A stretch of DNA of 60,293 nt from contig JAFULG010000055.1 in assembly GCA_017473435.1 (NCBI GenBank), forward strand, positions 1 to 60,293, read 5' to 3'. Below the pieces are notes generated by a model that was not told where the DNA came from, ran no database searches, and was given only the letters and a program-made list of their open reading frames with translations. Shown piece after piece: positions 1 to 60,293 of the stretch. Each line of letters opens with the position of its first letter. The stretch's first letter is position 1. The position numbers and the translations under genes were made by a program. This stretch comes from Clostridia bacterium. Its GTDB lineage: Bacteria > Bacillota > Clostridia > Oscillospirales > Acutalibacteraceae.

Positions 1-87
1 AAAATATTTGGTGGGGGCAGTTATTATAATAATGGAAATGTATTATTTTTCAGCAAATATAAGTTTAAATTAATCTCTTCTCAATAG
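1..87 (+). CDS. possible C-terminal end of a gene cut by the window edge
   Basis: Frame 1 is open from the first base for 28 codons and ends at TAG (85-87). The peptide is rich in Gly, Asn, Tyr, Phe and Lys. There is no start in the window and no recognisable domain, so this may be chance in AT-rich DNA. The rest of 88-349 holds only a possible promoter and AT-rich leader. Confidence 0.25.
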   Translation, partial: KIFGGGSYYNNGNVLFFSKYKFKLISSQ

Positions 88-179
88 ATGTATGTTTACA
101 ATTTTGCTTTGGTGAAAAAGTTTTAATCCAAATTGAGGCTTTTATTTTAAGGTCTTACTATGGCATGGTTTTGTATGTA

Positions 180-209
180 TTGAAATTTGTTAATCAAATA
201 TGATATAAT
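180..209 (+). promoter_or_regulatory. putative sigma-A promoter for the first HTH gene
   Basis: TTGAAA at 180-185 and TATAAT at 204-209 are 18 bp apart, about 140 bp before the ATG at 350. No other pair upstream fits as well. This is pattern only; an unrecognised promoter nearer the gene cannot be excluded. Confidence 0.45.
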
Positions 210-349
210 TAATATGATATTTTATATGTAGATTTAGATGTTTTTACTTATAGTCCACGAATCGCAGACAAATTCCACTATAGATGTGTTGAAAAACATA
301 TCTCTTTGTTAGAGAATATAATCAAGAAAACAACAAAGGAGTGTGTAAT

Positions 350-1696
350 ATGGAAAAGAAAACTATGGGTTCTTTTATGGCAGCACTAAGAAAAGCAAAC
401 GGATTAACTCAACAACAAGTTGCAGATAAGTTAAATGTGTCAAACAAAACTGTTAGTAAATGGGAGTGTAATGAAGGTTATCCTGAAATCTCTATGCTAC
501 CTGTGATTGCCGAATTATATTCAGTTTCTGTCGATGAGCTTTTGCGTGGTGAAAAAATAGCAAAAGAAATTGATGAAGAAAAAGCAGATGTTAAAAGCAC
601 TGAAAGAATTAAATTTTTAATTGAAAAGGCAATTGTTAAATTCACTAACAACTCTATTATTTCAATTGTTCTTAGTAGCGTAGCTCTTATAATGGCTTAC
701 ATAATTTGCGATATTATTTACAATTACAATGTGTTATGGTTTGGCTATGCAATCATATTAATTTTGTGTGCTGTTTCTATAGCAGTTACTCTGATTGCTT
801 TTAATAATTTTATTTCCGGATTAAGCAGTGAACATATTTCTGAAAATGAAACAGTAGAGAAAAACATACAGAAATGCATAAAGTATATTACCTGTATCGC
901 TTTTTTGATAGCGGTAACATTAGAAGGTCTACTACTTGATATTCTAATGGATGCTCCGTCTTTTCTTTTTGTGGCATTGCCGGCAACTGCTGTTATCGGT
1001 TGTTTAATTGCATATTTTGTTCGTTCGTTTTTATATAAAAAGTTTGACCTTGCCGAAAAAGGGCTTTCTCCTGAACAAAAGTATTATCGCAAAAAACATA
1101 TTAAAAATACTGCGATTATTCTCGTCATTGTTGTTTTAGTATCATTTCTTTTGCCTTTTATTTTTGCTTGGCACGAAACTTCGACTCACACAATTTATAG
1201 CTATCCTGACGGTGTAGGTTATCAGTACGACAGCGAAGAAGAAGCAGAAAGAGAATACTACAAATTAAAGGGTTACGTAACTGGAGAAAAAACCTTATAT
1301 AAAATTACTTATGAGGATTATTCTGACGAAACTAAAAAATATATTTTATATGTTGTTCCGTCTGGAGAAAAATTCGCGTACGACAACGGTGTTTATAATC
1401 TAACTTCAACAGAATTTAAGGACGAAGAAGTCCTGTATTTTAAAACCGAAGAAGAAGCAGAGAAATTCAAAGATGAAAATATTCTTGATGACGAAAATGA
1501 ATATAATGCTAGTCGAAGAAATTTACTTTTTGACGATGAAACTCTTTCGGTAAGTTATCAATTGCATAATGAAACAATTTTTAGCCGTGTTTGTGATAAC
1601 CTCCCTGTATTCATAATAATCGCTTCGTGTGCATTTATTATCGTATTTATTGCCTCTATTGCAGTATATGTAAAAAACAAGAATAAACTAAAATAA
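350..1696 (+). CDS. XRE-family HTH regulator fused to a multi-pass membrane domain
   Basis: The product has 448 residues. An N-terminal helix-turn-helix of the XRE/Cro type covers about residues 6-65 (GLTQQQVADKL followed by NKTVSKWE). About five hydrophobic helices follow between residues 105 and 275, then an acidic, probably extracytoplasmic region of about 140 residues, and a last membrane helix near the C-terminus. I chose ATG 350 because AAGGAG at 336-341 sits 8 nt before it; the GTG at 341 lies inside that site. HTH-plus-membrane proteins of this build are common in Clostridia, where they are thought to couple envelope signals to transcription; the ligand is unknown. It heads a co-directional set of small genes to 5488. 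Confidence 0.8.
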   Translation: MEKKTMGSFMAALRKANGLTQQQVADKLNVSNKTVSKWECNEGYPEISMLPVIAELYSVSVDELLRGEKIAKEIDEEKADVKSTERIKFLIEKAIVKFTNNSIISIVLSSVALIMAYIICDIIYNYNVLWFGYAIILILCAVSIAVTLIAFNNFISGLSSEHISENETVEKNIQKCIKYITCIAFLIAVTLEGLLLDILMDAPSFLFVALPATAVIGCLIAYFVRSFLYKKFDLAEKGLSPEQKYYRKKHIKNTAIILVIVVLVSFLLPFIFAWHETSTHTIYSYPDGVGYQYDSEEEAEREYYKLKGYVTGEKTLYKITYEDYSDETKKYILYVVPSGEKFAYDNGVYNLTSTEFKDEEVLYFKTEEEAEKFKDENILDDENEYNASRRNLLFDDETLSVSYQLHNETIFSRVCDNLPVFIIIASCAFIIVFIASIAVYVKNKNKLK

Positions 1697-1730
1697 TTTG
1701 AATTCTTTTTTATAAAGGAGAATATCATCG

Positions 1731-1937
1731 ATGTACAAATATGATTATGAAACTGTCAGATGTGATTTTGGCGGTTGGGGTTTAGGTTCAGGTAATATTT
1801 ACTCGATTGAAGATTATCGCTCAATTATAAATAAACGAGCAGAACAAGGTTGGAGATATGTTGGATATATCCCCACAAAACAACGTGGCACGGGACACAC
1901 ACAAGAACTTGATTTAATTTTTGAAAAAGAGATATAA
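1731..1937 (+). CDS. DUF4177-like small protein
   Basis: A 68-residue soluble protein that opens MYKYDYETV and carries the GWRYVGYIPT segment typical of DUF4177 proteins, usually 50-70 residues of unknown function. The start has AAAGGAG about 12 nt upstream. It lies 34 bp after the HTH-membrane gene and 3 bp before the next gene, so the three are probably co-transcribed. No signal peptide or membrane helix is visible. Confidence 0.65.
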   Translation: MYKYDYETVRCDFGGWGLGSGNIYSIEDYRSIINKRAEQGWRYVGYIPTKQRGTGHTQELDLIFEKEI

Positions 1938-1940
1938 CTT

Positions 1941-3458
1941 ATGGATATAAAATCATTTAAGAAAGCAAAGATAGATTTATCACTTTTAGGGTTTGATATG
2001 AACGGTGATTTTGAGCTTTATTATTGCACACCGAAAAAGGCTCAGATTATTGCATCATCGGGTGTTGACGGCATACATTACTGTACTATTCCGCAGTTTG
2101 GTAAAATCATATTTGCCGTAAGTCCGATGAATTTCGGTGACTGCGTTCATCCTATCGCACGAAGCTTTGAAGATTTACTCCGTTTGTTGTTACATTGCGG
2201 AGATATTGCCGCTTTGGAGCAGTGTTATGCTTGGGATGAAGAGCAATACAAAGCCTTTCTTATAGATAATCCTGTAACAGAAAAGCAACAGGCAGTTTTA
2301 GATGAGATTAAAAGTAAGTTCAGTCTTGAACCTATATCTGATTCTTTTGCTTATGTTAAGGAATTACAGGCTGAATTTGATTTATCTCAGATACCATATA
2401 CCGAAGATTACTACGACCCCGAAATGAATGCGGCAGCTCCTGAAGTACCGACAGAATGGGCAGTATATTATGACCATGGCTTTTGGAATCGAAATGCAAA
2501 AGGCAAACCGGGAGAAGAAATAGTAATAAACAAGACTTTTTCTTGGGGCGATGAGACATGGCACATTCCTGCTGTTTATTCTTGTTCAAAAGGTTTGGTT
2601 GTTGATTTCTGCATTGAAATACAGCCAGAAAAAGAAAAAGCTTTTATTGATAAATGGTATCCCGTTATCGAGAATGATGCAAATATTATTAACGAACTCC
2701 GTGAACAAATTGAACAGGAAAATCCTATGGATGTTGCTTTTAGACCTTATCTGTATGTAAACGGTAAGGAGATTATCGCATCACACGGGACTTCTATATC
2801 TTGGATTACTGAAAACTGTTTGCCTGATGGCTCGATTAGAGAAATTGAATCAAAAGAGGTCATCAAGCATTATGGTTTAGATGAATCACAAGGTTGGGTG
2901 TTTTATCGCTGGTCTTGCCCTTGGTCAACAAAAAGAAAGCCTGAAATAAAGTCTATCAGTGTCAAATTGGAACGAGAACTTGTTACTATTCAGGGCATTC
3001 ATTTCAAAAATCCTTCTGTTGGTGATGTAATTTCTTTTGTTCATCCAATTCATGGTACTGAACATAAATTAACCGTGCTCGGTTATGAGAAACAAGAGTT
3101 TCCACGTCAAGGTTTTCAGCATGAGGAATATGAATTCCCCACACTTCATACTGCAATGACTTATACATTGGAACCTGAATTACCGGGAAGAAACTTTCAA
3201 GTGCGGGATTGTATTCAAAATGAACAGCCTAAACGCAAACCCCATAATCAGTTTGAGCCTCAAGCAAATTATGATGCTTGTGCAATTGCAATTATTGGTG
3301 GTGCAGACGGCCCAACAGCATTTTTTGTTTCGGCAGGTCAGAATTTAAAACAACATTGTGCTTTATCAGCATTGAGATTTGAATATGCCGATGATATTGA
3401 ATGGAAGATAGTATTCCGTGAAAAGCCGATGGAAGATATAGAATTTGATTTGCTATAA
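1941..3458 (+). CDS. uncharacterised 505-residue protein with an IIGGADGPT module
   Basis: A soluble protein without signal peptide that I cannot assign to a family. The N-terminal 120 residues (hydrophobic strand, FGDCVHPIARSFEDLLRLLL, then an acidic helix) faintly resemble SUKH/SMI1-KNR4 folds, which is only a suggestion. The middle has Trp- and Pro-rich segments. Near the C-terminus is IIGGADGPTAFFV, a string known as a hallmark of the beta subunit of sodium-translocating decarboxylases, but the multi-pass membrane context of that family is absent. The start follows the DUF4177 stop by 3 bp with only a weak ribosome binding site, suggesting translational coupling. The adjacent HTH protein carries a variant of the same module. 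Confidence 0.7.
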   Translation: MDIKSFKKAKIDLSLLGFDMNGDFELYYCTPKKAQIIASSGVDGIHYCTIPQFGKIIFAVSPMNFGDCVHPIARSFEDLLRLLLHCGDIAALEQCYAWDEEQYKAFLIDNPVTEKQQAVLDEIKSKFSLEPISDSFAYVKELQAEFDLSQIPYTEDYYDPEMNAAAPEVPTEWAVYYDHGFWNRNAKGKPGEEIVINKTFSWGDETWHIPAVYSCSKGLVVDFCIEIQPEKEKAFIDKWYPVIENDANIINELREQIEQENPMDVAFRPYLYVNGKEIIASHGTSISWITENCLPDGSIREIESKEVIKHYGLDESQGWVFYRWSCPWSTKRKPEIKSISVKLERELVTIQGIHFKNPSVGDVISFVHPIHGTEHKLTVLGYEKQEFPRQGFQHEEYEFPTLHTAMTYTLEPELPGRNFQVRDCIQNEQPKRKPHNQFEPQANYDACAIAIIGGADGPTAFFVSAGQNLKQHCALSALRFEYADDIEWKIVFREKPMEDIEFDLL

Positions 3459-3475
3459 ATACATCGTGATTTATG

Positions 3476-3504
3476 CCTGCAATATGTTCTATTGCAGGTT
3501 TTTT
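3476..3504 (+). terminator. rho-independent terminator
   Basis: A perfect 9-bp stem (CCTGCAATA at 3476-3484 with TATTGCAGG at 3490-3498), a 5-nt loop and six T residues lie 18 bp after the stop of the 505-residue gene. It closes the first transcription unit. Confidence 0.85.
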
Positions 3505-3600
3505 ATTAGCTAATATTCTATATTGCTGGAATGTTAATATTCGTTGCTTGATGCAACGGGGAAAATCTTATATAATATGTGCAAAGGTTTGGTGATATAA

Positions 3601-4137
3601 GTGTTTTGTCATAATTTAAAAAGTCTTCGAAAAGCAAAAGGTTTGTCGCAGGAAGAGTTAGCCATAAAATTATCTGTGGTTAGACAAACCGTTTCTAAAT
3701 GGGAAAATGGTATATCTGTACCTGATGCCGAAATGTTAATAAAAATAGCCGAAGTATTGGATTCTACCGTAAACATTCTTTTAGGTGAACAGGTTATAAT
3801 TGAAGAAGAAACTGAATTAAAAGCAATTGCTTCAAAACTTGAACTTTTAAATGAGCAAATGGCTCAACGAAATGAGCGAGTTCGAAGAATATGGCGAATT
3901 GTATTTATCATTGTTATTATCATTACTGCTTGCTCTTTATTGTTTACCTTATTAAATTTTATGTATTATCGTGCGGTTATGAGTGATATGAGTACTACGA
4001 CCTCAATAATTGGCGGAAATGATGGACCAACGAATATTTTTGTATCAAATGTTTCGTTGAAATTTGTAAATATTATTTTTACGGTTGTTGCATTAGTAAT
4101 ATCTGTAATAGGAATATACAAAACCAGAAAGAAATAA
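3601..4137 (+). CDS. XRE-family HTH regulator with two membrane helices and an IIGGNDGPT loop
   Basis: A 178-residue protein starting with GTG. Residues 5-60 form an HTH (GLSQEELAIKL, VRQTVSKWENG). A charged linker leads to a membrane helix at about 98-122 and another at about 155-173. Between them is a short loop, predicted outside the membrane, with SIIGGNDGPTNIFVS (about 135-149). This matches the string in the preceding 505-residue protein and the known motif of sodium-pump decarboxylase beta subunits, though nothing else here resembles that family. The ribosome binding site is weak (GGTG). The next gene begins 13 bp downstream, so the pair is probably one operon. Confidence 0.75.
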   Translation: MFCHNLKSLRKAKGLSQEELAIKLSVVRQTVSKWENGISVPDAEMLIKIAEVLDSTVNILLGEQVIIEEETELKAIASKLELLNEQMAQRNERVRRIWRIVFIIVIIITACSLLFTLLNFMYYRAVMSDMSTTTSIIGGNDGPTNIFVSNVSLKFVNIIFTVVALVISVIGIYKTRKK

Positions 4138-4150
4138 GGAGGTATCATTT

Positions 4151-4600
4151 ATGAAAAAAATATTATATACAGTATCTGTGGTGTTATTATTAGTATTTTC
4201 ACTTTCATCTTGTGCATCCGAAACTATTTCGATAGAAGACTACGAATGGAAGATGAGAACCGTTATGAGTGGTAATATTGAAACAGCACAGAATGAGAAT
4301 GCTCTCATAGTTGCAGTTGGTGAGCCCGACGAACTTTACCCCGAAGCAAAAATTGTAGATTTAACTTTAATTGCTAAAGATGGTATAATCACAATTAAAG
4401 ACGGAACCAATAATAAAACATATGCCGGTACATATAAAGTGCAAAAGGAAACACCCAAGGGCACTGATTATGAGATTACAATAAACGGACAAGATGGTTA
4501 TGCAACAGTTGCACCAACAGAATATTATGATGGCTCAGTAGTTCCAACATTACCAATTAATTTAGGTGAATATTCTTTATATTTTATTCCGAAAAAATAA
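4151..4600 (+). CDS. putative lipoprotein
   Basis: A 149-residue protein with a lipoprotein signal peptide: MKK, a hydrophobic stretch, then the lipobox LSSC with Cys at residue 21. The mature part is about 128 residues, rich in beta-strand patterns (TLIAKDGIITIKDGTNNKT), and may form a small sandwich. AAGGAGG lies 7 nt upstream of the ATG. It is 13 bp after the HTH-membrane gene. Function is unknown; a surface partner of the regulator is an inference from position. Confidence 0.7.
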   Translation: MKKILYTVSVVLLLVFSLSSCASETISIEDYEWKMRTVMSGNIETAQNENALIVAVGEPDELYPEAKIVDLTLIAKDGIITIKDGTNNKTYAGTYKVQKETPKGTDYEITINGQDGYATVAPTEYYDGSVVPTLPINLGEYSLYFIPKK

Positions 4601-4670
4601 TACTACATGATTGCTTTAATGTGAGTATAGCCAAAGAATAAATATCAGTTTGACAAAGGAGTGTGATTGT

Positions 4671-5123
4671 ATGAAAAAGAGAGCTTTGACGATAGCAGTA
4701 ATTTTAATAGTCGTGCTTGCGGGATTCGGCATTTTAAAATTATTTCCATCCTACGCATCTACTATAAAATCAAATTGGGATATATCACTTCCTATAAAGG
4801 CAGTATTAACCGAAACTTATGAAAAGGATTCCGGTGCAAGTTTTCACGGTGACGGTGTCCGATACCATGTTTTTTCATACAAGTATGAGGACTACATAGA
4901 TTTAATGTTTGCTTGGACGCCTAACGAACATAAAACTAATTTTTATCCGACAACCCGTGAAGCAGCAGAAGCTTGGCTTGATGAAATAGATGTTCCTGAT
5001 GAAGAAAGACCTGATTATGAAAAATGTTGTTCTTGGAGTAAATCGCAAGATGATAACAGCGAAATCATAATTTTTTGGGATAACGAATTAAACAAGATTT
5101 TTATTGTTGAAAATTTTATATAA
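4671..5123 (+). CDS. membrane-anchored hypothetical protein
   Basis: 150 residues, starting at ATG 4671, which lies 9 nt after AAAGGAG; the in-frame TTG at 4650 lies upstream of that site. An N-terminal hydrophobic helix (ALTIAVILIVVLAGFGIL) acts as signal anchor. The outer part of about 120 residues is Trp-, Tyr- and Asp-rich. I do not recognise a family. It lies 70 bp after the lipoprotein gene. Confidence 0.6.
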   Translation: MKKRALTIAVILIVVLAGFGILKLFPSYASTIKSNWDISLPIKAVLTETYEKDSGASFHGDGVRYHVFSYKYEDYIDLMFAWTPNEHKTNFYPTTREAAEAWLDEIDVPDEERPDYEKCCSWSKSQDDNSEIIIFWDNELNKIFIVENFI

Positions 5124-5161
5124 CAAAATAACTTAAAAAATCTTTTTAAAGGAGGAACATT

Positions 5162-5488
5162 ATGGCAAAGTTAGAACAGACCCTTAGTGGTAATTTTAAT
5201 CAGATATTAAACAAAATAGAACAGGGAATCTTGAACGGAAGTATGTCTGCTTCTCTTGAAGAATCAAGTGATTTTCATAGCGGTGATGCAAGGTGTAGTG
5301 TCCGTGTCTTTGAGCGTTACAGCTATTCAGGCGGAAACCGTGTCAGTTTGAGTGTTACACTTTTTCAAAATGGAAATGATGCCATTCATTTATCAGCTAT
5401 CACAACCGGCGGTAGTCAGGCTATGTTCTTTAAGATTAACACCTTCGGTGAAGAGGCTTTCCTTGATAAACTGAGAGAACTTTTATAA
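5162..5488 (+). CDS. DUF6054-like small protein
   Basis: 108 residues without signal peptide. Its opening (LSGNFNQILNKIEQGILNGS), the RVFERYSYSGGNRVSLSVTL core and the end GSQAMFFKINTFGEEAFLDKL fit my recollection of DUF6054, a family of unknown function in Clostridia. AAAGGAGG stands before the ATG. It is the last gene of this block, followed by a bidirectional hairpin. Confidence 0.65.
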   Translation: MAKLEQTLSGNFNQILNKIEQGILNGSMSASLEESSDFHSGDARCSVRVFERYSYSGGNRVSLSVTLFQNGNDAIHLSAITTGGSQAMFFKINTFGEEAFLDKLRELL

Positions 5489-5542
5489 ATTCGGAGAACT
5501 TTATGATAAACAGAGATAAGTTTATACTGTGGATATAAAAAT

Positions 5543-5575
5543 CCCCGTTGTGGCAAGTGTGTTGCTGCAACGGGG
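5543..5575. terminator. hairpin between convergent genes, probable bidirectional terminator
   Basis: CCCCGTTG (5543-5550) pairs with CAACGGGG (5568-5575). On the minus strand it is followed by ATTTTTAT, a fair T tract, which suits the gene ending at 5611; the plus-strand side has a weaker tract (AACTTTA). Confidence 0.6.
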
Positions 5576-5610
5576 AACTTTATGAATGTATTATAAAATA
5601 GTGTATTAAA

Positions 5611-6117
5611 TTAACGGCCTAAGTAAACATAGATTCCATAATACGTTGAGGATTCTTTATCATACATAAATACACACAAATTATCAAATATTGATGTTTC
5701 GCTATAATGATAAGGTTTCTGATATTCGGAATAAGAGGAAATATACACTTCATCAGAAAGCTGAAAATCTTTTTGCCATTCCTTATCTAATATAGATGGG
5801 TAATAATAATCACGGAGAAAATATTCACTATCGTCCTTTTTTAATTTTGACCAATATCCATTATCCAATTCTTCTTCAATTACTTTAATTTCTTCATTAT
5901 CAAGTTTGTATTCATATATTTCCCAAGATTCCAAAGACAATGGGTTTAAATTTTTATATTTATCAGCAAGGCCATCAGGAACAAAAACCTCAATGTTATA
6001 ATTTTCAATTTTATTACCAAAATTTTTGTTGCTTAATGAAATTAAGGTTAACACTACACTGATTACGATAATTAAAACAGCAAAAACAATAATAATATTT
6101 TTAGCTTTTCTTTTCAT
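5611..6117 (-). CDS. single-pass membrane protein in the bla-like operon
   Basis: 168 residues: a basic start (MKRKAK), one hydrophobic helix at about 7-28, then an acidic extracytoplasmic region ending with STYYGIYVYLGR. I chose ATG 6117, which has AGGAGG 11 nt upstream, over the TTG at 6126, which would leave only 2 nt. It follows blaR1 by 24 bp and is probably the third gene of the operon. No family recognised; it may be a target or accessory factor of the BlaR1-type sensor. Confidence 0.6.
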   Translation of the reverse strand: MKRKAKNIIIVFAVLIIVISVVLTLISLSNKNFGNKIENYNIEVFVPDGLADKYKNLNPLSLESWEIYEYKLDNEEIKVIEEELDNGYWSKLKKDDSEYFLRDYYYPSILDKEWQKDFQLSDEVYISSYSEYQKPYHYSETSIFDNLCVFMYDKESSTYYGIYVYLGR

Positions 6118-6141
6118 TAACTTCAATCCCTCCTCACGGTT

Positions 6142-8256
6142 TTATCGAGAACCTAATTCATCGTGATTTTGATTTGTTTCAATAAACCTGAAAGTGAAAA
6201 ACTGTTTATTACCATTATCGGAAAGTGTTATTCCGTCTGACCCCTGTTCTATAACAATCTCTTTTAAATTTGTAGGTTCAACCTGTGAAGTACTGTATAA
6301 TGCAGTACCACTCAACTGAATTGTGAGACGACCTGTTTGAAGGTCGCATTCTGTGATTTCAAAATTAGTTCCGTTAAGAAGGTTGCCCTTTGTGCCGTTA
6401 CGAACATCAAAAGTAAAGTTTTCTGTTTTGTCCGGAAATTGTGTTGTCATTTCATAGGTTTCAACAATAACTTGCAATGAATACCCCAAATCGTAGAGTT
6501 CCGTAGAACTGTTATCAAATCCATTTTCAATATTCGCGGTGTATTCAAGCTCATAAATATAACGAACTCTTGTTGGTGTGCCGTTTTCAAGGTCGGCAAA
6601 AGCTATACATAAAGAGCCATCCTTTTGTAACAGTAACATATACGGATAACCGTCAAAATCCTGGGGAATGCAATGATACCACGCTCTTTTATTGTTTTTG
6701 AATAATTCACCTGCATTTTCATATTTACTCCATCCTGTACTGTCATCAAACAAATTTGAAAAATTCTCTTTATTTAACTTAATTTCTTCATAAAGACCTC
6801 CGGTAGAAAGCACTTCACCTGTGAAATGGTAAATGTGCATACCGCCGTTTGTTCTTATTTCAATTCTGTCGTTTTCAAAATTTGGAACATAACTGTACGA
6901 GCCGTTAAAATATATTTCCTCGGAAAGCTTGTATGAACCGTTTGGAATATCACTTTTATTTATTCTGTTGAGCTTGAACACACTCATTATTCTACCATCG
7001 GAAAAGAATTGCACAAGATAAACAGTGCCGTTGCTCTTTTGCAGGAATATACAATCAGAAAGCTCATAAGCGTTTTTGATACTGCCGATGTTGAGCTTTT
7101 TATCCTGATTTTTCATAGTCGCTTCAAGATCCTCGGCTGTATAATCTGATTCTATAAGAACACCGAGTTCATCTGTTGTGCCGTTGCCGAATGTTTTGTA
7201 AACCTTGCCGTCAGGGGTAATATCAAAAACAAGCTCGTTGCTTTTTGTTTCCTTGTCTGCGCTCACCACATAACTATATAAACATTTGCCTGTTTCATAA
7301 CTGCTATTATAGATAGAAGCATTCACAGGATTTGTAAGAAAGCAGACCGCAACGGTAATGCTAGCAATAACAGCAACAATAATAATCCAGAATGCAGGCT
7401 TTTTATAATTGAGTACGGATTTTATTCTGTCCTTGACACCTATCTCACCAAAAGCAAGGGGACAAGCAGCAATCATTCGTCTGTTTACACTGCAAGCAAG
7501 CAGTGCTTGTGAATAGTCTGCTCTCTGTTCATTATTAAGTTCTTTAATAACTTTTTCGTCACAAGCAAGTTCAATATCTCGGCAGAGCAATACATAACCA
7601 AGCCAAACCAAAGGATTGAACCAATGGAGTGTAAGAATCAAGAATCCAAGAGGTTTCCACAAATGGTCTTTTCTACGAATATGTGCCTGCTCGTGTGCAA
7701 TAACGTGATCCATATCCGGTCCGTTCATATTAAAAGGTAAATAGATTTTCGGCTTGATTATGCCGAGAACAAAAGGGGATACCACGGCTTCACTCTGATA
7801 AATGTTATCACGAATCAGAACCGCTGTTCCGACTTTACTCTTTAATCTCAAGAAACTCACAAGAGTATAAATCAGCAGAGCTACAATCCCCACAAGCCAT
7901 ACACCTGCTAAATAAGGCATAATAAACTGAAATAAATTAACATCCTTTTCAGGTTGAATGGATATAGTTGTTTCACCGATAATGGGGTTTATCACATTAT
8001 CAATAATTGTTACGCCCGAATCTATAACAGGAGAGTTAAGAGCTATTTCGGGGTTTATGGTTTTAGAGCTTGGTATCAGACTTAATACACTTTCAAAAGA
8101 GAAAGGACAGATAAGGCGCACTGCAACAATTCCCCAAAGTAGAACATTTATCCATTTCGGAGCTTTTTTAAGTAATAATCTGAGTAAAAGAACTGCAAAA
8201 ACAAGCCAACTTGCAGATATGCTCATATTAACAATATTTAAGAAGAATTCAGTCAT
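6142..8256 (-). CDS. blaR1: BlaR1/MecR1-type M56 metallopeptidase sensor
   Basis: 704 residues. The N-terminal 250 residues hold membrane helices and the M56 zinc site HEQAH (188-192) with the downstream RDIELACDE motif (E229 as likely third ligand). Another membrane helix lies at about 285-306. In known systems the sensor is activated at the cell surface and the cytosolic protease then relieves repression by BlaI. The 390-residue C-terminal part does not show the penicillin-binding sensor domain in any form I recognise; it looks beta-rich and repetitive, so the signal is probably not a beta-lactam. Its ribosome binding site (AAAGGAG) lies inside the last codons of blaI, so translation is coupled. 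Confidence 0.85.
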   Translation of the reverse strand: MTEFFLNIVNMSISASWLVFAVLLLRLLLKKAPKWINVLLWGIVAVRLICPFSFESVLSLIPSSKTINPEIALNSPVIDSGVTIIDNVINPIIGETTISIQPEKDVNLFQFIMPYLAGVWLVGIVALLIYTLVSFLRLKSKVGTAVLIRDNIYQSEAVVSPFVLGIIKPKIYLPFNMNGPDMDHVIAHEQAHIRRKDHLWKPLGFLILTLHWFNPLVWLGYVLLCRDIELACDEKVIKELNNEQRADYSQALLACSVNRRMIAACPLAFGEIGVKDRIKSVLNYKKPAFWIIIVAVIASITVAVCFLTNPVNASIYNSSYETGKCLYSYVVSADKETKSNELVFDITPDGKVYKTFGNGTTDELGVLIESDYTAEDLEATMKNQDKKLNIGSIKNAYELSDCIFLQKSNGTVYLVQFFSDGRIMSVFKLNRINKSDIPNGSYKLSEEIYFNGSYSYVPNFENDRIEIRTNGGMHIYHFTGEVLSTGGLYEEIKLNKENFSNLFDDSTGWSKYENAGELFKNNKRAWYHCIPQDFDGYPYMLLLQKDGSLCIAFADLENGTPTRVRYIYELEYTANIENGFDNSSTELYDLGYSLQVIVETYEMTTQFPDKTENFTFDVRNGTKGNLLNGTNFEITECDLQTGRLTIQLSGTALYSTSQVEPTNLKEIVIEQGSDGITLSDNGNKQFFTFRFIETNQNHDELGSR

Positions 8257-8258
8257 TT

Positions 8259-8624
8259 TTATTCTCCTTTCCTAAAACGGTCAATCATTTTCTGAACTTC
8301 ATCGATTTCCTTTTCTGAGATTTTCTGATGCTTTGTAAATGCTGCAATGAATGCAGGAAGAGAGCCTTCAAAGGTTTTTTCAACCATTTTATTGATTTCC
8401 GAAGCCTGAACCTCATCCTTTGAAACTAAAGAAGAAACAATGGTGTTTTCATTCTTGAGCACACCTCTTTCAGACAAACGTTTGATAACAGTGTATGTAG
8501 TGGTAGGTTTCCAACCCAACTGCTCCTTACAAAGATTAACAAGTTCACTGCTTTTGATTGGTTCGTGCTCCCACAAAATCAAACAAAAGCGATATTCACT
8601 TTCAAAAACTTTTGGTGTATCCAT
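8259..8624 (-). CDS. blaI: BlaI/MecI/CopY-family repressor
   Basis: 121 residues, a typical length for the family. A winged helix spans about residues 5-75 (ILWEHEPIKSSELVNLCKEQ, GWKPTTTYTVIKRLSERG), followed by the dimerisation region with the LVSKDE segment where BlaR1 partners usually cut. ATG 8624 is preceded at 8 nt by AGGAG; a longer frame upstream overlaps the operators. It heads a three-gene operon with blaR1 and a membrane protein and is expected to repress its own promoter through the two dyads at 8640-8682. Confidence 0.88.
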   Translation of the reverse strand: MDTPKVFESEYRFCLILWEHEPIKSSELVNLCKEQLGWKPTTTYTVIKRLSERGVLKNENTIVSSLVSKDEVQASEINKMVEKTFEGSLPAFIAAFTKHQKISEKEIDEVQKMIDRFRKGE

Positions 8625-8639
8625 ATTGATTTCTCCTTT

Positions 8640-8693
8640 CTCTAATCCGTTAGAGCTCATATACACTCTAACATATTAGAGTTAAAATGTCAA
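8640..8693 (-). promoter_or_regulatory. blaI promoter with two dyad operators
   Basis: On the minus strand TTGACA (8693-8688) and TAGAGT (8670-8665) are 17 bp apart. Two dyads overlap or follow them: ACTCTAA-CATA-TTAGAGT (8665-8682), covering the spacer and -10 box, and CTCTAA-TCCG-TTAGAG (8640-8655), in the leader. Their centres are 26 bp apart. This layout is typical of BlaI autoregulation, but the arms differ from the usual TACA/TGTA core. Confidence 0.75.
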
Positions 8694-8700
8694 TATGTTT

Positions 8701-8742
8701 TTGAAAACAAAAAATAGTGGCAAGGTTTTAACTCCTTGCCAC
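8701..8742 (-). terminator. terminator of the TnpV cassette
   Basis: GTGGCAAGG (8717-8725) pairs with CCTTGCCAC (8734-8742). Read on the minus strand the stem is followed by TATTTTTTGTTTT. It ends transcription of the minus-strand cassette. Confidence 0.8.
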
Positions 8743-8797
8743 ATATAAATTGTAAATTTCCATTCTGCAACCAACCTTTTTACAAAAGTTGTTTACA

Positions 8798-8971
8798 TTA
8801 CTCATTAAAGTTGTTTGGTCTTATTTTTGTGATTTTCCCCTCGATGTATAGTGTTTCTCCATCAACAGAATGTTGTCTTCTCGTAAGAACTATATCGAAT
8901 TTTTCTGTTAGCGTTTTCCAAAAGTCAGCGGAGCATTCGTTTGGTACCTCAATATTATATTTTACTGTCAT
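8798..8971 (-). CDS. 57-residue hypothetical protein after tnpV
   Basis: Its ATG overlaps the tnpV stop (ATGA), with AAGGAG inside the end of tnpV, so it is translationally coupled. The sequence (MTVKYNIEVPNECS, then a WKTLTEKFDIVLTRR helix and a strand-rich end) has no family I can name. It is the last gene of the cassette before the terminator at 8701-8742. Confidence 0.5.
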   Translation of the reverse strand: MTVKYNIEVPNECSADFWKTLTEKFDIVLTRRQHSVDGETLYIEGKITKIRPNNFNE

Positions 8972-9333
8972 ACATATATCAACTCCTTGCATATTATTTC
9001 TCTTGTTCTTGATTCAATGTTACTCATACGGCATACCCACTCCATTTGCTTTTCCTCTTTCAGTTGCTCGGTAACACCTTCAGCCTCTTTCATCTGTTCC
9101 ACAAAAGTATCATACATTTCATTTACCTGTTTTTCTACCTCTGCGCAGTACTGATAAAGCTTACCTTGCATAAGTAGTGTATTAAAAAACACCTTCTTAT
9201 GCTTTTCAAGATAGGTCTTGTGCATCATTCCCCATTTACTGAGAGTAATCTTTGCTTCTTTGGCTGGTATTACGAGATTCGGGATGAAATAGTCGCCGAC
9301 TCTGCGGTAGGTTAGCTTTGATTTGTTTTCCAT
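8968..9333 (-). CDS. tnpV: TnpV-type transposon-associated protein
   Basis: 121 residues with the features of the TnpV family (PF14198): the opening YRRVGDYFIPNLVIP, the segment SKWGMMHKTYLEKHK, a central helix GKLYQYCAEVEKQ, and the end MEWVCRMSNIESRTREII. TnpV proteins occur in Clostridial mobile elements; no enzymatic role is known. ATG 9333 is preferred because AAAGGA lies 8 nt upstream; an ATG at 9342 overlapping the DUF6809 stop has no room for a site. A second copy lies at 53039-53425. Confidence 0.75.
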   Translation of the reverse strand: MENKSKLTYRRVGDYFIPNLVIPAKEAKITLSKWGMMHKTYLEKHKKVFFNTLLMQGKLYQYCAEVEKQVNEMYDTFVEQMKEAEGVTEQLKEEKQMEWVCRMSNIESRTREIICKELIYV

Positions 9334-9338
9334 AATTG

Positions 9339-9617
9339 TCATCCTTTCTTGTTTTCAATAAAAGTGTCGTATGTAAATCTTGCTCCGAGTCTGAACCCGA
9401 CGGTGAAGCTATCTGCATTGCAGGTGCTTGAAAATTTTATATAAGTCGCTACATAATCGGTAAAGAGCGCTTTCTCTTTGTTTGTGAGGATTGATGCCAG
9501 TTGTACCTCTTTGTCGGCAAGCTCACTCAGGTTCTTTTTAATCTTTGCGGTCAAATTTGTTGTGCACTCCTGAGGCTCAATGTTTCCGTAATAAAAATCC
9601 TCGATGAAATTTGACAT
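9339..9617 (-). CDS. DUF6809-like protein of the mobile cassette
   Basis: 92 residues, all helical. It opens MSNFIEDFYYGNIEPQE, has a charged middle (LSELADKEVQLASILTNKE) and ends with a GFRLGARFTYDTF segment. This fits the DUF6809 family, common in Clostridial integrative elements. The stop touches tnpV. A paralogue at 50944 has the same opening but a frameshifted C-terminus. No enzymatic residues are apparent. Confidence 0.65.
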   Translation of the reverse strand: MSNFIEDFYYGNIEPQECTTNLTAKIKKNLSELADKEVQLASILTNKEKALFTDYVATYIKFSSTCNADSFTVGFRLGARFTYDTFIENKKG

Positions 9618-9632
9618 ATTATATCACCGCCT

Positions 9633-9788
9633 TTACCTTTCTGATTTATCAATGATTTTCAATAAAAGCTCATCTACATCTTCGGTGGGCAAATCCTCCG
9701 CTAAGAGCATATTGCGAAATTCATTCATACCATTGATAAGTAAATTGCACTCAAAATCTGTAAATTTAATTTTAGTTTTTCTTTCCAT
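9633..9788 (-). CDS. 51-residue hypothetical protein
   Basis: The frame runs from ATG 9788, preceded at about 6 nt by AGGAGG, to TAA at 9633-9635. The product is a basic opening (MERKTKIKFTDFE), a helical middle (LLINGMNEFRNMLLAEDL) and an acidic end. Small proteins of this type are familiar from Clostridial mobile elements beside TnpV and DUF6809 genes; no function is known. It precedes DUF6809 by 15 bp. Confidence 0.6.
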   Translation of the reverse strand: MERKTKIKFTDFECNLLINGMNEFRNMLLAEDLPTEDVDELLLKIIDKSER

Positions 9789-9825
9789 AACAAAACCTCC
9801 TGTTATTTGGTAGCTTTATTTTACC

Positions 9826-10284
9826 TTATAACGGGAGGTTAGTCGAATGTGTGGATTTTATATTTGTTTGTTTTATAAGTGGAAGTATTTTTTCATATTC
9901 TTTTCTGCGTGGTGTCCGTGTTGCTCGTTCCCAAGCAGAATAAGCATTTGGTGCAATACCAATTCTTTGTGCCATTTGAGATTGGTTAAGAGATAGCTGA
10001 GACCGAACTTCTTGTAAAAGTAGATTGTACGGATAATCAATAAAGGAAGTGTAATTATCAAACAGTAGTTTGCGGTCTATTTTAAGAATATCTGCAAGTA
10101 AAACAGCAGTTTTATACATTATGGGATTTTTGTCGTTTTCATAAAGAGTGATAGTGGCAGGTACAACACCAACCAAATTAGCAAGTTCGCGGGTTGTGTA
10201 ACCTTTATGTATTCTGTAGTATCTCAATGTTTTTCCGGCGGTATCGCAATTATCGCTATTCTCAAAATCATACTGTAAATGCAA
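9826..10284 (-). CDS. double-HTH XRE regulator with lost 5' end
   Basis: About 152 residues with two helix-turn-helix domains: TLRYYRIHKGYTTRELANLV in the first third and VRSQLSLNQSQMAQRIGIAP in the second, followed by a basic end (TPRRKEYEKI). No in-frame ATG precedes the first HTH. The frame stays open to 10491, but that stretch is antisense to an IS200/IS605 transposase remnant and is not credible protein. The TTG at 10284, behind AAAGGG, is the best remaining start. I infer that the insertion removed the original N-terminus, so this may be a pseudogene. Confidence 0.5.
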   Translation of the reverse strand: MHLQYDFENSDNCDTAGKTLRYYRIHKGYTTRELANLVGVVPATITLYENDKNPIMYKTAVLLADILKIDRKLLFDNYTSFIDYPYNLLLQEVRSQLSLNQSQMAQRIGIAPNAYSAWERATRTPRRKEYEKILPLIKQTNIKSTHSTNLPL

Positions 10285-10320
10285 TAATAACTTACCCTTT
10301 GAAAAGTGATATACCTCTGT

Positions 10321-10741
10321 GTGATTGAGAATAGTATTGCATTTGCACCAAAGTATAGAAGAAAGGTATTCTACGGAGAAAACAGAGAGGCATACGAGAG
10401 ATATTACGAACACTTTGCCAATGAAAGGGTGTTGAAATAATAGAGGGAGAAATCTGTCCCGACCACGTACATTTACTGGTAAGTATCCCACCTAAAATGA
10501 GTGTATCAGGATTTATTGGATACTTAAAAGGAAAGAGTAGCTTAATGTTATTTCAAAGGTTCGCAATATGAAATTTGCTTACAGAAACCGTGAGTTTTGG
10601 TGCAAAGGATATTATGTGGATACAACCGGTAAAAATACAGCCGCCATAAAGAATTACATAGAGAATCAATTGAAAGAAGATAAACAAAGTGATCAGTTGA
10701 GTCTCTTCGACCCAAGAGACCCGTTTACGGGTAGCAAGTAA
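10321..10741 (+). pseudogene. tnpA: IS200/IS605-family TnpA transposase, broken
   Basis: Three reading frames together give a TnpA protein. The first holds IAFAPKYRRKVFYGE; the second (from about 10430) holds VEIIEGEICPDHVHLLVSIP with the catalytic HUH pair (DHVH), then FIGYLKGKSSLMLFQR; the third (from about 10565) holds FAYRNREFWCKGYYVDTTGK and ends DPFTGSK at TAA 10741. Shifts occur near 10430 and near 10560, and the N-terminal 15-20 residues are unrecognisable. The element is therefore inactive. It sits in the 5' part of the HTH gene on the other strand. Confidence 0.85.
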
Positions 10742-10771
10742 TCCTATGCGTGGCTGGCAGGACAATAAAAG

Positions 10772-10840
10772 ACGCACTTGTGCGTTGCCTGTAGTATTAG
10801 GGCTCTGCCCGAAACGGAAAAAACACCCGCTATGCGGGTG
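10772..10840 (+). repeat. hairpins at the right end of the IS200/IS605 remnant
   Basis: ACGCA-CTTG-TGCGT (10772-10785) and CACCCGC-TAT-GCGGGTG (10824-10840) lie 30-100 bp after the tnpA stop. IS200/IS605 elements carry imperfect subterminal hairpins rather than inverted terminal repeats, and these fit that role. The second could also act as a weak terminator. Confidence 0.6.
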
Positions 10841-10897
10841 GATATTTATTTATCCGCAACCGAAAAGACATTCAATATATACCAAAAGGACAAAGAA

Positions 10898-10926
10898 TTG
10901 AATTAACGCTTCTGATGTGGTATTAT
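10898..10926 (+). promoter_or_regulatory. putative promoter of the two-component/LRR operon
   Basis: TTGAAT (10898-10903) and TATTAT (10921-10926) are 17 bp apart, 47 bp before the response regulator start. Position and spacing are good; the boxes are moderate. Confidence 0.55.
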
Positions 10927-10972
10927 GTAGCTGTAAACAGTTGGATTATACCCGGATTCAGGAGTTGGTTTT

Positions 10973-11686
10973 ATGATAAATATAAATATTTGTGATGACA
11001 GTCAGTATGATATTGAAGTGCTGAAGAATGAGCTTGAAAAATACGAACAAAAGAAGCACATAAGATTTGATGTTGATGCATTTGAAAAAACTGAACAGCT
11101 TTTATATGAGCTTCAGGATAACAGGATTGCCGATATCTATATTCTGGATGTTTCAATGCCGGATAAGAACGGATTTGAGCTTGCCGAGGAGATAAGAAGG
11201 TACAGCGAAAATGCCGTTATAATATTTTTGACATCCATGGAGAACCAGGCGATAATGGGCTATAAATCAAGAGCTCTTCGGTATATTCTCAAAGTAAATA
11301 TAGAAAAGGATCTTGAGGAGGCTTTAGACAGTGCTGTAGCTTATGTGAAAAAGCCTGACGAAAAGATTGTTACAGTGCGCAGATACAGTGAATGCTGGAG
11401 GATTGCTTACCGTGATATAGTATGCGTCAACCGCGTATCAAGACAGCTTGTAATTACAACTGCTTCCCAGGGAGAGCTTACAGACAACAGAGGAATAACG
11501 GATTTTTATAACCTTCTTGATGATAACAGATTTTTATTTATTGATCGCGGATGTTTTGTCAATGTGGATTATATTTCGCAGCTTTCCGGATATGAAATTA
11601 AAATGAAAAACGGAAAAAGCTTACAGATAAGTCGAAGATGTCTACAGACGGTCAAAAAATTTTTACTTGAGTATTGGAGTTTATAA
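10973..11686 (+). CDS. LytTR-family response regulator (AgrA-like)
   Basis: 237 residues. The receiver domain (1-120) has the acidic pair D8-D9, the phosphoacceptor D59 in YILDVSMPDKNGFEL, and the conserved Thr and Lys positions near FLTSMENQAI and ILKVNIEKD. A LytTR DNA-binding domain fills residues 135-237 (VTVRRYSECWRIAYRDIVCV to the C-terminus). CAGGAG precedes the ATG. It is 15 bp upstream of a GHKL kinase, the usual partner. No agrB/agrD-like genes are nearby, so the input signal is unclear. Confidence 0.88.
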   Translation: MININICDDSQYDIEVLKNELEKYEQKKHIRFDVDAFEKTEQLLYELQDNRIADIYILDVSMPDKNGFELAEEIRRYSENAVIIFLTSMENQAIMGYKSRALRYILKVNIEKDLEEALDSAVAYVKKPDEKIVTVRRYSECWRIAYRDIVCVNRVSRQLVITTASQGELTDNRGITDFYNLLDDNRFLFIDRGCFVNVDYISQLSGYEIKMKNGKSLQISRRCLQTVKKFLLEYWSL

Positions 11687-11701
11687 ATCGGGGTGATAAA
11701 A

Positions 11702-13003
11702 ATGGATCTGCTTTATGAAGTGCTTGAACTGCTTTCTGTTTTTGCTGAAGGTTTTATTGTTTTTGCTGTGTCGGGCAGAATGTGTACAGCGAGATACAGA
11801 AATAGCAAGCACATTCTGTTGCTTACAGGCTTTGCCTTCCTATATACGTTGAGCTTAACATATTTAGGAAGTGTTGCAAAGCACTCAATTTCACTTCTGC
11901 TTTTTGCGGTGTGTTATTCCTTCGTGGTTAACCTTGCTCTTGCGAAGGGGAGTACGCTGTTAAGGTGCACGTCACTTATGACAACGTGGTTTTTCCTGCA
12001 CGCACTCGATTATGTGCTGACGTACGGCTTTATGTTTATTGCGGAAAAATTTTCAGTAGGTGGAAACCGGTATACGGCGCTGATTGTCGTAGGGGAGCTT
12101 GTAAAGGTTATTCTGTTTTGTCTTATGTGGAAAATATATCCTGCTTTTTCAATGCTGGGTAAAAAATATCTCAACCTGATTTTTACAATCTCCCTTGTAG
12201 CGTATGCGATAATGTACACCTTCGCCGGAATTATAATGGAAGAGTCTGTTGTTGCGGTACAGATGATATCCTTCTTTTCAATTCTTTTTACAGCGGTGTC
12301 GCTGATTGCGACGGTTTTTGCCGTTACTGTTAAAACGGGATACGAAAAGGAAAAGCGTGAAGCAGAGCTTATGGCTATGACCAATTCAATGATGGAGAAG
12401 AATTTCATTGAAGTTGAAGCCTCGCATAATACAATCCGTCAGCAGGTGCACGATTTCAAAAATCATATTCTGACATTGCGCGGGATGCTTGAAAGTGATG
12501 AAAACGCAAAAAAGTACATAGATGAGCTTCTTCAGTCCTCTTTCGAAAAAGCACAGTATTCATCCTGCGGGAACAGAGTCATTGATTCAATAATCAACTG
12601 CAAATTTACAGAGGCTAAAAGGCTCGGAATAAATTTTACTCACAAGGTAACGCTTTCCTCACAGGTGTATCTTTCATCGGTTGATATCTGTGCTGTGCTT
12701 GCAAATCAGATTGATAATGCACTTGAAGCCTGTTCAAAGCTTTCCGATAATGAAGAAAAGAATATAAAGGTTGAAATATGGCAGAAGGAAGCTTTTATAT
12801 TTTTCAAGGTTACAAATACCTGTCGGGGAAATCCTTTCAACAGTAAAAAAGAACTTGTAAGCACGAAAAATGATCCTTCGGGATTGCATGGCTACGGAGT
12901 TAAAAACATTACAAAAACCGCCGAAAGCTACGGCGGTACAGTCAAGAGCGATTACGCAGACGGAGTGTTTATTTCCGTTGCAATGCTGCCTAATAACAAG
13001 TAA
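11702..13003 (+). CDS. GHKL-domain sensor histidine kinase (AgrC-like)
   Basis: 433 residues: six or seven membrane helices over the first 210 residues, a linker helix with the phosphoacceptor region VHDFKNHILTLRGML, and a GHKL ATPase domain (N-box ANQIDNALEAC, glycine box SGLHGYGVKNI). The family autophosphorylates on His and passes phosphate to LytTR regulators such as the one just upstream. ATG 11702 is preferred to GTG 11693 because GGGGTG precedes it. The next gene starts 17 bp later, so the large LRR protein is probably in the same transcript. Confidence 0.88.
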   Translation: MDLLYEVLELLSVFAEGFIVFAVSGRMCTARYRNSKHILLLTGFAFLYTLSLTYLGSVAKHSISLLLFAVCYSFVVNLALAKGSTLLRCTSLMTTWFFLHALDYVLTYGFMFIAEKFSVGGNRYTALIVVGELVKVILFCLMWKIYPAFSMLGKKYLNLIFTISLVAYAIMYTFAGIIMEESVVAVQMISFFSILFTAVSLIATVFAVTVKTGYEKEKREAELMAMTNSMMEKNFIEVEASHNTIRQQVHDFKNHILTLRGMLESDENAKKYIDELLQSSFEKAQYSSCGNRVIDSIINCKFTEAKRLGINFTHKVTLSSQVYLSSVDICAVLANQIDNALEACSKLSDNEEKNIKVEIWQKEAFIFFKVTNTCRGNPFNSKKELVSTKNDPSGLHGYGVKNITKTAESYGGTVKSDYADGVFISVAMLPNNK

Positions 13004-13020
13004 TTAAAGGAGGAGAAATT

Positions 13021-16000
13021 ATGAAGAAGATTAAGGGTTTGTTGGTTATTATTGCTGTTATTGTGATGATGCTGATGTTTTCCGTTGCGGCTTCGGCGGT
13101 ACAAACGCCAACGTCTGAAAAATATTTTTCTTACAGTATAGTTAATGGTGAAGCATGTATTTACCGTATTGACAGAGGGTTTGAAGGACATTTTGTAATT
13201 CCAGAAAAGCTAAAGGGCTATCCTGTTACCGAGGTGAAACAGGCGAATTATCCGTTTGATTCATGTGGCAATGTTACAGCAATCACTCTGCCGAGTACAA
13301 TAAAAAGAGTGGGTCAATTAGGACTTAGTAATGATCTGGAAAAGGTTTATGTTGATTCTCTTGAAACATGGCTCAATATTGATTTTATTGATCAGGATAG
13401 GAGTCCCTTCAGTGGGGGAGGGGAGCTTTATATCGGTGGAGAACTTGCAAGCGAGATTGTAATACCTGAAGGTGTAACGGAGATTAAGGACTACGCTTTT
13501 CAGGGAATGAGGTCAGTTAAAAGCATAAAGTTGCCTTTAAGCCTTGAAATTTTAGGTACTGATGCTTTTGAATGTGACGTCTATGTGGACAATGTGGAAT
13601 CCTGGATTAATCTTATCGCCGATTCCCGTAAAGCCGGAAAGACACATTATCGTTTCTTCGGTGATATGTATGTAAACACTCAGCTTCTGGTTGATCTTGT
13701 CATACCGGAGTCTGTCACAGAGCTGCCGGCTGAAGTTTTTAACGGCTTTGGATCGATAAAAAGTGTAACCTTTCATAAGAGTTTTGAAAAAGTAGATCAG
13801 TACAGCTTTTTCTACTGCACTAATATAAAAGAGGTTTATGTTCCCGATGTTCAGACATGGTTCAATATCTGTACTGATATGATGCGGACCATAAACATGT
13901 CAATCGATACAATATACGTTGATAATAAGCCTCTTGTTGACCTTGTAATTCCCGAATCTATTGACACGATTCCTGATTATGCCTTTGAATATTACAGCAA
14001 GCTTGAAAGTATAAGTATTTCAGCTCCGATAAAGAAATTCGGTTATAATTGGAATTACATGTGTGATAACTTTAAATCAATTTATGTTGATTCTTATGAA
14101 ACCTGGATGGATTGTGATTTTGTAAATGGTGGCGAAAATCCTGCTTCCAGAGTTGAATGTCTTTATATTGACGGCGCGCCTGTTATAGATTATGTAATTC
14201 CCGAAGGCGCAACAAAAATCTCATCGAGGGCATTTGTAGGATACAAGGGGCTTAAGAGTATAACCATTCCGTCGAGCATAGAAGCGTTGGGCGATGATGC
14301 TTTTAAGGGTTCAGGTCTTGAAAATGTATATGTCGAAAGTTTAGAAGCGTGGTTTGAAACTTGTAGAACAGGTATAGAGTCATCTGAATTCTCGTGGAAA
14401 GCCAGACATCCGATGTCGGTTGCAAAAAACTTTTATGTTAACGGTGAAAAAATTGTTGATCTTGTTATACCCGAAAATATAACAAGGATCCCTGCTCTTG
14501 CTTTTCTCAATGTTAAGACGATAGAAAGCGTAACCTTTCATAAAGGTATAACCGGTGTAGGCGGAAGTGCGTTTTCGGGATGTACGGGAATAAAAGAGGC
14601 TTATGCGCCTGATTTTTCCACTTGGTCAAAGGTGTGTGGCTTAAGCGGATATATAAGGCTCGAAACGATATATATTGACAATGAGCCTGTTGTGGATTTT
14701 GTTGTTCCCGAAGGAGTGGAAAAACTTCCTGCGATATGCTTTAATAATTACAATAAGCTTGAAAGCATAACAATAGGAAGCAGCCTTAAGGAAATAGGCG
14801 GAAACTGCTTTACAGGATGTGATAATCTTAAGAACGTTTATGTTGATTCGCTGAACACCTGGCTTAATCTGAAATTCGTCGATGAGACGGCAAATCCGAT
14901 GAAAATTGCAGAAAATCTGTATATTGCAGGAAAGAGCATTGAAAACCTTGTTATTGATGAAAATGTTACGTCAATTCCTGCCTATGCCTTTGCCGATTTC
15001 AAAGATATTAAAAGTGTGACGATACACGACAAGCTGACAAGTATCGGTAAAGACGCCTTTGCCGGCTGTACCAACATTGAAAGTGTTTATGTGCCGAGCC
15101 TCGAAAACTGGCTGAATATTGATTTTGAATCAGGAAATGCGAATCCCCTTTCTTACGGCGCAAAGCTTTATATTGACGGAGAGTTTTTGGAAGTGCTTGA
15201 AGTGCCTGAAGAAATCGGATTGATCAAGCAATATGCTTTTTATGGTTACGCACATATTAAAACCTTCAACATTACCGGTGCACCTTTGTCTATTGATAGG
15301 TCAGCCTTTTACGGGGATCGCAAACAAATGGAAATTCATGCAAAAACCCTGGAGGATTGGCTGATTGTCGGCTCGGATGTATCCGCTGTACCTTACTACA
15401 GCAATCCTATGCAGTATGGAGCAACACTTTATATAAACGGTGAACAGCCCGAAGAAATTGTTATCCCTGAAAGCGTGAAAAGAATTCCCGCTTATGCCTT
15501 TAATAATTACAAGAAGCTTAAAAAGGTAACAATACCCGTTACAACCAAGATGGGCCTTGACTCATTAAAAAACAGTGGATTGGAAGAGATTATAATAGGC
15601 AGTCTCACCACGGAATACGAGCCTACAACGGAAGTGACATCCTCTTTCTTCGGAGGATGCAGTACAGTGAAAAAGGTAATCCTTGGTTATGGTGTTAAGT
15701 CAATCGGTGACGGGGCTTTTCGGGGTCGAAGCAACCTCAAGGAGGTTGTTATGTACAGCGGTCTTGAGAAAATAGGTGTTGAGGCTTTTTATAATTCGGG
15801 GATAACTGCTGTTATTATTCCCTCAACGGTTAAAGAGGTAGGAAAGTTTGCATTTGCCTATTGCGGCGCTCTTGAAAGCGTTACCTTTGGCGACAAGGTC
15901 GGTACGGAGCCTGTTATGAATATGGATGATTATGCCTTTAAGCGTTGTCCGAAGCTTAAAACAGTTATATTTAACTCAGGTGTTAAGAAAATAGGCAGAT

Positions 16001-17682
16001 TCGCTTTTGATAATTCTTTTGCAATCAAGGATGTATATGTGAATGACCTTGTCACTTATCTTTGCATAGAATATCCCGGAGATGTTTATGACGGGCAGTA
16101 TTCAAACCCGACGAGATGTGCGGATAATATTTATATCGACGGGAAAATTGTAAAAAATCTTGTTATTCCCGAGGGAGTAACAAAAGTGGCATGTAATGCA
16201 TTTTATAATATCAAGAGCCTTGAAACCGTGAAGTTCCCTTCGACTCTCAAAGAAATAGGCTCGGGTGCATTTGCCTCCTGCTGGAATCTTAAGGATTTCA
16301 CTTTCCCGGAATCTCTTGAAACAATCGGAGAATTTGCTTTCTTTGGTTGCACGCAGATTTCAAAACTTGAACTTAAAAAGAATGTAAAAAGTGTAGGTAT
16401 GAGTGCTTTTGACTATTGCACAGGTCTGAAGACTGTTTATATGTATCCGCAAATGCTTGGTATTGCTGAAGGGGCTTTCTGCGACTGTAAAAACATCGAG
16501 CTTATCCTCTATACCGGTACTAAAGAAGCGTGGGACAAGCTTCTCAAAGAAAACAAAAATACAGGACTGGAAGGTGTAGCGGTTTTATACAGATTCCGTC
16601 CCGAATCAATGCGCGCGCCCGAAGCGATTTATTCTCAGCAGACAACGGACAGCGTTACTCTTTCCTGGACTAAAATAAACGGCGCAAGCGGTTATAAGGT
16701 TTTTGTTAAGGAGGGAAGCGGTTGGAAAAATCTGAAAACCCTTAAGGATAATACTTACAAGGTGACAGGTCTAAAAACCGGTACAAGGTATACATTTGCG
16801 GTGAGAGCTTATATAAGCTCGGGCGCTTTTGTTCTTTGGGCACCGGAATATACAACACACGATACGGCAACAAGAACGGTAAAACCGTCCAAGGTCACAG
16901 CGACAACTACTACAAGCTCAATCAAGCTTACCTGGCCTAAAACAGCGGGTGCAACGGGATACCGTATTTTCTACAAAACCGCTAACGGTTGGTCGGTATG
17001 TGTCAGCTCCACAACTGCGACCGCTCATACCTTCAATAATCTTAAATCAGGTCTTAAGTTTACTTTGGCGGTACGTCCGTACATATCGACGAACAGCGGT
17101 ATAGTATGGAGCGACTACACACAGGTTTCAACAGCTACACAGCCTGTTAAGCCTGCAAGTGTTACCGCTTCACAGACAACAAGCACACTTAAGCTCTCCT
17201 GGACACCTTGCTCCGGTGCAACGGGTTATCGTATTTTCCGTAAGTCAGGCAATAACTGGACAGCAGTTGTGAATAATGTGACAGCAATAAGCTACTCATT
17301 CAAAAACCTCAGAGCAGGTTCTAAATTTACTCTTGCAGTACGTCCTTACATTCAGACTGCTAATGGTGTAGTATGGGGCGCCTATACTCAGATTACTACA
17401 GCAACACTCCCGGCAAATGTAACAGCAAAGGTTACCACACCTGCCAAGGGTAGAGTAACTCTTACATGGAATGCTGTAAGCGGCGCTGACAGTTATCTGG
17501 TATATTACAGAGTAGGCAATGGCGCATATCAGCTTTATAAGACATGTACCGGTGTTCAGAATATTACCTTTAATAATCTTAAGTCGGGTGCCAAGTATAC
17601 CTTTGCGGTACGAGCTATCACAAAGACGAGCACAGGTAATATTTACGGCGGATACAATGCCGCTGCGGTTACGGTGAAGTAG
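13021..17682 (+). CDS. large secreted BspA-type LRR and fibronectin III protein
   Basis: 1553 residues with a signal peptide (MKKIKGLLVIIAVIVMMLMF, cleavage after SAVQ or nearby). Residues of about 35-1200 are LRR_5/BspA-type repeats of the form VIPEGVTEIKDYAF, organised in a longer unit of about 85-115 residues that also contains a VYVDSLETWLNIDF segment and LYIDG. Four fibronectin III domains follow (about 1205-1553), each with a SGATGYRIF-like strand and a FTLAVRPYI-like strand. No LPXTG, SLH or membrane anchor ends the protein, so it is probably released or held non-covalently. BspA-type LRRs serve adhesion and protein binding in mouth and gut bacteria. AAAGGAGG precedes the ATG, and the two-component genes lie directly upstream. 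Confidence 0.9.
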   Translation: MKKIKGLLVIIAVIVMMLMFSVAASAVQTPTSEKYFSYSIVNGEACIYRIDRGFEGHFVIPEKLKGYPVTEVKQANYPFDSCGNVTAITLPSTIKRVGQLGLSNDLEKVYVDSLETWLNIDFIDQDRSPFSGGGELYIGGELASEIVIPEGVTEIKDYAFQGMRSVKSIKLPLSLEILGTDAFECDVYVDNVESWINLIADSRKAGKTHYRFFGDMYVNTQLLVDLVIPESVTELPAEVFNGFGSIKSVTFHKSFEKVDQYSFFYCTNIKEVYVPDVQTWFNICTDMMRTINMSIDTIYVDNKPLVDLVIPESIDTIPDYAFEYYSKLESISISAPIKKFGYNWNYMCDNFKSIYVDSYETWMDCDFVNGGENPASRVECLYIDGAPVIDYVIPEGATKISSRAFVGYKGLKSITIPSSIEALGDDAFKGSGLENVYVESLEAWFETCRTGIESSEFSWKARHPMSVAKNFYVNGEKIVDLVIPENITRIPALAFLNVKTIESVTFHKGITGVGGSAFSGCTGIKEAYAPDFSTWSKVCGLSGYIRLETIYIDNEPVVDFVVPEGVEKLPAICFNNYNKLESITIGSSLKEIGGNCFTGCDNLKNVYVDSLNTWLNLKFVDETANPMKIAENLYIAGKSIENLVIDENVTSIPAYAFADFKDIKSVTIHDKLTSIGKDAFAGCTNIESVYVPSLENWLNIDFESGNANPLSYGAKLYIDGEFLEVLEVPEEIGLIKQYAFYGYAHIKTFNITGAPLSIDRSAFYGDRKQMEIHAKTLEDWLIVGSDVSAVPYYSNPMQYGATLYINGEQPEEIVIPESVKRIPAYAFNNYKKLKKVTIPVTTKMGLDSLKNSGLEEIIIGSLTTEYEPTTEVTSSFFGGCSTVKKVILGYGVKSIGDGAFRGRSNLKEVVMYSGLEKIGVEAFYNSGITAVIIPSTVKEVGKFAFAYCGALESVTFGDKVGTEPVMNMDDYAFKRCPKLKTVIFNSGVKKIGRFAFDNSFAIKDVYVNDLVTYLCIEYPGDVYDGQYSNPTRCADNIYIDGKIVKNLVIPEGVTKVACNAFYNIKSLETVKFPSTLKEIGSGAFASCWNLKDFTFPESLETIGEFAFFGCTQISKLELKKNVKSVGMSAFDYCTGLKTVYMYPQMLGIAEGAFCDCKNIELILYTGTKEAWDKLLKENKNTGLEGVAVLYRFRPESMRAPEAIYSQQTTDSVTLSWTKINGASGYKVFVKEGSGWKNLKTLKDNTYKVTGLKTGTRYTFAVRAYISSGAFVLWAPEYTTHDTATRTVKPSKVTATTTTSSIKLTWPKTAGATGYRIFYKTANGWSVCVSSTTATAHTFNNLKSGLKFTLAVRPYISTNSGIVWSDYTQVSTATQPVKPASVTASQTTSTLKLSWTPCSGATGYRIFRKSGNNWTAVVNNVTAISYSFKNLRAGSKFTLAVRPYIQTANGVVWGAYTQITTATLPANVTAKVTTPAKGRVTLTWNAVSGADSYLVYYRVGNGAYQLYKTCTGVQNITFNNLKSGAKYTFAVRAITKTSTGNIYGGYNAAAVTVK

Positions 17683-17753
17683 TTTTTATTCAGGATTAGA
17701 AATACGCAAAGCCGTGGTGTCTTTTTTCTTTATAATTAACAACCTGAAAAACC

Positions 17754-17783
17754 TTGCTTTTTTGTACAGAGCTGTGCTATAAT
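17754..17783 (+). promoter_or_regulatory. putative promoter for the SGNH hydrolase gene
   Basis: TTGCTT (17754-17759) and TATAAT (17778-17783) are 18 bp apart, 51 bp before ATG 17835. Confidence 0.5.
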
Positions 17784-17834
17784 CAATTCACAAATAATTA
17801 ATAATTTGATTTCAAAAAAGTGGAGGCTCATATT

Positions 17835-19193
17835 ATGAAAAAAATCATTTCGGTACTTCTTGCAGTTTCTGTTGTTTTGTGCAGCTTTGGCTTTTGTGTC
17901 GCAGCCGCAGACGGAAAACAGTACCGTGATTACAATGTGTACACTCTTTTGGGCGACAGCGTAGCATCGGGTTATGACGATGTTGAGAAGGATTCAACAA
18001 GCTGTCAGTTCAAGTATAAGGAAAACGGTTACGGTGCAAAGGTTGCAAAGGTTCTCGGTGCAAAGCTTAACTCTATGGCTTGCCCGGCAGTAAGAACAGT
18101 TGAAATGCGTTATCTGCTTGAGGATGATTATCCTGCCGACGATTATATATTTTACGGTATTGCTTACGATTGGCAGAGAGAAGGCTTTAAAGAAGAGTAC
18201 CGTAATGCTGTCAGAGAGGCAGATATTATTACTGTAGGTATCGGCGGCAATGATTACCTTACCTATCTTGTATGGGTTGTTTTGGAAGAAATGGACAATA
18301 CAGGTCTCGGTGTTCATAAGGAATTTGCTAACAAGATCAAAGAGCTTATAAAAGAAGAGGGAATTGACGAGGAAATTTTTGAGACTATCATTGACGTCGC
18401 AAGCGTTATGGATGTTCTTCCCGACCTTGCACAGATGCTTCCTACAGCTTTTGCCGAAGCTCTTAAGCGTTATTATGTAAACTGGAACTGCGTTATTGAG
18501 GATATCTACTACTATAACGAGGATGTTGAGCTTTACGCTATCGGTGGTCTGAATTACAGCTACTGTGAAATATTTGATAAAATAGATGATGCATCCGGTA
18601 TTTTATATAATATCGGCAAGGTTGTTGCAGAGGTAGGAAACAGACCGCAGATTGACGGCGCTGAAAAGTACGGCTATACCTATGTTTCAACAGAGGGTAC
18701 AGACTGCGTGCTTACTCATCCTACTCCCGAGGGTTATACACGCATTGCAGAATTGATTCTCGATGCACTTCCTGATGTAAGATACGGTTATACCGACGCC
18801 GCTTACGGTTCAGAATATTATAATGCTGTTTACTTTATGACAAGAAAGGGCTATATGGAAGGCATTTCCGACACAGAGTTCGGTGTCAAAGAAAAGTTTA
18901 CTGCAGGAGAATTAGCAGAAACTCTTTGCAACATCGCAGGTGAGACACAGGATGACGCCTTCGCCTGGGCTACTGAAAAGGGTTTTGTAACAGGAAAGGC
19001 TGATTCTGATGTAGGATATTTCGCTTTGATTTCAGCTCTGAACAGCTTTTCAAAGGATCAGGGTAAGGCAGATTTCTTTTACTCAATAAGATTTTTACTT
19101 TTTGCTGTAAAAAATCTGTTTACCGAAGCTGCTTTCGGTACAGTTAAAAGAGGTACTGCGGCTAAGGTTATCTGCGGATACTGCGGTTTATAA
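17835..19193 (+). CDS. secreted SGNH/GDSL esterase with SLH-like tail
   Basis: 452 residues. After a signal peptide (cleavage near CVAAADG), the GDSL block is LLGDSVASGYDD with the nucleophile Ser; block III is VGIGGNDY; the Asp-x-x-His block is CVLTHPTPEGY. The enzyme family hydrolyses esters of lipids, sugars or cell-wall acyl groups; the substrate is not evident. The last 150 residues resemble weak S-layer-homology repeats (YYNAVYFMTRKGYMEGISD, FTAGELAETLCNIAG), suggesting cell-wall attachment. ATG 17835 has GGAGG 8 nt before it. It is separated from the LRR gene by its own promoter. Confidence 0.85.
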   Translation: MKKIISVLLAVSVVLCSFGFCVAAADGKQYRDYNVYTLLGDSVASGYDDVEKDSTSCQFKYKENGYGAKVAKVLGAKLNSMACPAVRTVEMRYLLEDDYPADDYIFYGIAYDWQREGFKEEYRNAVREADIITVGIGGNDYLTYLVWVVLEEMDNTGLGVHKEFANKIKELIKEEGIDEEIFETIIDVASVMDVLPDLAQMLPTAFAEALKRYYVNWNCVIEDIYYYNEDVELYAIGGLNYSYCEIFDKIDDASGILYNIGKVVAEVGNRPQIDGAEKYGYTYVSTEGTDCVLTHPTPEGYTRIAELILDALPDVRYGYTDAAYGSEYYNAVYFMTRKGYMEGISDTEFGVKEKFTAGELAETLCNIAGETQDDAFAWATEKGFVTGKADSDVGYFALISALNSFSKDQGKADFFYSIRFLLFAVKNLFTEAAFGTVKRGTAAKVICGYCGL

Positions 19194-19217
19194 GTTATAT
19201 ATGAAAATGTAAAAACA

Positions 19218-19250
19218 GGGCTGTTGCGCGAAAGTGTGACAGCCCGTTTT
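19218..19250 (+). terminator. rho-independent terminator after the SGNH gene
   Basis: GGGCTGT (19218-19224) pairs with ACAGCCC (19239-19245); inside, GCGC and GTGT pair through a GAAA loop, and GTTTT follows. Confidence 0.8.
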
Positions 19251-19293
19251 AAATTAAGAGTAATTTTAAAAGAAAAATCAGGGTGTAAGTCTG

Positions 19294-19380
19294 GTACATC
19301 ATCATTGCGAAAGTATATGCAGCCTGCGGTTGATGATATGCATGCTAAAGCGTGATGATATACCATTGCTTTCGCTATGG
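19294..19380. repeat. short hairpin modules with repeated GATGATAT
   Basis: GATGATAT recurs at 19332-19339 and 19354-19361, 22 bp apart, with related CATCATC copies at 19297-19304. Between them are small palindromes such as CCATTGCTTTCGCTATGG (19363-19380). This looks like a modular palindromic repeat of the kind scattered in gut Firmicutes genomes; no function is evident. Confidence 0.5.
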
Positions 19381-19580
19381 ATAAAAAACAGGCAATCTCC
19401 ACGAACAACGATATTGTTCAATCCGATCGCCACATCAATATAATCGAGAAGGGTAAGAACAAAACACAGAGAATTGTTATTCACAACCGCTTCATCGGGG
19501 TGATTGAAAATCCTGTTAAGGAGGAAAATATAGTCCTTGAAGCAAGACAAGGCGTTGCCGTCGAATATCTCACGGCATAA
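19377..19580 (+). CDS. doubtful 67-residue frame in the repeat region
   Basis: The frame from ATG 19377 has coding-like third positions and a plausible soluble sequence (DRHINIIEKGKNKTQRIVIH), but the start lies inside the last hairpin module and has no ribosome binding site. A minus-strand frame (19302-19550) covers the same stretch. I recognise no family. It may be a fragment of a repeat-borne gene. Confidence 0.3.
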   Translation: MDKKQAISTNNDIVQSDRHINIIEKGKNKTQRIVIHNRFIGVIENPVKEENIVLEARQGVAVEYLTA

Positions 19581-19587
19581 TAAAAAA

Positions 19588-19608
19588 GAGCAGGCTACAA
19601 ACCTGCTC
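19588..19608 (-). terminator. hairpin with T tract on the minus strand
   Basis: GAGCAGG (19588-19594) pairs with CCTGCTC (19602-19608); on the minus strand it is followed by TTTTTTA. The plus-strand side lacks a T tract. Confidence 0.6.
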
Positions 19609-19660
19609 GATACATAACAAATATATATTATTTAACTATGAGGAAATGTAAAAAAGAAAA

Positions 19661-19691
19661 GTGAGTATTCACTTGTGTTATGAATACTCAC
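19661..19691 (-). terminator. 11-bp perfect hairpin, minus-strand terminator-like
   Basis: GTGAGTATTCA (19661-19671) pairs with TGAATACTCAC (19681-19691) around a 9-nt loop. The minus-strand side runs into TTTTCTTTTTT. No minus-strand gene lies upstream of it, so it may instead be part of the adjacent repeat element. Confidence 0.5.
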
Positions 19692-19713
19692 TATGGTGCG
19701 GATGACGGGGTGC

Positions 19714-19843
19714 GGGTGTCCGGTGGACACCTCTGCGCGTAGCGCAGAAGCACCGACCGAGGCGGCAGCCGAGACAGCGGGTGTCCGGTGGACACCTCTG
19801 CGCGTAGCGCAGAAGCACCGACCAAGGCGGCAACCGAGACCTT
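19714..19843. repeat. 65-bp GC-rich tandem repeat, two copies
   Basis: Unit 1 is 19714-19778 and unit 2 is 19779-19843; they differ at only a few positions. Each unit contains two palindromes, GTGTCC-GGT-GGACAC and CTGCGC-GTA-GCGCAG. The composition is far more GC-rich than the flanks. I know similar repeats from Oscillospiraceae genomes, where their role is unknown. Confidence 0.8.
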
Positions 19844-20080
19844 GAACCCACATGAAATTGCTTTTTCGGAGGTTAATTGCAAATGTCATTTGTTAAGAAG
19901 TAGCGGTAAACTACATCTCAGGAGCTTTATCCCGAAACGGCATAAAAGAAAAATCCGCATAAATCTGCGACAAACATAAGAAAATATATCAATCTGTTTT
20001 TAAACAAAAAAAGGTTGCACCCTCAAATTTTACTTAGCATAAAAAACGAGATGTAACCTGTAGAAAATTTGTATAAATTG

Positions 20081-20109
20081 TTGATATTTTACATAAAATA
20101 TGCTACTAT
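20081..20109 (+). promoter_or_regulatory. putative promoter of the pilus operon
   Basis: TTGATA (20081-20086) and TACTAT (20104-20109) are 17 bp apart. The leader of about 85 nt up to ATG 20201 contains small hairpins (ACAAG with CTTGT around 20122-20145; GAGC with GCTC around 20160-20175). Upstream, 19844-20080 holds only an imperfect stem (AGGTTGCA with TGTAACCT, about 20012-20059). Confidence 0.6.
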
Positions 20110-20200
20110 TTAATGTGAGTCACAAGGTGTTTTATTGCAACTTGTTAATTATACCGCCAAGAGCAATTTAGCTCATTAATCTTAAGGGGTTGTAAATCAG

Positions 20201-20608
20201 ATGACAGATAAAGAGCTAAGAAAATTAAGCCGTCTTGAGCTTCTTGAATTGCTTCTAGAAGTAAGCAATGAAAACAAGAAGCTTAAAGAAAGAATTGAAG
20301 CATTAAAAAATGAAAACAAAACCGCTCAGAATATAGAAAATCTTTCTGCGGCAACCGGTCAGGTGGAAGCTGCTTTAAAATATGCCAACAGTCTTATAGA
20401 TAACCTTAAAGCTTCAACACACAGTGAATCCAAACACTCAGATAAGAGAGAAAAACAACTTAACTCCGAAGCTATGACGGACAGAGGAATATACATACGG
20501 ATGCTGCGCTTTTTTGCAGAAAATGATGAAAAGCTGAGTGTTTTTCCGTCCAACATTGAAAATGATGTCAGAACACGGATAAGAAGCATACTTGACAGAA
20601 AAAAATAA
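20201..20608 (+). CDS. coiled-coil protein at the head of the pilus operon
   Basis: 135 residues, no signal peptide. The N-terminal half is a predicted coiled coil (LSRLELLELLLEVSNENKKL), the middle is polar, and a compact C-terminal helix pair ends in basic residues. Similar short proteins occur at the start of sortase and pilus clusters in Clostridia, usually without assigned function. It is preceded by AAGGGG and followed at 33 bp by the signal peptidase gene. Confidence 0.6.
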   Translation: MTDKELRKLSRLELLELLLEVSNENKKLKERIEALKNENKTAQNIENLSAATGQVEAALKYANSLIDNLKASTHSESKHSDKREKQLNSEAMTDRGIYIRMLRFFAENDEKLSVFPSNIENDVRTRIRSILDRKK

Positions 20609-20641
20609 AATTATCCTTGATTCATTGGGGCGTTACCGATA

Positions 20642-21235
20642 ATGTTTAAAAAGAAGACAAAAAAGAAAATCACGCTCCCTACCGCCAGACAAATAGAATC
20701 TGAAATACTCAGAGAGAAATATAACCGAAAATATAAACAGGTGCTTAAAAGTACGGTATATTCACTTATTGTTGTTGCTGCCGTTGCGGTGCTTATTGCC
20801 ACGCTGGCTTTTCCTGTTTTGCAAATTTCGGGCAGCAGTATGGAGCCGACATTGAACGACGAGGAAATTGTTGTGCTTTTAAAAACCGCAAATATGAAAA
20901 AAGGCGAGCTTTGCTGCTTTTCATATCAGAATAAGCTGCTCATAAAAAGAGTAGTAGGCTTGCCGGGTGATAAGATAAACATAGACACAAACGGCAATGT
21001 TTATGTCAACGATGAGCTCATAGATGAACCCTATATCACAGACAGAGCCTTTGGTGAATGTGATATAACTTTTCCTTGCTATGTAACAGATAATCATTAT
21101 TTTGTTTTAGGTGATCACCGTTCAACGTCTATCGACAGCCGAAGCAGTGCAATCGGTCTTGTCAGCGAAGAATTTATTGTAGGTAAAATATTTTTCAGAA
21201 TATGGCCTTTTGAAAGCATAGGGTTGGTAGATTGA
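20642..21235 (+). CDS. lepB: type I signal peptidase of the pilus locus
   Basis: 197 residues. A basic cytoplasmic head precedes one membrane helix (about 36-60). The catalytic Ser66 stands in SGSSMEPTL, and the general base Lys102 in LLIKRVVGLPGD; box E is GDHRSTSIDSRS. Dedicated signal peptidases accompany many Gram-positive pilus loci and cut or help assemble the pilins encoded next door. The start has only a GGGG-like site. It precedes the tip adhesin gene by 31 bp. Confidence 0.88.
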   Translation: MFKKKTKKKITLPTARQIESEILREKYNRKYKQVLKSTVYSLIVVAAVAVLIATLAFPVLQISGSSMEPTLNDEEIVVLLKTANMKKGELCCFSYQNKLLIKRVVGLPGDKINIDTNGNVYVNDELIDEPYITDRAFGECDITFPCYVTDNHYFVLGDHRSTSIDSRSSAIGLVSEEFIVGKIFFRIWPFESIGLVD

Positions 21236-21266
21236 TTTCCTGAAAAGCGTAAAGGAGGTGGCAGGT

Positions 21267-24200
21267 TTGGAAAGCGTTAATAACATCTATCTTGATAAGC
21301 ATAAAAAATTCAGAATTGACACCAAAAAACTTGCCATATTTTTCCTTGCAGCGGCTTTTATAGTTGCCATTGTTGTTTTCTGGTGGCTTAAGCTTGTAGG
21401 AATCACAGTTACCGGAGAGGCTTTCTGCGGACTTGATGAACATACTCACGGAGAAGATTGCTACATCAGTGAGCTTGTTTGCGGCTTTGATGAAACTGAG
21501 CCAACTGTTTTAACGAGCGAGTCAGACTCAACAGAACCGTCGTTTACCGAAGCCGAAACAACCGAAAACTCCACCGGATACATTACCAATGCTGCGGAAG
21601 AACCGGAAGAAAATCCTTCTGAGATAACAACTTCCGAAGCTGTAACAGCGTACAATCATAGGCACACAGATGAATGCTATACCAAAGTAATGGTGTGCAC
21701 GATTAATGAACATACCCACTCTCAGGAATGCTTTCCCGATAAAACAGCCGACGTTGAAACCGTCAGCGATTGGCTGGACATCATTGAAGATGTAGAAATA
21801 ACTAATAACATTCCCGAAAACCTTATTGCTGTTGCAATGACTCAGCTTGATTATGAGGAAAGCAATAATAATTTTGAATATGACGATGACGGCGACAAAA
21901 ACGGTTACACCCGTTACGGTGAGTGGTACGGCAATCCCTACGGTAAATGGAATACAATGTTCGTATCCTTCTGCCTGCACTATTCAAATATCAATAATGA
22001 CTCGGAGCTTAAAGCGTCAGGCGCAGAGGCTCTCCGGATTGTATGGGATGACAGAGGCGTTTATTCTCCGGCGGATGAACACACTCCCGAGAGAGGAGAC
22101 ATTGTCTTTATTGATAATGACAATGACGGCACCGCCGACGCCACCGCTATTATAATAGCCCCGGGTGAAACCGGTCACGTGGTTATTATGGGTGACAGCA
22201 ATAACAGGGTTGAAACTCTGAGCATTGATGTTTCTGAGGACATTATCGGTTACGGCCTTACAGGTGAGCTTGGCTTTGCAAGGGATATGGAGAATGAGTC
22301 CAACGAGAAAGAAGCAACACAACAGACAACTGCTCCGGAAGAAACAACACAGAAGGTTTTTCCACCGCTTATGATGATGGCTGCGGCGCCCTCTGAAGAG
22401 GATCACACCATTAAATATATTACAGACCTTACAGAAGCCGTTACAGATGTTCATTTTAAAACTCAGGACGGAAATGAAATATCCGAAAACGGAACAGTTT
22501 ATATCGGTCAGAATTACATTGTAGCTCTTACCTTCAGCGAAACCAATACAGGCAAGGAATGGCTGCAGTTCCAGCACGGTAACGACCATTATCTCGTCTA
22601 TCCTATTCCGGCAAATATGCATTGTGATCCGTTTTATGATCCGCATCCTATTACGGCAAAAATGGAAAACGGAACTATCCAGAATGTCGGTGAATATTTT
22701 GTTGATGAAAACGGTATGCTTCATGTAAGATTCATAGACGTTGAAGACGGCGTGTGCTTCGGACAGAAATATTCAAACGTTGAGTTTACTATTGATTTCA
22801 ATGTAACAATCGGTGCAAATCAGTCAGGTACATCAACCGATATTATCTTTAACGATAAAATCAATGTTGAGTTTAATATTGACGGAGGCGCCGGTATGAC
22901 TGTCAATAAAGCTCACGGAGAATATGACGAAGATAATCATACTATGGATTATACTATAAAGGTTGAAGCAACCCACGGTGTTGTGAAGGATCTTGTTATT
23001 GATGATCAGATCTGGGAAAACCACTATGCTCTCAGAGATACAATCGTTGTAACTGATCTTGAAGGAAAAATAATTGATCCTCAGCCGACGGTAAGCAATC
23101 ACCCTTCACACAACTATGGCGCAAATGAAGGCTTCCGTATATCAGACTTCCCCGATTTCCCTGCCGGTGAAGGCTTTCTGATTACTTATAAAACACAGAT
23201 ATATGATGAAATGCTCGGCAATGAAACCGTTGATATGTGGAACGGCCTTGATTCAAACGGTAAAGACTCTAACGGCGAAAACATCTACGTCTGGGCTGAT
23301 GACTGGACACAGGTTGAACTTGAAAAAATGGAAAAAGAAGGCCGTCAGACGGTGCTCGAGAACAAAAACGGTGAGCAGGTTCCTGTAATTGAATGGGAGG
23401 TTGTTATTAAAAAAGATAACCACAACCTTCAGGGAACGGTTATTATCGATACTCTCGGAGAGGGCCTTGAATACTACCGGGATTATCCTATAACGGTTAA
23501 GCATTATAATGAAGAGGGAAAAAATCTCAATGATATCTATATTGACTGGGATGATGTTACCGTTAACGGCAACACAATGGAATTTGCCCTTCCTGACGGT
23601 TATCAGTTTGATATAATATATTATACAACCTACGAAAAGCTTGATACAGGCGACACTCAAAGCTATAATAATGAGGTAAAGGCTACAATTAACGGCAAGG
23701 AAGAAACGGCAGGCGGTGTAGCCGACGTTGTCGGATTCGTTCCTAAAGTTTCAAAATCTGCCCGAGGCGATGACGGTGAATATATTTATTTCACCATTGA
23801 GGCTGACGTGCCCGGAGTTATAAAGGATAGGGGCAGCTTTTTCCTTACTGACCAGACAGCCTTCTGGGGCTATAAAGGAAATACCGAGGGCTATCTCTAT
23901 GTTGAGAATATGCCTGAAGATTTGGTTATAACAGCTGTAACGGAAAGCGGTACCGTTAATTTCACACCTTATGTGGCAGGCGGTCCCACAGAAAATACTT
24001 ATATTCTTGTCTATCCTGTAGAGGGCAACCAATATCACAGCTTTAATATTTACTTCAACACCTCAAGTGCTGATTCGGAGTCATCAAAATGGATACTTAA
24101 TGAAGATGCGAAGCTGACAGTTTCATACAAGCTTCCTTTTAATGCTAAAACGGGTGTTAATTGGACAGGTGAGCTTCAGGGGGATAAAACAGTTGAAGAT

Positions 24201-25751
24201 GTTCTTCTAGAAAAATACACACTTTCCAATGCGGCGTATCTTAACTATACTGATGTAATTCAGGCAATCGGTGCAGCCACATATAAGTATTCTCCTATGA
24301 TTACGAAAAAATCAGCAGTGAATAAAGACGGCACCATTGATTATACAGTTACGTTCTATAATTCCATACCCGGCTCAGAGGGGCCGTTAGGCTATCTGAA
24401 GTCAGCAAAATCAATCGTTTTTACCGATACCTTTGATGAAAAATTAGAATATGTCGAGGGCTCACTTTCGGTTGACTGCTACAGTCCCTGGAATGAGGAC
24501 ATATGGTTTAATACATATGTTTTTGAAGGCTCTGTATCAGGCAATACAATAAATGTAAGCTCTCAGGACCTTAAATATTCAAAAACCAACGAAACCCTCG
24601 ATGCTAAAATGCTGTCATGGTTAAGGGATTGGATGAAAACCTATCAGGTTTACTGCAATGAAATTGCAGGTGGCAGGCACGTATTTACCTACAAGCTTAA
24701 GCTTAAGGATGAATATCTTTATTCTACAGAGAATAACAAATATGTTTTAGATAACACGGCCGAGCTTTTATGGGATGATGATAATACGTCAGGCCCTGTT
24801 ACCAGTTCAACTGAATTTGAAACTGGTCTTGTTGATAAGCAGGTTGCACAGGACGGTAACAAGCTGAATTTCAGCATTGAAATCAACGAGTACTCTCTTG
24901 ATATTCTGGAAAATATGGATACTCTGACTATAACCGATACTATGACTCCGAATCTTTCGGTATATTGGAACTCGATTAAGCTTTACTATAAGGACAAGAT
25001 AACGAGTAAATGGATAAGCTTTGATGATATCAACAGCCTTTATAGTTGCACGGTCAGATACGATCAGGACAGCAACACCCTGACCTTCACTGTTCCGGAT
25101 GAGCTGCATATCAGGGTAGATTATTCAACCCTGATAACCGAGAACGGACTTGTTTCGGTTGAAAACACGGTAAGCATCAACGGCAGTGCTGAGCTGACCG
25201 ATCTTATCAATGCTACCTTTAAGGTTCAGGACCACAGCGGCGGTGCCACAGGCTCTATGCATGAAATCACTCTTATCAAGCAGGACGGAGATACAGACGA
25301 CCGCCTTCCCGGTGTCAGCTTCCATCTTTACGGCCCGATGGGTGACCCATCTGCTGTTTTGCCTGCCGGTGTGAATAAAACCATATACACAGCTTCAAAT
25401 GAGGCACTTCAATATATAGGCACCTATGTAACGGGTGCTGACGGAGCGACACTTATTAAGACTCAGTACCTCACTCAGGGCGGACCCTACGCATTGGTTG
25501 AAGTTTCACCGCCTGAAGGATATATGGCGCTCGGTAAGCCCGTATATTTCTACTTCTACGAGCCCGATCCGAACGGTGTCATTCAGACCGTAACAACACT
25601 TATTGCTGTTGAAAACTATTCTTACGGCTTTGTACTTCCCGAAACGGGAGGTACAGGCACATTACCCTTGGCAACAATCGGTATAAGCCTTATGGCTTTC
25701 CCGGTTTTGTATAGCACAATTCGTCGTAAACGTGAAAGGAGGTTGACATAG
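21267..25751 (+). CDS. LPETG-anchored large pilus tip adhesin with CHAP-like domain
   Basis: 1494 residues from TTG 21267, which has AGGAGG 8 nt upstream; the GTG at 21258 lies within that site. An N-terminal helix (about 18-40) is signal or anchor. Next come three His/Cys segments (EHTHGEDCY, HRHTDECY, EHTHSQECF) in an acidic, Thr-rich region. A CHAP-like domain follows at about 205-350, with YGEWYGNPYGKW and MFVSFCLHY (Cys236 the likely nucleophile) and GHVVIM (His). The long middle has repeated Ig-like, isopeptide-type domains. A CnaB/SpaA-like domain (LIKQDGDTDDRLPGVSFHLY) precedes the sorting signal LPETGG, a hydrophobic helix and RRKRERR. Size and position suggest the pilus tip subunit. 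Confidence 0.85.
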   Translation: MESVNNIYLDKHKKFRIDTKKLAIFFLAAAFIVAIVVFWWLKLVGITVTGEAFCGLDEHTHGEDCYISELVCGFDETEPTVLTSESDSTEPSFTEAETTENSTGYITNAAEEPEENPSEITTSEAVTAYNHRHTDECYTKVMVCTINEHTHSQECFPDKTADVETVSDWLDIIEDVEITNNIPENLIAVAMTQLDYEESNNNFEYDDDGDKNGYTRYGEWYGNPYGKWNTMFVSFCLHYSNINNDSELKASGAEALRIVWDDRGVYSPADEHTPERGDIVFIDNDNDGTADATAIIIAPGETGHVVIMGDSNNRVETLSIDVSEDIIGYGLTGELGFARDMENESNEKEATQQTTAPEETTQKVFPPLMMMAAAPSEEDHTIKYITDLTEAVTDVHFKTQDGNEISENGTVYIGQNYIVALTFSETNTGKEWLQFQHGNDHYLVYPIPANMHCDPFYDPHPITAKMENGTIQNVGEYFVDENGMLHVRFIDVEDGVCFGQKYSNVEFTIDFNVTIGANQSGTSTDIIFNDKINVEFNIDGGAGMTVNKAHGEYDEDNHTMDYTIKVEATHGVVKDLVIDDQIWENHYALRDTIVVTDLEGKIIDPQPTVSNHPSHNYGANEGFRISDFPDFPAGEGFLITYKTQIYDEMLGNETVDMWNGLDSNGKDSNGENIYVWADDWTQVELEKMEKEGRQTVLENKNGEQVPVIEWEVVIKKDNHNLQGTVIIDTLGEGLEYYRDYPITVKHYNEEGKNLNDIYIDWDDVTVNGNTMEFALPDGYQFDIIYYTTYEKLDTGDTQSYNNEVKATINGKEETAGGVADVVGFVPKVSKSARGDDGEYIYFTIEADVPGVIKDRGSFFLTDQTAFWGYKGNTEGYLYVENMPEDLVITAVTESGTVNFTPYVAGGPTENTYILVYPVEGNQYHSFNIYFNTSSADSESSKWILNEDAKLTVSYKLPFNAKTGVNWTGELQGDKTVEDVLLEKYTLSNAAYLNYTDVIQAIGAATYKYSPMITKKSAVNKDGTIDYTVTFYNSIPGSEGPLGYLKSAKSIVFTDTFDEKLEYVEGSLSVDCYSPWNEDIWFNTYVFEGSVSGNTINVSSQDLKYSKTNETLDAKMLSWLRDWMKTYQVYCNEIAGGRHVFTYKLKLKDEYLYSTENNKYVLDNTAELLWDDDNTSGPVTSSTEFETGLVDKQVAQDGNKLNFSIEINEYSLDILENMDTLTITDTMTPNLSVYWNSIKLYYKDKITSKWISFDDINSLYSCTVRYDQDSNTLTFTVPDELHIRVDYSTLITENGLVSVENTVSINGSAELTDLINATFKVQDHSGGATGSMHEITLIKQDGDTDDRLPGVSFHLYGPMGDPSAVLPAGVNKTIYTASNEALQYIGTYVTGADGATLIKTQYLTQGGPYALVEVSPPEGYMALGKPVYFYFYEPDPNGVIQTVTTLIAVENYSYGFVLPETGGTGTLPLATIGISLMAFPVLYSTIRRKRERRLT

Positions 25752-25832
25752 TCTCCTGTAACGAAAAGACGGAGAATGCAAAAAACACAGCAAAAAAATT
25801 GCAAATTTCAAAAAAGAAAGGAAGTAAGAAAA

Positions 25833-27320
25833 ATGAAGAAATTATTTGCAGTTTTATTAGCACTTACACTCGTTCTCTCAATGGGAACAATGGCTTCCGC
25901 AGCCGACGGTTCAATCACAATCACAAATGCGGTTGACGGAGCAACTTACGAATTATATAAGATGCTCAGTTTTGCCCCCTCAAACACAGCAGGTGACAAG
26001 GGTGTTTACACTGTTGTAGCAGGTTGGGAAAACTTCTTCAAGTCAGAACCTGCAACAAACTATTTTGATTACAAAACAGTTGACGCAGGTACAGAAAACG
26101 AAAAAATTACTGTAACAGCAAAAACAGCAGATACAGCTGTTGACCAGACTCTTGCAAAAGCAGCTATTGCTTACGCAGAAAAAGAAGGAAGCGGTATCTC
26201 TGCAACAAAAACAGAAAAAGCAAGCGACTCAACAGTTGAGTTTACAGGACTTGATTACGGCTATTATGCAATTGACACATCACTCGGTACTCTTTGTGCT
26301 CTTACAAACACAAATTCAAAAATTACAACTACCGAAAAGAACGCAAAGCCTGACATTGACAAGATGGTAAAAGAAGACTCAACAGGCAACTGGGGTTATG
26401 TTAACGATGCAGCAATTGATGAAATTGTTGAATATAAATCAACTATCACAGTTGGTGTAGGTGCAACCAACTATGTAATGCACGATACCATGGATAAAGG
26501 CCTTACATTCAACTATAATTCCGTTGCAGATGACAAAACCGATAATGATGTTGTTGTTAAGCTTGCTGACGGTAAAGTAGTTGATGCTGCAAACTACACA
26601 GTTGTATATCCCGCAACTGACGGTCACACATTTGATGTTAAATTTGAAAACAGCTTCATTGAAGGTCTTGCACAGGGCACACAGTTCACAGTTTACTATT
26701 ATGCAATCCTCAACGAAAATGCTTACATCGTGACACCCGGCAATAAAAACGAGGTTTACCTTTCATACGGTGAAAACGATACTTGGGAAACCGGCAAGCA
26801 TGACACCTTCACATACACATGGAAGATTGATGTAGAGAAGTACACAATGGACGGCGACAACAAGGTTTCTCTTGCAGGCGCTGAATTCCAGCTTCTTGAC
26901 AAGGACGGCAATGCTATCAAGTTCACAAAGGTAGCAGGCGCAACTGTTCCCACCTACAAGGTTGATGCTGAAGGTACAGTTACAAACATCATCACAGATG
27001 ATAACGGTAAGTTTGAAATCGTTGGACTTGACGAGGGTGAATATGCACTTCACGAAGTTAATGCTCCCGCAGGCTATAACAAGCTTACAACTGATAAGGT
27101 TGTTATTATCACAAGTGAATATGACGAAGCAAATCTCACAGCTACATACAAGATCAATGAAGAAGCTCCCGCAACAATTGGTGTAGAAAACAAGACAGGT
27201 TCTCTCCTTCCCGAAACCGGCGGTATCGGTACCACAATCTTCTATGTAGTCGGCGGTCTCCTTATGGCAGCAGCATTCATTCTTCTTGTTTCAAAGAAGA
27301 GAATGGCTTCCTTCGCTTGA
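25833..27320 (+). CDS. major pilin, isopeptide-forming, LPETG-anchored
   Basis: 495 residues from ATG 25833 with AAAGGAAG 8 nt before it. The signal peptide is MKKLFAVLLALTLVLSMGTM, cleaved near ASAADG. The body shows two or three Ig-like domains, the last a CnaB domain with the E-box-like GLDEGEYALHEVNAPAGYN. The sorting signal LPETGGIG precedes a hydrophobic helix and SKKR. Class C sortases link such pilins through a Lys; the exact Lys is not certain. Codon choice is more biased than in neighbours (many aca, gca, gtt), as expected of a highly expressed gene. The sortase gene follows after an intercistronic hairpin. Confidence 0.9.
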   Translation: MKKLFAVLLALTLVLSMGTMASAADGSITITNAVDGATYELYKMLSFAPSNTAGDKGVYTVVAGWENFFKSEPATNYFDYKTVDAGTENEKITVTAKTADTAVDQTLAKAAIAYAEKEGSGISATKTEKASDSTVEFTGLDYGYYAIDTSLGTLCALTNTNSKITTTEKNAKPDIDKMVKEDSTGNWGYVNDAAIDEIVEYKSTITVGVGATNYVMHDTMDKGLTFNYNSVADDKTDNDVVVKLADGKVVDAANYTVVYPATDGHTFDVKFENSFIEGLAQGTQFTVYYYAILNENAYIVTPGNKNEVYLSYGENDTWETGKHDTFTYTWKIDVEKYTMDGDNKVSLAGAEFQLLDKDGNAIKFTKVAGATVPTYKVDAEGTVTNIITDDNGKFEIVGLDEGEYALHEVNAPAGYNKLTTDKVVIITSEYDEANLTATYKINEEAPATIGVENKTGSLLPETGGIGTTIFYVVGGLLMAAAFILLVSKKRMASFA

Positions 27321-27425
27321 AGGGATAAAGAATCAGACGGTTCTGAGTCAAGCAATAACGACGAACCCAATGACTCTGAAGCCTGAGATTCCACAGTTAA
27401 AAGCTGACGGACGGTAAAATAAAAT

Positions 27426-27450
27426 CCCTGCCGACTTTATGTCGGCAGGG
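27426..27450 (+). promoter_or_regulatory. intercistronic hairpin after the major pilin gene
   Basis: A perfect 10-bp GC-rich stem, CCCTGCCGAC (27426-27435) with GTCGGCAGGG (27441-27450), around TTTAT. No T tract follows on the plus strand. It may protect the 3' end of the pilin message or cause partial termination, keeping sortase levels low. Confidence 0.65.
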
Positions 27451-27528
27451 TGATACCTGAAAATTCTGACCGTTGTTTCTGATTATTTCAGCGATGACGT
27501 TGAGAATTTTAATTAAGTGAGATTTAAT

Positions 27529-28431
27529 ATGAAAGAAAAGAAAACGACTCAGAACAAGACACCGCAGAAGAAGAAAAGCGGCAGCGCCTCTACAATTGCG
27601 CTTGTTGCCATATTCTTTGTGGGACTCAGTGTGTTGCTTTATCCTACGATAAGTGACTTCTGGAACGAAAAAAGACAGTCTCAGGCTATTATGAACTACG
27701 ATGATCTTATTGTCGATCTTACTCCTGAGGATTACTCTGCACTTTTTGATAAGGCAGACGCGTATAATAAAAAAATCAGAAATATGTCCTTTCCGTTCCT
27801 TAATCACAAAAATATTGCCGAGGATTATTACAGTACCCTTGATGTTAACGGCGACGGTATGATGGGCTATATCACTATTGATAAAATCAAGGTTCAGCTT
27901 CCTATTTATCACGGTACAAGTGACAAGGTTTTAAACTCGGCGGTAGGTCACGTTGAGGGATCTTCGCTTCCCGTCGGCGGTGAAAGCACCCATGCCGTTC
28001 TCTCTGCCCACAGAGGTCTGCCCTCCGCAAAGCTTTTCACTAACCTTGATAAGGTTGAGGTCGGAGATGTTTTCACTATAAGAATTCTCGACAGAACAGT
28101 TACATATCAGGTTGATCAGATACTTATTGTGCTTCCGAGTGAAACGGAAAACCTCAATATCGTTCCCGGCGAGGATTACTGCACGCTTGTCACCTGTACA
28201 CCTTACGGCATCAACACTCACAGAATGCTTGTAAGGGGCACCCGCATTGAAAATATTGAGCCTGACAGAATCATCAATGTTATCACCGAGGCCTATCAGA
28301 TTGACCCGCTTATTGTTACCCCTGCCGTTGCGGCACCTATGCTCGGCATACTTCTTGTTGCGCTTCTTGTAAAGAGCGGCAAAAGCGGAAAAAGCAACAA
28401 GAAAAATAAAAAAACAACGGATGAAGAATAA
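27529..28431 (+). CDS. srtC: class C sortase (pilin polymerase)
   Basis: 300 residues: an N-terminal membrane helix after a basic head, a sortase domain, and a second C-terminal helix (PAVAAPMLGILLVALLV) followed by a Lys-rich tail, the usual layout of class C. Catalytic residues are His161 in LSAHRGLP, Cys223 in TLVTCTPYG and the Arg in MLVRGTR. It joins pilin subunits through their LPETG motif and a pilin Lys. ATG 27529 is chosen over GTG 27517 because the AAGTGAG around the latter makes the better ribosome site. Confidence 0.9.
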   Translation: MKEKKTTQNKTPQKKKSGSASTIALVAIFFVGLSVLLYPTISDFWNEKRQSQAIMNYDDLIVDLTPEDYSALFDKADAYNKKIRNMSFPFLNHKNIAEDYYSTLDVNGDGMMGYITIDKIKVQLPIYHGTSDKVLNSAVGHVEGSSLPVGGESTHAVLSAHRGLPSAKLFTNLDKVEVGDVFTIRILDRTVTYQVDQILIVLPSETENLNIVPGEDYCTLVTCTPYGINTHRMLVRGTRIENIEPDRIINVITEAYQIDPLIVTPAVAAPMLGILLVALLVKSGKSGKSNKKNKKTTDEE

Positions 28432-28455
28432 TATTGTAAAAAGGAGTGAACATAT

Positions 28456-29409
28456 ATGAAAAAAACAGCGAAAATGCTTATTGCAAGCATTATTATTTCG
28501 GTTATGTGCTTCACTCTCTTTTCTGCTGCTTATGCTCTTTCTCTTGATACAAAGGGTAGTACAACTCTTCACGTAGCCGATTCGGAAACCAAAGCTCCGC
28601 TGGTGGGAGCTTCCTTCCGTATCTACTTTTTTGCCGCCGCATATAAAAGCGTAAGCGGCGTAGGTTATGATTATGTTGTACCCTACGATGACTGCAATAT
28701 GGATATGGATGATCTGCAGGATGCTTATCTGCCGATACATCTTACCCATTTTGCAAACACTCATTCCTTGCCCTTTACCGAAATTACATCTGACGAAAAC
28801 GGATACATAGTCTTTGAGTCTCTCGAGCCCGGTGTGTATCTGATAGTACCATCAAACAGTATTGATAATTATTTTATGCCTACTCCTTTTGTTGTTAATA
28901 TTCCTCTTTATGACGACGAAAACAAGGACTGGATTTACGATATCAATGCCACACCTAAAATGAGAATTTACGGTGGCGGAGACAAAGATACCTTTACTTA
29001 TATCAGCGTCAGAAAGGTGTGGGACACCTACGGCAGTCACCCCGAAAGCGTAACCGTCAGCCTTCTTAAAGACTTTGTGCAGGTTGATACGGTCGAGCTC
29101 AGTGAGGAAAACAACTGGAGCTTCCGTTGGGAGAACCTTTCTGCGAGACACAACTGGAACATTGTTGAAAATGTTCCGGACGGCTATACGGTCTCCTATG
29201 AGACTTCCTCAAATACTGTTACTGTTATCAATTCGAGCACAAGTCCCGAGGGGGATAACCCTCCGGAGCCGACCACCGACGAGGAGGAGCTTATATATAC
29301 AGGTCAGCTTAACTGGCCCGTACCGGTCTTTTCCGCAGTCGGACTCATACTTTTCAGTATCGGATGGGCGATGCTTAATTTCGGCAAAAAAGACGAGGAA
29401 ACAGCATGA
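28456..29409 (+). CDS. minor pilin with a TGQLNWP-type sorting signal
   Basis: 317 residues. Signal peptide MKKTAKMLIASIIISVMCFT, then a SpaA-like domain (TLHVADSETKAPLVGASFRI; GVYLIVPSN), a Cna B-type domain (about 180-270: ISVRKVWDTYGSHPESVTVS, WNIVENVPDGYTVSYE), and the C-terminal LIYTGQLNWPVPV followed by a hydrophobic helix and a short charged tail. The sorting signal lacks the LPXTG proline and belongs to the (x)TGQLNWP type seen in some pilus base subunits. AAAGGAG precedes the ATG. Its stop overlaps the second sortase by ATGA, hinting that this sortase handles this protein. Confidence 0.8.
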   Translation: MKKTAKMLIASIIISVMCFTLFSAAYALSLDTKGSTTLHVADSETKAPLVGASFRIYFFAAAYKSVSGVGYDYVVPYDDCNMDMDDLQDAYLPIHLTHFANTHSLPFTEITSDENGYIVFESLEPGVYLIVPSNSIDNYFMPTPFVVNIPLYDDENKDWIYDINATPKMRIYGGGDKDTFTYISVRKVWDTYGSHPESVTVSLLKDFVQVDTVELSEENNWSFRWENLSARHNWNIVENVPDGYTVSYETSSNTVTVINSSTSPEGDNPPEPTTDEEELIYTGQLNWPVPVFSAVGLILFSIGWAMLNFGKKDEETA

Positions 29410-30035
29410 GAAACAAGATTGCAAAAGTCTTTATGGCTATGGGTATAATCTGCATAGGCTTTGCTATGGGGTTGCTGCTGTACAACAATTTTGAAAACAA
29501 AAAGGCGCAGGATAATGCAGACGTTCTGCTGGAATCTGTACGTATCAGCATAACCGAGCAGGGCGAGAAAAAAGAGCCTGCAGACCCCTTTGATAAAGAA
29601 ATGAAAATCAAAGAAATTGACGGCTACGGTTACATAGGTTATTTATCAATACCTGCCCTTGAGCTCGATTTACCTGTTATGTCGGATTGGGATTACGACA
29701 GTCTTAAAATTTCGCCCTGCAGATATTACGGAAGCACCGGAACAGATAACCTTGTTATTGCTGCTCATAATTATGACAGCCATTTCGGCAGCCTTGACAA
29801 TCTTAAGGCAGGAGACACGGTTATGTTCACCGATATGGAATCAAAGACTTATTATTACACTGTTACCTCGGTTGAAGAGCTTATGCCGACAGACGTTGAC
29901 AAGGTAAAGGATACCGGTGACGACCTTATACTGTACACCTGTACCTACAGCAGAGCTAAAAGGATAACTGTAAGGTGCAGCTACTCTGACAGAGTAAAAA
30001 TTAACGATGAAAAAATAAAATATAATTTGCAGTAA
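29406..30035 (+). CDS. second sortase of the pilus locus
   Basis: 209 residues: one N-terminal membrane helix, then a sortase domain with GYLSIPALELDLPVM, His121 in VIAAHNYDSHFG, Cys179 in LYTCTYS and Arg in ITVRC. There is no C-terminal helix, unlike the first sortase, which fits a housekeeping- or base-attaching type (class D or B-like; not certain). It overlaps the minor pilin gene by 4 bp and is therefore likely its partner. It ends the pilus operon. Confidence 0.85.
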   Translation: MRNKIAKVFMAMGIICIGFAMGLLLYNNFENKKAQDNADVLLESVRISITEQGEKKEPADPFDKEMKIKEIDGYGYIGYLSIPALELDLPVMSDWDYDSLKISPCRYYGSTGTDNLVIAAHNYDSHFGSLDNLKAGDTVMFTDMESKTYYYTVTSVEELMPTDVDKVKDTGDDLILYTCTYSRAKRITVRCSYSDRVKINDEKIKYNLQ

Positions 30036-30119
30036 GGCTATAAAATGCCCCCTGACATTTGAATTGCCCCAATTTGTGCGGACAGCACAAAAAGCACCTA
30101 TGGCAGGTAAAATAAACAT

Positions 30120-30315
30120 TTAAGCAACATACTGGCTTCGTTTTTCTTGCGGAGTCAGTTTTGTTTTTAATTGAATTCTTTCATTGTTGTAAAAGTGAAT
30201 GTATTGACCTATGAGGAGACGAGCTCCTCATAGGTTCGCAATTTTGTCCGATAGATACATTATGTTTTTAGTATCGAAAAGAAATTTTCAGCCATAGCAT
30301 TATTCTATTGTCCGT
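30120..30315 (-). pseudogene. IS3-family transposase remnant
   Basis: On the minus strand the C-terminal end of an IS3/IS150-type integrase can be pieced together: NAMAENFFSILKT, IYRTKLRTYEE, then after a shift YIHFYNNERIQLKTKLTP and QEKRSQYVA with stop at 30120-30122. A base is missing in the stretch at about 30208-30225, which also forms a CTATGAGGAG hairpin, and stops interrupt the rest. Only about 65 codons are left. Positions 30036-30119 probably include the element's end. It truncates the gene at 30331-30426. Confidence 0.8.
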
Positions 30316-30330
30316 TCTTAACGGACTTGT

Positions 30331-30426
30331 TCATATAACAACGGTATTACCTGCTTTTATTTTTGCTTTCTCGCAAAGCTCTTTAATTACCGCTGATGTT
30401 TGTTCATATATTGATTTGTCCATCAT
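30331..30426 (-). pseudogene. 5' fragment of a TIGR01440/UPF0340-like gene cut by the IS3 element
   Basis: From ATG 30426 (AAGTGAG 6 nt upstream) the frame reads MMDKSIYEQTSAVIKELCEK and stops at TGA 30331-30333 after 31 codons. It matches the N-terminus expected of TIGR01440 (YwlG-type) proteins, often found downstream of an ECF S component as here. The stop occurs where the IS3 remnant begins, so I read it as a gene truncated by insertion. Confidence 0.55.
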
Positions 30427-30433
30427 TATATAC

Positions 30434-30937
30434 TCACTTCAATGTTATTTTGCTTTTTTCGAGAATTTTTATAAGAGCAACTCCGATGATTATTCCTGCT
30501 ATGCCCTGTATACTGTTAGCCGGAATGTTTACCGCTGATGGGCCGAAGCCGTACATAAAGCCTTCAAATACATAATAACCGAGTACCATTACAATCTCAG
30601 CTAAGATACCGCTTGAAATTCTGCAAACAATATTTCCGAATTTTTTATTAAGCAGTTTAAAACCGTAAAGGGCAATGAGAGCCATAAGACCCTTTATAAT
30701 AAATGTAGCCGGTGCATAGACAAGGTATCCCGAAAATAAATCTGCTAATGCTGAACCGATGCCTGCCGCTAAAAATGCGTATGCAGGTGAAAGCACCCAA
30801 CCGGCTAACAGTACAACACAATCACCGAGATTTATGTAACCTTTAAGCGGTGAAGGAATTTTGATGACCATTGTTGCAACACATACCAGTGCTGCAATAA
30901 GTGAGGCGGTAGCTAATTGTTTTGTTTTTGTGTTCAT
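30434..30937 (-). CDS. ECF transporter S component
   Basis: 167 residues with five or six membrane helices. Hallmarks are GYINLGDCVVLLAGWVLSP near the N-terminus, LAAGIGSALADLFSGYLVYA and ATFIIKGLMALIAL. S components bind a vitamin or cofactor precursor and join the shared ECF ATPases and T subunit, which are not encoded in this window. The substrate cannot be read from the sequence. Its downstream partner gene is destroyed by an IS3 insertion. A promoter lies at 30972-31000. Confidence 0.85.
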   Translation of the reverse strand: MNTKTKQLATASLIAALVCVATMVIKIPSPLKGYINLGDCVVLLAGWVLSPAYAFLAAGIGSALADLFSGYLVYAPATFIIKGLMALIALYGFKLLNKKFGNIVCRISSGILAEIVMVLGYYVFEGFMYGFGPSAVNIPANSIQGIAGIIIGVALIKILEKSKITLK

Positions 30938-30971
30938 TTTTTGATTACTCCTTTAATTTTATTTTGACATA

Positions 30972-31000
30972 AGTATACAGCCAATCTGACCATATAACAA
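30972..31000 (-). promoter_or_regulatory. promoter of the ECF S gene
   Basis: On the minus strand TTGTTA (31000-30995) and TATACT (30977-30972) are 17 bp apart. The spacer holds AATCTGACCATAT (30983-30995), nearly repeated as GATTGACCATAT in the terminator loop at 31031-31042, which may mark a binding site or a duplication. Confidence 0.55.
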
Positions 31001-31004
31001 TAAC

Positions 31005-31048
31005 CAAAACAAAACATTCCGATATAGCCAGATTGACCATATCGGAAT
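31005..31048 (-). terminator. terminator of the TVP38-type gene
   Basis: ATTCCGATAT (31016-31025) pairs perfectly with ATATCGGAAT (31039-31048); on the minus strand GTTTTGTTTT follows. It ends the GT8/TVP38 unit ahead of the S-component gene. Confidence 0.8.
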
Positions 31049-31067
31049 AAAAGAAAGTAATTTGATA

Positions 31068-31796
31068 TTAAATTGAACATTGTTTGTTATGGACATTTTT
31101 TTCATATCGTGAATATAATTTTATTCCGATAAGCCCCACAACTACAGTGCTGATAAAAATAACGGCAGACAGCATATATTTTTTTTCGCCAAGAGCAGCC
31201 CCGCATACTGTTGAAGTGATAATTGAGGGTATGCGTGCAATTCCGGTAAGAATAAGGAATTTCCAAATATTATAGTCAGTAATTCCGATAAGGTATGTTA
31301 CAACATCCTTGGGCGTTCCGGGGATAAGATAAATTATAAACAGAGAAGCAGAAAGCTTTTCTTTGTTTTGCAGAAACTCAAGTGAATTGATTTTCTCTTC
31401 ACTGACAAAAAGGTTTACAGCCTTGGTGCCGAAGAATTTTGTAATTGTAATTATAAACAATGAGCCGATTTCTGTACCCAACATGCAATAGAAAAGACCG
31501 CCCCATGTTCCGAAAGCATACCCGGAACCGATTTCTAAAGGCTCAGCGGGGATGATTTTTATTACAGTCTGAAAGGCTCTGATTCCTATAAAAATCACTT
31601 TTCTGAGATTGCCGTAAGAATCAAGCCAACCCTTAAAGCGTTCGGTATCACTGATAAAATCAAGCACTTGGGGACCGAATTTTATGTAGCATAATACAAA
31701 AGAAGTAATAAAAATACCGCTTGTAGCAATTACTCCTATTTGTTGAGCTCTTTCTTGTTTATTGTGGCTGAACAATTTTATGTTTTTTAAATTCAT
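31068..31796 (-). CDS. TVP38/TMEM64-family (VTT domain) membrane protein
   Basis: 242 residues with five or six membrane helices. The VTT/DedA-like features are the AEPLEIGSGYAFGTWGGLFY loop, GTEIGSLFII, and a second re-entrant segment with LIYLIPGTPKDVVTYLIGI. Such proteins act in lipid scrambling or membrane homeostasis; the exact role here is unknown. AAAGG precedes the ATG. It starts 12 bp after the GT8 gene, so the two share a transcript. Confidence 0.85.
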   Translation of the reverse strand: MNLKNIKLFSHNKQERAQQIGVIATSGIFITSFVLCYIKFGPQVLDFISDTERFKGWLDSYGNLRKVIFIGIRAFQTVIKIIPAEPLEIGSGYAFGTWGGLFYCMLGTEIGSLFIITITKFFGTKAVNLFVSEEKINSLEFLQNKEKLSASLFIIYLIPGTPKDVVTYLIGITDYNIWKFLILTGIARIPSIITSTVCGAALGEKKYMLSAVIFISTVVVGLIGIKLYSRYEKNVHNKQCSI

Positions 31797-31808
31797 ATTA
31801 TCATACCT

Positions 31809-32624
31809 TTAGGATGCAATCATCATTTTCGGTAATTGAGTGTCTCTGAATCTGAACCACAAATATGCCAGCTTGCCTCTATAACCTTTTTTCCAAGGCT
31901 TATATTTACCGTTATAATGAATAATAACGGCATTTTCTTCAATCCATTTTAGTCCTTTAATCTTTCTGGGATTATACATAACAGTTTTTTCATCCAGATT
32001 GTAAATACATTCATCAATGGGCAGCATGTCATTGCCGAACAATCCGTTAAGAACATCCTGATCTGCAAGGAATAGCCAACGTTGATGCTTTTCAACATAG
32101 TCAAATATCATTTTACTTGTAATGATTTTTCGCATCTTTTCGAGATTAACCATCATAACTCCTGCATTGAAATACCGAGAGCTTTTTCCTGTTTTGAAAC
32201 GAATGTGGTTTATATCTTCAATAAATAATTTTGTATGTCCTGCTGCCGCAATGGTTTTTCCTTTAAAATCTATATTATAAAGAGGAGAAAGATCACGTAG
32301 AACAATTGTATCGGGGTCAATATAAAGAATTCTGTCAATATCTTCAGGCAGATAATCCATCATAAGTAACCTGTAATATGTTTCTTTGGTAATGCGTTTG
32401 GGCACAGGTGCATCCGCCAGAATTTCGGGACTGATTTTTACGGGATGAACCTTTGTGCGTAAGGGATCGATTGATTTTTGTATTTGTTTGAAATCGTTTT
32501 CTGTAAGCGATGAGTGCGCTACAAAAAGATCGAATTTGTTGTTCGGGTTTGTAATCGTTAGGGATTTTAAAAGCACTGTCAAGGGAAACACATAATTGCT
32601 GTCTAAAGTTACAAGAATATTCAT
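31809..32624 (-). CDS. glycosyltransferase family 8
   Basis: 271 residues, without signal peptide. Typical GT8 marks are the opening MNILVTLDSNYVFPLTVLLK, the DxD metal-binding motif in ILYIDPDTIVLRDL, the YFNAGVMMVNLEKMR segment, the DQDVLN segment and the closing IIHYNGKYKPW. It transfers sugar from a nucleotide sugar to an acceptor, in bacteria often a glycolipid, teichoic or polysaccharide precursor. AAGGAGG precedes the ATG; a promoter lies at 32673-32701. Confidence 0.9.
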   Translation of the reverse strand: MNILVTLDSNYVFPLTVLLKSLTITNPNNKFDLFVAHSSLTENDFKQIQKSIDPLRTKVHPVKISPEILADAPVPKRITKETYYRLLMMDYLPEDIDRILYIDPDTIVLRDLSPLYNIDFKGKTIAAAGHTKLFIEDINHIRFKTGKSSRYFNAGVMMVNLEKMRKIITSKMIFDYVEKHQRWLFLADQDVLNGLFGNDMLPIDECIYNLDEKTVMYNPRKIKGLKWIEENAVIIHYNGKYKPWKKGYRGKLAYLWFRFRDTQLPKMMIAS

Positions 32625-32672
32625 AAAATTACCTCCTTAAAACCCAAAAATGAAAATTTCAACTTTTTGCAA

Positions 32673-32701
32673 ATGATAGTTCTGATTTATGCAGGAGTCA
32701 A
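32673..32701 (-). promoter_or_regulatory. promoter of the GT8 gene
   Basis: On the minus strand TTGACT (32701-32696) and TATCAT (32678-32673) are 17 bp apart, about 50 bp before the start. Confidence 0.6.
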
Positions 32702-32832
32702 GTATATTATGTTATTTGTAGAATATTTTTAATTTATTTGTATTTTTTTGCCAAAACTCCTACAAATTTGTAACGATTGTTGTATTTATATATTACAGAA
32801 TCTTGAAGAATTTGTAATGTGTGATATGAAGA

Positions 32833-33507
32833 TTATTGACCTGCTTTATAAAGCATACAGGGTCTTCCGCCTGTCTCATAATTTATCTCACCCTGAACTT
32901 TGCCTGATTCGACAAGATAGTTCATATATCTTCTGACTGTTACTGCGGTGATTCCCGTATTTTCGGCTATTTCATCACCGGTAAGCCATTTGTTTTTGTT
33001 TTCTTTCAAATGATCAGAAATAATTGAAAGTGTCTTTTCCTGTATTCCCTTCGGATGCAGGTCTTCACTTTTTTTACGGGATGAATCAATAATAAAATCA
33101 ATACTTTTTTGATTCAGCGTGTCAAGTTCACTTAGTGCTTTTTGTTGTGTTATATACTTCTGAAGTGCCGTTTGAAATCTGTCAAAGGTGAACGGCTTAA
33201 CGAGATAATCAACTATGCCCAGGTGAAGAGCTTCTTCAAGCGAGTCTCGGTCATTGGCGGCGGTTACCATAATTACATCAGCAGATATCTGTTTCTTTCT
33301 TATCTGACGTAAGGTTTCAAATCCGTCAAGCTTCGGCATATATACATCCATTATGATAAGGTCAACGCTGTTTGTTTCCAAAAATTCAAGAGCAGAAAGA
33401 CCGTCTTTACATTTGCCGCAAACTGAAAAGTTTTTGTTTTTCATTACATACTGCTCGTTTATCATGGCAACCATTGGGTCATCTTCAACTATAAGTACCT
33501 TATACAT
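32833..33507 (-). CDS. CitB/DcuR-family response regulator
   Basis: 224 residues. The receiver (1-120) has E8-D9-D10, phosphoacceptor D54 in LIIMDVYMPKLDG, and Lys in VDYLVKPF. After a linker, the C-terminal DNA-binding part (about 160-224: WLTGDEIAENTGITAVTVRR, then VQGEINYETGGRP) is the winged helix of CitB/DcuR regulators. The cognate kinase lies 18 bp upstream. CitA/CitB and DcuS/DcuR pairs classically sense citrate or C4-dicarboxylates; no transporter for these is nearby, so the target is open. Confidence 0.88.
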   Translation of the reverse strand: MYKVLIVEDDPMVAMINEQYVMKNKNFSVCGKCKDGLSALEFLETNSVDLIIMDVYMPKLDGFETLRQIRKKQISADVIMVTAANDRDSLEEALHLGIVDYLVKPFTFDRFQTALQKYITQQKALSELDTLNQKSIDFIIDSSRKKSEDLHPKGIQEKTLSIISDHLKENKNKWLTGDEIAENTGITAVTVRRYMNYLVESGKVQGEINYETGGRPCMLYKAGQ

Positions 33508-33525
33508 TTTTGCAGCTCCTTTTTT

Positions 33526-35148
33526 TTATTTCTTAAAACTGACTGTAAAGGATGTTCCTATACCTTCCTGTGATTCAACATTTATTTTGCCGCCGGCAGC
33601 TTCAATGAGGTTCTTTACTTGATACAGTCCCGTGCCCCTGCCACTGCCTTTAGTGGAAAATCCGTTTTCAAAAATACGGCCGATGTTACTGTCGGATATG
33701 CCTGAGCCTGTGTCGTCAGCAGTGATGAGAAGCGCTCCCGGTTTTGAATACATACCGAATAATAATTCTTTTTGACCGTCATAGTTCATATCGTTCATTG
33801 ACTCAAAAGCGTTTTCAATGAGGTTTCCGATGACGGTAACAAGAACTTCAGAGGGGAGAGATATATCTGCAGAAGAATAGTAACAGCCTTCCCTTAAAAC
33901 GAACTTAATATTAAGCTCTGAAGCTCTTGCAATTTTTCCTATAAGAAGTGCGGCTATTGCAGGCTCGTTTATACAGTTCATAACCTTGCTTATGGTTTCT
34001 CGCTGTACCATTGTTATATTCTGAATGTATGATGTTGCCTCATCATACATTTCCATCTGTATCAGACCGAGAATAACATGAAGCTTATTAGTGAAATCGT
34101 GGTTGTTAGCCCTCATTGAATCTACAAGATACCTTGTACCCGTGAGGTCTTCCATAAGCTTTGTGTATTCTTTTCTGTCGTGAAGAATACCAACGGTGCC
34201 GGTAACAGAATCGTTTTCTTTAATCGGTATTGTATCAATTAGTATGTTGTCATAAGCTGAACTTACAGAACGACTTGTTTCAGAAGCACAAAGAGGATTA
34301 AGCGCAGGAATTGTATTACTTAAATTACTTACATATTTTCCGATGAAAGAATCTTCTTTTCCGTCAGTTGTAAGCATTTCAACGGCTGATTTATTTATAA
34401 ACTGAACTTTACCTACCTTGTCAACAGCTACTATGCCTTCGTCAAGAGATTCGAGAATATTGTCACGCATTCGGAACATGGATGTAAACACATCAGGCTC
34501 ATATCCTAAGAGACTCTTTTTGATTTTATCTGAAAGCTCTGCAGAGATAAAAAGCTCAATCAGAATTGCTATAATAGTAATAAGAATAAAGGTAAGTATA
34601 ATTTGAATCGTTTCATTTTTTATGTTTTTCATAAGCATAATTGCTATAACAAAGCCCGCATAGTTGCCTTCTTCGTCGTATATTGCAGCATATGCTCGTC
34701 TTTGCGTGCCTGACGGACCTTTATCCGTAGTAGTATAGTAGTCTTTGGATTTTTCTTTAAAATCAGGTATTGTACCGTCGTAAACCGTACCGATAAGCTC
34801 TTCGTTTGAATGGTAAAGACGAGTGCTTTCTTTTGTTACAACAGAGATAACATCGATATCTTTAAGAGTATCACACAGAGAATCAAGATATTCTTTGAGT
34901 AAAGGATAGGAATCCATGTTTGAGTATTCTGCTTCTACAACGAGTGGTGACTTTGCGATAGCTTCTGCCACATTCTGAAGATTCTGGTCACGGCGCTCTG
35001 TTTCAAATTGCACATTTATAAAAGAACCTGCAAAACCTAAAAACAAAGCAAGGGTGACGATAAGTATAATCTGAAAACGAAAAGACATTTTTTGTATATT
35101 GCCGAGAGTGGCTTTCTCGTTTTTTTGGTTGTTTCTTTTAAATGGCAT
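33526..35148 (-). CDS. CitA/DcuS-family sensor histidine kinase
   Basis: 540 residues from ATG 35148, behind AAAGAAG; another ATG 18 nt upstream has no ribosome site. Order of domains: membrane helix (about 22-45), extracytoplasmic sensor of CitA/sCache type (about 46-175), second helix (about 178-200), PAS (GIVAVDKVGKVQFINKSA), the H-box (NNHDFTNKLHVILGLIQME) and the ATPase (GNLIENAFESM; GSGRGTGLYQVKNLIEA). It phosphorylates the response regulator directly downstream. The sensor ligand cannot be predicted from the residues alone. Confidence 0.88.
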   Translation of the reverse strand: MPFKRNNQKNEKATLGNIQKMSFRFQIILIVTLALFLGFAGSFINVQFETERRDQNLQNVAEAIAKSPLVVEAEYSNMDSYPLLKEYLDSLCDTLKDIDVISVVTKESTRLYHSNEELIGTVYDGTIPDFKEKSKDYYTTTDKGPSGTQRRAYAAIYDEEGNYAGFVIAIMLMKNIKNETIQIILTFILITIIAILIELFISAELSDKIKKSLLGYEPDVFTSMFRMRDNILESLDEGIVAVDKVGKVQFINKSAVEMLTTDGKEDSFIGKYVSNLSNTIPALNPLCASETSRSVSSAYDNILIDTIPIKENDSVTGTVGILHDRKEYTKLMEDLTGTRYLVDSMRANNHDFTNKLHVILGLIQMEMYDEATSYIQNITMVQRETISKVMNCINEPAIAALLIGKIARASELNIKFVLREGCYYSSADISLPSEVLVTVIGNLIENAFESMNDMNYDGQKELLFGMYSKPGALLITADDTGSGISDSNIGRIFENGFSTKGSGRGTGLYQVKNLIEAAGGKINVESQEGIGTSFTVSFKK

Positions 35149-35331
35149 ATAAAAGACTTCTTTCATTTTAGTTTATGATGTAATAATAATAGATTTTTTG
35201 CCTTTTGAAAAGGTTTTGAAAGTAAAATAAATGAAAAAAACAAAAAAAATTCTTTTAAACTTTTGAATAATTGTATATGAGAAAAAACTGTGATATTCTT
35301 GGCTCAACAAAAAACAAAGGAGCGATTTTAT

Positions 35332-35604
35332 ATGGGTTCAATATTCGAAACAGTTATGCTTTTATGCTTCGGCTTTTCCTGGCCGATGAATCTTATCAAA
35401 GCATACAATGCAAAAACAGCAAAGGGCACCAGCCTTCCTTTTATCCTGCTTATCATAGTAGGTTATGTAGCAGGCATTACAGCTAAGATTGTTACGGGAC
35501 AGACCAACTACGTTCTCGCAGCGTATATTTTAAATCTTGCGATTGTACTTCTTAATCTTGTAATTTATTTCAGGAATACATCACTTGACAAAAAGAAAGC
35601 ATAA
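35332..35604 (+). CDS. small PQ-loop-like three-helix membrane protein
   Basis: 90 residues from ATG 35332 with AAAGGAG 7 nt before it. Three hydrophobic helices; the segment CFGFSWPMNLIKAYNAKTAKG followed by SLPFILLII resembles the PQ-loop/SemiSWEET repeat, in which a Pro in the first helix and a KTAKG-type loop are common. SemiSWEETs export sugars as dimers, but this copy has no clear PQ pair, so function is uncertain. The next gene begins 13 bp later. Confidence 0.65.
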   Translation: MGSIFETVMLLCFGFSWPMNLIKAYNAKTAKGTSLPFILLIIVGYVAGITAKIVTGQTNYVLAAYILNLAIVLLNLVIYFRNTSLDKKKA

Positions 35605-35617
35605 GGAGAGATCGAAA

Positions 35618-36196
35618 ATGACAGAAATTAAAAAGTATTCAGCACTCAACGATCTTGCAGAAAAAGGCGGAACAGTTATATTCGGCGGCAAAGAAGATAA
35701 GGATATTCCTCTTTGTGAGTTAAGACAGGCATTTGAGCTCGGTTCAAACTATTATAACAGAAGCTTTGAAAATCTCAGCATTACAAATGCCGCAGAGCTT
35801 TATTTAAGCAGTGTAGCACCTCTTGCTCCCGAAACAGTGCTTCTTCATATCGGTGAAAACGACCTCGATTTGTTTGAAAACAATCCGGATAAGTTTTTGG
35901 AGCTTTACAGAGAGCTTGTTTGCAAAATTAAATCTGAAAGCAGAGACTGCTATATAGCAATTGTATCGCTTAAAAATTATGATAATGATTCGTTAATTGC
36001 TAAATTGAATGAGCGTCTTAAGTATCTTGCCGATTCCGAAAGATGTGAATTTGTTGATGTTTCTCAAAAGAAGGTATGGAATCCGAGAAGCACAAAAGAT
36101 GCAATTTCCTTTATATGCTCTCTCGGATTTGTAAGACACCTTAAAAGTCATGAGCCGGTATACGACCTTGCAAGAACACTTTTTTGCTATGCTTGA
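35618..36196 (+). CDS. SGNH-like protein apparently lacking the catalytic serine
   Basis: 192 residues from ATG 35618, behind AAGGAG. Block III of SGNH hydrolases is clear (VLLHIGENDLDLF) and strands follow the same order (IFGG at the N-terminus, IAIVSLKN, CEFVDVS). Block I, usually GDS, reads IFGGKEDKDIPL, with no Ser at the nucleophile position, and no Asp-x-x-His pair ends it. It may be a catalytically dead paralogue or use other residues. It is paired with the PQ-loop-like gene. Confidence 0.65.
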   Translation: MTEIKKYSALNDLAEKGGTVIFGGKEDKDIPLCELRQAFELGSNYYNRSFENLSITNAAELYLSSVAPLAPETVLLHIGENDLDLFENNPDKFLELYRELVCKIKSESRDCYIAIVSLKNYDNDSLIAKLNERLKYLADSERCEFVDVSQKKVWNPRSTKDAISFICSLGFVRHLKSHEPVYDLARTLFCYA

Positions 36197-36221
36197 TTTC
36201 TGTAAAGAGTACAAATTAAAA

Positions 36222-36270
36222 CAGATGTCCTCAAAATAAATTGAGAGCATCTGCCTAAATAATTTTTACA
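36222..36270 (+). terminator. probable terminator or attenuator
   Basis: CAGATG-TC-CTCAA (36222-36234) pairs with TTGAG-AG-CATCTG (36241-36253); AATAATTTTTAC follows. The 43-residue gene begins just after it, so read-through may express that gene. Confidence 0.65.
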
Positions 36271-36286
36271 ACGGAGGTAATTAAAA

Positions 36287-36418
36287 ATGAAAAAGTTTTT
36301 TGAATTAATCACATTGGCAGCATTATCAGCAAATCCCTATTTTACTGTTGATCGTAACGGTGAAGCCATGTATGAGTTATACAAAAACATTCTTGCTGAC
36401 TTAACAAAGAAAGATTAA
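36287..36418 (+). CDS. 43-residue hypothetical peptide
   Basis: ATG 36287 has ACGGAGG about 9 nt upstream; the frame ends at TAA 36416-36418. The peptide opens MKKFFELITLAALSANPYF and ends with an amphipathic helix (MYELYKNILADLTKKD). No similarity known to me. It stands alone between a terminator-like hairpin and the end of the convergent AraC gene. Confidence 0.55.
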   Translation: MKKFFELITLAALSANPYFTVDRNGEAMYELYKNILADLTKKD

Positions 36419-36479
36419 AATACGGATGAACAAAAACCAAACCAAAAACTTAAAGGAAGCAAACAAAGATAATTTACAA

Positions 36480-37361
36480 TTATTTTTTGACGTTATTTTG
36501 AGAATTTACCTTGTTTTTCTTCCTATATTCACTCGGTGTCATACCCGTATATTTTCTGAACAACCGGCTGAAATACAGCGCATTGTCATATCCGACGGTG
36601 GCTGCTATTTCAGCTATATTTTTATTACTGTTTTCAAGGTATCCCTTTGCAGCAGCGATTCGCAAAGAAACGATGTACTGCATAGGCGGTACCTTCATAA
36701 CATTTTTAAAGCTGTGTATGAACCAATTCACGCTCATCAGGTGCTCACTTGCATACTGTTCAACGGAAATAGGCTTACTATAGTTTTCGTTAAAATAATG
36801 TACGGCTCTTTCGATATCGTTTATGGTGTCGTTTTTTGTTTGCTTACCTTCTTTGATATATCTGTTTATAGTAAGGAAAATGTGGTGCATAAACAGTTTA
36901 ATCACATCTTCATAGTTTGCTCTTTGCAACTGAAGCTCTTTTATAATCTGATTATAAATCCAGGGATAATCAGGTGAAAGACCCGTAAAGAAAACATTTT
37001 CTTCCTTTGGCAGTTCATAGCTGTCAAGATACTGTTCTACCTTCCAACCGGTAAAATGCACCCAATAAACCTCGGTTTTGTCAACGGCGTAATAGTAATA
37101 TACCTGTGGTTCCTTTGGTCTGAAAAGAACCATATTTCCTTTAGTTACTACGGTAGGCTCTTCGCTGCCTTTAAAATAGAAATATCCTTTTCCGGCAGCA
37201 ATGTATAAAAGCTGATAATCGTTTCTTCCTTCAGGGTGAGGCGTTTCTATTACGGGGCCCGTATGCACCCTGTAATAACCGCAGTTGTTTACTCTTATGG
37301 GCACGGTTAAATCTTCAAGATTAGGGTTTTCATCGTCAACATAAGCTACGTTTATATACAT
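36480..37361 (-). CDS. AraC-family transcriptional regulator
   Basis: 293 residues from ATG 37361, with AAGGAG 8 nt upstream. The N-terminal cupin-like sugar-sensing domain (about 10-150) includes YQLLYIAAGKGYFYFKG and VYWVHFTGW. The C-terminal pair of HTH motifs (about 195-293) reads ISVEQYASEHLMSVNWFIHS and NIAEIAATVGYDNALYFSRL, ending GMTPSEYRKK. It is divergent from the symporter/beta-galactosidase genes and is most likely their activator; the inducer is probably a galactoside. Confidence 0.9.
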   Translation of the reverse strand: MYINVAYVDDENPNLEDLTVPIRVNNCGYYRVHTGPVIETPHPEGRNDYQLLYIAAGKGYFYFKGSEEPTVVTKGNMVLFRPKEPQVYYYYAVDKTEVYWVHFTGWKVEQYLDSYELPKEENVFFTGLSPDYPWIYNQIIKELQLQRANYEDVIKLFMHHIFLTINRYIKEGKQTKNDTINDIERAVHYFNENYSKPISVEQYASEHLMSVNWFIHSFKNVMKVPPMQYIVSLRIAAAKGYLENSNKNIAEIAATVGYDNALYFSRLFRKYTGMTPSEYRKKNKVNSQNNVKK

Positions 37362-37465
37362 AAAATACACTCCTTATGTGATAATGTATATATTATACAG
37401 TAAAATGTACATATTTTCAACCTTGAGTGAAGTGATTTTGTGCATATTTTGGTTAATTTTATTTA

Positions 37466-37494
37466 TTGAAATTGTAAATTGTCGATTGTATAAT
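37466..37494 (+). promoter_or_regulatory. promoter of the symporter/beta-galactosidase operon
   Basis: TTGAAA (37466-37471) and TATAAT (37489-37494) are 17 bp apart. Downstream at 37499-37525 lie two TTGCAA repeats and GCAAACGCAA. The interval to the divergent AraC gene (37362-37557) would hold the AraC sites. Confidence 0.65.
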
Positions 37495-37557
37495 GAAATT
37501 GCAAAATAAAGTTGCAAACGCAAAAAGCGTAAAAAAACAAAGACAAGGAGAAAAAAC

Positions 37558-41537
<3,980 letters not shown>

Positions 41538-41590
41538 ATATACAGAAAATCCTGTTTGATGCAGTTTTGTAACCTATACGACAGCAAGAA

Positions 41591-41630
41591 AACTTGGGGA
41601 CACTCATCAACGGTGTCTCCGAGTTTTTAT
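41591..41630 (+). terminator. terminator of the galactoside operon
   Basis: AACTTGGGGACAC (41591-41603) pairs with GTGTCTCCGAGTT (41613-41625), including G-T pairs, and TTTTATT follows. Confidence 0.8.
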
Positions 41631-41666
41631 TAAAACCACATCAAAAAATTGTAAAGGAGATAAAAT

Positions 41667-43280
41667 ATGGAACCAATTTATGTTACGGGACATCAGAATC
41701 CGGATACTGATTCTATTGTTGCCGCTATAGCATACGCTTCCTTAAGAAATGCGTTGGGTGACAAAGAATACACAGCAGCTTGCTTAGGTCGTGTATCTGA
41801 TGAAACACAATTAGTTTTGAACCATTTCGGTTTTGAGCCTCCGACATTAATAACCAATGTATACACACAGGTTCAGGATCTTGATTTTGATAAGCCGCCT
41901 ATTCTCAATGCAGGCGTCACCGTTGACAGAGCTTGGAATGAGCTTCAGGAACGAAAGGAGCTGCGAGCAATTCCTGTTGCAAATGATGACGGAACCCTAC
42001 TTGGATTAATCTCACGAGAAGACATTGCAAGCTATAATATGGGGCTTAACAATTCAAGCGCACTTAATAAAGTACCTTTGTTTAATGTGCTGTCAGTGCT
42101 TGAGGGTAAGGTAATTAACGACGCAGGAGAATATCTTGACACCGTATCGGGCGAGGTAGTACTTGCGATTCCCGAAAGCAGGGGTCCGGGTATGTTTTCA
42201 AACAGCGACTGTGTAATGATTTGCGGACATCAGCCCGATATAATCCGAAAGGCTCTTGAAAACAACATAAACTGCCTTATTCTTTGCAAAACGGAGTTGC
42301 CGTCTGAGCTTGCAGAAATCAAGACTGATACTTGCATTATCTATACACCTTACGATGCCTATAAAGCAACAAGACTGATTTTTCAGTCCACTCCAATCGG
42401 AAGAATTTGTTTAAGAAAAGATTTGCTAAGCTTCCATTTAGAGGACAGAGTTGACCTTGTAAAAGAAATGGTATGGAAATACAGAAAGCCCTGCTATACA
42501 ATCCTTGACGAAAAAGAAAAGATTGTAGGAATACTTACAAGATATCATTTGCTTCGTCCGAGAAGAAAGCGTGTGGTTCTTGTTGACCACAATGAAGCCT
42601 CTCAATCAGTCCCCGGTCTTGAGGAAGCAGATATTCTTGAAATTATAGACCATCACCGTTTGGCTGACATTCAGACAGCTAACCCCATTTTTGTCAGAAA
42701 TGAGCCCGTTGGTTCGACAAACACCATAATTGCATCTATGTTTCAGGATAAGGGACTGATACCTTCTGAAAAGCTGGCAGGTATGATGGCTGCAGCGATT
42801 TTGTCAGATACAGTAATGTTCAAATCTCCTACCTGCACCGTCAAAGATATTCGAACCGCTGAAAGAATGGCTCGTATTGCCAATGTTTCTTTGGATGAGC
42901 TCGGAAAAAAGATTTTTTCCGAATCAGTAGCAGGTAAAAACGCAAAGGATTTACTTAATACAGACTATAAGGAATTTCATATTGCCGGTCACGATCTTGC
43001 TGTTTCGCAGATTACTTGCCTTGACAGTGCAAGCATACTTCAAAGAAAAGATGAGCTACTTGAACAAATGAAAACTGTTGCTGACGAAACTGATGTTTCA
43101 TTAGTTATCTTAATGCTTACAGACGTTCTTTTAGAGGGAAGCTATCTGTTGTACGTCGGGGATGATGACATTATAAGTCAGGCTTTTGATGTTATACCGA
43201 AAGATAACGAGGTTTTCTTACCTGAAGTTATGAGCCGTAAAAAGCAGATTATTCCTACTTTGTCGGCATTGTGGGGATAA
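41667..43280 (+). CDS. ppaC: manganese-dependent (family II) inorganic pyrophosphatase with CBS/DRTGG insert
   Basis: 537 residues. The DHH-type N-terminal core begins YVTGHQNPDTDSIVAA with metal-binding His and Asp. A regulatory insert of CBS repeats (RAWNELQERKELRAIPVAND) and a DRTGG-like part fills about residues 70-290. The second core block is VDHNEASQSV and EIIDHHRLADIQ; AAAILSDTVMFKSPTCT and the DHHA2 part close the protein. It hydrolyses pyrophosphate to phosphate, controlled by adenine nucleotides through the CBS insert. AAAGGAG precedes the ATG. Confidence 0.92.
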   Translation: MEPIYVTGHQNPDTDSIVAAIAYASLRNALGDKEYTAACLGRVSDETQLVLNHFGFEPPTLITNVYTQVQDLDFDKPPILNAGVTVDRAWNELQERKELRAIPVANDDGTLLGLISREDIASYNMGLNNSSALNKVPLFNVLSVLEGKVINDAGEYLDTVSGEVVLAIPESRGPGMFSNSDCVMICGHQPDIIRKALENNINCLILCKTELPSELAEIKTDTCIIYTPYDAYKATRLIFQSTPIGRICLRKDLLSFHLEDRVDLVKEMVWKYRKPCYTILDEKEKIVGILTRYHLLRPRRKRVVLVDHNEASQSVPGLEEADILEIIDHHRLADIQTANPIFVRNEPVGSTNTIIASMFQDKGLIPSEKLAGMMAAAILSDTVMFKSPTCTVKDIRTAERMARIANVSLDELGKKIFSESVAGKNAKDLLNTDYKEFHIAGHDLAVSQITCLDSASILQRKDELLEQMKTVADETDVSLVILMLTDVLLEGSYLLYVGDDDIISQAFDVIPKDNEVFLPEVMSRKKQIIPTLSALWG

Positions 43281-43313
43281 AATATAATACATATCTTATA
43301 TGAGGTGATATTT

Positions 43314-43472
43314 ATGAAAAAATTCTTTTGTGATGAATGTGAATGGATTTATGATGAATTCGAAGGTGCAATTGACCTCGGAATAGAACCGGAAACAGAA
43401 TTTGAGGATCTTCCCGATGACTTTGAATGTCCTGTTTGCGGCAATGAAAAAGCAAATTTCACTGAAGATTGA
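43314..43472 (+). CDS. rubredoxin
   Basis: 52 residues with the two iron ligand pairs CDEC and CPVC, the WIYDE segment and the PETEFEDLPDDFECPVCG core of rubredoxins. It holds one Fe(Cys)4 centre and carries single electrons, usually to reductases of oxygen or superoxide in anaerobes. GAGGTGA precedes the ATG. It lies between the pyrophosphatase gene (33 bp) and the nad operon promoter. Confidence 0.9.
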   Translation: MKKFFCDECEWIYDEFEGAIDLGIEPETEFEDLPDDFECPVCGNEKANFTED

Positions 43473-43593
43473 TTTAGTTTTTCCTCCTTTTTAAGACAAG
43501 ACTGTATGGCTTCAATAATATGGTCTTGTCTTTACTTTAGTCATTTTACACATAATACCAAGGTTATTCTTTGTAAAATTCTCACAACAAAAG

Positions 43594-43634
43594 TTTACAG
43601 ATAAGTTGACAGATGTAAAGTGAGGTGATATAAT
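43594..43634 (+). promoter_or_regulatory. nad operon promoter with probable NiaR operator
   Basis: TTGACA (43606-43611) and TATAAT (43629-43634) are 17 bp apart, an ideal promoter. The -35 box lies in TTTACA-n14-TGTAAA (43594-43619), an inverted repeat that also contains spaced ACA/TGT triplets as in known NiaR sites. NiaR is encoded at the end of the same operon, so feedback repression by nicotinate is expected. Confidence 0.7.
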
Positions 43635-43671
43635 TCACAACGCTACAAAATAAATTTAAGGAAGCAAAAAA

Positions 43672-44571
43672 ATGAAAGCTGAAATTTTAAATCTTAAAAA
43701 AGAAAAAAATGCAGTTATTCTTGCTCATTATTATACTCCTTCAGATGTGCAGGAGCTTGCAGACTATGTAGGTGATTCCTTTTATCTTGCAAAAGTAGCT
43801 CAACAAACAAAGGCTGATATTATCGTTTTCTGCGGTGTAAGATTTATGGGCGAAAGTGCTAAAATATTAAATCCTGACAAAAAGGTTCTTATGCCTGACA
43901 TTTCTGCTGACTGTCCTATGGCGCATATGGTTTCGGACGGCTTGATAGAAGAAATGCGACGAACCTATGATGATCTTGCAGTTGTTTGCTATATAAATTC
44001 AACTACAGAGCTTAAAAGAAAAAGTGATGTATGTGTTACTTCTTCTAATGCGGTTAAAATTGTAAAAGCTTTGCCGAACAAGAACATATTTTTCATACCT
44101 GATTATAATCTCGGTTCTTTTGTAAAAAAACAGGTGCCGGAGAAGAATATAATTTTAAATTCAGGTTTTTGTCCGATACATGCAAAAATTAAAGCTGAAC
44201 AGCTTTACAAAGCCTTAGAAAAGCACCCTAACGCCATGGTGCTGGCTCATCCTGAATGTGAGCAGGAGGTGCTTGTTGAAGCCGATTTTATCGGAAGTAC
44301 TGCTGATATCATCAGATATGCAGAAGAAAGCTGCTCTTATGAGTTTATAATCTGTACTGAGGACGGAGTAGACTTCAAGCTCACTTCTGATAATCCTAAA
44401 AAGAAGTTTTACTATCCCGAGCCGCGCCCCTGCTGTGCTGATATGAAGCTCAATACCCTTGAAGGTGTTTTATCTGTTCTGAAAAAAGAAAATAACGAAA
44501 TACTTATCAGTGATGATGTAATCAGGACTGCTTTGCAGCCTCTTAAAAAAATGTTGGAACTTGTGAGATGA
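43672..44571 (+). CDS. nadA: quinolinate synthase A
   Basis: 299 residues, a usual length. It condenses iminoaspartate with dihydroxyacetone phosphate to quinolinate. The three [4Fe-4S] ligands are C81 (DCPMAHM), C167 (GFCPIHAKI) and C254 or C255 (PRPCCADMKLNT); ILAHYYTPSDVQELADYVGD is the N-terminal substrate block. AAGGAAG precedes the ATG. nadB follows 5 bp later. Confidence 0.95.
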   Translation: MKAEILNLKKEKNAVILAHYYTPSDVQELADYVGDSFYLAKVAQQTKADIIVFCGVRFMGESAKILNPDKKVLMPDISADCPMAHMVSDGLIEEMRRTYDDLAVVCYINSTTELKRKSDVCVTSSNAVKIVKALPNKNIFFIPDYNLGSFVKKQVPEKNIILNSGFCPIHAKIKAEQLYKALEKHPNAMVLAHPECEQEVLVEADFIGSTADIIRYAEESCSYEFIICTEDGVDFKLTSDNPKKKFYYPEPRPCCADMKLNTLEGVLSVLKKENNEILISDDVIRTALQPLKKMLELVR

Positions 44572-44576
44572 AATAA

Positions 44577-45845
44577 ATGAATACAGATATTGTTATTGTC
44601 GGCAGTGGTGTAGCAGGTCTTTACTGTGCTCTTAATCTGCCTGAATATAAAAAGATTACCATTGTAACTAAAGATGAAGCTCCCAAAAGCGACTCCTTCC
44701 TTGCTCAGGGCGGTATATGTGTGCTTCGTGATGAGGCAGATTTCAAAGCCTTTTATGAGGATACAATGAGAGCCGGACATTACGAAAACAATCCCGATTC
44801 GGTGGAAATTATGATTCGCTCCTCTCAGGAGGTAATAAGAGACCTGGTTTTCTTCGGTGCAAAATTTGAAAAAGACGGAGAAGAATTCACATACACCCGT
44901 GAGGGAGCTCATTCAAATCCGAGAATACTTTTTCATGAGGATGAAACGGGTAAGGAAATTACACAAAACTTACTTAACACTGTAAGAAACAGAAGAAATA
45001 TTACTCTCATAGAAAACTTTACAATGGTTGACCTTATCTGCTATGATAACGAGTGTAAGGGTATAATCGGTAAAAACAGTAAAGGTGAGTTTGTGAGCAT
45101 CACAGCTGACTATACTGTTCTTGCAACAGGCGGTATCGGCGGCTTGTTCAAGCATTCAACCAATTACCGACACCTTACGGGTGATGCTCTTGCAGTGGCA
45201 CTCAAGCATAATATAAAGCTTCAGCACATTGATTACATACAGATTCATCCCACCACTCTTTATACAAAAAAGAACGGCAGAGAGTTTTTAATTTCTGAAT
45301 CCGTCAGAGGCGAAGGAGCAATTCTTCTTAATTCAAAGGGAGAAAGGTTTGTAAATGAGCTTCTTCCGAGAGACGTTGTGGCAAATGCCATTTTTGACGA
45401 GATGAAAAAGGAAGGCAGTGAGCATGTATGGTTATCTCTTGCTCCCATCCCTGAAGAAGAAATCCGAACACATTTCCCGAATATCTATCAGCGTTGCCTT
45501 GAAGAAGGCTATGACGTAACAAAAGAGCCTATTCCCGTTGTTCCGTCACAGCACTATTTTATGGGCGGTATTGATGTTGACCACTTCAGCAAAACATCAA
45601 TGGAGCGTCTTTATGCGGTGGGTGAAACCGCCTGTAACGGTGTACACGGTAAAAACAGACTTGCAAGCAATTCACTTCTTGAAAGTCTTGTTTTTGCAAA
45701 GCGTGCCGCAGGTGATATAGTTAAAAATTATCTGCCGACAGAAAACAAAGAGAAAATAAAAATCGACCCGTCACAATATGACGGATACGAGGAACAATAT
45801 AAAAACGCAGTTCTTGAAGCGATAGAACAGGAGAAGAAAAAATGA
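44577..45845 (+). CDS. nadB: L-aspartate oxidase
   Basis: 422 residues. The FAD fold begins DIVIVGSGVAGLYCAL; SFLAQGGICV, LATGGIGGLFKHSTN, IHPTTLY, SESVRGEGAILLN and HYFMGGIDVD are flavin- and substrate-site segments of the succinate dehydrogenase/NadB family. It makes iminoaspartate for NadA. It is shorter than E. coli NadB (540) and lacks most of the C-terminal helical domain, as in many Clostridial forms. In an anaerobe fumarate is the likely acceptor. The stop overlaps nadC by 4 bp. Confidence 0.93.
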   Translation: MNTDIVIVGSGVAGLYCALNLPEYKKITIVTKDEAPKSDSFLAQGGICVLRDEADFKAFYEDTMRAGHYENNPDSVEIMIRSSQEVIRDLVFFGAKFEKDGEEFTYTREGAHSNPRILFHEDETGKEITQNLLNTVRNRRNITLIENFTMVDLICYDNECKGIIGKNSKGEFVSITADYTVLATGGIGGLFKHSTNYRHLTGDALAVALKHNIKLQHIDYIQIHPTTLYTKKNGREFLISESVRGEGAILLNSKGERFVNELLPRDVVANAIFDEMKKEGSEHVWLSLAPIPEEEIRTHFPNIYQRCLEEGYDVTKEPIPVVPSQHYFMGGIDVDHFSKTSMERLYAVGETACNGVHGKNRLASNSLLESLVFAKRAAGDIVKNYLPTENKEKIKIDPSQYDGYEEQYKNAVLEAIEQEKKK

Positions 45846-46693
45846 ACAGTATCACAATGAAATTAAATGCAGATAACCTTATATTAAGTGCTTTACAGGA
45901 AGATATTACAAGTGAGGACATCACAACCAATTCCGTTATGCCGAAGTATCAGCTCGGTGAGGTTGAGCTTATCTGTAAAGAAGACGGCGTTATTGCGGGT
46001 CTTGACGTTTTCAAAAGAGTATTCGAATTACTCGACGAAAAAACAGAGGTTTCATTTACTGTAAAAGACGGAGATTTTGTCACAAACGGTCAGAAAATCG
46101 GTCTTGTTAAAGGTGATATAAGAGTTCTTCTTTCAGGCGAAAGAACAGCGCTCAACTATCTGCAGAGAATGAGCGGTATTGCCACATACACAAGAAAGAT
46201 TGCGGATTTACTTGAAGGCACCCACACAAAGCTTCTTGACACAAGAAAGACCACACCTAATATGAGAGTGTTTGAAAAGTATGCAGTTAAGGTCGGCGGC
46301 GGATACAATCACCGTTATAATTTAAGTGACGGTATACTTCTTAAGGATAATCACATCGGAGCCGCAGGCGGTGTAAAAGAGGCTGTTACTATGGCAAAGG
46401 AATACGCACCCTTTGTCCGCAAGATTGAAGTTGAAGTTGAAAATCTTGATATGCTCAGAGAAGCTCTTGAAGCAGGAGCAGACATTATTATGCTTGACAA
46501 TATGAGCGTCGAAGATATGAAAGAAGCAGTTAAGCTTTGCAAAGGTAAAGCAGAAACAGAGTGCAGCGGCAACGTTACAAAGGAAAACGTAGCAAGACTT
46601 GTTGACATCGGAGTTGATTACATTTCAAGCGGCGCACTTACTCATTCTTCTCCCATACTTGACCTTTCCCTTAAGAATCTTCACGCTATATAA
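45842..46693 (+). CDS. nadC: nicotinate-nucleotide pyrophosphorylase (carboxylating)
   Basis: 283 residues, a normal length. Characteristic blocks: RTALNYLQRMSGIAT, LLDTRKTTPNMRVFEKYAVK, GGGYNHRYNLSDGILLKDNH, IIMLDNMSVEDMKEAV and the C-terminal ISSGALTHSSP. It turns quinolinate and PRPP into nicotinate mononucleotide. The start overlaps the nadB stop (ATGA). niaR follows 22 bp later. Confidence 0.95.
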   Translation: MNSITMKLNADNLILSALQEDITSEDITTNSVMPKYQLGEVELICKEDGVIAGLDVFKRVFELLDEKTEVSFTVKDGDFVTNGQKIGLVKGDIRVLLSGERTALNYLQRMSGIATYTRKIADLLEGTHTKLLDTRKTTPNMRVFEKYAVKVGGGYNHRYNLSDGILLKDNHIGAAGGVKEAVTMAKEYAPFVRKIEVEVENLDMLREALEAGADIIMLDNMSVEDMKEAVKLCKGKAETECSGNVTKENVARLVDIGVDYISSGALTHSSPILDLSLKNLHAI

Positions 46694-46715
46694 ATAAAGA
46701 CATAAGGAGAAAATT

Positions 46716-47228
46716 ATGAAGGCGCAGGAAAGAAGAAAATCAATTATAAATCTTCTGCTATCAGAAGACAGACCTGTCCCCGGCGGTGAGCTTTCAGAAA
46801 AATGCGGAGTATCAAGGCAGATAATAGTACAGGATATCGCCGTATTAAAAGGCCAGGGCTTTGATATTCTTTCTACTCATAACGGATACATTATTCAGAA
46901 ATCTCCGTTAAAAGAAAGAGTTTTCAAGGTTAAGCATTCAACGGAACAAACAGAAGACGAACTTAACACTATTGTTGAGCTCGGCGGTACTGTAGTCGAT
47001 GTTTTCGTCTGGCATAAGGTTTACGGTAAGGTGGTTGCGCCTCTAAACATTTTTTCCTCTTTGCAGATAAAACAGTTTATTGAGGGTGTCAGAACGGGAA
47101 AGTCAACGGAGCTTATGAACATAACAGGCGGTTATCACTATCACACAGTCCGTGCTGAAAAGGAAGATATACTTGACCGAATCGCAGAAGTTTTATCGGA
47201 AAAAGGGTATATTGCTCCTGAAATTTAA
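46716..47228 (+). CDS. niaR: NiaR nicotinate-responsive repressor
   Basis: 170 residues: an N-terminal winged helix (ERRKSIINLLLSEDRPVPGG, VSRQIIVQDIAVLKGQG) and a C-terminal 3H domain with the metal- and effector-binding His residues (VWHKVYGKV; GGYHYHTVRAE). NiaR (YrxA family) represses de novo and salvage NAD genes when nicotinate is present. AAGGAG precedes the ATG. As last gene of the nad operon it probably controls the operator at 43594-43619. Confidence 0.9.
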   Translation: MKAQERRKSIINLLLSEDRPVPGGELSEKCGVSRQIIVQDIAVLKGQGFDILSTHNGYIIQKSPLKERVFKVKHSTEQTEDELNTIVELGGTVVDVFVWHKVYGKVVAPLNIFSSLQIKQFIEGVRTGKSTELMNITGGYHYHTVRAEKEDILDRIAEVLSEKGYIAPEI

Positions 47229-47464
47229 TTGATTAGCTAAAATCTCGCCACCCTATACTGCGTCACATTTTTCTCACTCAAAAAATGTCCGTAAGAAAGT
47301 AGAGGGGTATTTAAAATTACCGCCTCTTATCGGAATCAGTGTTTCTGTGTCCATGTCTTAACGAGCATTGGATTTTGGGCCCGAAAATCCCCAAACGGGC
47401 AAAAAGCCGTTTTGCAAAACAGAATGAATGGTTAAGAAAATCAGAAAAAGCTTCAAAAATTATT
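47229..47464. other. intergenic stretch without recognised features
   Basis: Between niaR and its terminator I see no gene on either strand and no known repeat. The stretch around 47374-47420 has short inverted pieces (GGGCCCG, CCCGTTT) but no clear hairpin. It may be decayed mobile or repeat DNA. Confidence 0.3.
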
Positions 47465-47503
47465 ACAGCTACCTCAGGATTTCTCCTTTGGTAGCTGTTT
47501 TTT
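47465..47503 (+). terminator. terminator of the nad operon region
   Basis: ACAGCTACC (47465-47473) pairs with GGTAGCTGT (47490-47498), followed by a run of T residues to 47503. Confidence 0.8.
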
Positions 47504-47542
47504 ATATCTTTTAATTAAGCTTTTCGCTCCCTGTTGGTGGCT

Positions 47543-47968
47543 TTAGTTTAGTGCATCTGTGTTTTGTGGTTGGTTGACGGTTTTTAATCTAAATATACTT
47601 GTTGTTTCTTTTCCCATTGTTTCTACTATATAGCCGTGGGTTTCTCCGTGTGAGTCAATAATAATTGTAATCATTGCAATAGCAAACATCATAACAACCG
47701 CAACAACTGCCGTAACAACCACCCTGCGGATATTGACCTTCTTTTTTATATCCTCTTTGCCGTACTGCTCAAAAAAGGTTGCGGCAATGTCCTCGGGCTT
47801 GCCGAACTGCTCCGTAACTTCCGCCATATCGGCGTTTTGGTTTTCTTCGGCATAATCCGTAACATTCTGTTTCAGCTCCTTCAGGAACTGCCTTGACTCC
47901 TTTGTCCCGTAAAGGAGTTCTTTTTTTATGTCCTTTATATATCTGTTAATTTCTTTCTGCGTTATCAC
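47543..47968 (-). CDS. HAAS/DUF1700-like membrane protein, PadR partner
   Basis: 141 residues from GTG 47968, with GGAG 10 nt upstream; the frame extends further but would overlap more of padR. The N-terminal helical part (EINRYIKDIKKELLYGTKES to FGKPEDIAATFFEQYG) is the HAAS-type region found next to PadR regulators; one membrane helix follows at about 87-110, then a short outer tail. It overlaps padR by 23 bp and is co-translated. Such pairs are thought to sequester or sense for PadR. Confidence 0.7.
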   Translation of the reverse strand: MITQKEINRYIKDIKKELLYGTKESRQFLKELKQNVTDYAEENQNADMAEVTEQFGKPEDIAATFFEQYGKEDIKKKVNIRRVVVTAVVAVVMMFAIAMITIIIDSHGETHGYIVETMGKETTSIFRLKTVNQPQNTDALN

Positions 47969-48308
47969 TGAACTCACACTCCATATCAAGAATTTGTGCA
48001 ATTGACTTTGTGACCGTCAGGTATTCCTGCAATATTTCCTTATAATATTCTCTGCCCTTGTCTTCAAGGTGATAATACCTTCTTCGTCTTCTTGCGCCCA
48101 CAAGCTTTTCATAGTCGGAGATATACCCCGCATTAACAAGGCGGTAAAGCACAACGTAAAGCGCCGCCTCAATCATTGTGTAATTTCCGCCGCTTTTTTC
48201 CTTGAAGGCTTTTGTTATTTCATAGCCGTATAAATCACCCTGCCTCAGCAGGTGCAGAACAAGCATTTCTGCCGTTCCTCTTTTAAAATTATCCTGTTGT
48301 TGACTCAT
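47946..48308 (-). CDS. PadR-family transcriptional regulator
   Basis: 120 residues from ATG 48308 (GGGTG upstream). The winged helix is typical: MLVLHLLRQGDLYGYEITKA, then MIEAALYVVLYRLVNAGYIS and RRRRYYHLEDKGREYY, with a C-terminal dimer helix (YLTVTKSIAQIL). PadR proteins repress envelope-stress, drug-efflux or phenolic-acid genes; the target is unknown, but autoregulation of the padR/HAAS pair is usual. Confidence 0.88.
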   Translation of the reverse strand: MSQQQDNFKRGTAEMLVLHLLRQGDLYGYEITKAFKEKSGGNYTMIEAALYVVLYRLVNAGYISDYEKLVGARRRRRYYHLEDKGREYYKEILQEYLTVTKSIAQILDMECEFSDNAERN

Positions 48309-48449
48309 ATTTTCACCCGTTTTTTCTTTATGAAACAATAATATCACATAATATATATACAAATCAATACTTATTCTGAATATATATTATTGACAACAAT
48401 ATTTATTTATGGTATTATGACCTTGCAATCAAAATAAATCAGTGATGAA

Positions 48450-48554
48450 TACCCTCTCAGTCAATCTGCGATTGACAGCTCTCCCAAGGGGAGAGCCAAG
48501 ACTTGCCTCGCCCTTTGGGAGAGGTGGCAGACCAAAGGTCTGACGGAGAGGGTA
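48450..48554. repeat. interspersed inverted repeat of about 105 bp
   Basis: TACCCTCTC (48450-48458) is inverted at 48546-48554. Inside are CTCTCCCAAGGGGAGAG and CCCTTTGGGAGAGG, and the half AGACCAAAGGTCTGACGG. The whole forms a long imperfect stem. I know this CCCTCTC(A/C)GTC type as a common dispersed repeat in gut Clostridia, possibly a miniature element. Confidence 0.7.
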
Positions 48555-48621
48555 CATTAAAAAAGGGGGTCTGATACTTATGCATCGCGGCTCACAAGGG
48601 TGAGCGGAAATGAAATGAGAA

Positions 48622-48698
48622 GCGGGGCGCCGTGGGCGTCGCCCCCTACCACTTAACGAAAATCAGATTTTGTAGGGATCGTTGCCCACAGCGACCCG
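48622..48698. repeat. second GC-rich inverted repeat
   Basis: GCGGGGCGCCGTGGGCGTCG (48622-48641), with CCCCCTAC after it, is answered by GTAGGGATCG and TTGCCCACAGCGACCCG (48672-48698). The arms are imperfect. It ends about 30 bp before the secreted-protein gene and so may lie in its leader. Confidence 0.55.
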
Positions 48699-48728
48699 AC
48701 AATATAAATTTCAGAAAGGAAGAAAAAT

Positions 48729-50630
48729 ATGAAAACACGAAAACTATTATCAATTTTTTTGGCGCTTATGATGATATTGTCAGTTGTGCCGATTTATGCA
48801 AGCGCGGCAGTTGAGACATTGAGTGCTAATAATGTTACACAGTGGCCGACAATAACCTATAAAACTGATGATGGAGTTATTCACTACGGTCAGACATTTT
48901 CTGAAGCGGTTATTATTAATGACGATGAAATTGTTTTAGATGCTGAAGGCAATCAAGTTGCGGGACATTTTGAGTTTTTTACACCGGCTCAAAGACCGTC
49001 ATCTACACCTGAAACAGGATCAAAATTGAATATAAAGTTTGTACCGGATGATACTGCCGCATATAAAGGTTTTACAAAAGTCGGCAGTTCAATAATGTAT
49101 AATGTTGTAAAAACAACATTACTGTTAGTTGATTCGAATAATCTTCCTGTTACCACTTCTAAAGTTGAAAAAGGCGGTACTCTTTCAAATTTAGAAATTA
49201 CTGGTGGACAGGTTTACAATCCATATTATTCTGGAGATACAAAAGCTGCAAATGCATATTGGGAATGGGTCAATCCCGATACAGTTGTTACTGAAAGTGG
49301 TGAATTTGAAGCAACCCTTCATACAGCCGGCGGCTCATATGAATCTATGACAAGAATGGTTTATGTTGAAGTTGAAAGCAGTATAGAAGCAACAACAATA
49401 GTTGAAGCCCCCACTGCAACCTTAGAATATGGTCAGTATTGGTCAGAGCTTGTGCTTGAAGGCGGTAAGGTTATGGCTGGAGACACAGAGGTCAGCGGTA
49501 CTTTTGTTCTTAAATCAATGGGCGATACAAAAGCCGATGTTATTGGTGTGTATGATTATATACAAGTGATTTTCACGCCCGATGACCTTGAAAAATATGC
49601 TCCCTGTGAAGGTACGGCAGTAGTAACAGTTACCAAAGCCAACTACAAGTTCGTCAACGAAAACGGTGAAGAAGTAGTTCCTGAGTTTACAATGCCTTAC
49701 GGTACAACATTTGACCCCGGCTTAAAGCTTGGCGTTCTGCTGAAAAATATGATTAAGGACCGTTCAGTTCTTACGGGCGCTGATGTTGCATACATCTCAT
49801 TCCCTGACCATGACACAGATGAAGTAGCACCCGTAGGTACAAACACCTATACTGTACGTATTCGTCCCGGTAATTCAGATATCAGTAACTACAATGTAAC
49901 TGACATTCAGTTTGTTCTCACAATTGAGCCTGTTGTTATTACAACAACTGCTTACTGGAGCTTAAGTGACAAAATCGGCGGTAAGGTAAGCCACGAAGCG
50001 AAGGGCACATTTGATGTTTTCGTTGACGGTGAGCTTGTCGGTGATGACATAAAGATTACAAGAAATAAGGATTGGTCCTTTGATTATCCCATCCCCGCAA
50101 CAGGTGATTACACTCTCAAGGTTGTTTACAACCCCATTGAAAATGACCCCCACTCAATGGAAGATTATGAAACAGTTGTTAATGTAAGGATGATAAGGCA
50201 GATTATCCTTCCCGAGGATTCAAGAGTTACTTACAAGGTAAACGGTGACGAAAGAACATCCGTTATGAGGCTCGGTGACACAATTGAGCTTTCAACCTTC
50301 GGCGGCGATTTGTTCCGCGGCTGGAAAATTACTGATGCAAACGGTAATATTGTTGACCTTGGCGTAGCCGACCTTATGGCTAACCAGATTACCTTCACAA
50401 TGCCTGACCACGACCTTTATATCGAAGCTCAGTATGAAAAGGAAGTTGTTGATGATAATAACGGCGGTCTTGATATTGATAACATTTTCGGAGACTTAGA
50501 CCTTGATAATCTCACACAGGGCGACAGCGACAACCCCATCGAAAATCTTTTCAATAATATCATTGCTTTGTTCAAAAATATCATTGAAAAAATCACAGCC
50601 TTCTTCCGTGGTATCGGCGACAGAACGTAA
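48729..50630 (+). CDS. secreted Ig-like repeat protein
   Basis: 633 residues with a signal peptide (MKTRKLLSIFLALMMILSVV, cleavage after YASA). Two or three beta-sandwich domains of MBG/Ig-like type follow, each with a strand of the form TLEYGQYWSELVLEGG. Residues of about 500-570 resemble an InlB B-repeat (LFRGWKITDANGNIVDLG; ITFTMPDHDLYIEAQYEKE). The end is Asp/Asn-rich, then a hydrophobic helical tail (NNIIALFKNIIEKITAFFR) with no LPXTG. Probably surface-bound or released. AAAGGAAG precedes the ATG. Confidence 0.8.
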   Translation: MKTRKLLSIFLALMMILSVVPIYASAAVETLSANNVTQWPTITYKTDDGVIHYGQTFSEAVIINDDEIVLDAEGNQVAGHFEFFTPAQRPSSTPETGSKLNIKFVPDDTAAYKGFTKVGSSIMYNVVKTTLLLVDSNNLPVTTSKVEKGGTLSNLEITGGQVYNPYYSGDTKAANAYWEWVNPDTVVTESGEFEATLHTAGGSYESMTRMVYVEVESSIEATTIVEAPTATLEYGQYWSELVLEGGKVMAGDTEVSGTFVLKSMGDTKADVIGVYDYIQVIFTPDDLEKYAPCEGTAVVTVTKANYKFVNENGEEVVPEFTMPYGTTFDPGLKLGVLLKNMIKDRSVLTGADVAYISFPDHDTDEVAPVGTNTYTVRIRPGNSDISNYNVTDIQFVLTIEPVVITTTAYWSLSDKIGGKVSHEAKGTFDVFVDGELVGDDIKITRNKDWSFDYPIPATGDYTLKVVYNPIENDPHSMEDYETVVNVRMIRQIILPEDSRVTYKVNGDERTSVMRLGDTIELSTFGGDLFRGWKITDANGNIVDLGVADLMANQITFTMPDHDLYIEAQYEKEVVDDNNGGLDIDNIFGDLDLDNLTQGDSDNPIENLFNNIIALFKNIIEKITAFFRGIGDRT

Positions 50631-50668
50631 AACTATCTTAACCAACTGTTTATACTTCTTAATGAAAG

Positions 50669-50714
50669 CACCAATCCCCCGAGGTTTGACCCTTCGGGGG
50701 ATTGGTGTGTTTTC
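50669..50714 (+). terminator. terminator of the secreted protein gene
   Basis: CACCAATCCCCCGA (50669-50682) pairs perfectly with TCGGGGGATTGGTG (50694-50707); TGTTTTCT follows. Confidence 0.85.
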
Positions 50715-50773
50715 TGTTGTAATTCAGCTACGCAAAACACGGAGCTTTTGCTATGTATAACTAAACATAAACA

Positions 50774-50820
50774 AAAAATCCGAACCCTTTTCCTACCCGG
50801 AAAATTTGGTTCGGATTTTT
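50774..50820. terminator. bidirectional terminator-like hairpin
   Basis: AAAAATCCGAACC pairs with GGTTCGGATTTTT (50808-50820); an inner pair TTTTCC/GGAAAA extends the stem. A and T tracts on both sides suit either strand. The remaining bases of 50631-50943 hold no gene that I can support. Confidence 0.75.
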
Positions 50821-50943
50821 CTGGTTTGGTGCGGGTGCTCATAAGGGATTTACTAAATACAAGTAAAAACCGGCACAGACACTATATATTCAGCAGCCAA
50901 AATCATTTGAGTTTAAAGACAGAGTAACACGGAGGAATATATA

Positions 50944-51212
50944 ATGTCAAATATAATTGAAGAATTATTCCACGGGAATCTTGAACCGCAGGAGCTTACT
51001 ACTGAAATTACACCAAAGCTAAAAAAGAAATTGAGTGAACTTGTAAAGAAAGAGGAAGAACTGTCCTCAAGGCTCACTGAAGAAGAAAAAGAGCTATTCT
51101 CAAATTATGTGAGTGCATATAATGAATTTTCTAGCATCAGCATTGCTGACGGTTTTGTTTCAGGTTCGGTGCAAAATTTACATACGATACTTTTGTGAAA
51201 AATAAGCTATAA
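50944..51212 (+). pseudogene. DUF6809-like gene with C-terminal frameshift
   Basis: From ATG 50944 (CGGAGG upstream) the frame matches the DUF6809-like protein at 9339-9617: MSNIIEELFHGNLEPQE, then LSELVKKEEELSSRLTEEEK. After IADGFVSG the frame runs into unrelated residues and stops at 51198. In the next frame the lost end appears as FGAKFTYDTFVKNKL with stop TAA 51210-51212, parallel to GARFTYDTFIENKKG of the intact copy. A small deletion near 51165 explains it. Confidence 0.7.
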
Positions 51213-51257
51213 CAATAAAACAAATGACGGTACTTATTTTATGCACCGTCGTTTGCT

Positions 51258-52811
51258 TTAAACACTAATACCCATTAATAATTTTTCAATTTTATCTAAC
51301 AAATAGTCGGAAGGTTCATTTCCTTCGATTTTAGCGTTAATCATTATTTCTAGGTCGTTATCCGTTAAATCGATAATAAGTTTACCTTGATCTTTTAATA
51401 TCCCTATAGCAGCTTTTTGAGCATTGCTGCTGAAACCGTTTCTGGATATAATGAATGCAACATTCCGCAAGGCAGGATTGAATAGATATTTTTCAGTAAT
51501 ATATATTAGGTTTTGCTTTAGTTTATCTTTATAGTTTTTACATTCGAACACTATAAACTTTGTGTTATAATATCGTATTAAAAACTCCCAAAAAGCAGTT
51601 GTTCCTTTTAATGAACATATAATATCCATCCTAAACATTTCATCATTTGTTTTATGTTGTTCAGAAAATTGTGGAAACTCGCTTTTAAATAAATACTTTA
51701 TAATTGATGAACATATTTCTTCGTATTCTTGAGCTGAACGAGTCGTTTGGCTCGTTTTGCAGTTCTTTAGTTTTGATATAAGTTCTTTTCCATAAGTAGA
51801 TTCAGTAACAAATGATGTTTTTATTTTAGTGCTATTATCTATAGATATAGGCTTTGCAGATACTATTCTGTTCAACGAATATGGAATCATATCCTGTAGT
51901 TTTTCAGACAACTCAGTTACTTCACTGCAGATATAAAGCAAATTTTTTATATCCCAAATAAAAATACCATAATTTTCAACTATTTCTTTTTTTAGCTTTT
52001 CATCAATTACACAAAGAAGAATTATACCAAATTTGTGAGCAGTGTCATTATAATTAGCAAGAGATTTATTCTTTAGTGTCTGTTCGATAGCATTCCACAC
52101 AATTTTTTTATCATTAAAAGCCCCTTTATATGCCTTTACATCTATATAGTAATTTACACCATCTTTGGTTGCTGTTAAATCGAAGTTTATTATCTTTCCT
52201 AACACATCAGTTCTGTTATTTGTTTCAAAATCTTGATAGTTTAAATGCTTTAACATGGGTACTATTAAATTTTCGAGATATTGAACTTCCCAGTCATAAA
52301 AAACTATATTTTTAGATTCATATATAAAAGATGAGTCTAAAAACAAATTTTTTTTATCATATTGTCTTAATGAAAAAACACCTAATAATAAATTGCATTC
52401 AGTAGTTAAAATCGGATTGTATTTTGCAGAATTTATTCGTTCTGCATTGAAACATATAATAACATCGAATTTGTTATTTTTTAGTTTTTCATAATTTATA
52501 AAATAGCTGTTATATGTAATAGATAGTATTGATTGATTATAATAACCGCTAACCGTATTAGAACAAATATATTTGTTACTAATGTCAGAAAAATTAGATA
52601 TAAATTGCAAGCATTCTGGTTTGGTTAAAAAAAGCACCAAGATTTTTGCAGAAGGCTTTTTATTTAATATATCAACTATTGATATAGATAAAGTGCGAGC
52701 TACTCCAGTGCCAGTAGGCATATAAAAACAGCATTTTCCAATATTGTTTTCATAAGCAGAAACTATTTTAGATAATGCTTCTTTTTGATGTGATTCTAAT
52801 TGTTTTTTCAT
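51258..52811 (-). CDS. protein with degenerate SF2 helicase lobe and two PD-(D/E)XK nuclease-like domains
   Basis: 517 residues, no signal peptide. It starts like a type III/SF2 helicase (SHQKEALSKIV, then MPTGTGVART at 31-40), but the Walker A Lys is missing and the DExH position reads FDVIICFNAERI (115-126). LLLGVFS (about 141-147) stands where motif III would be, and I see no second RecA lobe. Residues about 195-260 hold a nuclease-like core: D211 and D224-V-K226 (YYIDVKAYKG). Residues about 385-460 hold another: D396 and E423-C-K425 (FIVFECKNYKD). The gene is clearly more AT-rich than its neighbours, lies opposite to them, and splits a DUF6809/TnpV pair. I infer acquired DNA, possibly a nuclease-based defence protein. 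Confidence 0.7.
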   Translation of the reverse strand: MKKQLESHQKEALSKIVSAYENNIGKCCFYMPTGTGVARTLSISIVDILNKKPSAKILVLFLTKPECLQFISNFSDISNKYICSNTVSGYYNQSILSITYNSYFINYEKLKNNKFDVIICFNAERINSAKYNPILTTECNLLLGVFSLRQYDKKNLFLDSSFIYESKNIVFYDWEVQYLENLIVPMLKHLNYQDFETNNRTDVLGKIINFDLTATKDGVNYYIDVKAYKGAFNDKKIVWNAIEQTLKNKSLANYNDTAHKFGIILLCVIDEKLKKEIVENYGIFIWDIKNLLYICSEVTELSEKLQDMIPYSLNRIVSAKPISIDNSTKIKTSFVTESTYGKELISKLKNCKTSQTTRSAQEYEEICSSIIKYLFKSEFPQFSEQHKTNDEMFRMDIICSLKGTTAFWEFLIRYYNTKFIVFECKNYKDKLKQNLIYITEKYLFNPALRNVAFIISRNGFSSNAQKAAIGILKDQGKLIIDLTDNDLEIMINAKIEGNEPSDYLLDKIEKLLMGISV

Positions 52812-52993
52812 ATAATGTACCTATTAGTTATTTTTAGTATTATTATTTGTATTTTTAAAATCAAAGATATTATAACACAACTTAAATAAAATGTACAAGT
52901 ATGTATTGTATTTTGCTATTTTATTTGAATTTTTTAAATATTATTATACCAAACAGCAAAATAATATCTTCTATACATTCGACAAAACACACA

Positions 52994-53030
52994 CCTCCTT
53001 GTACAATGGTCTTACCAAAATACAAGGAGG
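52994..53030 (+). promoter_or_regulatory. hairpin sequestering the tnpV ribosome binding site
   Basis: CCTCCTTGTA (52994-53003) pairs perfectly with TACAAGGAGG (53021-53030) around a 17-nt loop. The right arm contains the AAGGAGG site of tnpV, 8 nt before its ATG. In a transcript covering this stretch the site would be hidden, which would lower translation from read-through transcripts. Confidence 0.75.
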
Positions 53031-53038
53031 ACTTTTAT

Positions 53039-53425
53039 ATGAACTTACCCAAACACATTACAAACGTACAAACAGTCATACAGTACACCCTTCACGGGGA
53101 CTACTACTTACCCGACCTAAAACTACCCGAACCCAAGGACAACTGCCCTATCGGCAAATGGGGACAGCTTCACCTCAACCACCTCAAAAATCACTGCCGA
53201 TCAACCTACTACACCTACCTTATGAACGGCACACTACACGATTACCTTTGCAGTATAAATGATCAGGCGGAAGAAATGTTCAACCGCATAGTGTCACATA
53301 TGGCAGAGGCAGACGGTACTGACGAAAATTTGAAAGCCACAGACCAAATGAAATGGGTAGGTCTTATGAACAACTATCGTCACTGTGCCGAGGAAGTAGT
53401 TTTTGACTCCATAATCTACATATAA
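53039..53425 (+). CDS. tnpV: TnpV-type protein, second copy
   Basis: 128 residues from ATG 53039. It follows the family pattern: YTLHGDYYLPDLKLPEPKDN, IGKWGQLHLNHLKNH, GTLHDYLCSINDQAEEMF, and MKWVGLMNNYRHCAEEVV. It is a distant relative of the copy at 8968-9333. It was probably once directly downstream of the DUF6809 gene at 50944, as at the first locus, before the 517-residue gene came between them. Strong codon bias toward C-ending codons at the start differs from its AT-rich upstream region. Confidence 0.72.
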   Translation: MNLPKHITNVQTVIQYTLHGDYYLPDLKLPEPKDNCPIGKWGQLHLNHLKNHCRSTYYTYLMNGTLHDYLCSINDQAEEMFNRIVSHMAEADGTDENLKATDQMKWVGLMNNYRHCAEEVVFDSIIYI

Positions 53426-53430
53426 ACAAC

Positions 53431-53458
53431 AAGTGCAGTAGCCGAAACTACTGCACTT
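53431..53458. terminator. hairpin between convergent genes
   Basis: AAGTGCAGTAG (53431-53441) pairs with CTACTGCACTT (53448-53458) around CCGAAA; TCACTTT follows. It serves tnpV and perhaps the convergent SH3 gene. Confidence 0.7.
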
Positions 53459-53472
53459 TCACTTTATATCCG

Positions 53473-54630
53473 TTATAACCTGAGGTCATCCTCTTTCCTC
53501 TGCTTCTTATCATTGATAAGCCAGGGAATGCCGAAACCTGCACCGCCGCCGACGGCAAGACCTATAAGAATGAACAGCCACCAAAGCGGATTTTTATTCT
53601 CTTTTTCGTCTTCGTTGGTAGTAGCAACCTGTTCAACTTTTTCTTCAATAACTGTACTGACATCTACGGCTTTCTTGTACTCTTTGCCGTAGTCGTCCTC
53701 GTAGGTTATGGTTATTTTACCCGTAACCTCACCGAGAGCGTCGCTGTCAACTCGCAGATTAGCCGAGCCTTGAGCGTTAGTTGCAGGCTCAATGTTACCC
53801 ACAAACACACTGCCGCCTGACTGCATGCCCTCAATGTCAAAATCAAGGGTGCAGTTGTAAATCCTGCTCTTGCCCGTGTTCATCAGCTCAAGAGTAACCG
53901 TCTGTGTGTCACCCTGAATTACCTTTTTCGGTAAGGTTGCACCGCTGTAGCTGAGCTTCACGCTCTGCTTCACATCTATTCTCACCGTATCACTTGACGA
54001 GTAGGAGCTGAAGTTTTTGTCCTCGTACTCTGCCGATACCTGAAGGTCGTGCTGGCCGATAGCAGCCGTGTTAACGGCTTTCAGCTCGATTTCCCAGGTG
54101 TAGCTGCTGCCGGCATAAATGCTTTTCACATACTTGGTGGGCATGCCAACTGTCAGAATATCACCGCTTGGATCGGAGAGGCTGAATTTGATGTTATAGA
54201 GAGCCTTGGTGGTGCTGTAATTTTTAAAGGTCACCTTCAGCACCGCCGACTTTTCGGGAGAAAGACTCTTTTCGCTGAGCTCATAACTCGTCACCATAAA
54301 CCTCGGAGTTGAGTTATCCTCGGTGGTTGGCTCTGCTGTGGTTTCTTTCGCAGGCTTTTCTTCGGGAGGTGTCAATGAGAGATATTCACTTGTGATATAC
54401 CTTTCCTCACCCTCATAGATTACCTTGCTCCAACCGTCAGCTTCACCAACACGGGTAATGCTGCTGCCCTTTTGCAGTACAGTGATGATGTCGCAGTTGG
54501 TGTTGGGCTCAGTTCTGATGTTTACATTTTCTGTGGCATAGACAGTTTCTTCCTCGTACTCTGCCGCCAAGGCGAGCACAGGTGTTAAGAGCAAGAGAAA
54601 GCAAAGGATAAACGCTGTTAATTTTTTCAT
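53473..54630 (-). CDS. SH3/CARDB-domain membrane-anchored protein of an ABC system
   Basis: 385 residues from ATG 54630, with AGAGG 8 nt upstream. A signal peptide (MKKLTAFILCFLLLLTPVLA) leads to a bacterial SH3 domain (about 28-85: VYATENVNIRTEPNTNCDII, YITSEYLSL). After a Thr/Pro/Glu linker come two CARDB-like beta domains (about 110-330). One membrane helix (WWLFILIGLAVGGGAGFGI) and a charged cytoplasmic tail end it. It lies 12 bp after the permeases in the same direction and may be the extracytoplasmic partner of the transporter. Confidence 0.8.
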   Translation of the reverse strand: MKKLTAFILCFLLLLTPVLALAAEYEEETVYATENVNIRTEPNTNCDIITVLQKGSSITRVGEADGWSKVIYEGEERYITSEYLSLTPPEEKPAKETTAEPTTEDNSTPRFMVTSYELSEKSLSPEKSAVLKVTFKNYSTTKALYNIKFSLSDPSGDILTVGMPTKYVKSIYAGSSYTWEIELKAVNTAAIGQHDLQVSAEYEDKNFSSYSSSDTVRIDVKQSVKLSYSGATLPKKVIQGDTQTVTLELMNTGKSRIYNCTLDFDIEGMQSGGSVFVGNIEPATNAQGSANLRVDSDALGEVTGKITITYEDDYGKEYKKAVDVSTVIEEKVEQVATTNEDEKENKNPLWWLFILIGLAVGGGAGFGIPWLINDKKQRKEDDLRL

Positions 54631-54642
54631 ATTCTTCACCTC

Positions 54643-57375
54643 TTACAGCTCTCTGATGTTTTCAACTATGCTGTGCTTCATTTCTTGTTTAATTTTGATA
54701 ACAAGATTTAGCGCACAAACAAGGAAAAGCACACCGCACATCAGCACGGTTTCAACAATTCTGAATTCAAACATCTGCTTATCCCATTGGAGGACTTTAT
54801 TAAGCAGATCAAAAATCCAATAGCCTGCAATGTAAACGGTAAAGCCTATACCGTATCCGTAGCCGAAAATTACAAGCAACTGTCTGATGTATGATGAGGA
54901 AAGCACCTTAAGGTCGGCACCCACTGCACGCAGAGTGCCTATCTCTCTTTTGCCCTCTCGGATACGCGCCGTCAGTGCGTTATTGACAACACTACCGCAG
55001 ATTGCAAGGAAAAGTGCTATAACGCAAATCATGCCAAAAACAAATACTCTCACCGACGTCTCGTTTTCTTTAGAGAACTCGTAATTGTTGCGGAAGACAC
55101 CGTCAGTAACGGAAAGCGAAATCTTTTCAACCAAAGGTGAGATGATTGCGTTTGTACTATCATCAAGCTCGCCCTTTGCTTTAAGGTTAAGAGCATTATA
55201 ATCAACCTCAGGAGCAAAAAGAGTGCTTGCGCTGTTGGTGGTGAGTATACCCAAGGAATCAACATAAGGTAACAAACCGCCGAATCCGTCAGGCTCACTA
55301 TTTAAAATTGCGCCGATTTTTACCTTGCGTTCGGTCTTGATAAACTGCTTTTCATCCGCCAAAGATGTGCAAATGATGCTGAGGTCAATTTCGTCACCGA
55401 CCTTATAAGTGCGCTCCTGAATTTCGATATATTCACGGTCCTTCTGCGGCGGATGGCCGTCATAAATAAAGTCTGATTCAATAAAGGTGTAACCCTCCAT
55501 ACCGAAGTCATCAATGTAAATGCCTATTTTTTCGGGTGCAATGAGAACAATCTCCTCACCGCTGTTGATTTTATCAAGATTGATTTCACCCTCAACAACA
55601 GATTCCTTAATTTTTTCAAAATATTCCCCGTTAATGCTTACAAAGGAAGCAGGTAAAACATTTGAACTGATATTATATTTTTCTCTTAATTCATAATAGC
55701 TTTCAGAGAATTTGCCCGCTACCTTTTCCTTGTAATTCTCTGCCGTAACACCCTTGTCTACATAGTCATAAATACCGTAAAAGTTATCGCTTATTGTTAC
55801 CAGAGTCTGATAAGCGTCAAAATCCTCGGTAAGTATGTTTGCCATACATTCTTTTGATGCAAAGATGCTTTCAAAATATCCCGTTGACATAAGCTCGGCA
55901 ATGTCATTGTCGGAGTAGCCTCTGTAATCAAGGATTTCGTTACGAATAAAGCCTACACTTCTATCACACCCGAGCTCATATTCAGGACCCGAGTAGCCGA
56001 TTTCGTCAAGCTCATGACCGAGGGCGGAAAAGCCATAGCAGGAGAAAAATATTGTAAAAGCAAGAATAACGCTGACAATAACCTGCCTTGAACGGGCAAG
56101 GGTGATGTTTCTTTTTGCAAGCAGCGCCGACACATTAAAGCTCTTTTGTGAGCGTATTTTCTTTCTTCTCAACTTTCTTGCGTAATCTACATTGCGGATT
56201 GCCTGCATAGGTGAGTTTTTCGAAATAGGAATAAGCGGTATAAGCGCCGCACACATTACGCAGATAACACCTACATCCGCACCGACTACGAGAACCCATA
56301 GCTTCGGCATAAAAATGAAGTCCTCACCCATCAGCTTTGCAATAAGCTTAACGCCGAAATAAGATATTAAAACGCTCAGCGGAGCCGCTATGAGGCTTAT
56401 TATAAAAGCCTCACGGGCATAAATTGTTATAATCTGCCTTTTTGTTGCGCCCACGGCACGAAGCATACCTATCTGTCTTTTCCTTTCACGAAGATTATTT
56501 GCAAAGGAGTTGACTATTGCAAGACAGGAAACAAGGGTAAGTATAACCGCAAAGCTTATAGTATAAAGCATTGTACCCGTAATATCCGCACCGTTTGCAC
56601 CGTCGTTGTTTTCGCGGTAGTTTGTGGGTACTCTTTCACAGTTTGCCGTAAGCTCATAATATTCTTGTTTATCTCTGGCTTCATAGCTATGCCAATTAAC
56701 AAAGCCGACAAGCAATTCCTTACCGCCGACGGCTGTTTGCTCGCCTTTATAAACATAGGCAGAGGGCATCAAAGCCGTAGTCTCGGGACTCGTACTGTCG
56801 CAAATAAAGGGCTTTTTGTTAACTACAATACCTACAAGGGTATAGGTTCTTTTTTCGGCTTTATCGGTAAAACCTTCACCGTCAGGGATTTTCATATTGA
56901 GCGTAAGCTGTTCACCAACCTTGACATTCTCTAAGCCGAGCTGAGTAAGCGCCTGCTTTTCAACAGCAAATTCCCCCTCTTTTTCAGGCAATCTGCCTTC
57001 AGACAGATAAGGATAATACATCTCGGTCGCCTTATCCTCAAGCCAGGCAACAGCAGTACCGATGTCGCTTTTTTCCTCATCCTTAAAGGCAAAGCCTATT
57101 GTATGAGCAAAGGAATATTCTGAAATATAGCCCTTATCTGCGATGTTTTCAAAATCAAAGTCCGTTGCCTTGATATAAATCTCATCCTGCCTGCCGTATA
57201 TTCTGTCTTTGCTTTCATTGGTAGAGGTTTGCAAGCAGGAAACGAAAAATGTAATCCCCGATGAAAACACCATAGCAAGCACGATGCCGATAATGAGAAT
57301 TGTGTATTGCTTTTTACGCTGCTTCAGGTTACCCATAGCAAGGGTGTTTATTGTAAGCTTGTTTTTCTTTTTCAT
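54643..57375 (-). CDS. FtsX/MacB-type ABC transporter permease, copy 1
   Basis: 910 residues from ATG 57375 (GGGGTG upstream). One N-terminal membrane helix, a long outer domain of MacB-core type, three helices with the FtsX segment (RERKRQIGMLRAVGATKRQI), a second outer domain, and three C-terminal helices with REGKREIGTLRAVGA. It ends SIVENIREL, as does the next permease. Such permeases act with an ATPase in mechanotransmission or export of lipids, peptides or drugs. It lies 4 bp after the second permease and is clearly its paralogue. Confidence 0.88.
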   Translation of the reverse strand: MKKKNKLTINTLAMGNLKQRKKQYTILIIGIVLAMVFSSGITFFVSCLQTSTNESKDRIYGRQDEIYIKATDFDFENIADKGYISEYSFAHTIGFAFKDEEKSDIGTAVAWLEDKATEMYYPYLSEGRLPEKEGEFAVEKQALTQLGLENVKVGEQLTLNMKIPDGEGFTDKAEKRTYTLVGIVVNKKPFICDSTSPETTALMPSAYVYKGEQTAVGGKELLVGFVNWHSYEARDKQEYYELTANCERVPTNYRENNDGANGADITGTMLYTISFAVILTLVSCLAIVNSFANNLRERKRQIGMLRAVGATKRQIITIYAREAFIISLIAAPLSVLISYFGVKLIAKLMGEDFIFMPKLWVLVVGADVGVICVMCAALIPLIPISKNSPMQAIRNVDYARKLRRKKIRSQKSFNVSALLAKRNITLARSRQVIVSVILAFTIFFSCYGFSALGHELDEIGYSGPEYELGCDRSVGFIRNEILDYRGYSDNDIAELMSTGYFESIFASKECMANILTEDFDAYQTLVTISDNFYGIYDYVDKGVTAENYKEKVAGKFSESYYELREKYNISSNVLPASFVSINGEYFEKIKESVVEGEINLDKINSGEEIVLIAPEKIGIYIDDFGMEGYTFIESDFIYDGHPPQKDREYIEIQERTYKVGDEIDLSIICTSLADEKQFIKTERKVKIGAILNSEPDGFGGLLPYVDSLGILTTNSASTLFAPEVDYNALNLKAKGELDDSTNAIISPLVEKISLSVTDGVFRNNYEFSKENETSVRVFVFGMICVIALFLAICGSVVNNALTARIREGKREIGTLRAVGADLKVLSSSYIRQLLVIFGYGYGIGFTVYIAGYWIFDLLNKVLQWDKQMFEFRIVETVLMCGVLFLVCALNLVIKIKQEMKHSIVENIREL

Positions 57376-57379
57376 TTCG

Positions 57380-60157
57380 TCACCCCAATTCTCTGATGTT
57401 TTCAACTATGCTGTGCTTTGTGACGGTTTTGATTTTTGCTTTTAAGTTGATATAACACGAAAGGGCTATTATACCACAGACTAAAAATGCCGGCCAGATA
57501 ACAATAGGCCAATATTCAGCGGTTACTATTTTTCCTATCATCCTATAGGAAGCAATATAAGTTATTGTTCCAACACCGAATCCCCAAAGCAACATATCTG
57601 CTATCTGCATTATATAAGACATAACAAGGTCTTTTTCGGATGCTCCCACTGCTCTGAGTGTTCCTATGGAACGCTTACCTTCACGAATTTGGGCACTTAT
57701 CGAGTTGTTTATAAGAGAAATGCTTATGCAAAGAAAAACAAGAATAAGCGAAACAATAGAAAGTGTTAAGGTTCTGAACTCATGTTTTTCGGCTTCATTC
57801 ATCGCAAAAGCTGAACCTATATATTTGCCGGGAAACATAGCGGCAAGCTCGGATTGCATTTGCTCGTCAATTTCAGCGGTACACTCTTCTTTTAATTCAA
57901 CATCAAGACTGCGGTAGTTGAATTTTTCTTTAAATGTATCAAGGCCTTCTAAGGTTGTATATATCGAAAAACTTCCGTGAGAGCTCTTTTTACCTAAAAT
58001 TACACCGATTTTAACTTCTTTATCTTCTCTTGTGATATTTCCGTTTACACCGGAACAAATGAGGCTTAATTTTAATTTGTCGCCGACCTTAAAGGGACTT
58101 TCCGCTTCCGCTTTTAAATTCTTTAACAGCTCCTTATCTCCCACAGTAAGCCCAACTGCTTCATCAGAAAGATTCATCAGTCCGTATGTGGTGGATCCGT
58201 TGGTTACCTCATAAGAAAAGCCTATTTTTTCAGGAGCATATATTATAATTTCTTCACCCGCATTAAGCTTTTCTATATTTATTTCACCGTCAATTATATC
58301 ATCTTCATCTATATCTAAAATTGAACCGCTTTTTGCTGTTATTGTTGTGTTAAAAAGCTCTTCTGTTGTAAAACCTGCAGCTTGCTTTGTGTAAGTATAA
58401 TCAGGATTAGTAGCGGCTTGCATATATTCCTTTATATTTTCTTTTGTCGGCACGGGAACATTGGGCGGAACAAAACGCTCACCGCTTACTTGCACAGCAT
58501 GAGCTTGATTATATGCAACATCACGTGCATCTGTAAAACGGGAACTTGTATCTATAGAAGATACATATTCATTAACTTGAAGATATTCCGGAACTTCTCC
58601 GTCAATAACAATATTCACATTCAGATATTTTGTTCCGTATACATTTTTAACCTGATGAAGCTCAAGGATTTCATACCGTGAATTTTCATTAAGATCGGTG
58701 TCATAGCTTTTGAAATTTATGAATGAATTACTCGAACCGGCTTGACCGTGATTAATAATCTCATAATCTGAGTTATAAAAACTGCTTGTATCAGAAATTG
58801 TAGTATAAAGAAAAGACATGGAAATACAACTGATAACAATAGAGCAGATAATTATAATACATACACTCGCTTGTCTGCCTTGTGAAAAAACAAGTTTTCT
58901 TTTTGCGAGAAGCCTTGACACATTGAAATGAGTTTGACTTTTTATTTTCCTGTTCTTCATCTTTCGCATCAACTCAATGTCTCTTATTGCCTGCATAGGC
59001 GGTAATTTTGAAATGCTCCAGAGAGGAATAAGAGCCGACAGCATAACACATATAACACCGAACAAAGCACCGAGTAAAAGTATAGTTATATCGGGCTTGA
59101 AGATAAATCCGTCACCCATAAGCTTTGCAAAGAGTTTAACTGCACTGTAAGAAATTGCAACGCTTAAAGGTGCGGTAATAACACAGATGATAAAAGCCTC
59201 TCTGCCGAAAATATTTATTATCTGTCTTCTTGTTGCACCAACGGCTTTGAGCATGCCTATCTGATTTTTTCTCTCTTTAAGGTTTGAGCTGAAAGTATTT
59301 ACTATACCAAAGCAAGTCATAAAAGCAAGAAGAATTGAAAGAAAAGCAGAGGTTGTAGTGTTATTGGCTATATTAGAATAAGTGTCACCGATACTGACAG
59401 CATAAAGGGTTGATGTGTCAATCCTGTCATCTGTAGATACATTCTGCCAAAGCCAGTGAGCGGAATCCCAATTTTCATTTAAAAATGCAACTAAAGCTTC
59501 TTTTCCGCCGAGCTCTGTAGGTGTATTCTGCTTTACAAAAGCAGCAGGAATAAAAGAGGCTTTTCGCACTGCTTCATCGTAAAAATGTTCAATATATGAC
59601 TTTTTATCATGCATAATACCGACAAGAGTATATGTCTTATCTGTTTCATCATTAAGGAAATTTGAACCGTTACAGGCAAGTGACTTTAATGAGATTTCAT
59701 CACCTACCTCTGCTTCGATTTTCATTCTTTGAAGTGCATTTTTTTCAAACGCAATTTCACCCTCATTTTTGGGCATTCTTCCTTCAATGATATTGGGATA
59801 GTAAAGCTCTGTAACTCTGTCATCAAGCCAACCTATCATAGTTCCGTCAGACATATCCTCTTTTTCATTCCAGACGTAGGATAGAACATGAGCATATCCG
59901 ATTTCTCCGTTAACTGCACCCTGATTTATTGCAGATGTTAAATCATAATTCTGTGCATTTACTATAACTATTTCCTGTTTACCTTGGCGTCTGAATTTTG
60001 CTTCTTCCTGTGAAGATTTCATACAGGAAATAAAAAAAGGTACGCCCGATGAAAACACCATAGCAAGAATGATGCCGATAATGAGAATAGTATACTGCTT
60101 TTTGCGTTGTTTCAGGTTACCCATAGCAAGGGTGTTAACCGTCAGTTTCTTCTTCAT
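57380..60157 (-). CDS. FtsX/MacB-type ABC transporter permease, copy 2
   Basis: 925 residues, same domain order as copy 1: N-terminal helix after LAMGNLKQRKKQYTILIIG, outer domain, FtsX block (KERKNQIGMLKAVGATRRQI), second outer domain, and the last FtsX block (REGKRSIGTLRAVGASEKDL), ending SIVENIRELG. The outer domains differ greatly from copy 1, while the first 40 and last 10 residues are almost the same, also at DNA level. GGGAGG precedes the ATG. The ATPase gene ends 19 bp upstream. Confidence 0.88.
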   Translation of the reverse strand: MKKKLTVNTLAMGNLKQRKKQYTILIIGIILAMVFSSGVPFFISCMKSSQEEAKFRRQGKQEIVIVNAQNYDLTSAINQGAVNGEIGYAHVLSYVWNEKEDMSDGTMIGWLDDRVTELYYPNIIEGRMPKNEGEIAFEKNALQRMKIEAEVGDEISLKSLACNGSNFLNDETDKTYTLVGIMHDKKSYIEHFYDEAVRKASFIPAAFVKQNTPTELGGKEALVAFLNENWDSAHWLWQNVSTDDRIDTSTLYAVSIGDTYSNIANNTTTSAFLSILLAFMTCFGIVNTFSSNLKERKNQIGMLKAVGATRRQIINIFGREAFIICVITAPLSVAISYSAVKLFAKLMGDGFIFKPDITILLLGALFGVICVMLSALIPLWSISKLPPMQAIRDIELMRKMKNRKIKSQTHFNVSRLLAKRKLVFSQGRQASVCIIIICSIVISCISMSFLYTTISDTSSFYNSDYEIINHGQAGSSNSFINFKSYDTDLNENSRYEILELHQVKNVYGTKYLNVNIVIDGEVPEYLQVNEYVSSIDTSSRFTDARDVAYNQAHAVQVSGERFVPPNVPVPTKENIKEYMQAATNPDYTYTKQAAGFTTEELFNTTITAKSGSILDIDEDDIIDGEINIEKLNAGEEIIIYAPEKIGFSYEVTNGSTTYGLMNLSDEAVGLTVGDKELLKNLKAEAESPFKVGDKLKLSLICSGVNGNITREDKEVKIGVILGKKSSHGSFSIYTTLEGLDTFKEKFNYRSLDVELKEECTAEIDEQMQSELAAMFPGKYIGSAFAMNEAEKHEFRTLTLSIVSLILVFLCISISLINNSISAQIREGKRSIGTLRAVGASEKDLVMSYIMQIADMLLWGFGVGTITYIASYRMIGKIVTAEYWPIVIWPAFLVCGIIALSCYINLKAKIKTVTKHSIVENIRELG

Positions 60158-60176
60158 TGCTGTTCACCTCCCTGAG

Positions 60177-60293
60177 TTACACAGAGGGTGCGGGTCTTGT
60201 GTCTTTAACTATCTTGCCGTCCTCGATGGTGAGGATTCTCTCTGCCTGCTCCGCAACATGAAGGTCATGAGTTACAAGAATAAGGGTAACGCC
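60177..60293 (-). CDS. ABC transporter ATPase, C-terminal end only
   Basis: The 38 residues inside the window read GVTLILVTHDLHVAEQAERI, then LTIEDGKIVKD and a short tail, with stop TAA 60177-60179. The switch His (VTHD) and the following helix are typical of MacB/LolD-type ATPases. It drives the two permeases downstream. The rest lies outside the window. Confidence 0.85.
   Translation of the reverse strand, partial: GVTLILVTHDLHVAEQAERILTIEDGKIVKDTRPAPSV

Follow-up and report, generated by a model that had tools for sequence, protein, structure and literature searches.

The window, the whole stretch of 60,293 nucleotides that was analysed (contig JAFULG010000055.1 of the Clostridia bacterium assembly GCA_017473435.1), carries on its minus strand, at 51258-52811, a frame of 517 open codons from ATG through stop. 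The gene is intact, mobile and gut-bacterial, and its reading frame is real. Its parts and surroundings are as follows (residue numbers are those of the protein).

51258..52811, minus strand: coding sequence of 517 aa, a RecA1-type lobe, an Mrr-like PD-(D/E)XK core and a second nuclease-like core (ORF, domain searches, alignment)
52287..52811, minus strand: single SF2 RecA1-type lobe, residues 1-175 (Pfam ResIII and matches of lobe profile A7)
52692..52721, minus strand: degenerate Walker A MPTGTGVART, residues 31-40, a P-loop without Lys
52440..52451, minus strand: F121-N-A-E124 in place of Walker B D-E-A-H/Q (aligned with DEAH of relatives)
51837..52286, minus strand: first nuclease domain, Mrr-like PD-(D/E)XK, residues 176-325 (PDB matches of profile A6; Mrr_cat in lobe-less relatives)
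52179..52181, minus strand: D211 of the first core (19/20 alignment rows)
52134..52142, minus strand: D224-V-K226 of the first core (D/E in 19/20 rows, K in 20/20)
51261..51794, minus strand: second nuclease-like domain, the most conserved, residues 340-517 (PADLOC PDC-M36A; alignments A5 and A8)
51720..51722, minus strand: E364, first-helix Glu of the second core (20/20 rows; 15/15 in a wider set)
51624..51626, minus strand: D396 of the second core (20/20 rows; 15/15 in the wider set)
51537..51545, minus strand: E423-C-K425 of the second core (20/20 rows; in the wider set K 15/15, E 14/15)
52869..52897, minus strand: promoter-like TGTACA-17-TATAAT with TG, ahead of the coding sequence (weak evidence)
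50825..51208, plus strand: left flank, repeated DUF6809 unit with an ORF at 50944-51198 (Pfam DUF6809 E 1.3e-17; further copies in genome and genus)
52958..53425, plus strand: right flank, TnpV unit with an ORF from 53039 (Pfam TnpV E 7.1e-39)
8971..9617, minus strand: second DUF6809-TnpV pair of the window, without the gene (55% and 33% amino acid identity, respectively; same order and strand)

Promoter-like sites are no more frequent in this region of the window than in shuffled sequence.

The gene and its cassette

An earlier note on this DNA had described the gene as AT-rich, reversed against its neighbours and inserted in a mobile cassette, and all of this holds. The GC content of the ORF is 0.27 against 0.37-0.48 in the other seven ORFs between 47.5 and 60.2 kb that reach 100 aa, with the DUF6809 stretch intermediate at 0.34, and the gene lies on the minus strand while both small flanking genes lie on the plus strand. 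Two other DUF6809-TnpV pairs of the same genome adjoin without the gene, namely the one listed above and one on contig C74, where a spacing of about 260 bases separates DUF6809 from TnpV, with order and strand unchanged. The DNA of C74 matches window positions 50825-51208 and 52958-53030, so that 51209-52957 is absent from it. A second TnpV copy, in contig C16, has ends corresponding to window positions 52959-53420, and further copies of the ABC-transporter side, from the same genome and from relatives, match from 53422-53425 onwards (from 53463 in L073); no clear repeats were seen at the insert ends examined.

The DUF6809 unit, of about 380 bases, is repeated in the genome and the genus; its copies are numerous and diverged, and a TnpV gene often comes after them. 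The ABC-transporter region at 53473-57405 has near copies on contigs C84 (97.9% over 4.1 kb) and C40. The 44 of 45 window ORFs that were scanned include no other clear defence system; their remaining matches are mainly to HTH regulators and a LolE-type membrane protein. Neither HsdM nor HsdS was found among them beside the gene, which does not qualify as a type I R subunit.

At the front of the protein, Pfam ResIII covers residues 3-137 with E 3.1e-10, exceeding its curated cut-off, which bears out the SF2-like start proposed in the earlier note, as well as its Walker A without Lys at residues 31-40. Walker B is degenerate, as had also been said, but the NAER named as its replacement was one residue out of register, the aligned counterpart being FNAE at 121-124. 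No RecA2 was found in the gap that separates the lobe, ending near residue 150, from the first core, starting near 178, in the query or its aligned relatives, again as claimed, and with one RecA lobe, GTGVAR and FNAE the window protein lacks the hallmarks of an active SF2 enzyme. Pfam Mrr_cat on residues 175-237 scored 15.2 of the 21 bits of its cut-off, and an NCBIfam search of the protein gave no match. A search of the PDB with the single protein also returned RAD53 FHA matches (E 0.013), which we reject as chance because an FHA domain would be out of place here and helicases are what the profile search names.

Distribution and neighbourhoods of the relatives

The family is rare and patchy in distribution. 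A search of the taxonomic order matched 7 of 394 genomes, only four of them fully or nearly so, the genome of the window included; a relative is carried by two of the 34 genomes of the genus, and the C-terminal core by five of the 398 of the phylum. A scan of 84,980 species genomes yielded full-length relatives at 19 loci and a viral-contig search one at a single locus, and the phylum search later added L092 (GLGKS, DEAH), which stands outside the alignment table used below. A count of 170 of 391 genomes was rejected as a measure of family size because nearly all of the matches listed cover only the lobe within long ORFs, that is, HsdR-like and other helicases.

The table has 20 rows, of which 17, query included, have the lobe. 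Left out were L018 (identical to L017), L028 and L023, whose frames are broken, the truncated L029, the duplicates L003, L004 and L099 (of L019, L026 and L025, respectively), and L096, L118 and L119, which share the contigs of L059, L097 and L098. The open frame of L017 lacks the first 25 or so residues. Partial relatives without the lobe, covering at most 66% of the query, occur in 28 plasmid records, mostly of Rhizobium and Agrobacterium; two lobe-less plasmid relatives measure 340 and 372 aa, and such relatives sit on conjugative rhizobial plasmids. L030 is a lobe-less Firmicute copy, and the lobe-less L097 and L098, on two viral contigs, adjoin terminase genes. Phage carriage is rare, given that a collection of 50,697 phage records held no match and the viral-contig searches returned 0, 1, 3 and 2 relatives (the three contigs include those of the searches that gave one and two). 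In a protein of 652 aa (L095:73-2031), this C-terminal core follows a front that was not recognised, and a rhizobial lobe-less copy (L009:2511-6861) follows genes annotated as TIR, HhH-GPD glycosylase, 7-cyano-7-deazaguanine synthase and TIR.

PADLOC and Pfam were run on the 139 ORFs that neighbour the gene at 18 loci, with the 25 most frequent of 273 families listed, and L102 was scanned in part. This neighbourhood analysis, which the earlier note had proposed, revealed a defence-type setting for several relatives. In L102, HsdM-HsdS-HsdR lies 46 bases upstream of the gene, with a separate HsdR at E 9e-164; SIR2-HerA adjoins the gene in L017, and GajA-GajB follows directly downstream in L021. 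An established defence system thus stands beside the gene in at least three of 19 partly scanned loci, a raw count from which no enrichment is claimed. The candidate PDC-S01 is found nearby in L026. GajB matches in L012 and L014 are by eye the housekeeping PcrA/UvrD and were not counted as defence.

A serine recombinase gene lies 72 bases upstream in L011. An rlmCD/RumA-type 23S rRNA methyltransferase gene lies upstream in L012, L013, L014 and L029; for this link no mechanism was found and no element was seen in the four loci, and the neighbour looks like a preferred insertion place.

Nuclease cores and the RecA1-type lobe

Across the 20 rows, K226, E364, D396, E423 and K425 are present in every one, D211 in 19 (L011 has N) and D or E at 224 in 19 (L021 has Q). 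The positions of the two motif sets given in the earlier note (D211, D224-V-K226, D396, E423-C-K425) are right, and the motif residues of both cores are not there by chance. The first core combines the D...(D/E)xK motifs of an Mrr-like PD-(D/E)XK nuclease with a family profile match via relatives, Mrr_cat exceeding its cut-off in five lobe-less ones (L094, L097, L098, P0002 and P0003). Its profile A6 matched nine PDB sequences at E <=1, none below 0.001, led by AF1548 (0.003), XisH (0.011), ST1444 and three Hjc entries (0.02-0.1). A sensor protein among the nine is out of keeping; the others share the PD-(D/E)XK fold. The second core has the motif series E, D, (D/E)xK, and among 15 wide relatives E364, D396 and K425 are kept in all and E423 in 14, with D in an F-plasmid protein. 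Searches of the PDB with second-core profiles gave no match of note. Hence, of the two PD-(D/E)XK domains that had been claimed, the first stands by its motifs and by Mrr_cat in relatives, while the second, predicted to be PD-(D/E)XK-like by its motifs, was not confirmed by PDB profiles or profile-profile comparison. G-alpha and cellulase matches of the second core were rejected as chance. Internal duplication as the origin of the two cores is not supported, with probabilities of 5% and 8.7% over 18-23 columns around ExK only.

Conservation rises towards the C terminus. Over four pairs, dN/dS was 0.15-0.59 in the lobe and 0.04-0.23 in the C-terminal core: for lobe, first core and second core it was 0.59, 0.18 and 0.15 in L012-L014, 0.32, 0.24 and 0.08 in L019-L016, 0.15, 0.16 and 0.04 in L026-L022, and 0.24, 0.95 and 0.23 in L014-L059, a pair with very few changes; the window-L011 pair is saturated, with 74% identity in the second core. 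Identities in the same order are 49, 63 and 86% between L022 and L026 and 34, 37 and 64% between L022 and L021. L021, L022 and L026 each have a Fic gene (SoFic E 1.1e-34 in L022) at a distance of 14-16 bases upstream, of which L025 retains a remnant; the three Fic genes are 90-93% identical while the adjoining nuclease gene has strongly diverged. The lobe of L025 is nearer to L026 (72 versus 44%) and its first core nearer to L022 (61 versus 56%), mixed affinities that hint at an exchange of parts.

The lobe profile A7 matched XPB/RAD25 (E 1.1e-11), RadD (2.2e-11), LlaGI (5e-7) and a type I R subunit (7.1e-7) in the PDB, and the type I R model of PADLOC recognises L092 and L002. In all 17 lobed rows the lobe runs straight into the Mrr-like core, followed by the second core. 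Eleven of them (L002, L012, L013, L014, L015, L016, L019, L022, L025, L026 and L059) keep the Walker A Lys, which is absent from the query, L011, L017 (which has Arg), L021, L024 and L027, and Walker B DE is present in six (L012, L013, L014, L025, L026 and L059). These are counts of rows and not of independent events, given the close relationship of L012, L014 and L059. A tree of the nuclease part, in which five of 17 inner branches are open, calls for at least four changes each for Lys and DE, gains and losses counted alike.

The inactive lobe of the earlier note does not hold as a trait of the family, given that GKT or GKS occurs together with DEAQ or DEAH in L012, L013, L014, L059 and L092. 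That note had reckoned with homologues combining intact motifs and a complete helicase; the intact motifs exist, a complete helicase was found in none. Because relatives keep the intact motifs, inactivity would be a derived and repeated state, and the alignment indicates that the lobe motifs have decayed repeatedly within the family.

Known systems and the function of the protein

Parts of the architecture recur in known families. The PADLOC candidate PDC-M36A (PDLC04597/04598), whose M we take to denote a multi-gene candidate, matches the C-terminal core (query 341-492, E 4.5e-14) and also lobe-less and transposon relatives, but only 282-431 of its 457 model positions are matched, by the C-terminal third of the query, which falls short of a full-length match. 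No other M36 component was found among the 25 most frequent neighbour families listed. PMC12988326 describes PDCs as unvalidated. The phage/prophage family phrog_31260 (365 aa; 'unknown function' in PHROGs) resembles both nuclease cores (query 207-514, E 1.1e-59, spanning 43-362 of 365 positions) but has no lobe. The F-plasmid Tn3-family transposon carries as its third gene a passenger, WP_000422420.1, which we take to be tnpX of Tn1000 and which has a homologous C-terminal core with E, D and D-x-K (A5 profile E 4.3e-13, with Z set to 177,635 for five targets); its front, however, is a Sll1717-family P-loop ATPase (NF047389 E 1e-86), with neither the lobe nor the Mrr core. PMC6340991 also backs the tnpX identity. 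The gene is present in plasmid F and in DH5alpha and XL1-Blue records, strain chromosomes included (L116:4303-6399 in NC_002483.1; L115:4501-6597 in DH5alpha).

Other systems are likened to it in part. XPF/Hef, AddB and RecC retain dead helicase parts as a scaffold beside a nuclease but keep both RecA lobes and are not known to be homologous to the query as whole proteins. Zorya ZorD, an SNF2 helicase with an Mrr-like nuclease, gives a weak match to the Mrr core in L094 and L098, but is a complete helicase within a four-gene system. Type I HsdR and type ISP enzymes (LlaGI) likewise join a related RecA1 lobe to a PD-(D/E)XK nuclease, but they are complete helicases with the nuclease ahead and methylase or specificity parts, whereas the query has one lobe with two cores behind (type ISP make-up from PMC4666363). 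The DefensePredictor paper (PMC13092281) reports that 13 of its validated systems contain PD-(D/E)XK domains. A literature search named no system with the order lobe, Mrr-like core and second core, in line with the earlier note, and described no activity for any family member.

With moderate confidence we favour a single-polypeptide, horizontally moving nuclease that would attack invader DNA, be it of a phage, a plasmid or a rival element, and the window protein is probably such a weapon. Several lines of evidence argue for this reading: nuclease-motif residues are kept over 20 rows while the lobe motifs decay; the conservation gradient and the diverged front beside near-identical Fic genes mark a fast-changing front; a type I set, SIR2-HerA, GajA-GajB and phage genes adjoin relatives, and conjugative rhizobial plasmids carry lobe-less ones; the same C-terminal core stands behind a P-loop ATPase in a Tn3-family transposon; and PADLOC lists that core as a candidate. 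Counted against it are the loss of the first-core D in the nearest relative, L011, and of the D/E in L021, the window's lack of another clear defence system among the 44 of 45 ORFs scanned, and a second core for which PDB profile searches gave nothing of note and whose alignment with the first is very poor (probabilities of 5% and 8.7%).

Modification-dependent, type IV-like restriction, in which the front would read modified bases as in Mrr- or McrBC-type systems and the cores would cut with no abortive step, would suit the Mrr_cat-like first core of lobe-less relatives, the fast-changing front and the type I system adjoining L102, but is unlikely, as Pfam, searched to E <=1, showed no SRA, EVE or similar reader domain and Mrr_cat stays below its cut-off in the window protein. 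Somewhat less probable again is a service gene of mobile elements that aids the spread of its carrier or excludes rival copies, as a passenger rather than for cell defence. The cassette position, the recombinase upstream in L011, the passenger place in a Tn3-family transposon and the occurrence on plasmids and phages agree with such a role; yet it is compatible with defence, the chromosomal partners are type I R-M, SIR2-HerA and Gabija, and no element was seen in the four loci where the gene lies downstream of an rlmCD-type gene.

We regard as very improbable a nuclease for DNA repair or recombination, akin to XPB-Bax1 or XPF and dispersed by chance: XPB/RAD25 and RadD are the best matches of the lobe profile, but the distribution is patchy (2/34 genus genomes; C-terminal core in 5/398 phylum genomes), the places variable and the GC content low. 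Least credible is a decaying gene being lost, for although the lobe motifs are gone in the window protein and L023 and L028 are broken copies, 517 codons stay open at 27% GC, every second-core residue is kept and that core remains 74% identical to L011.

What the data show are the domain layout, the pattern of conservation, the recurrent decay of the lobe, the mobility of the gene and the exchange of its fronts. For the favoured nuclease against invading DNA, we infer the DNA cutting, the gating and the defence role as follows. The conserved C-terminal core would be the main effector and the Mrr-like core a further module that cuts or grips DNA. The RecA1-type lobe may derive, without its partner lobe, from an HsdR/XPB-type helicase; it would not translocate but would engage DNA and gate the nuclease. 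ATP binding may still be a switch in some lineages, while in the query lineage the lobe may have become an ATP-independent scaffold, which we liken to XPF or AddB.

More tentatively, and as a possibility we put somewhat below an even chance, the C-terminal core may be a mobile nuclease effector domain plugged behind interchangeable sensing fronts, which would be a lone RecA1 lobe with an Mrr core, an Mrr core alone or a Sll1717 P-loop ATPase; the F-plasmid passenger would then guard its carrier against other DNA, and the lobe would have lost ATP use more than once here with the effector intact. If this is true, a gut-bacterial cassette gene, phrog_31260 and the passenger of the F plasmid have a single effector domain in common, and ATP motifs lost repeatedly from one scaffold would show a helicase lobe turning into a DNA-sensing part.
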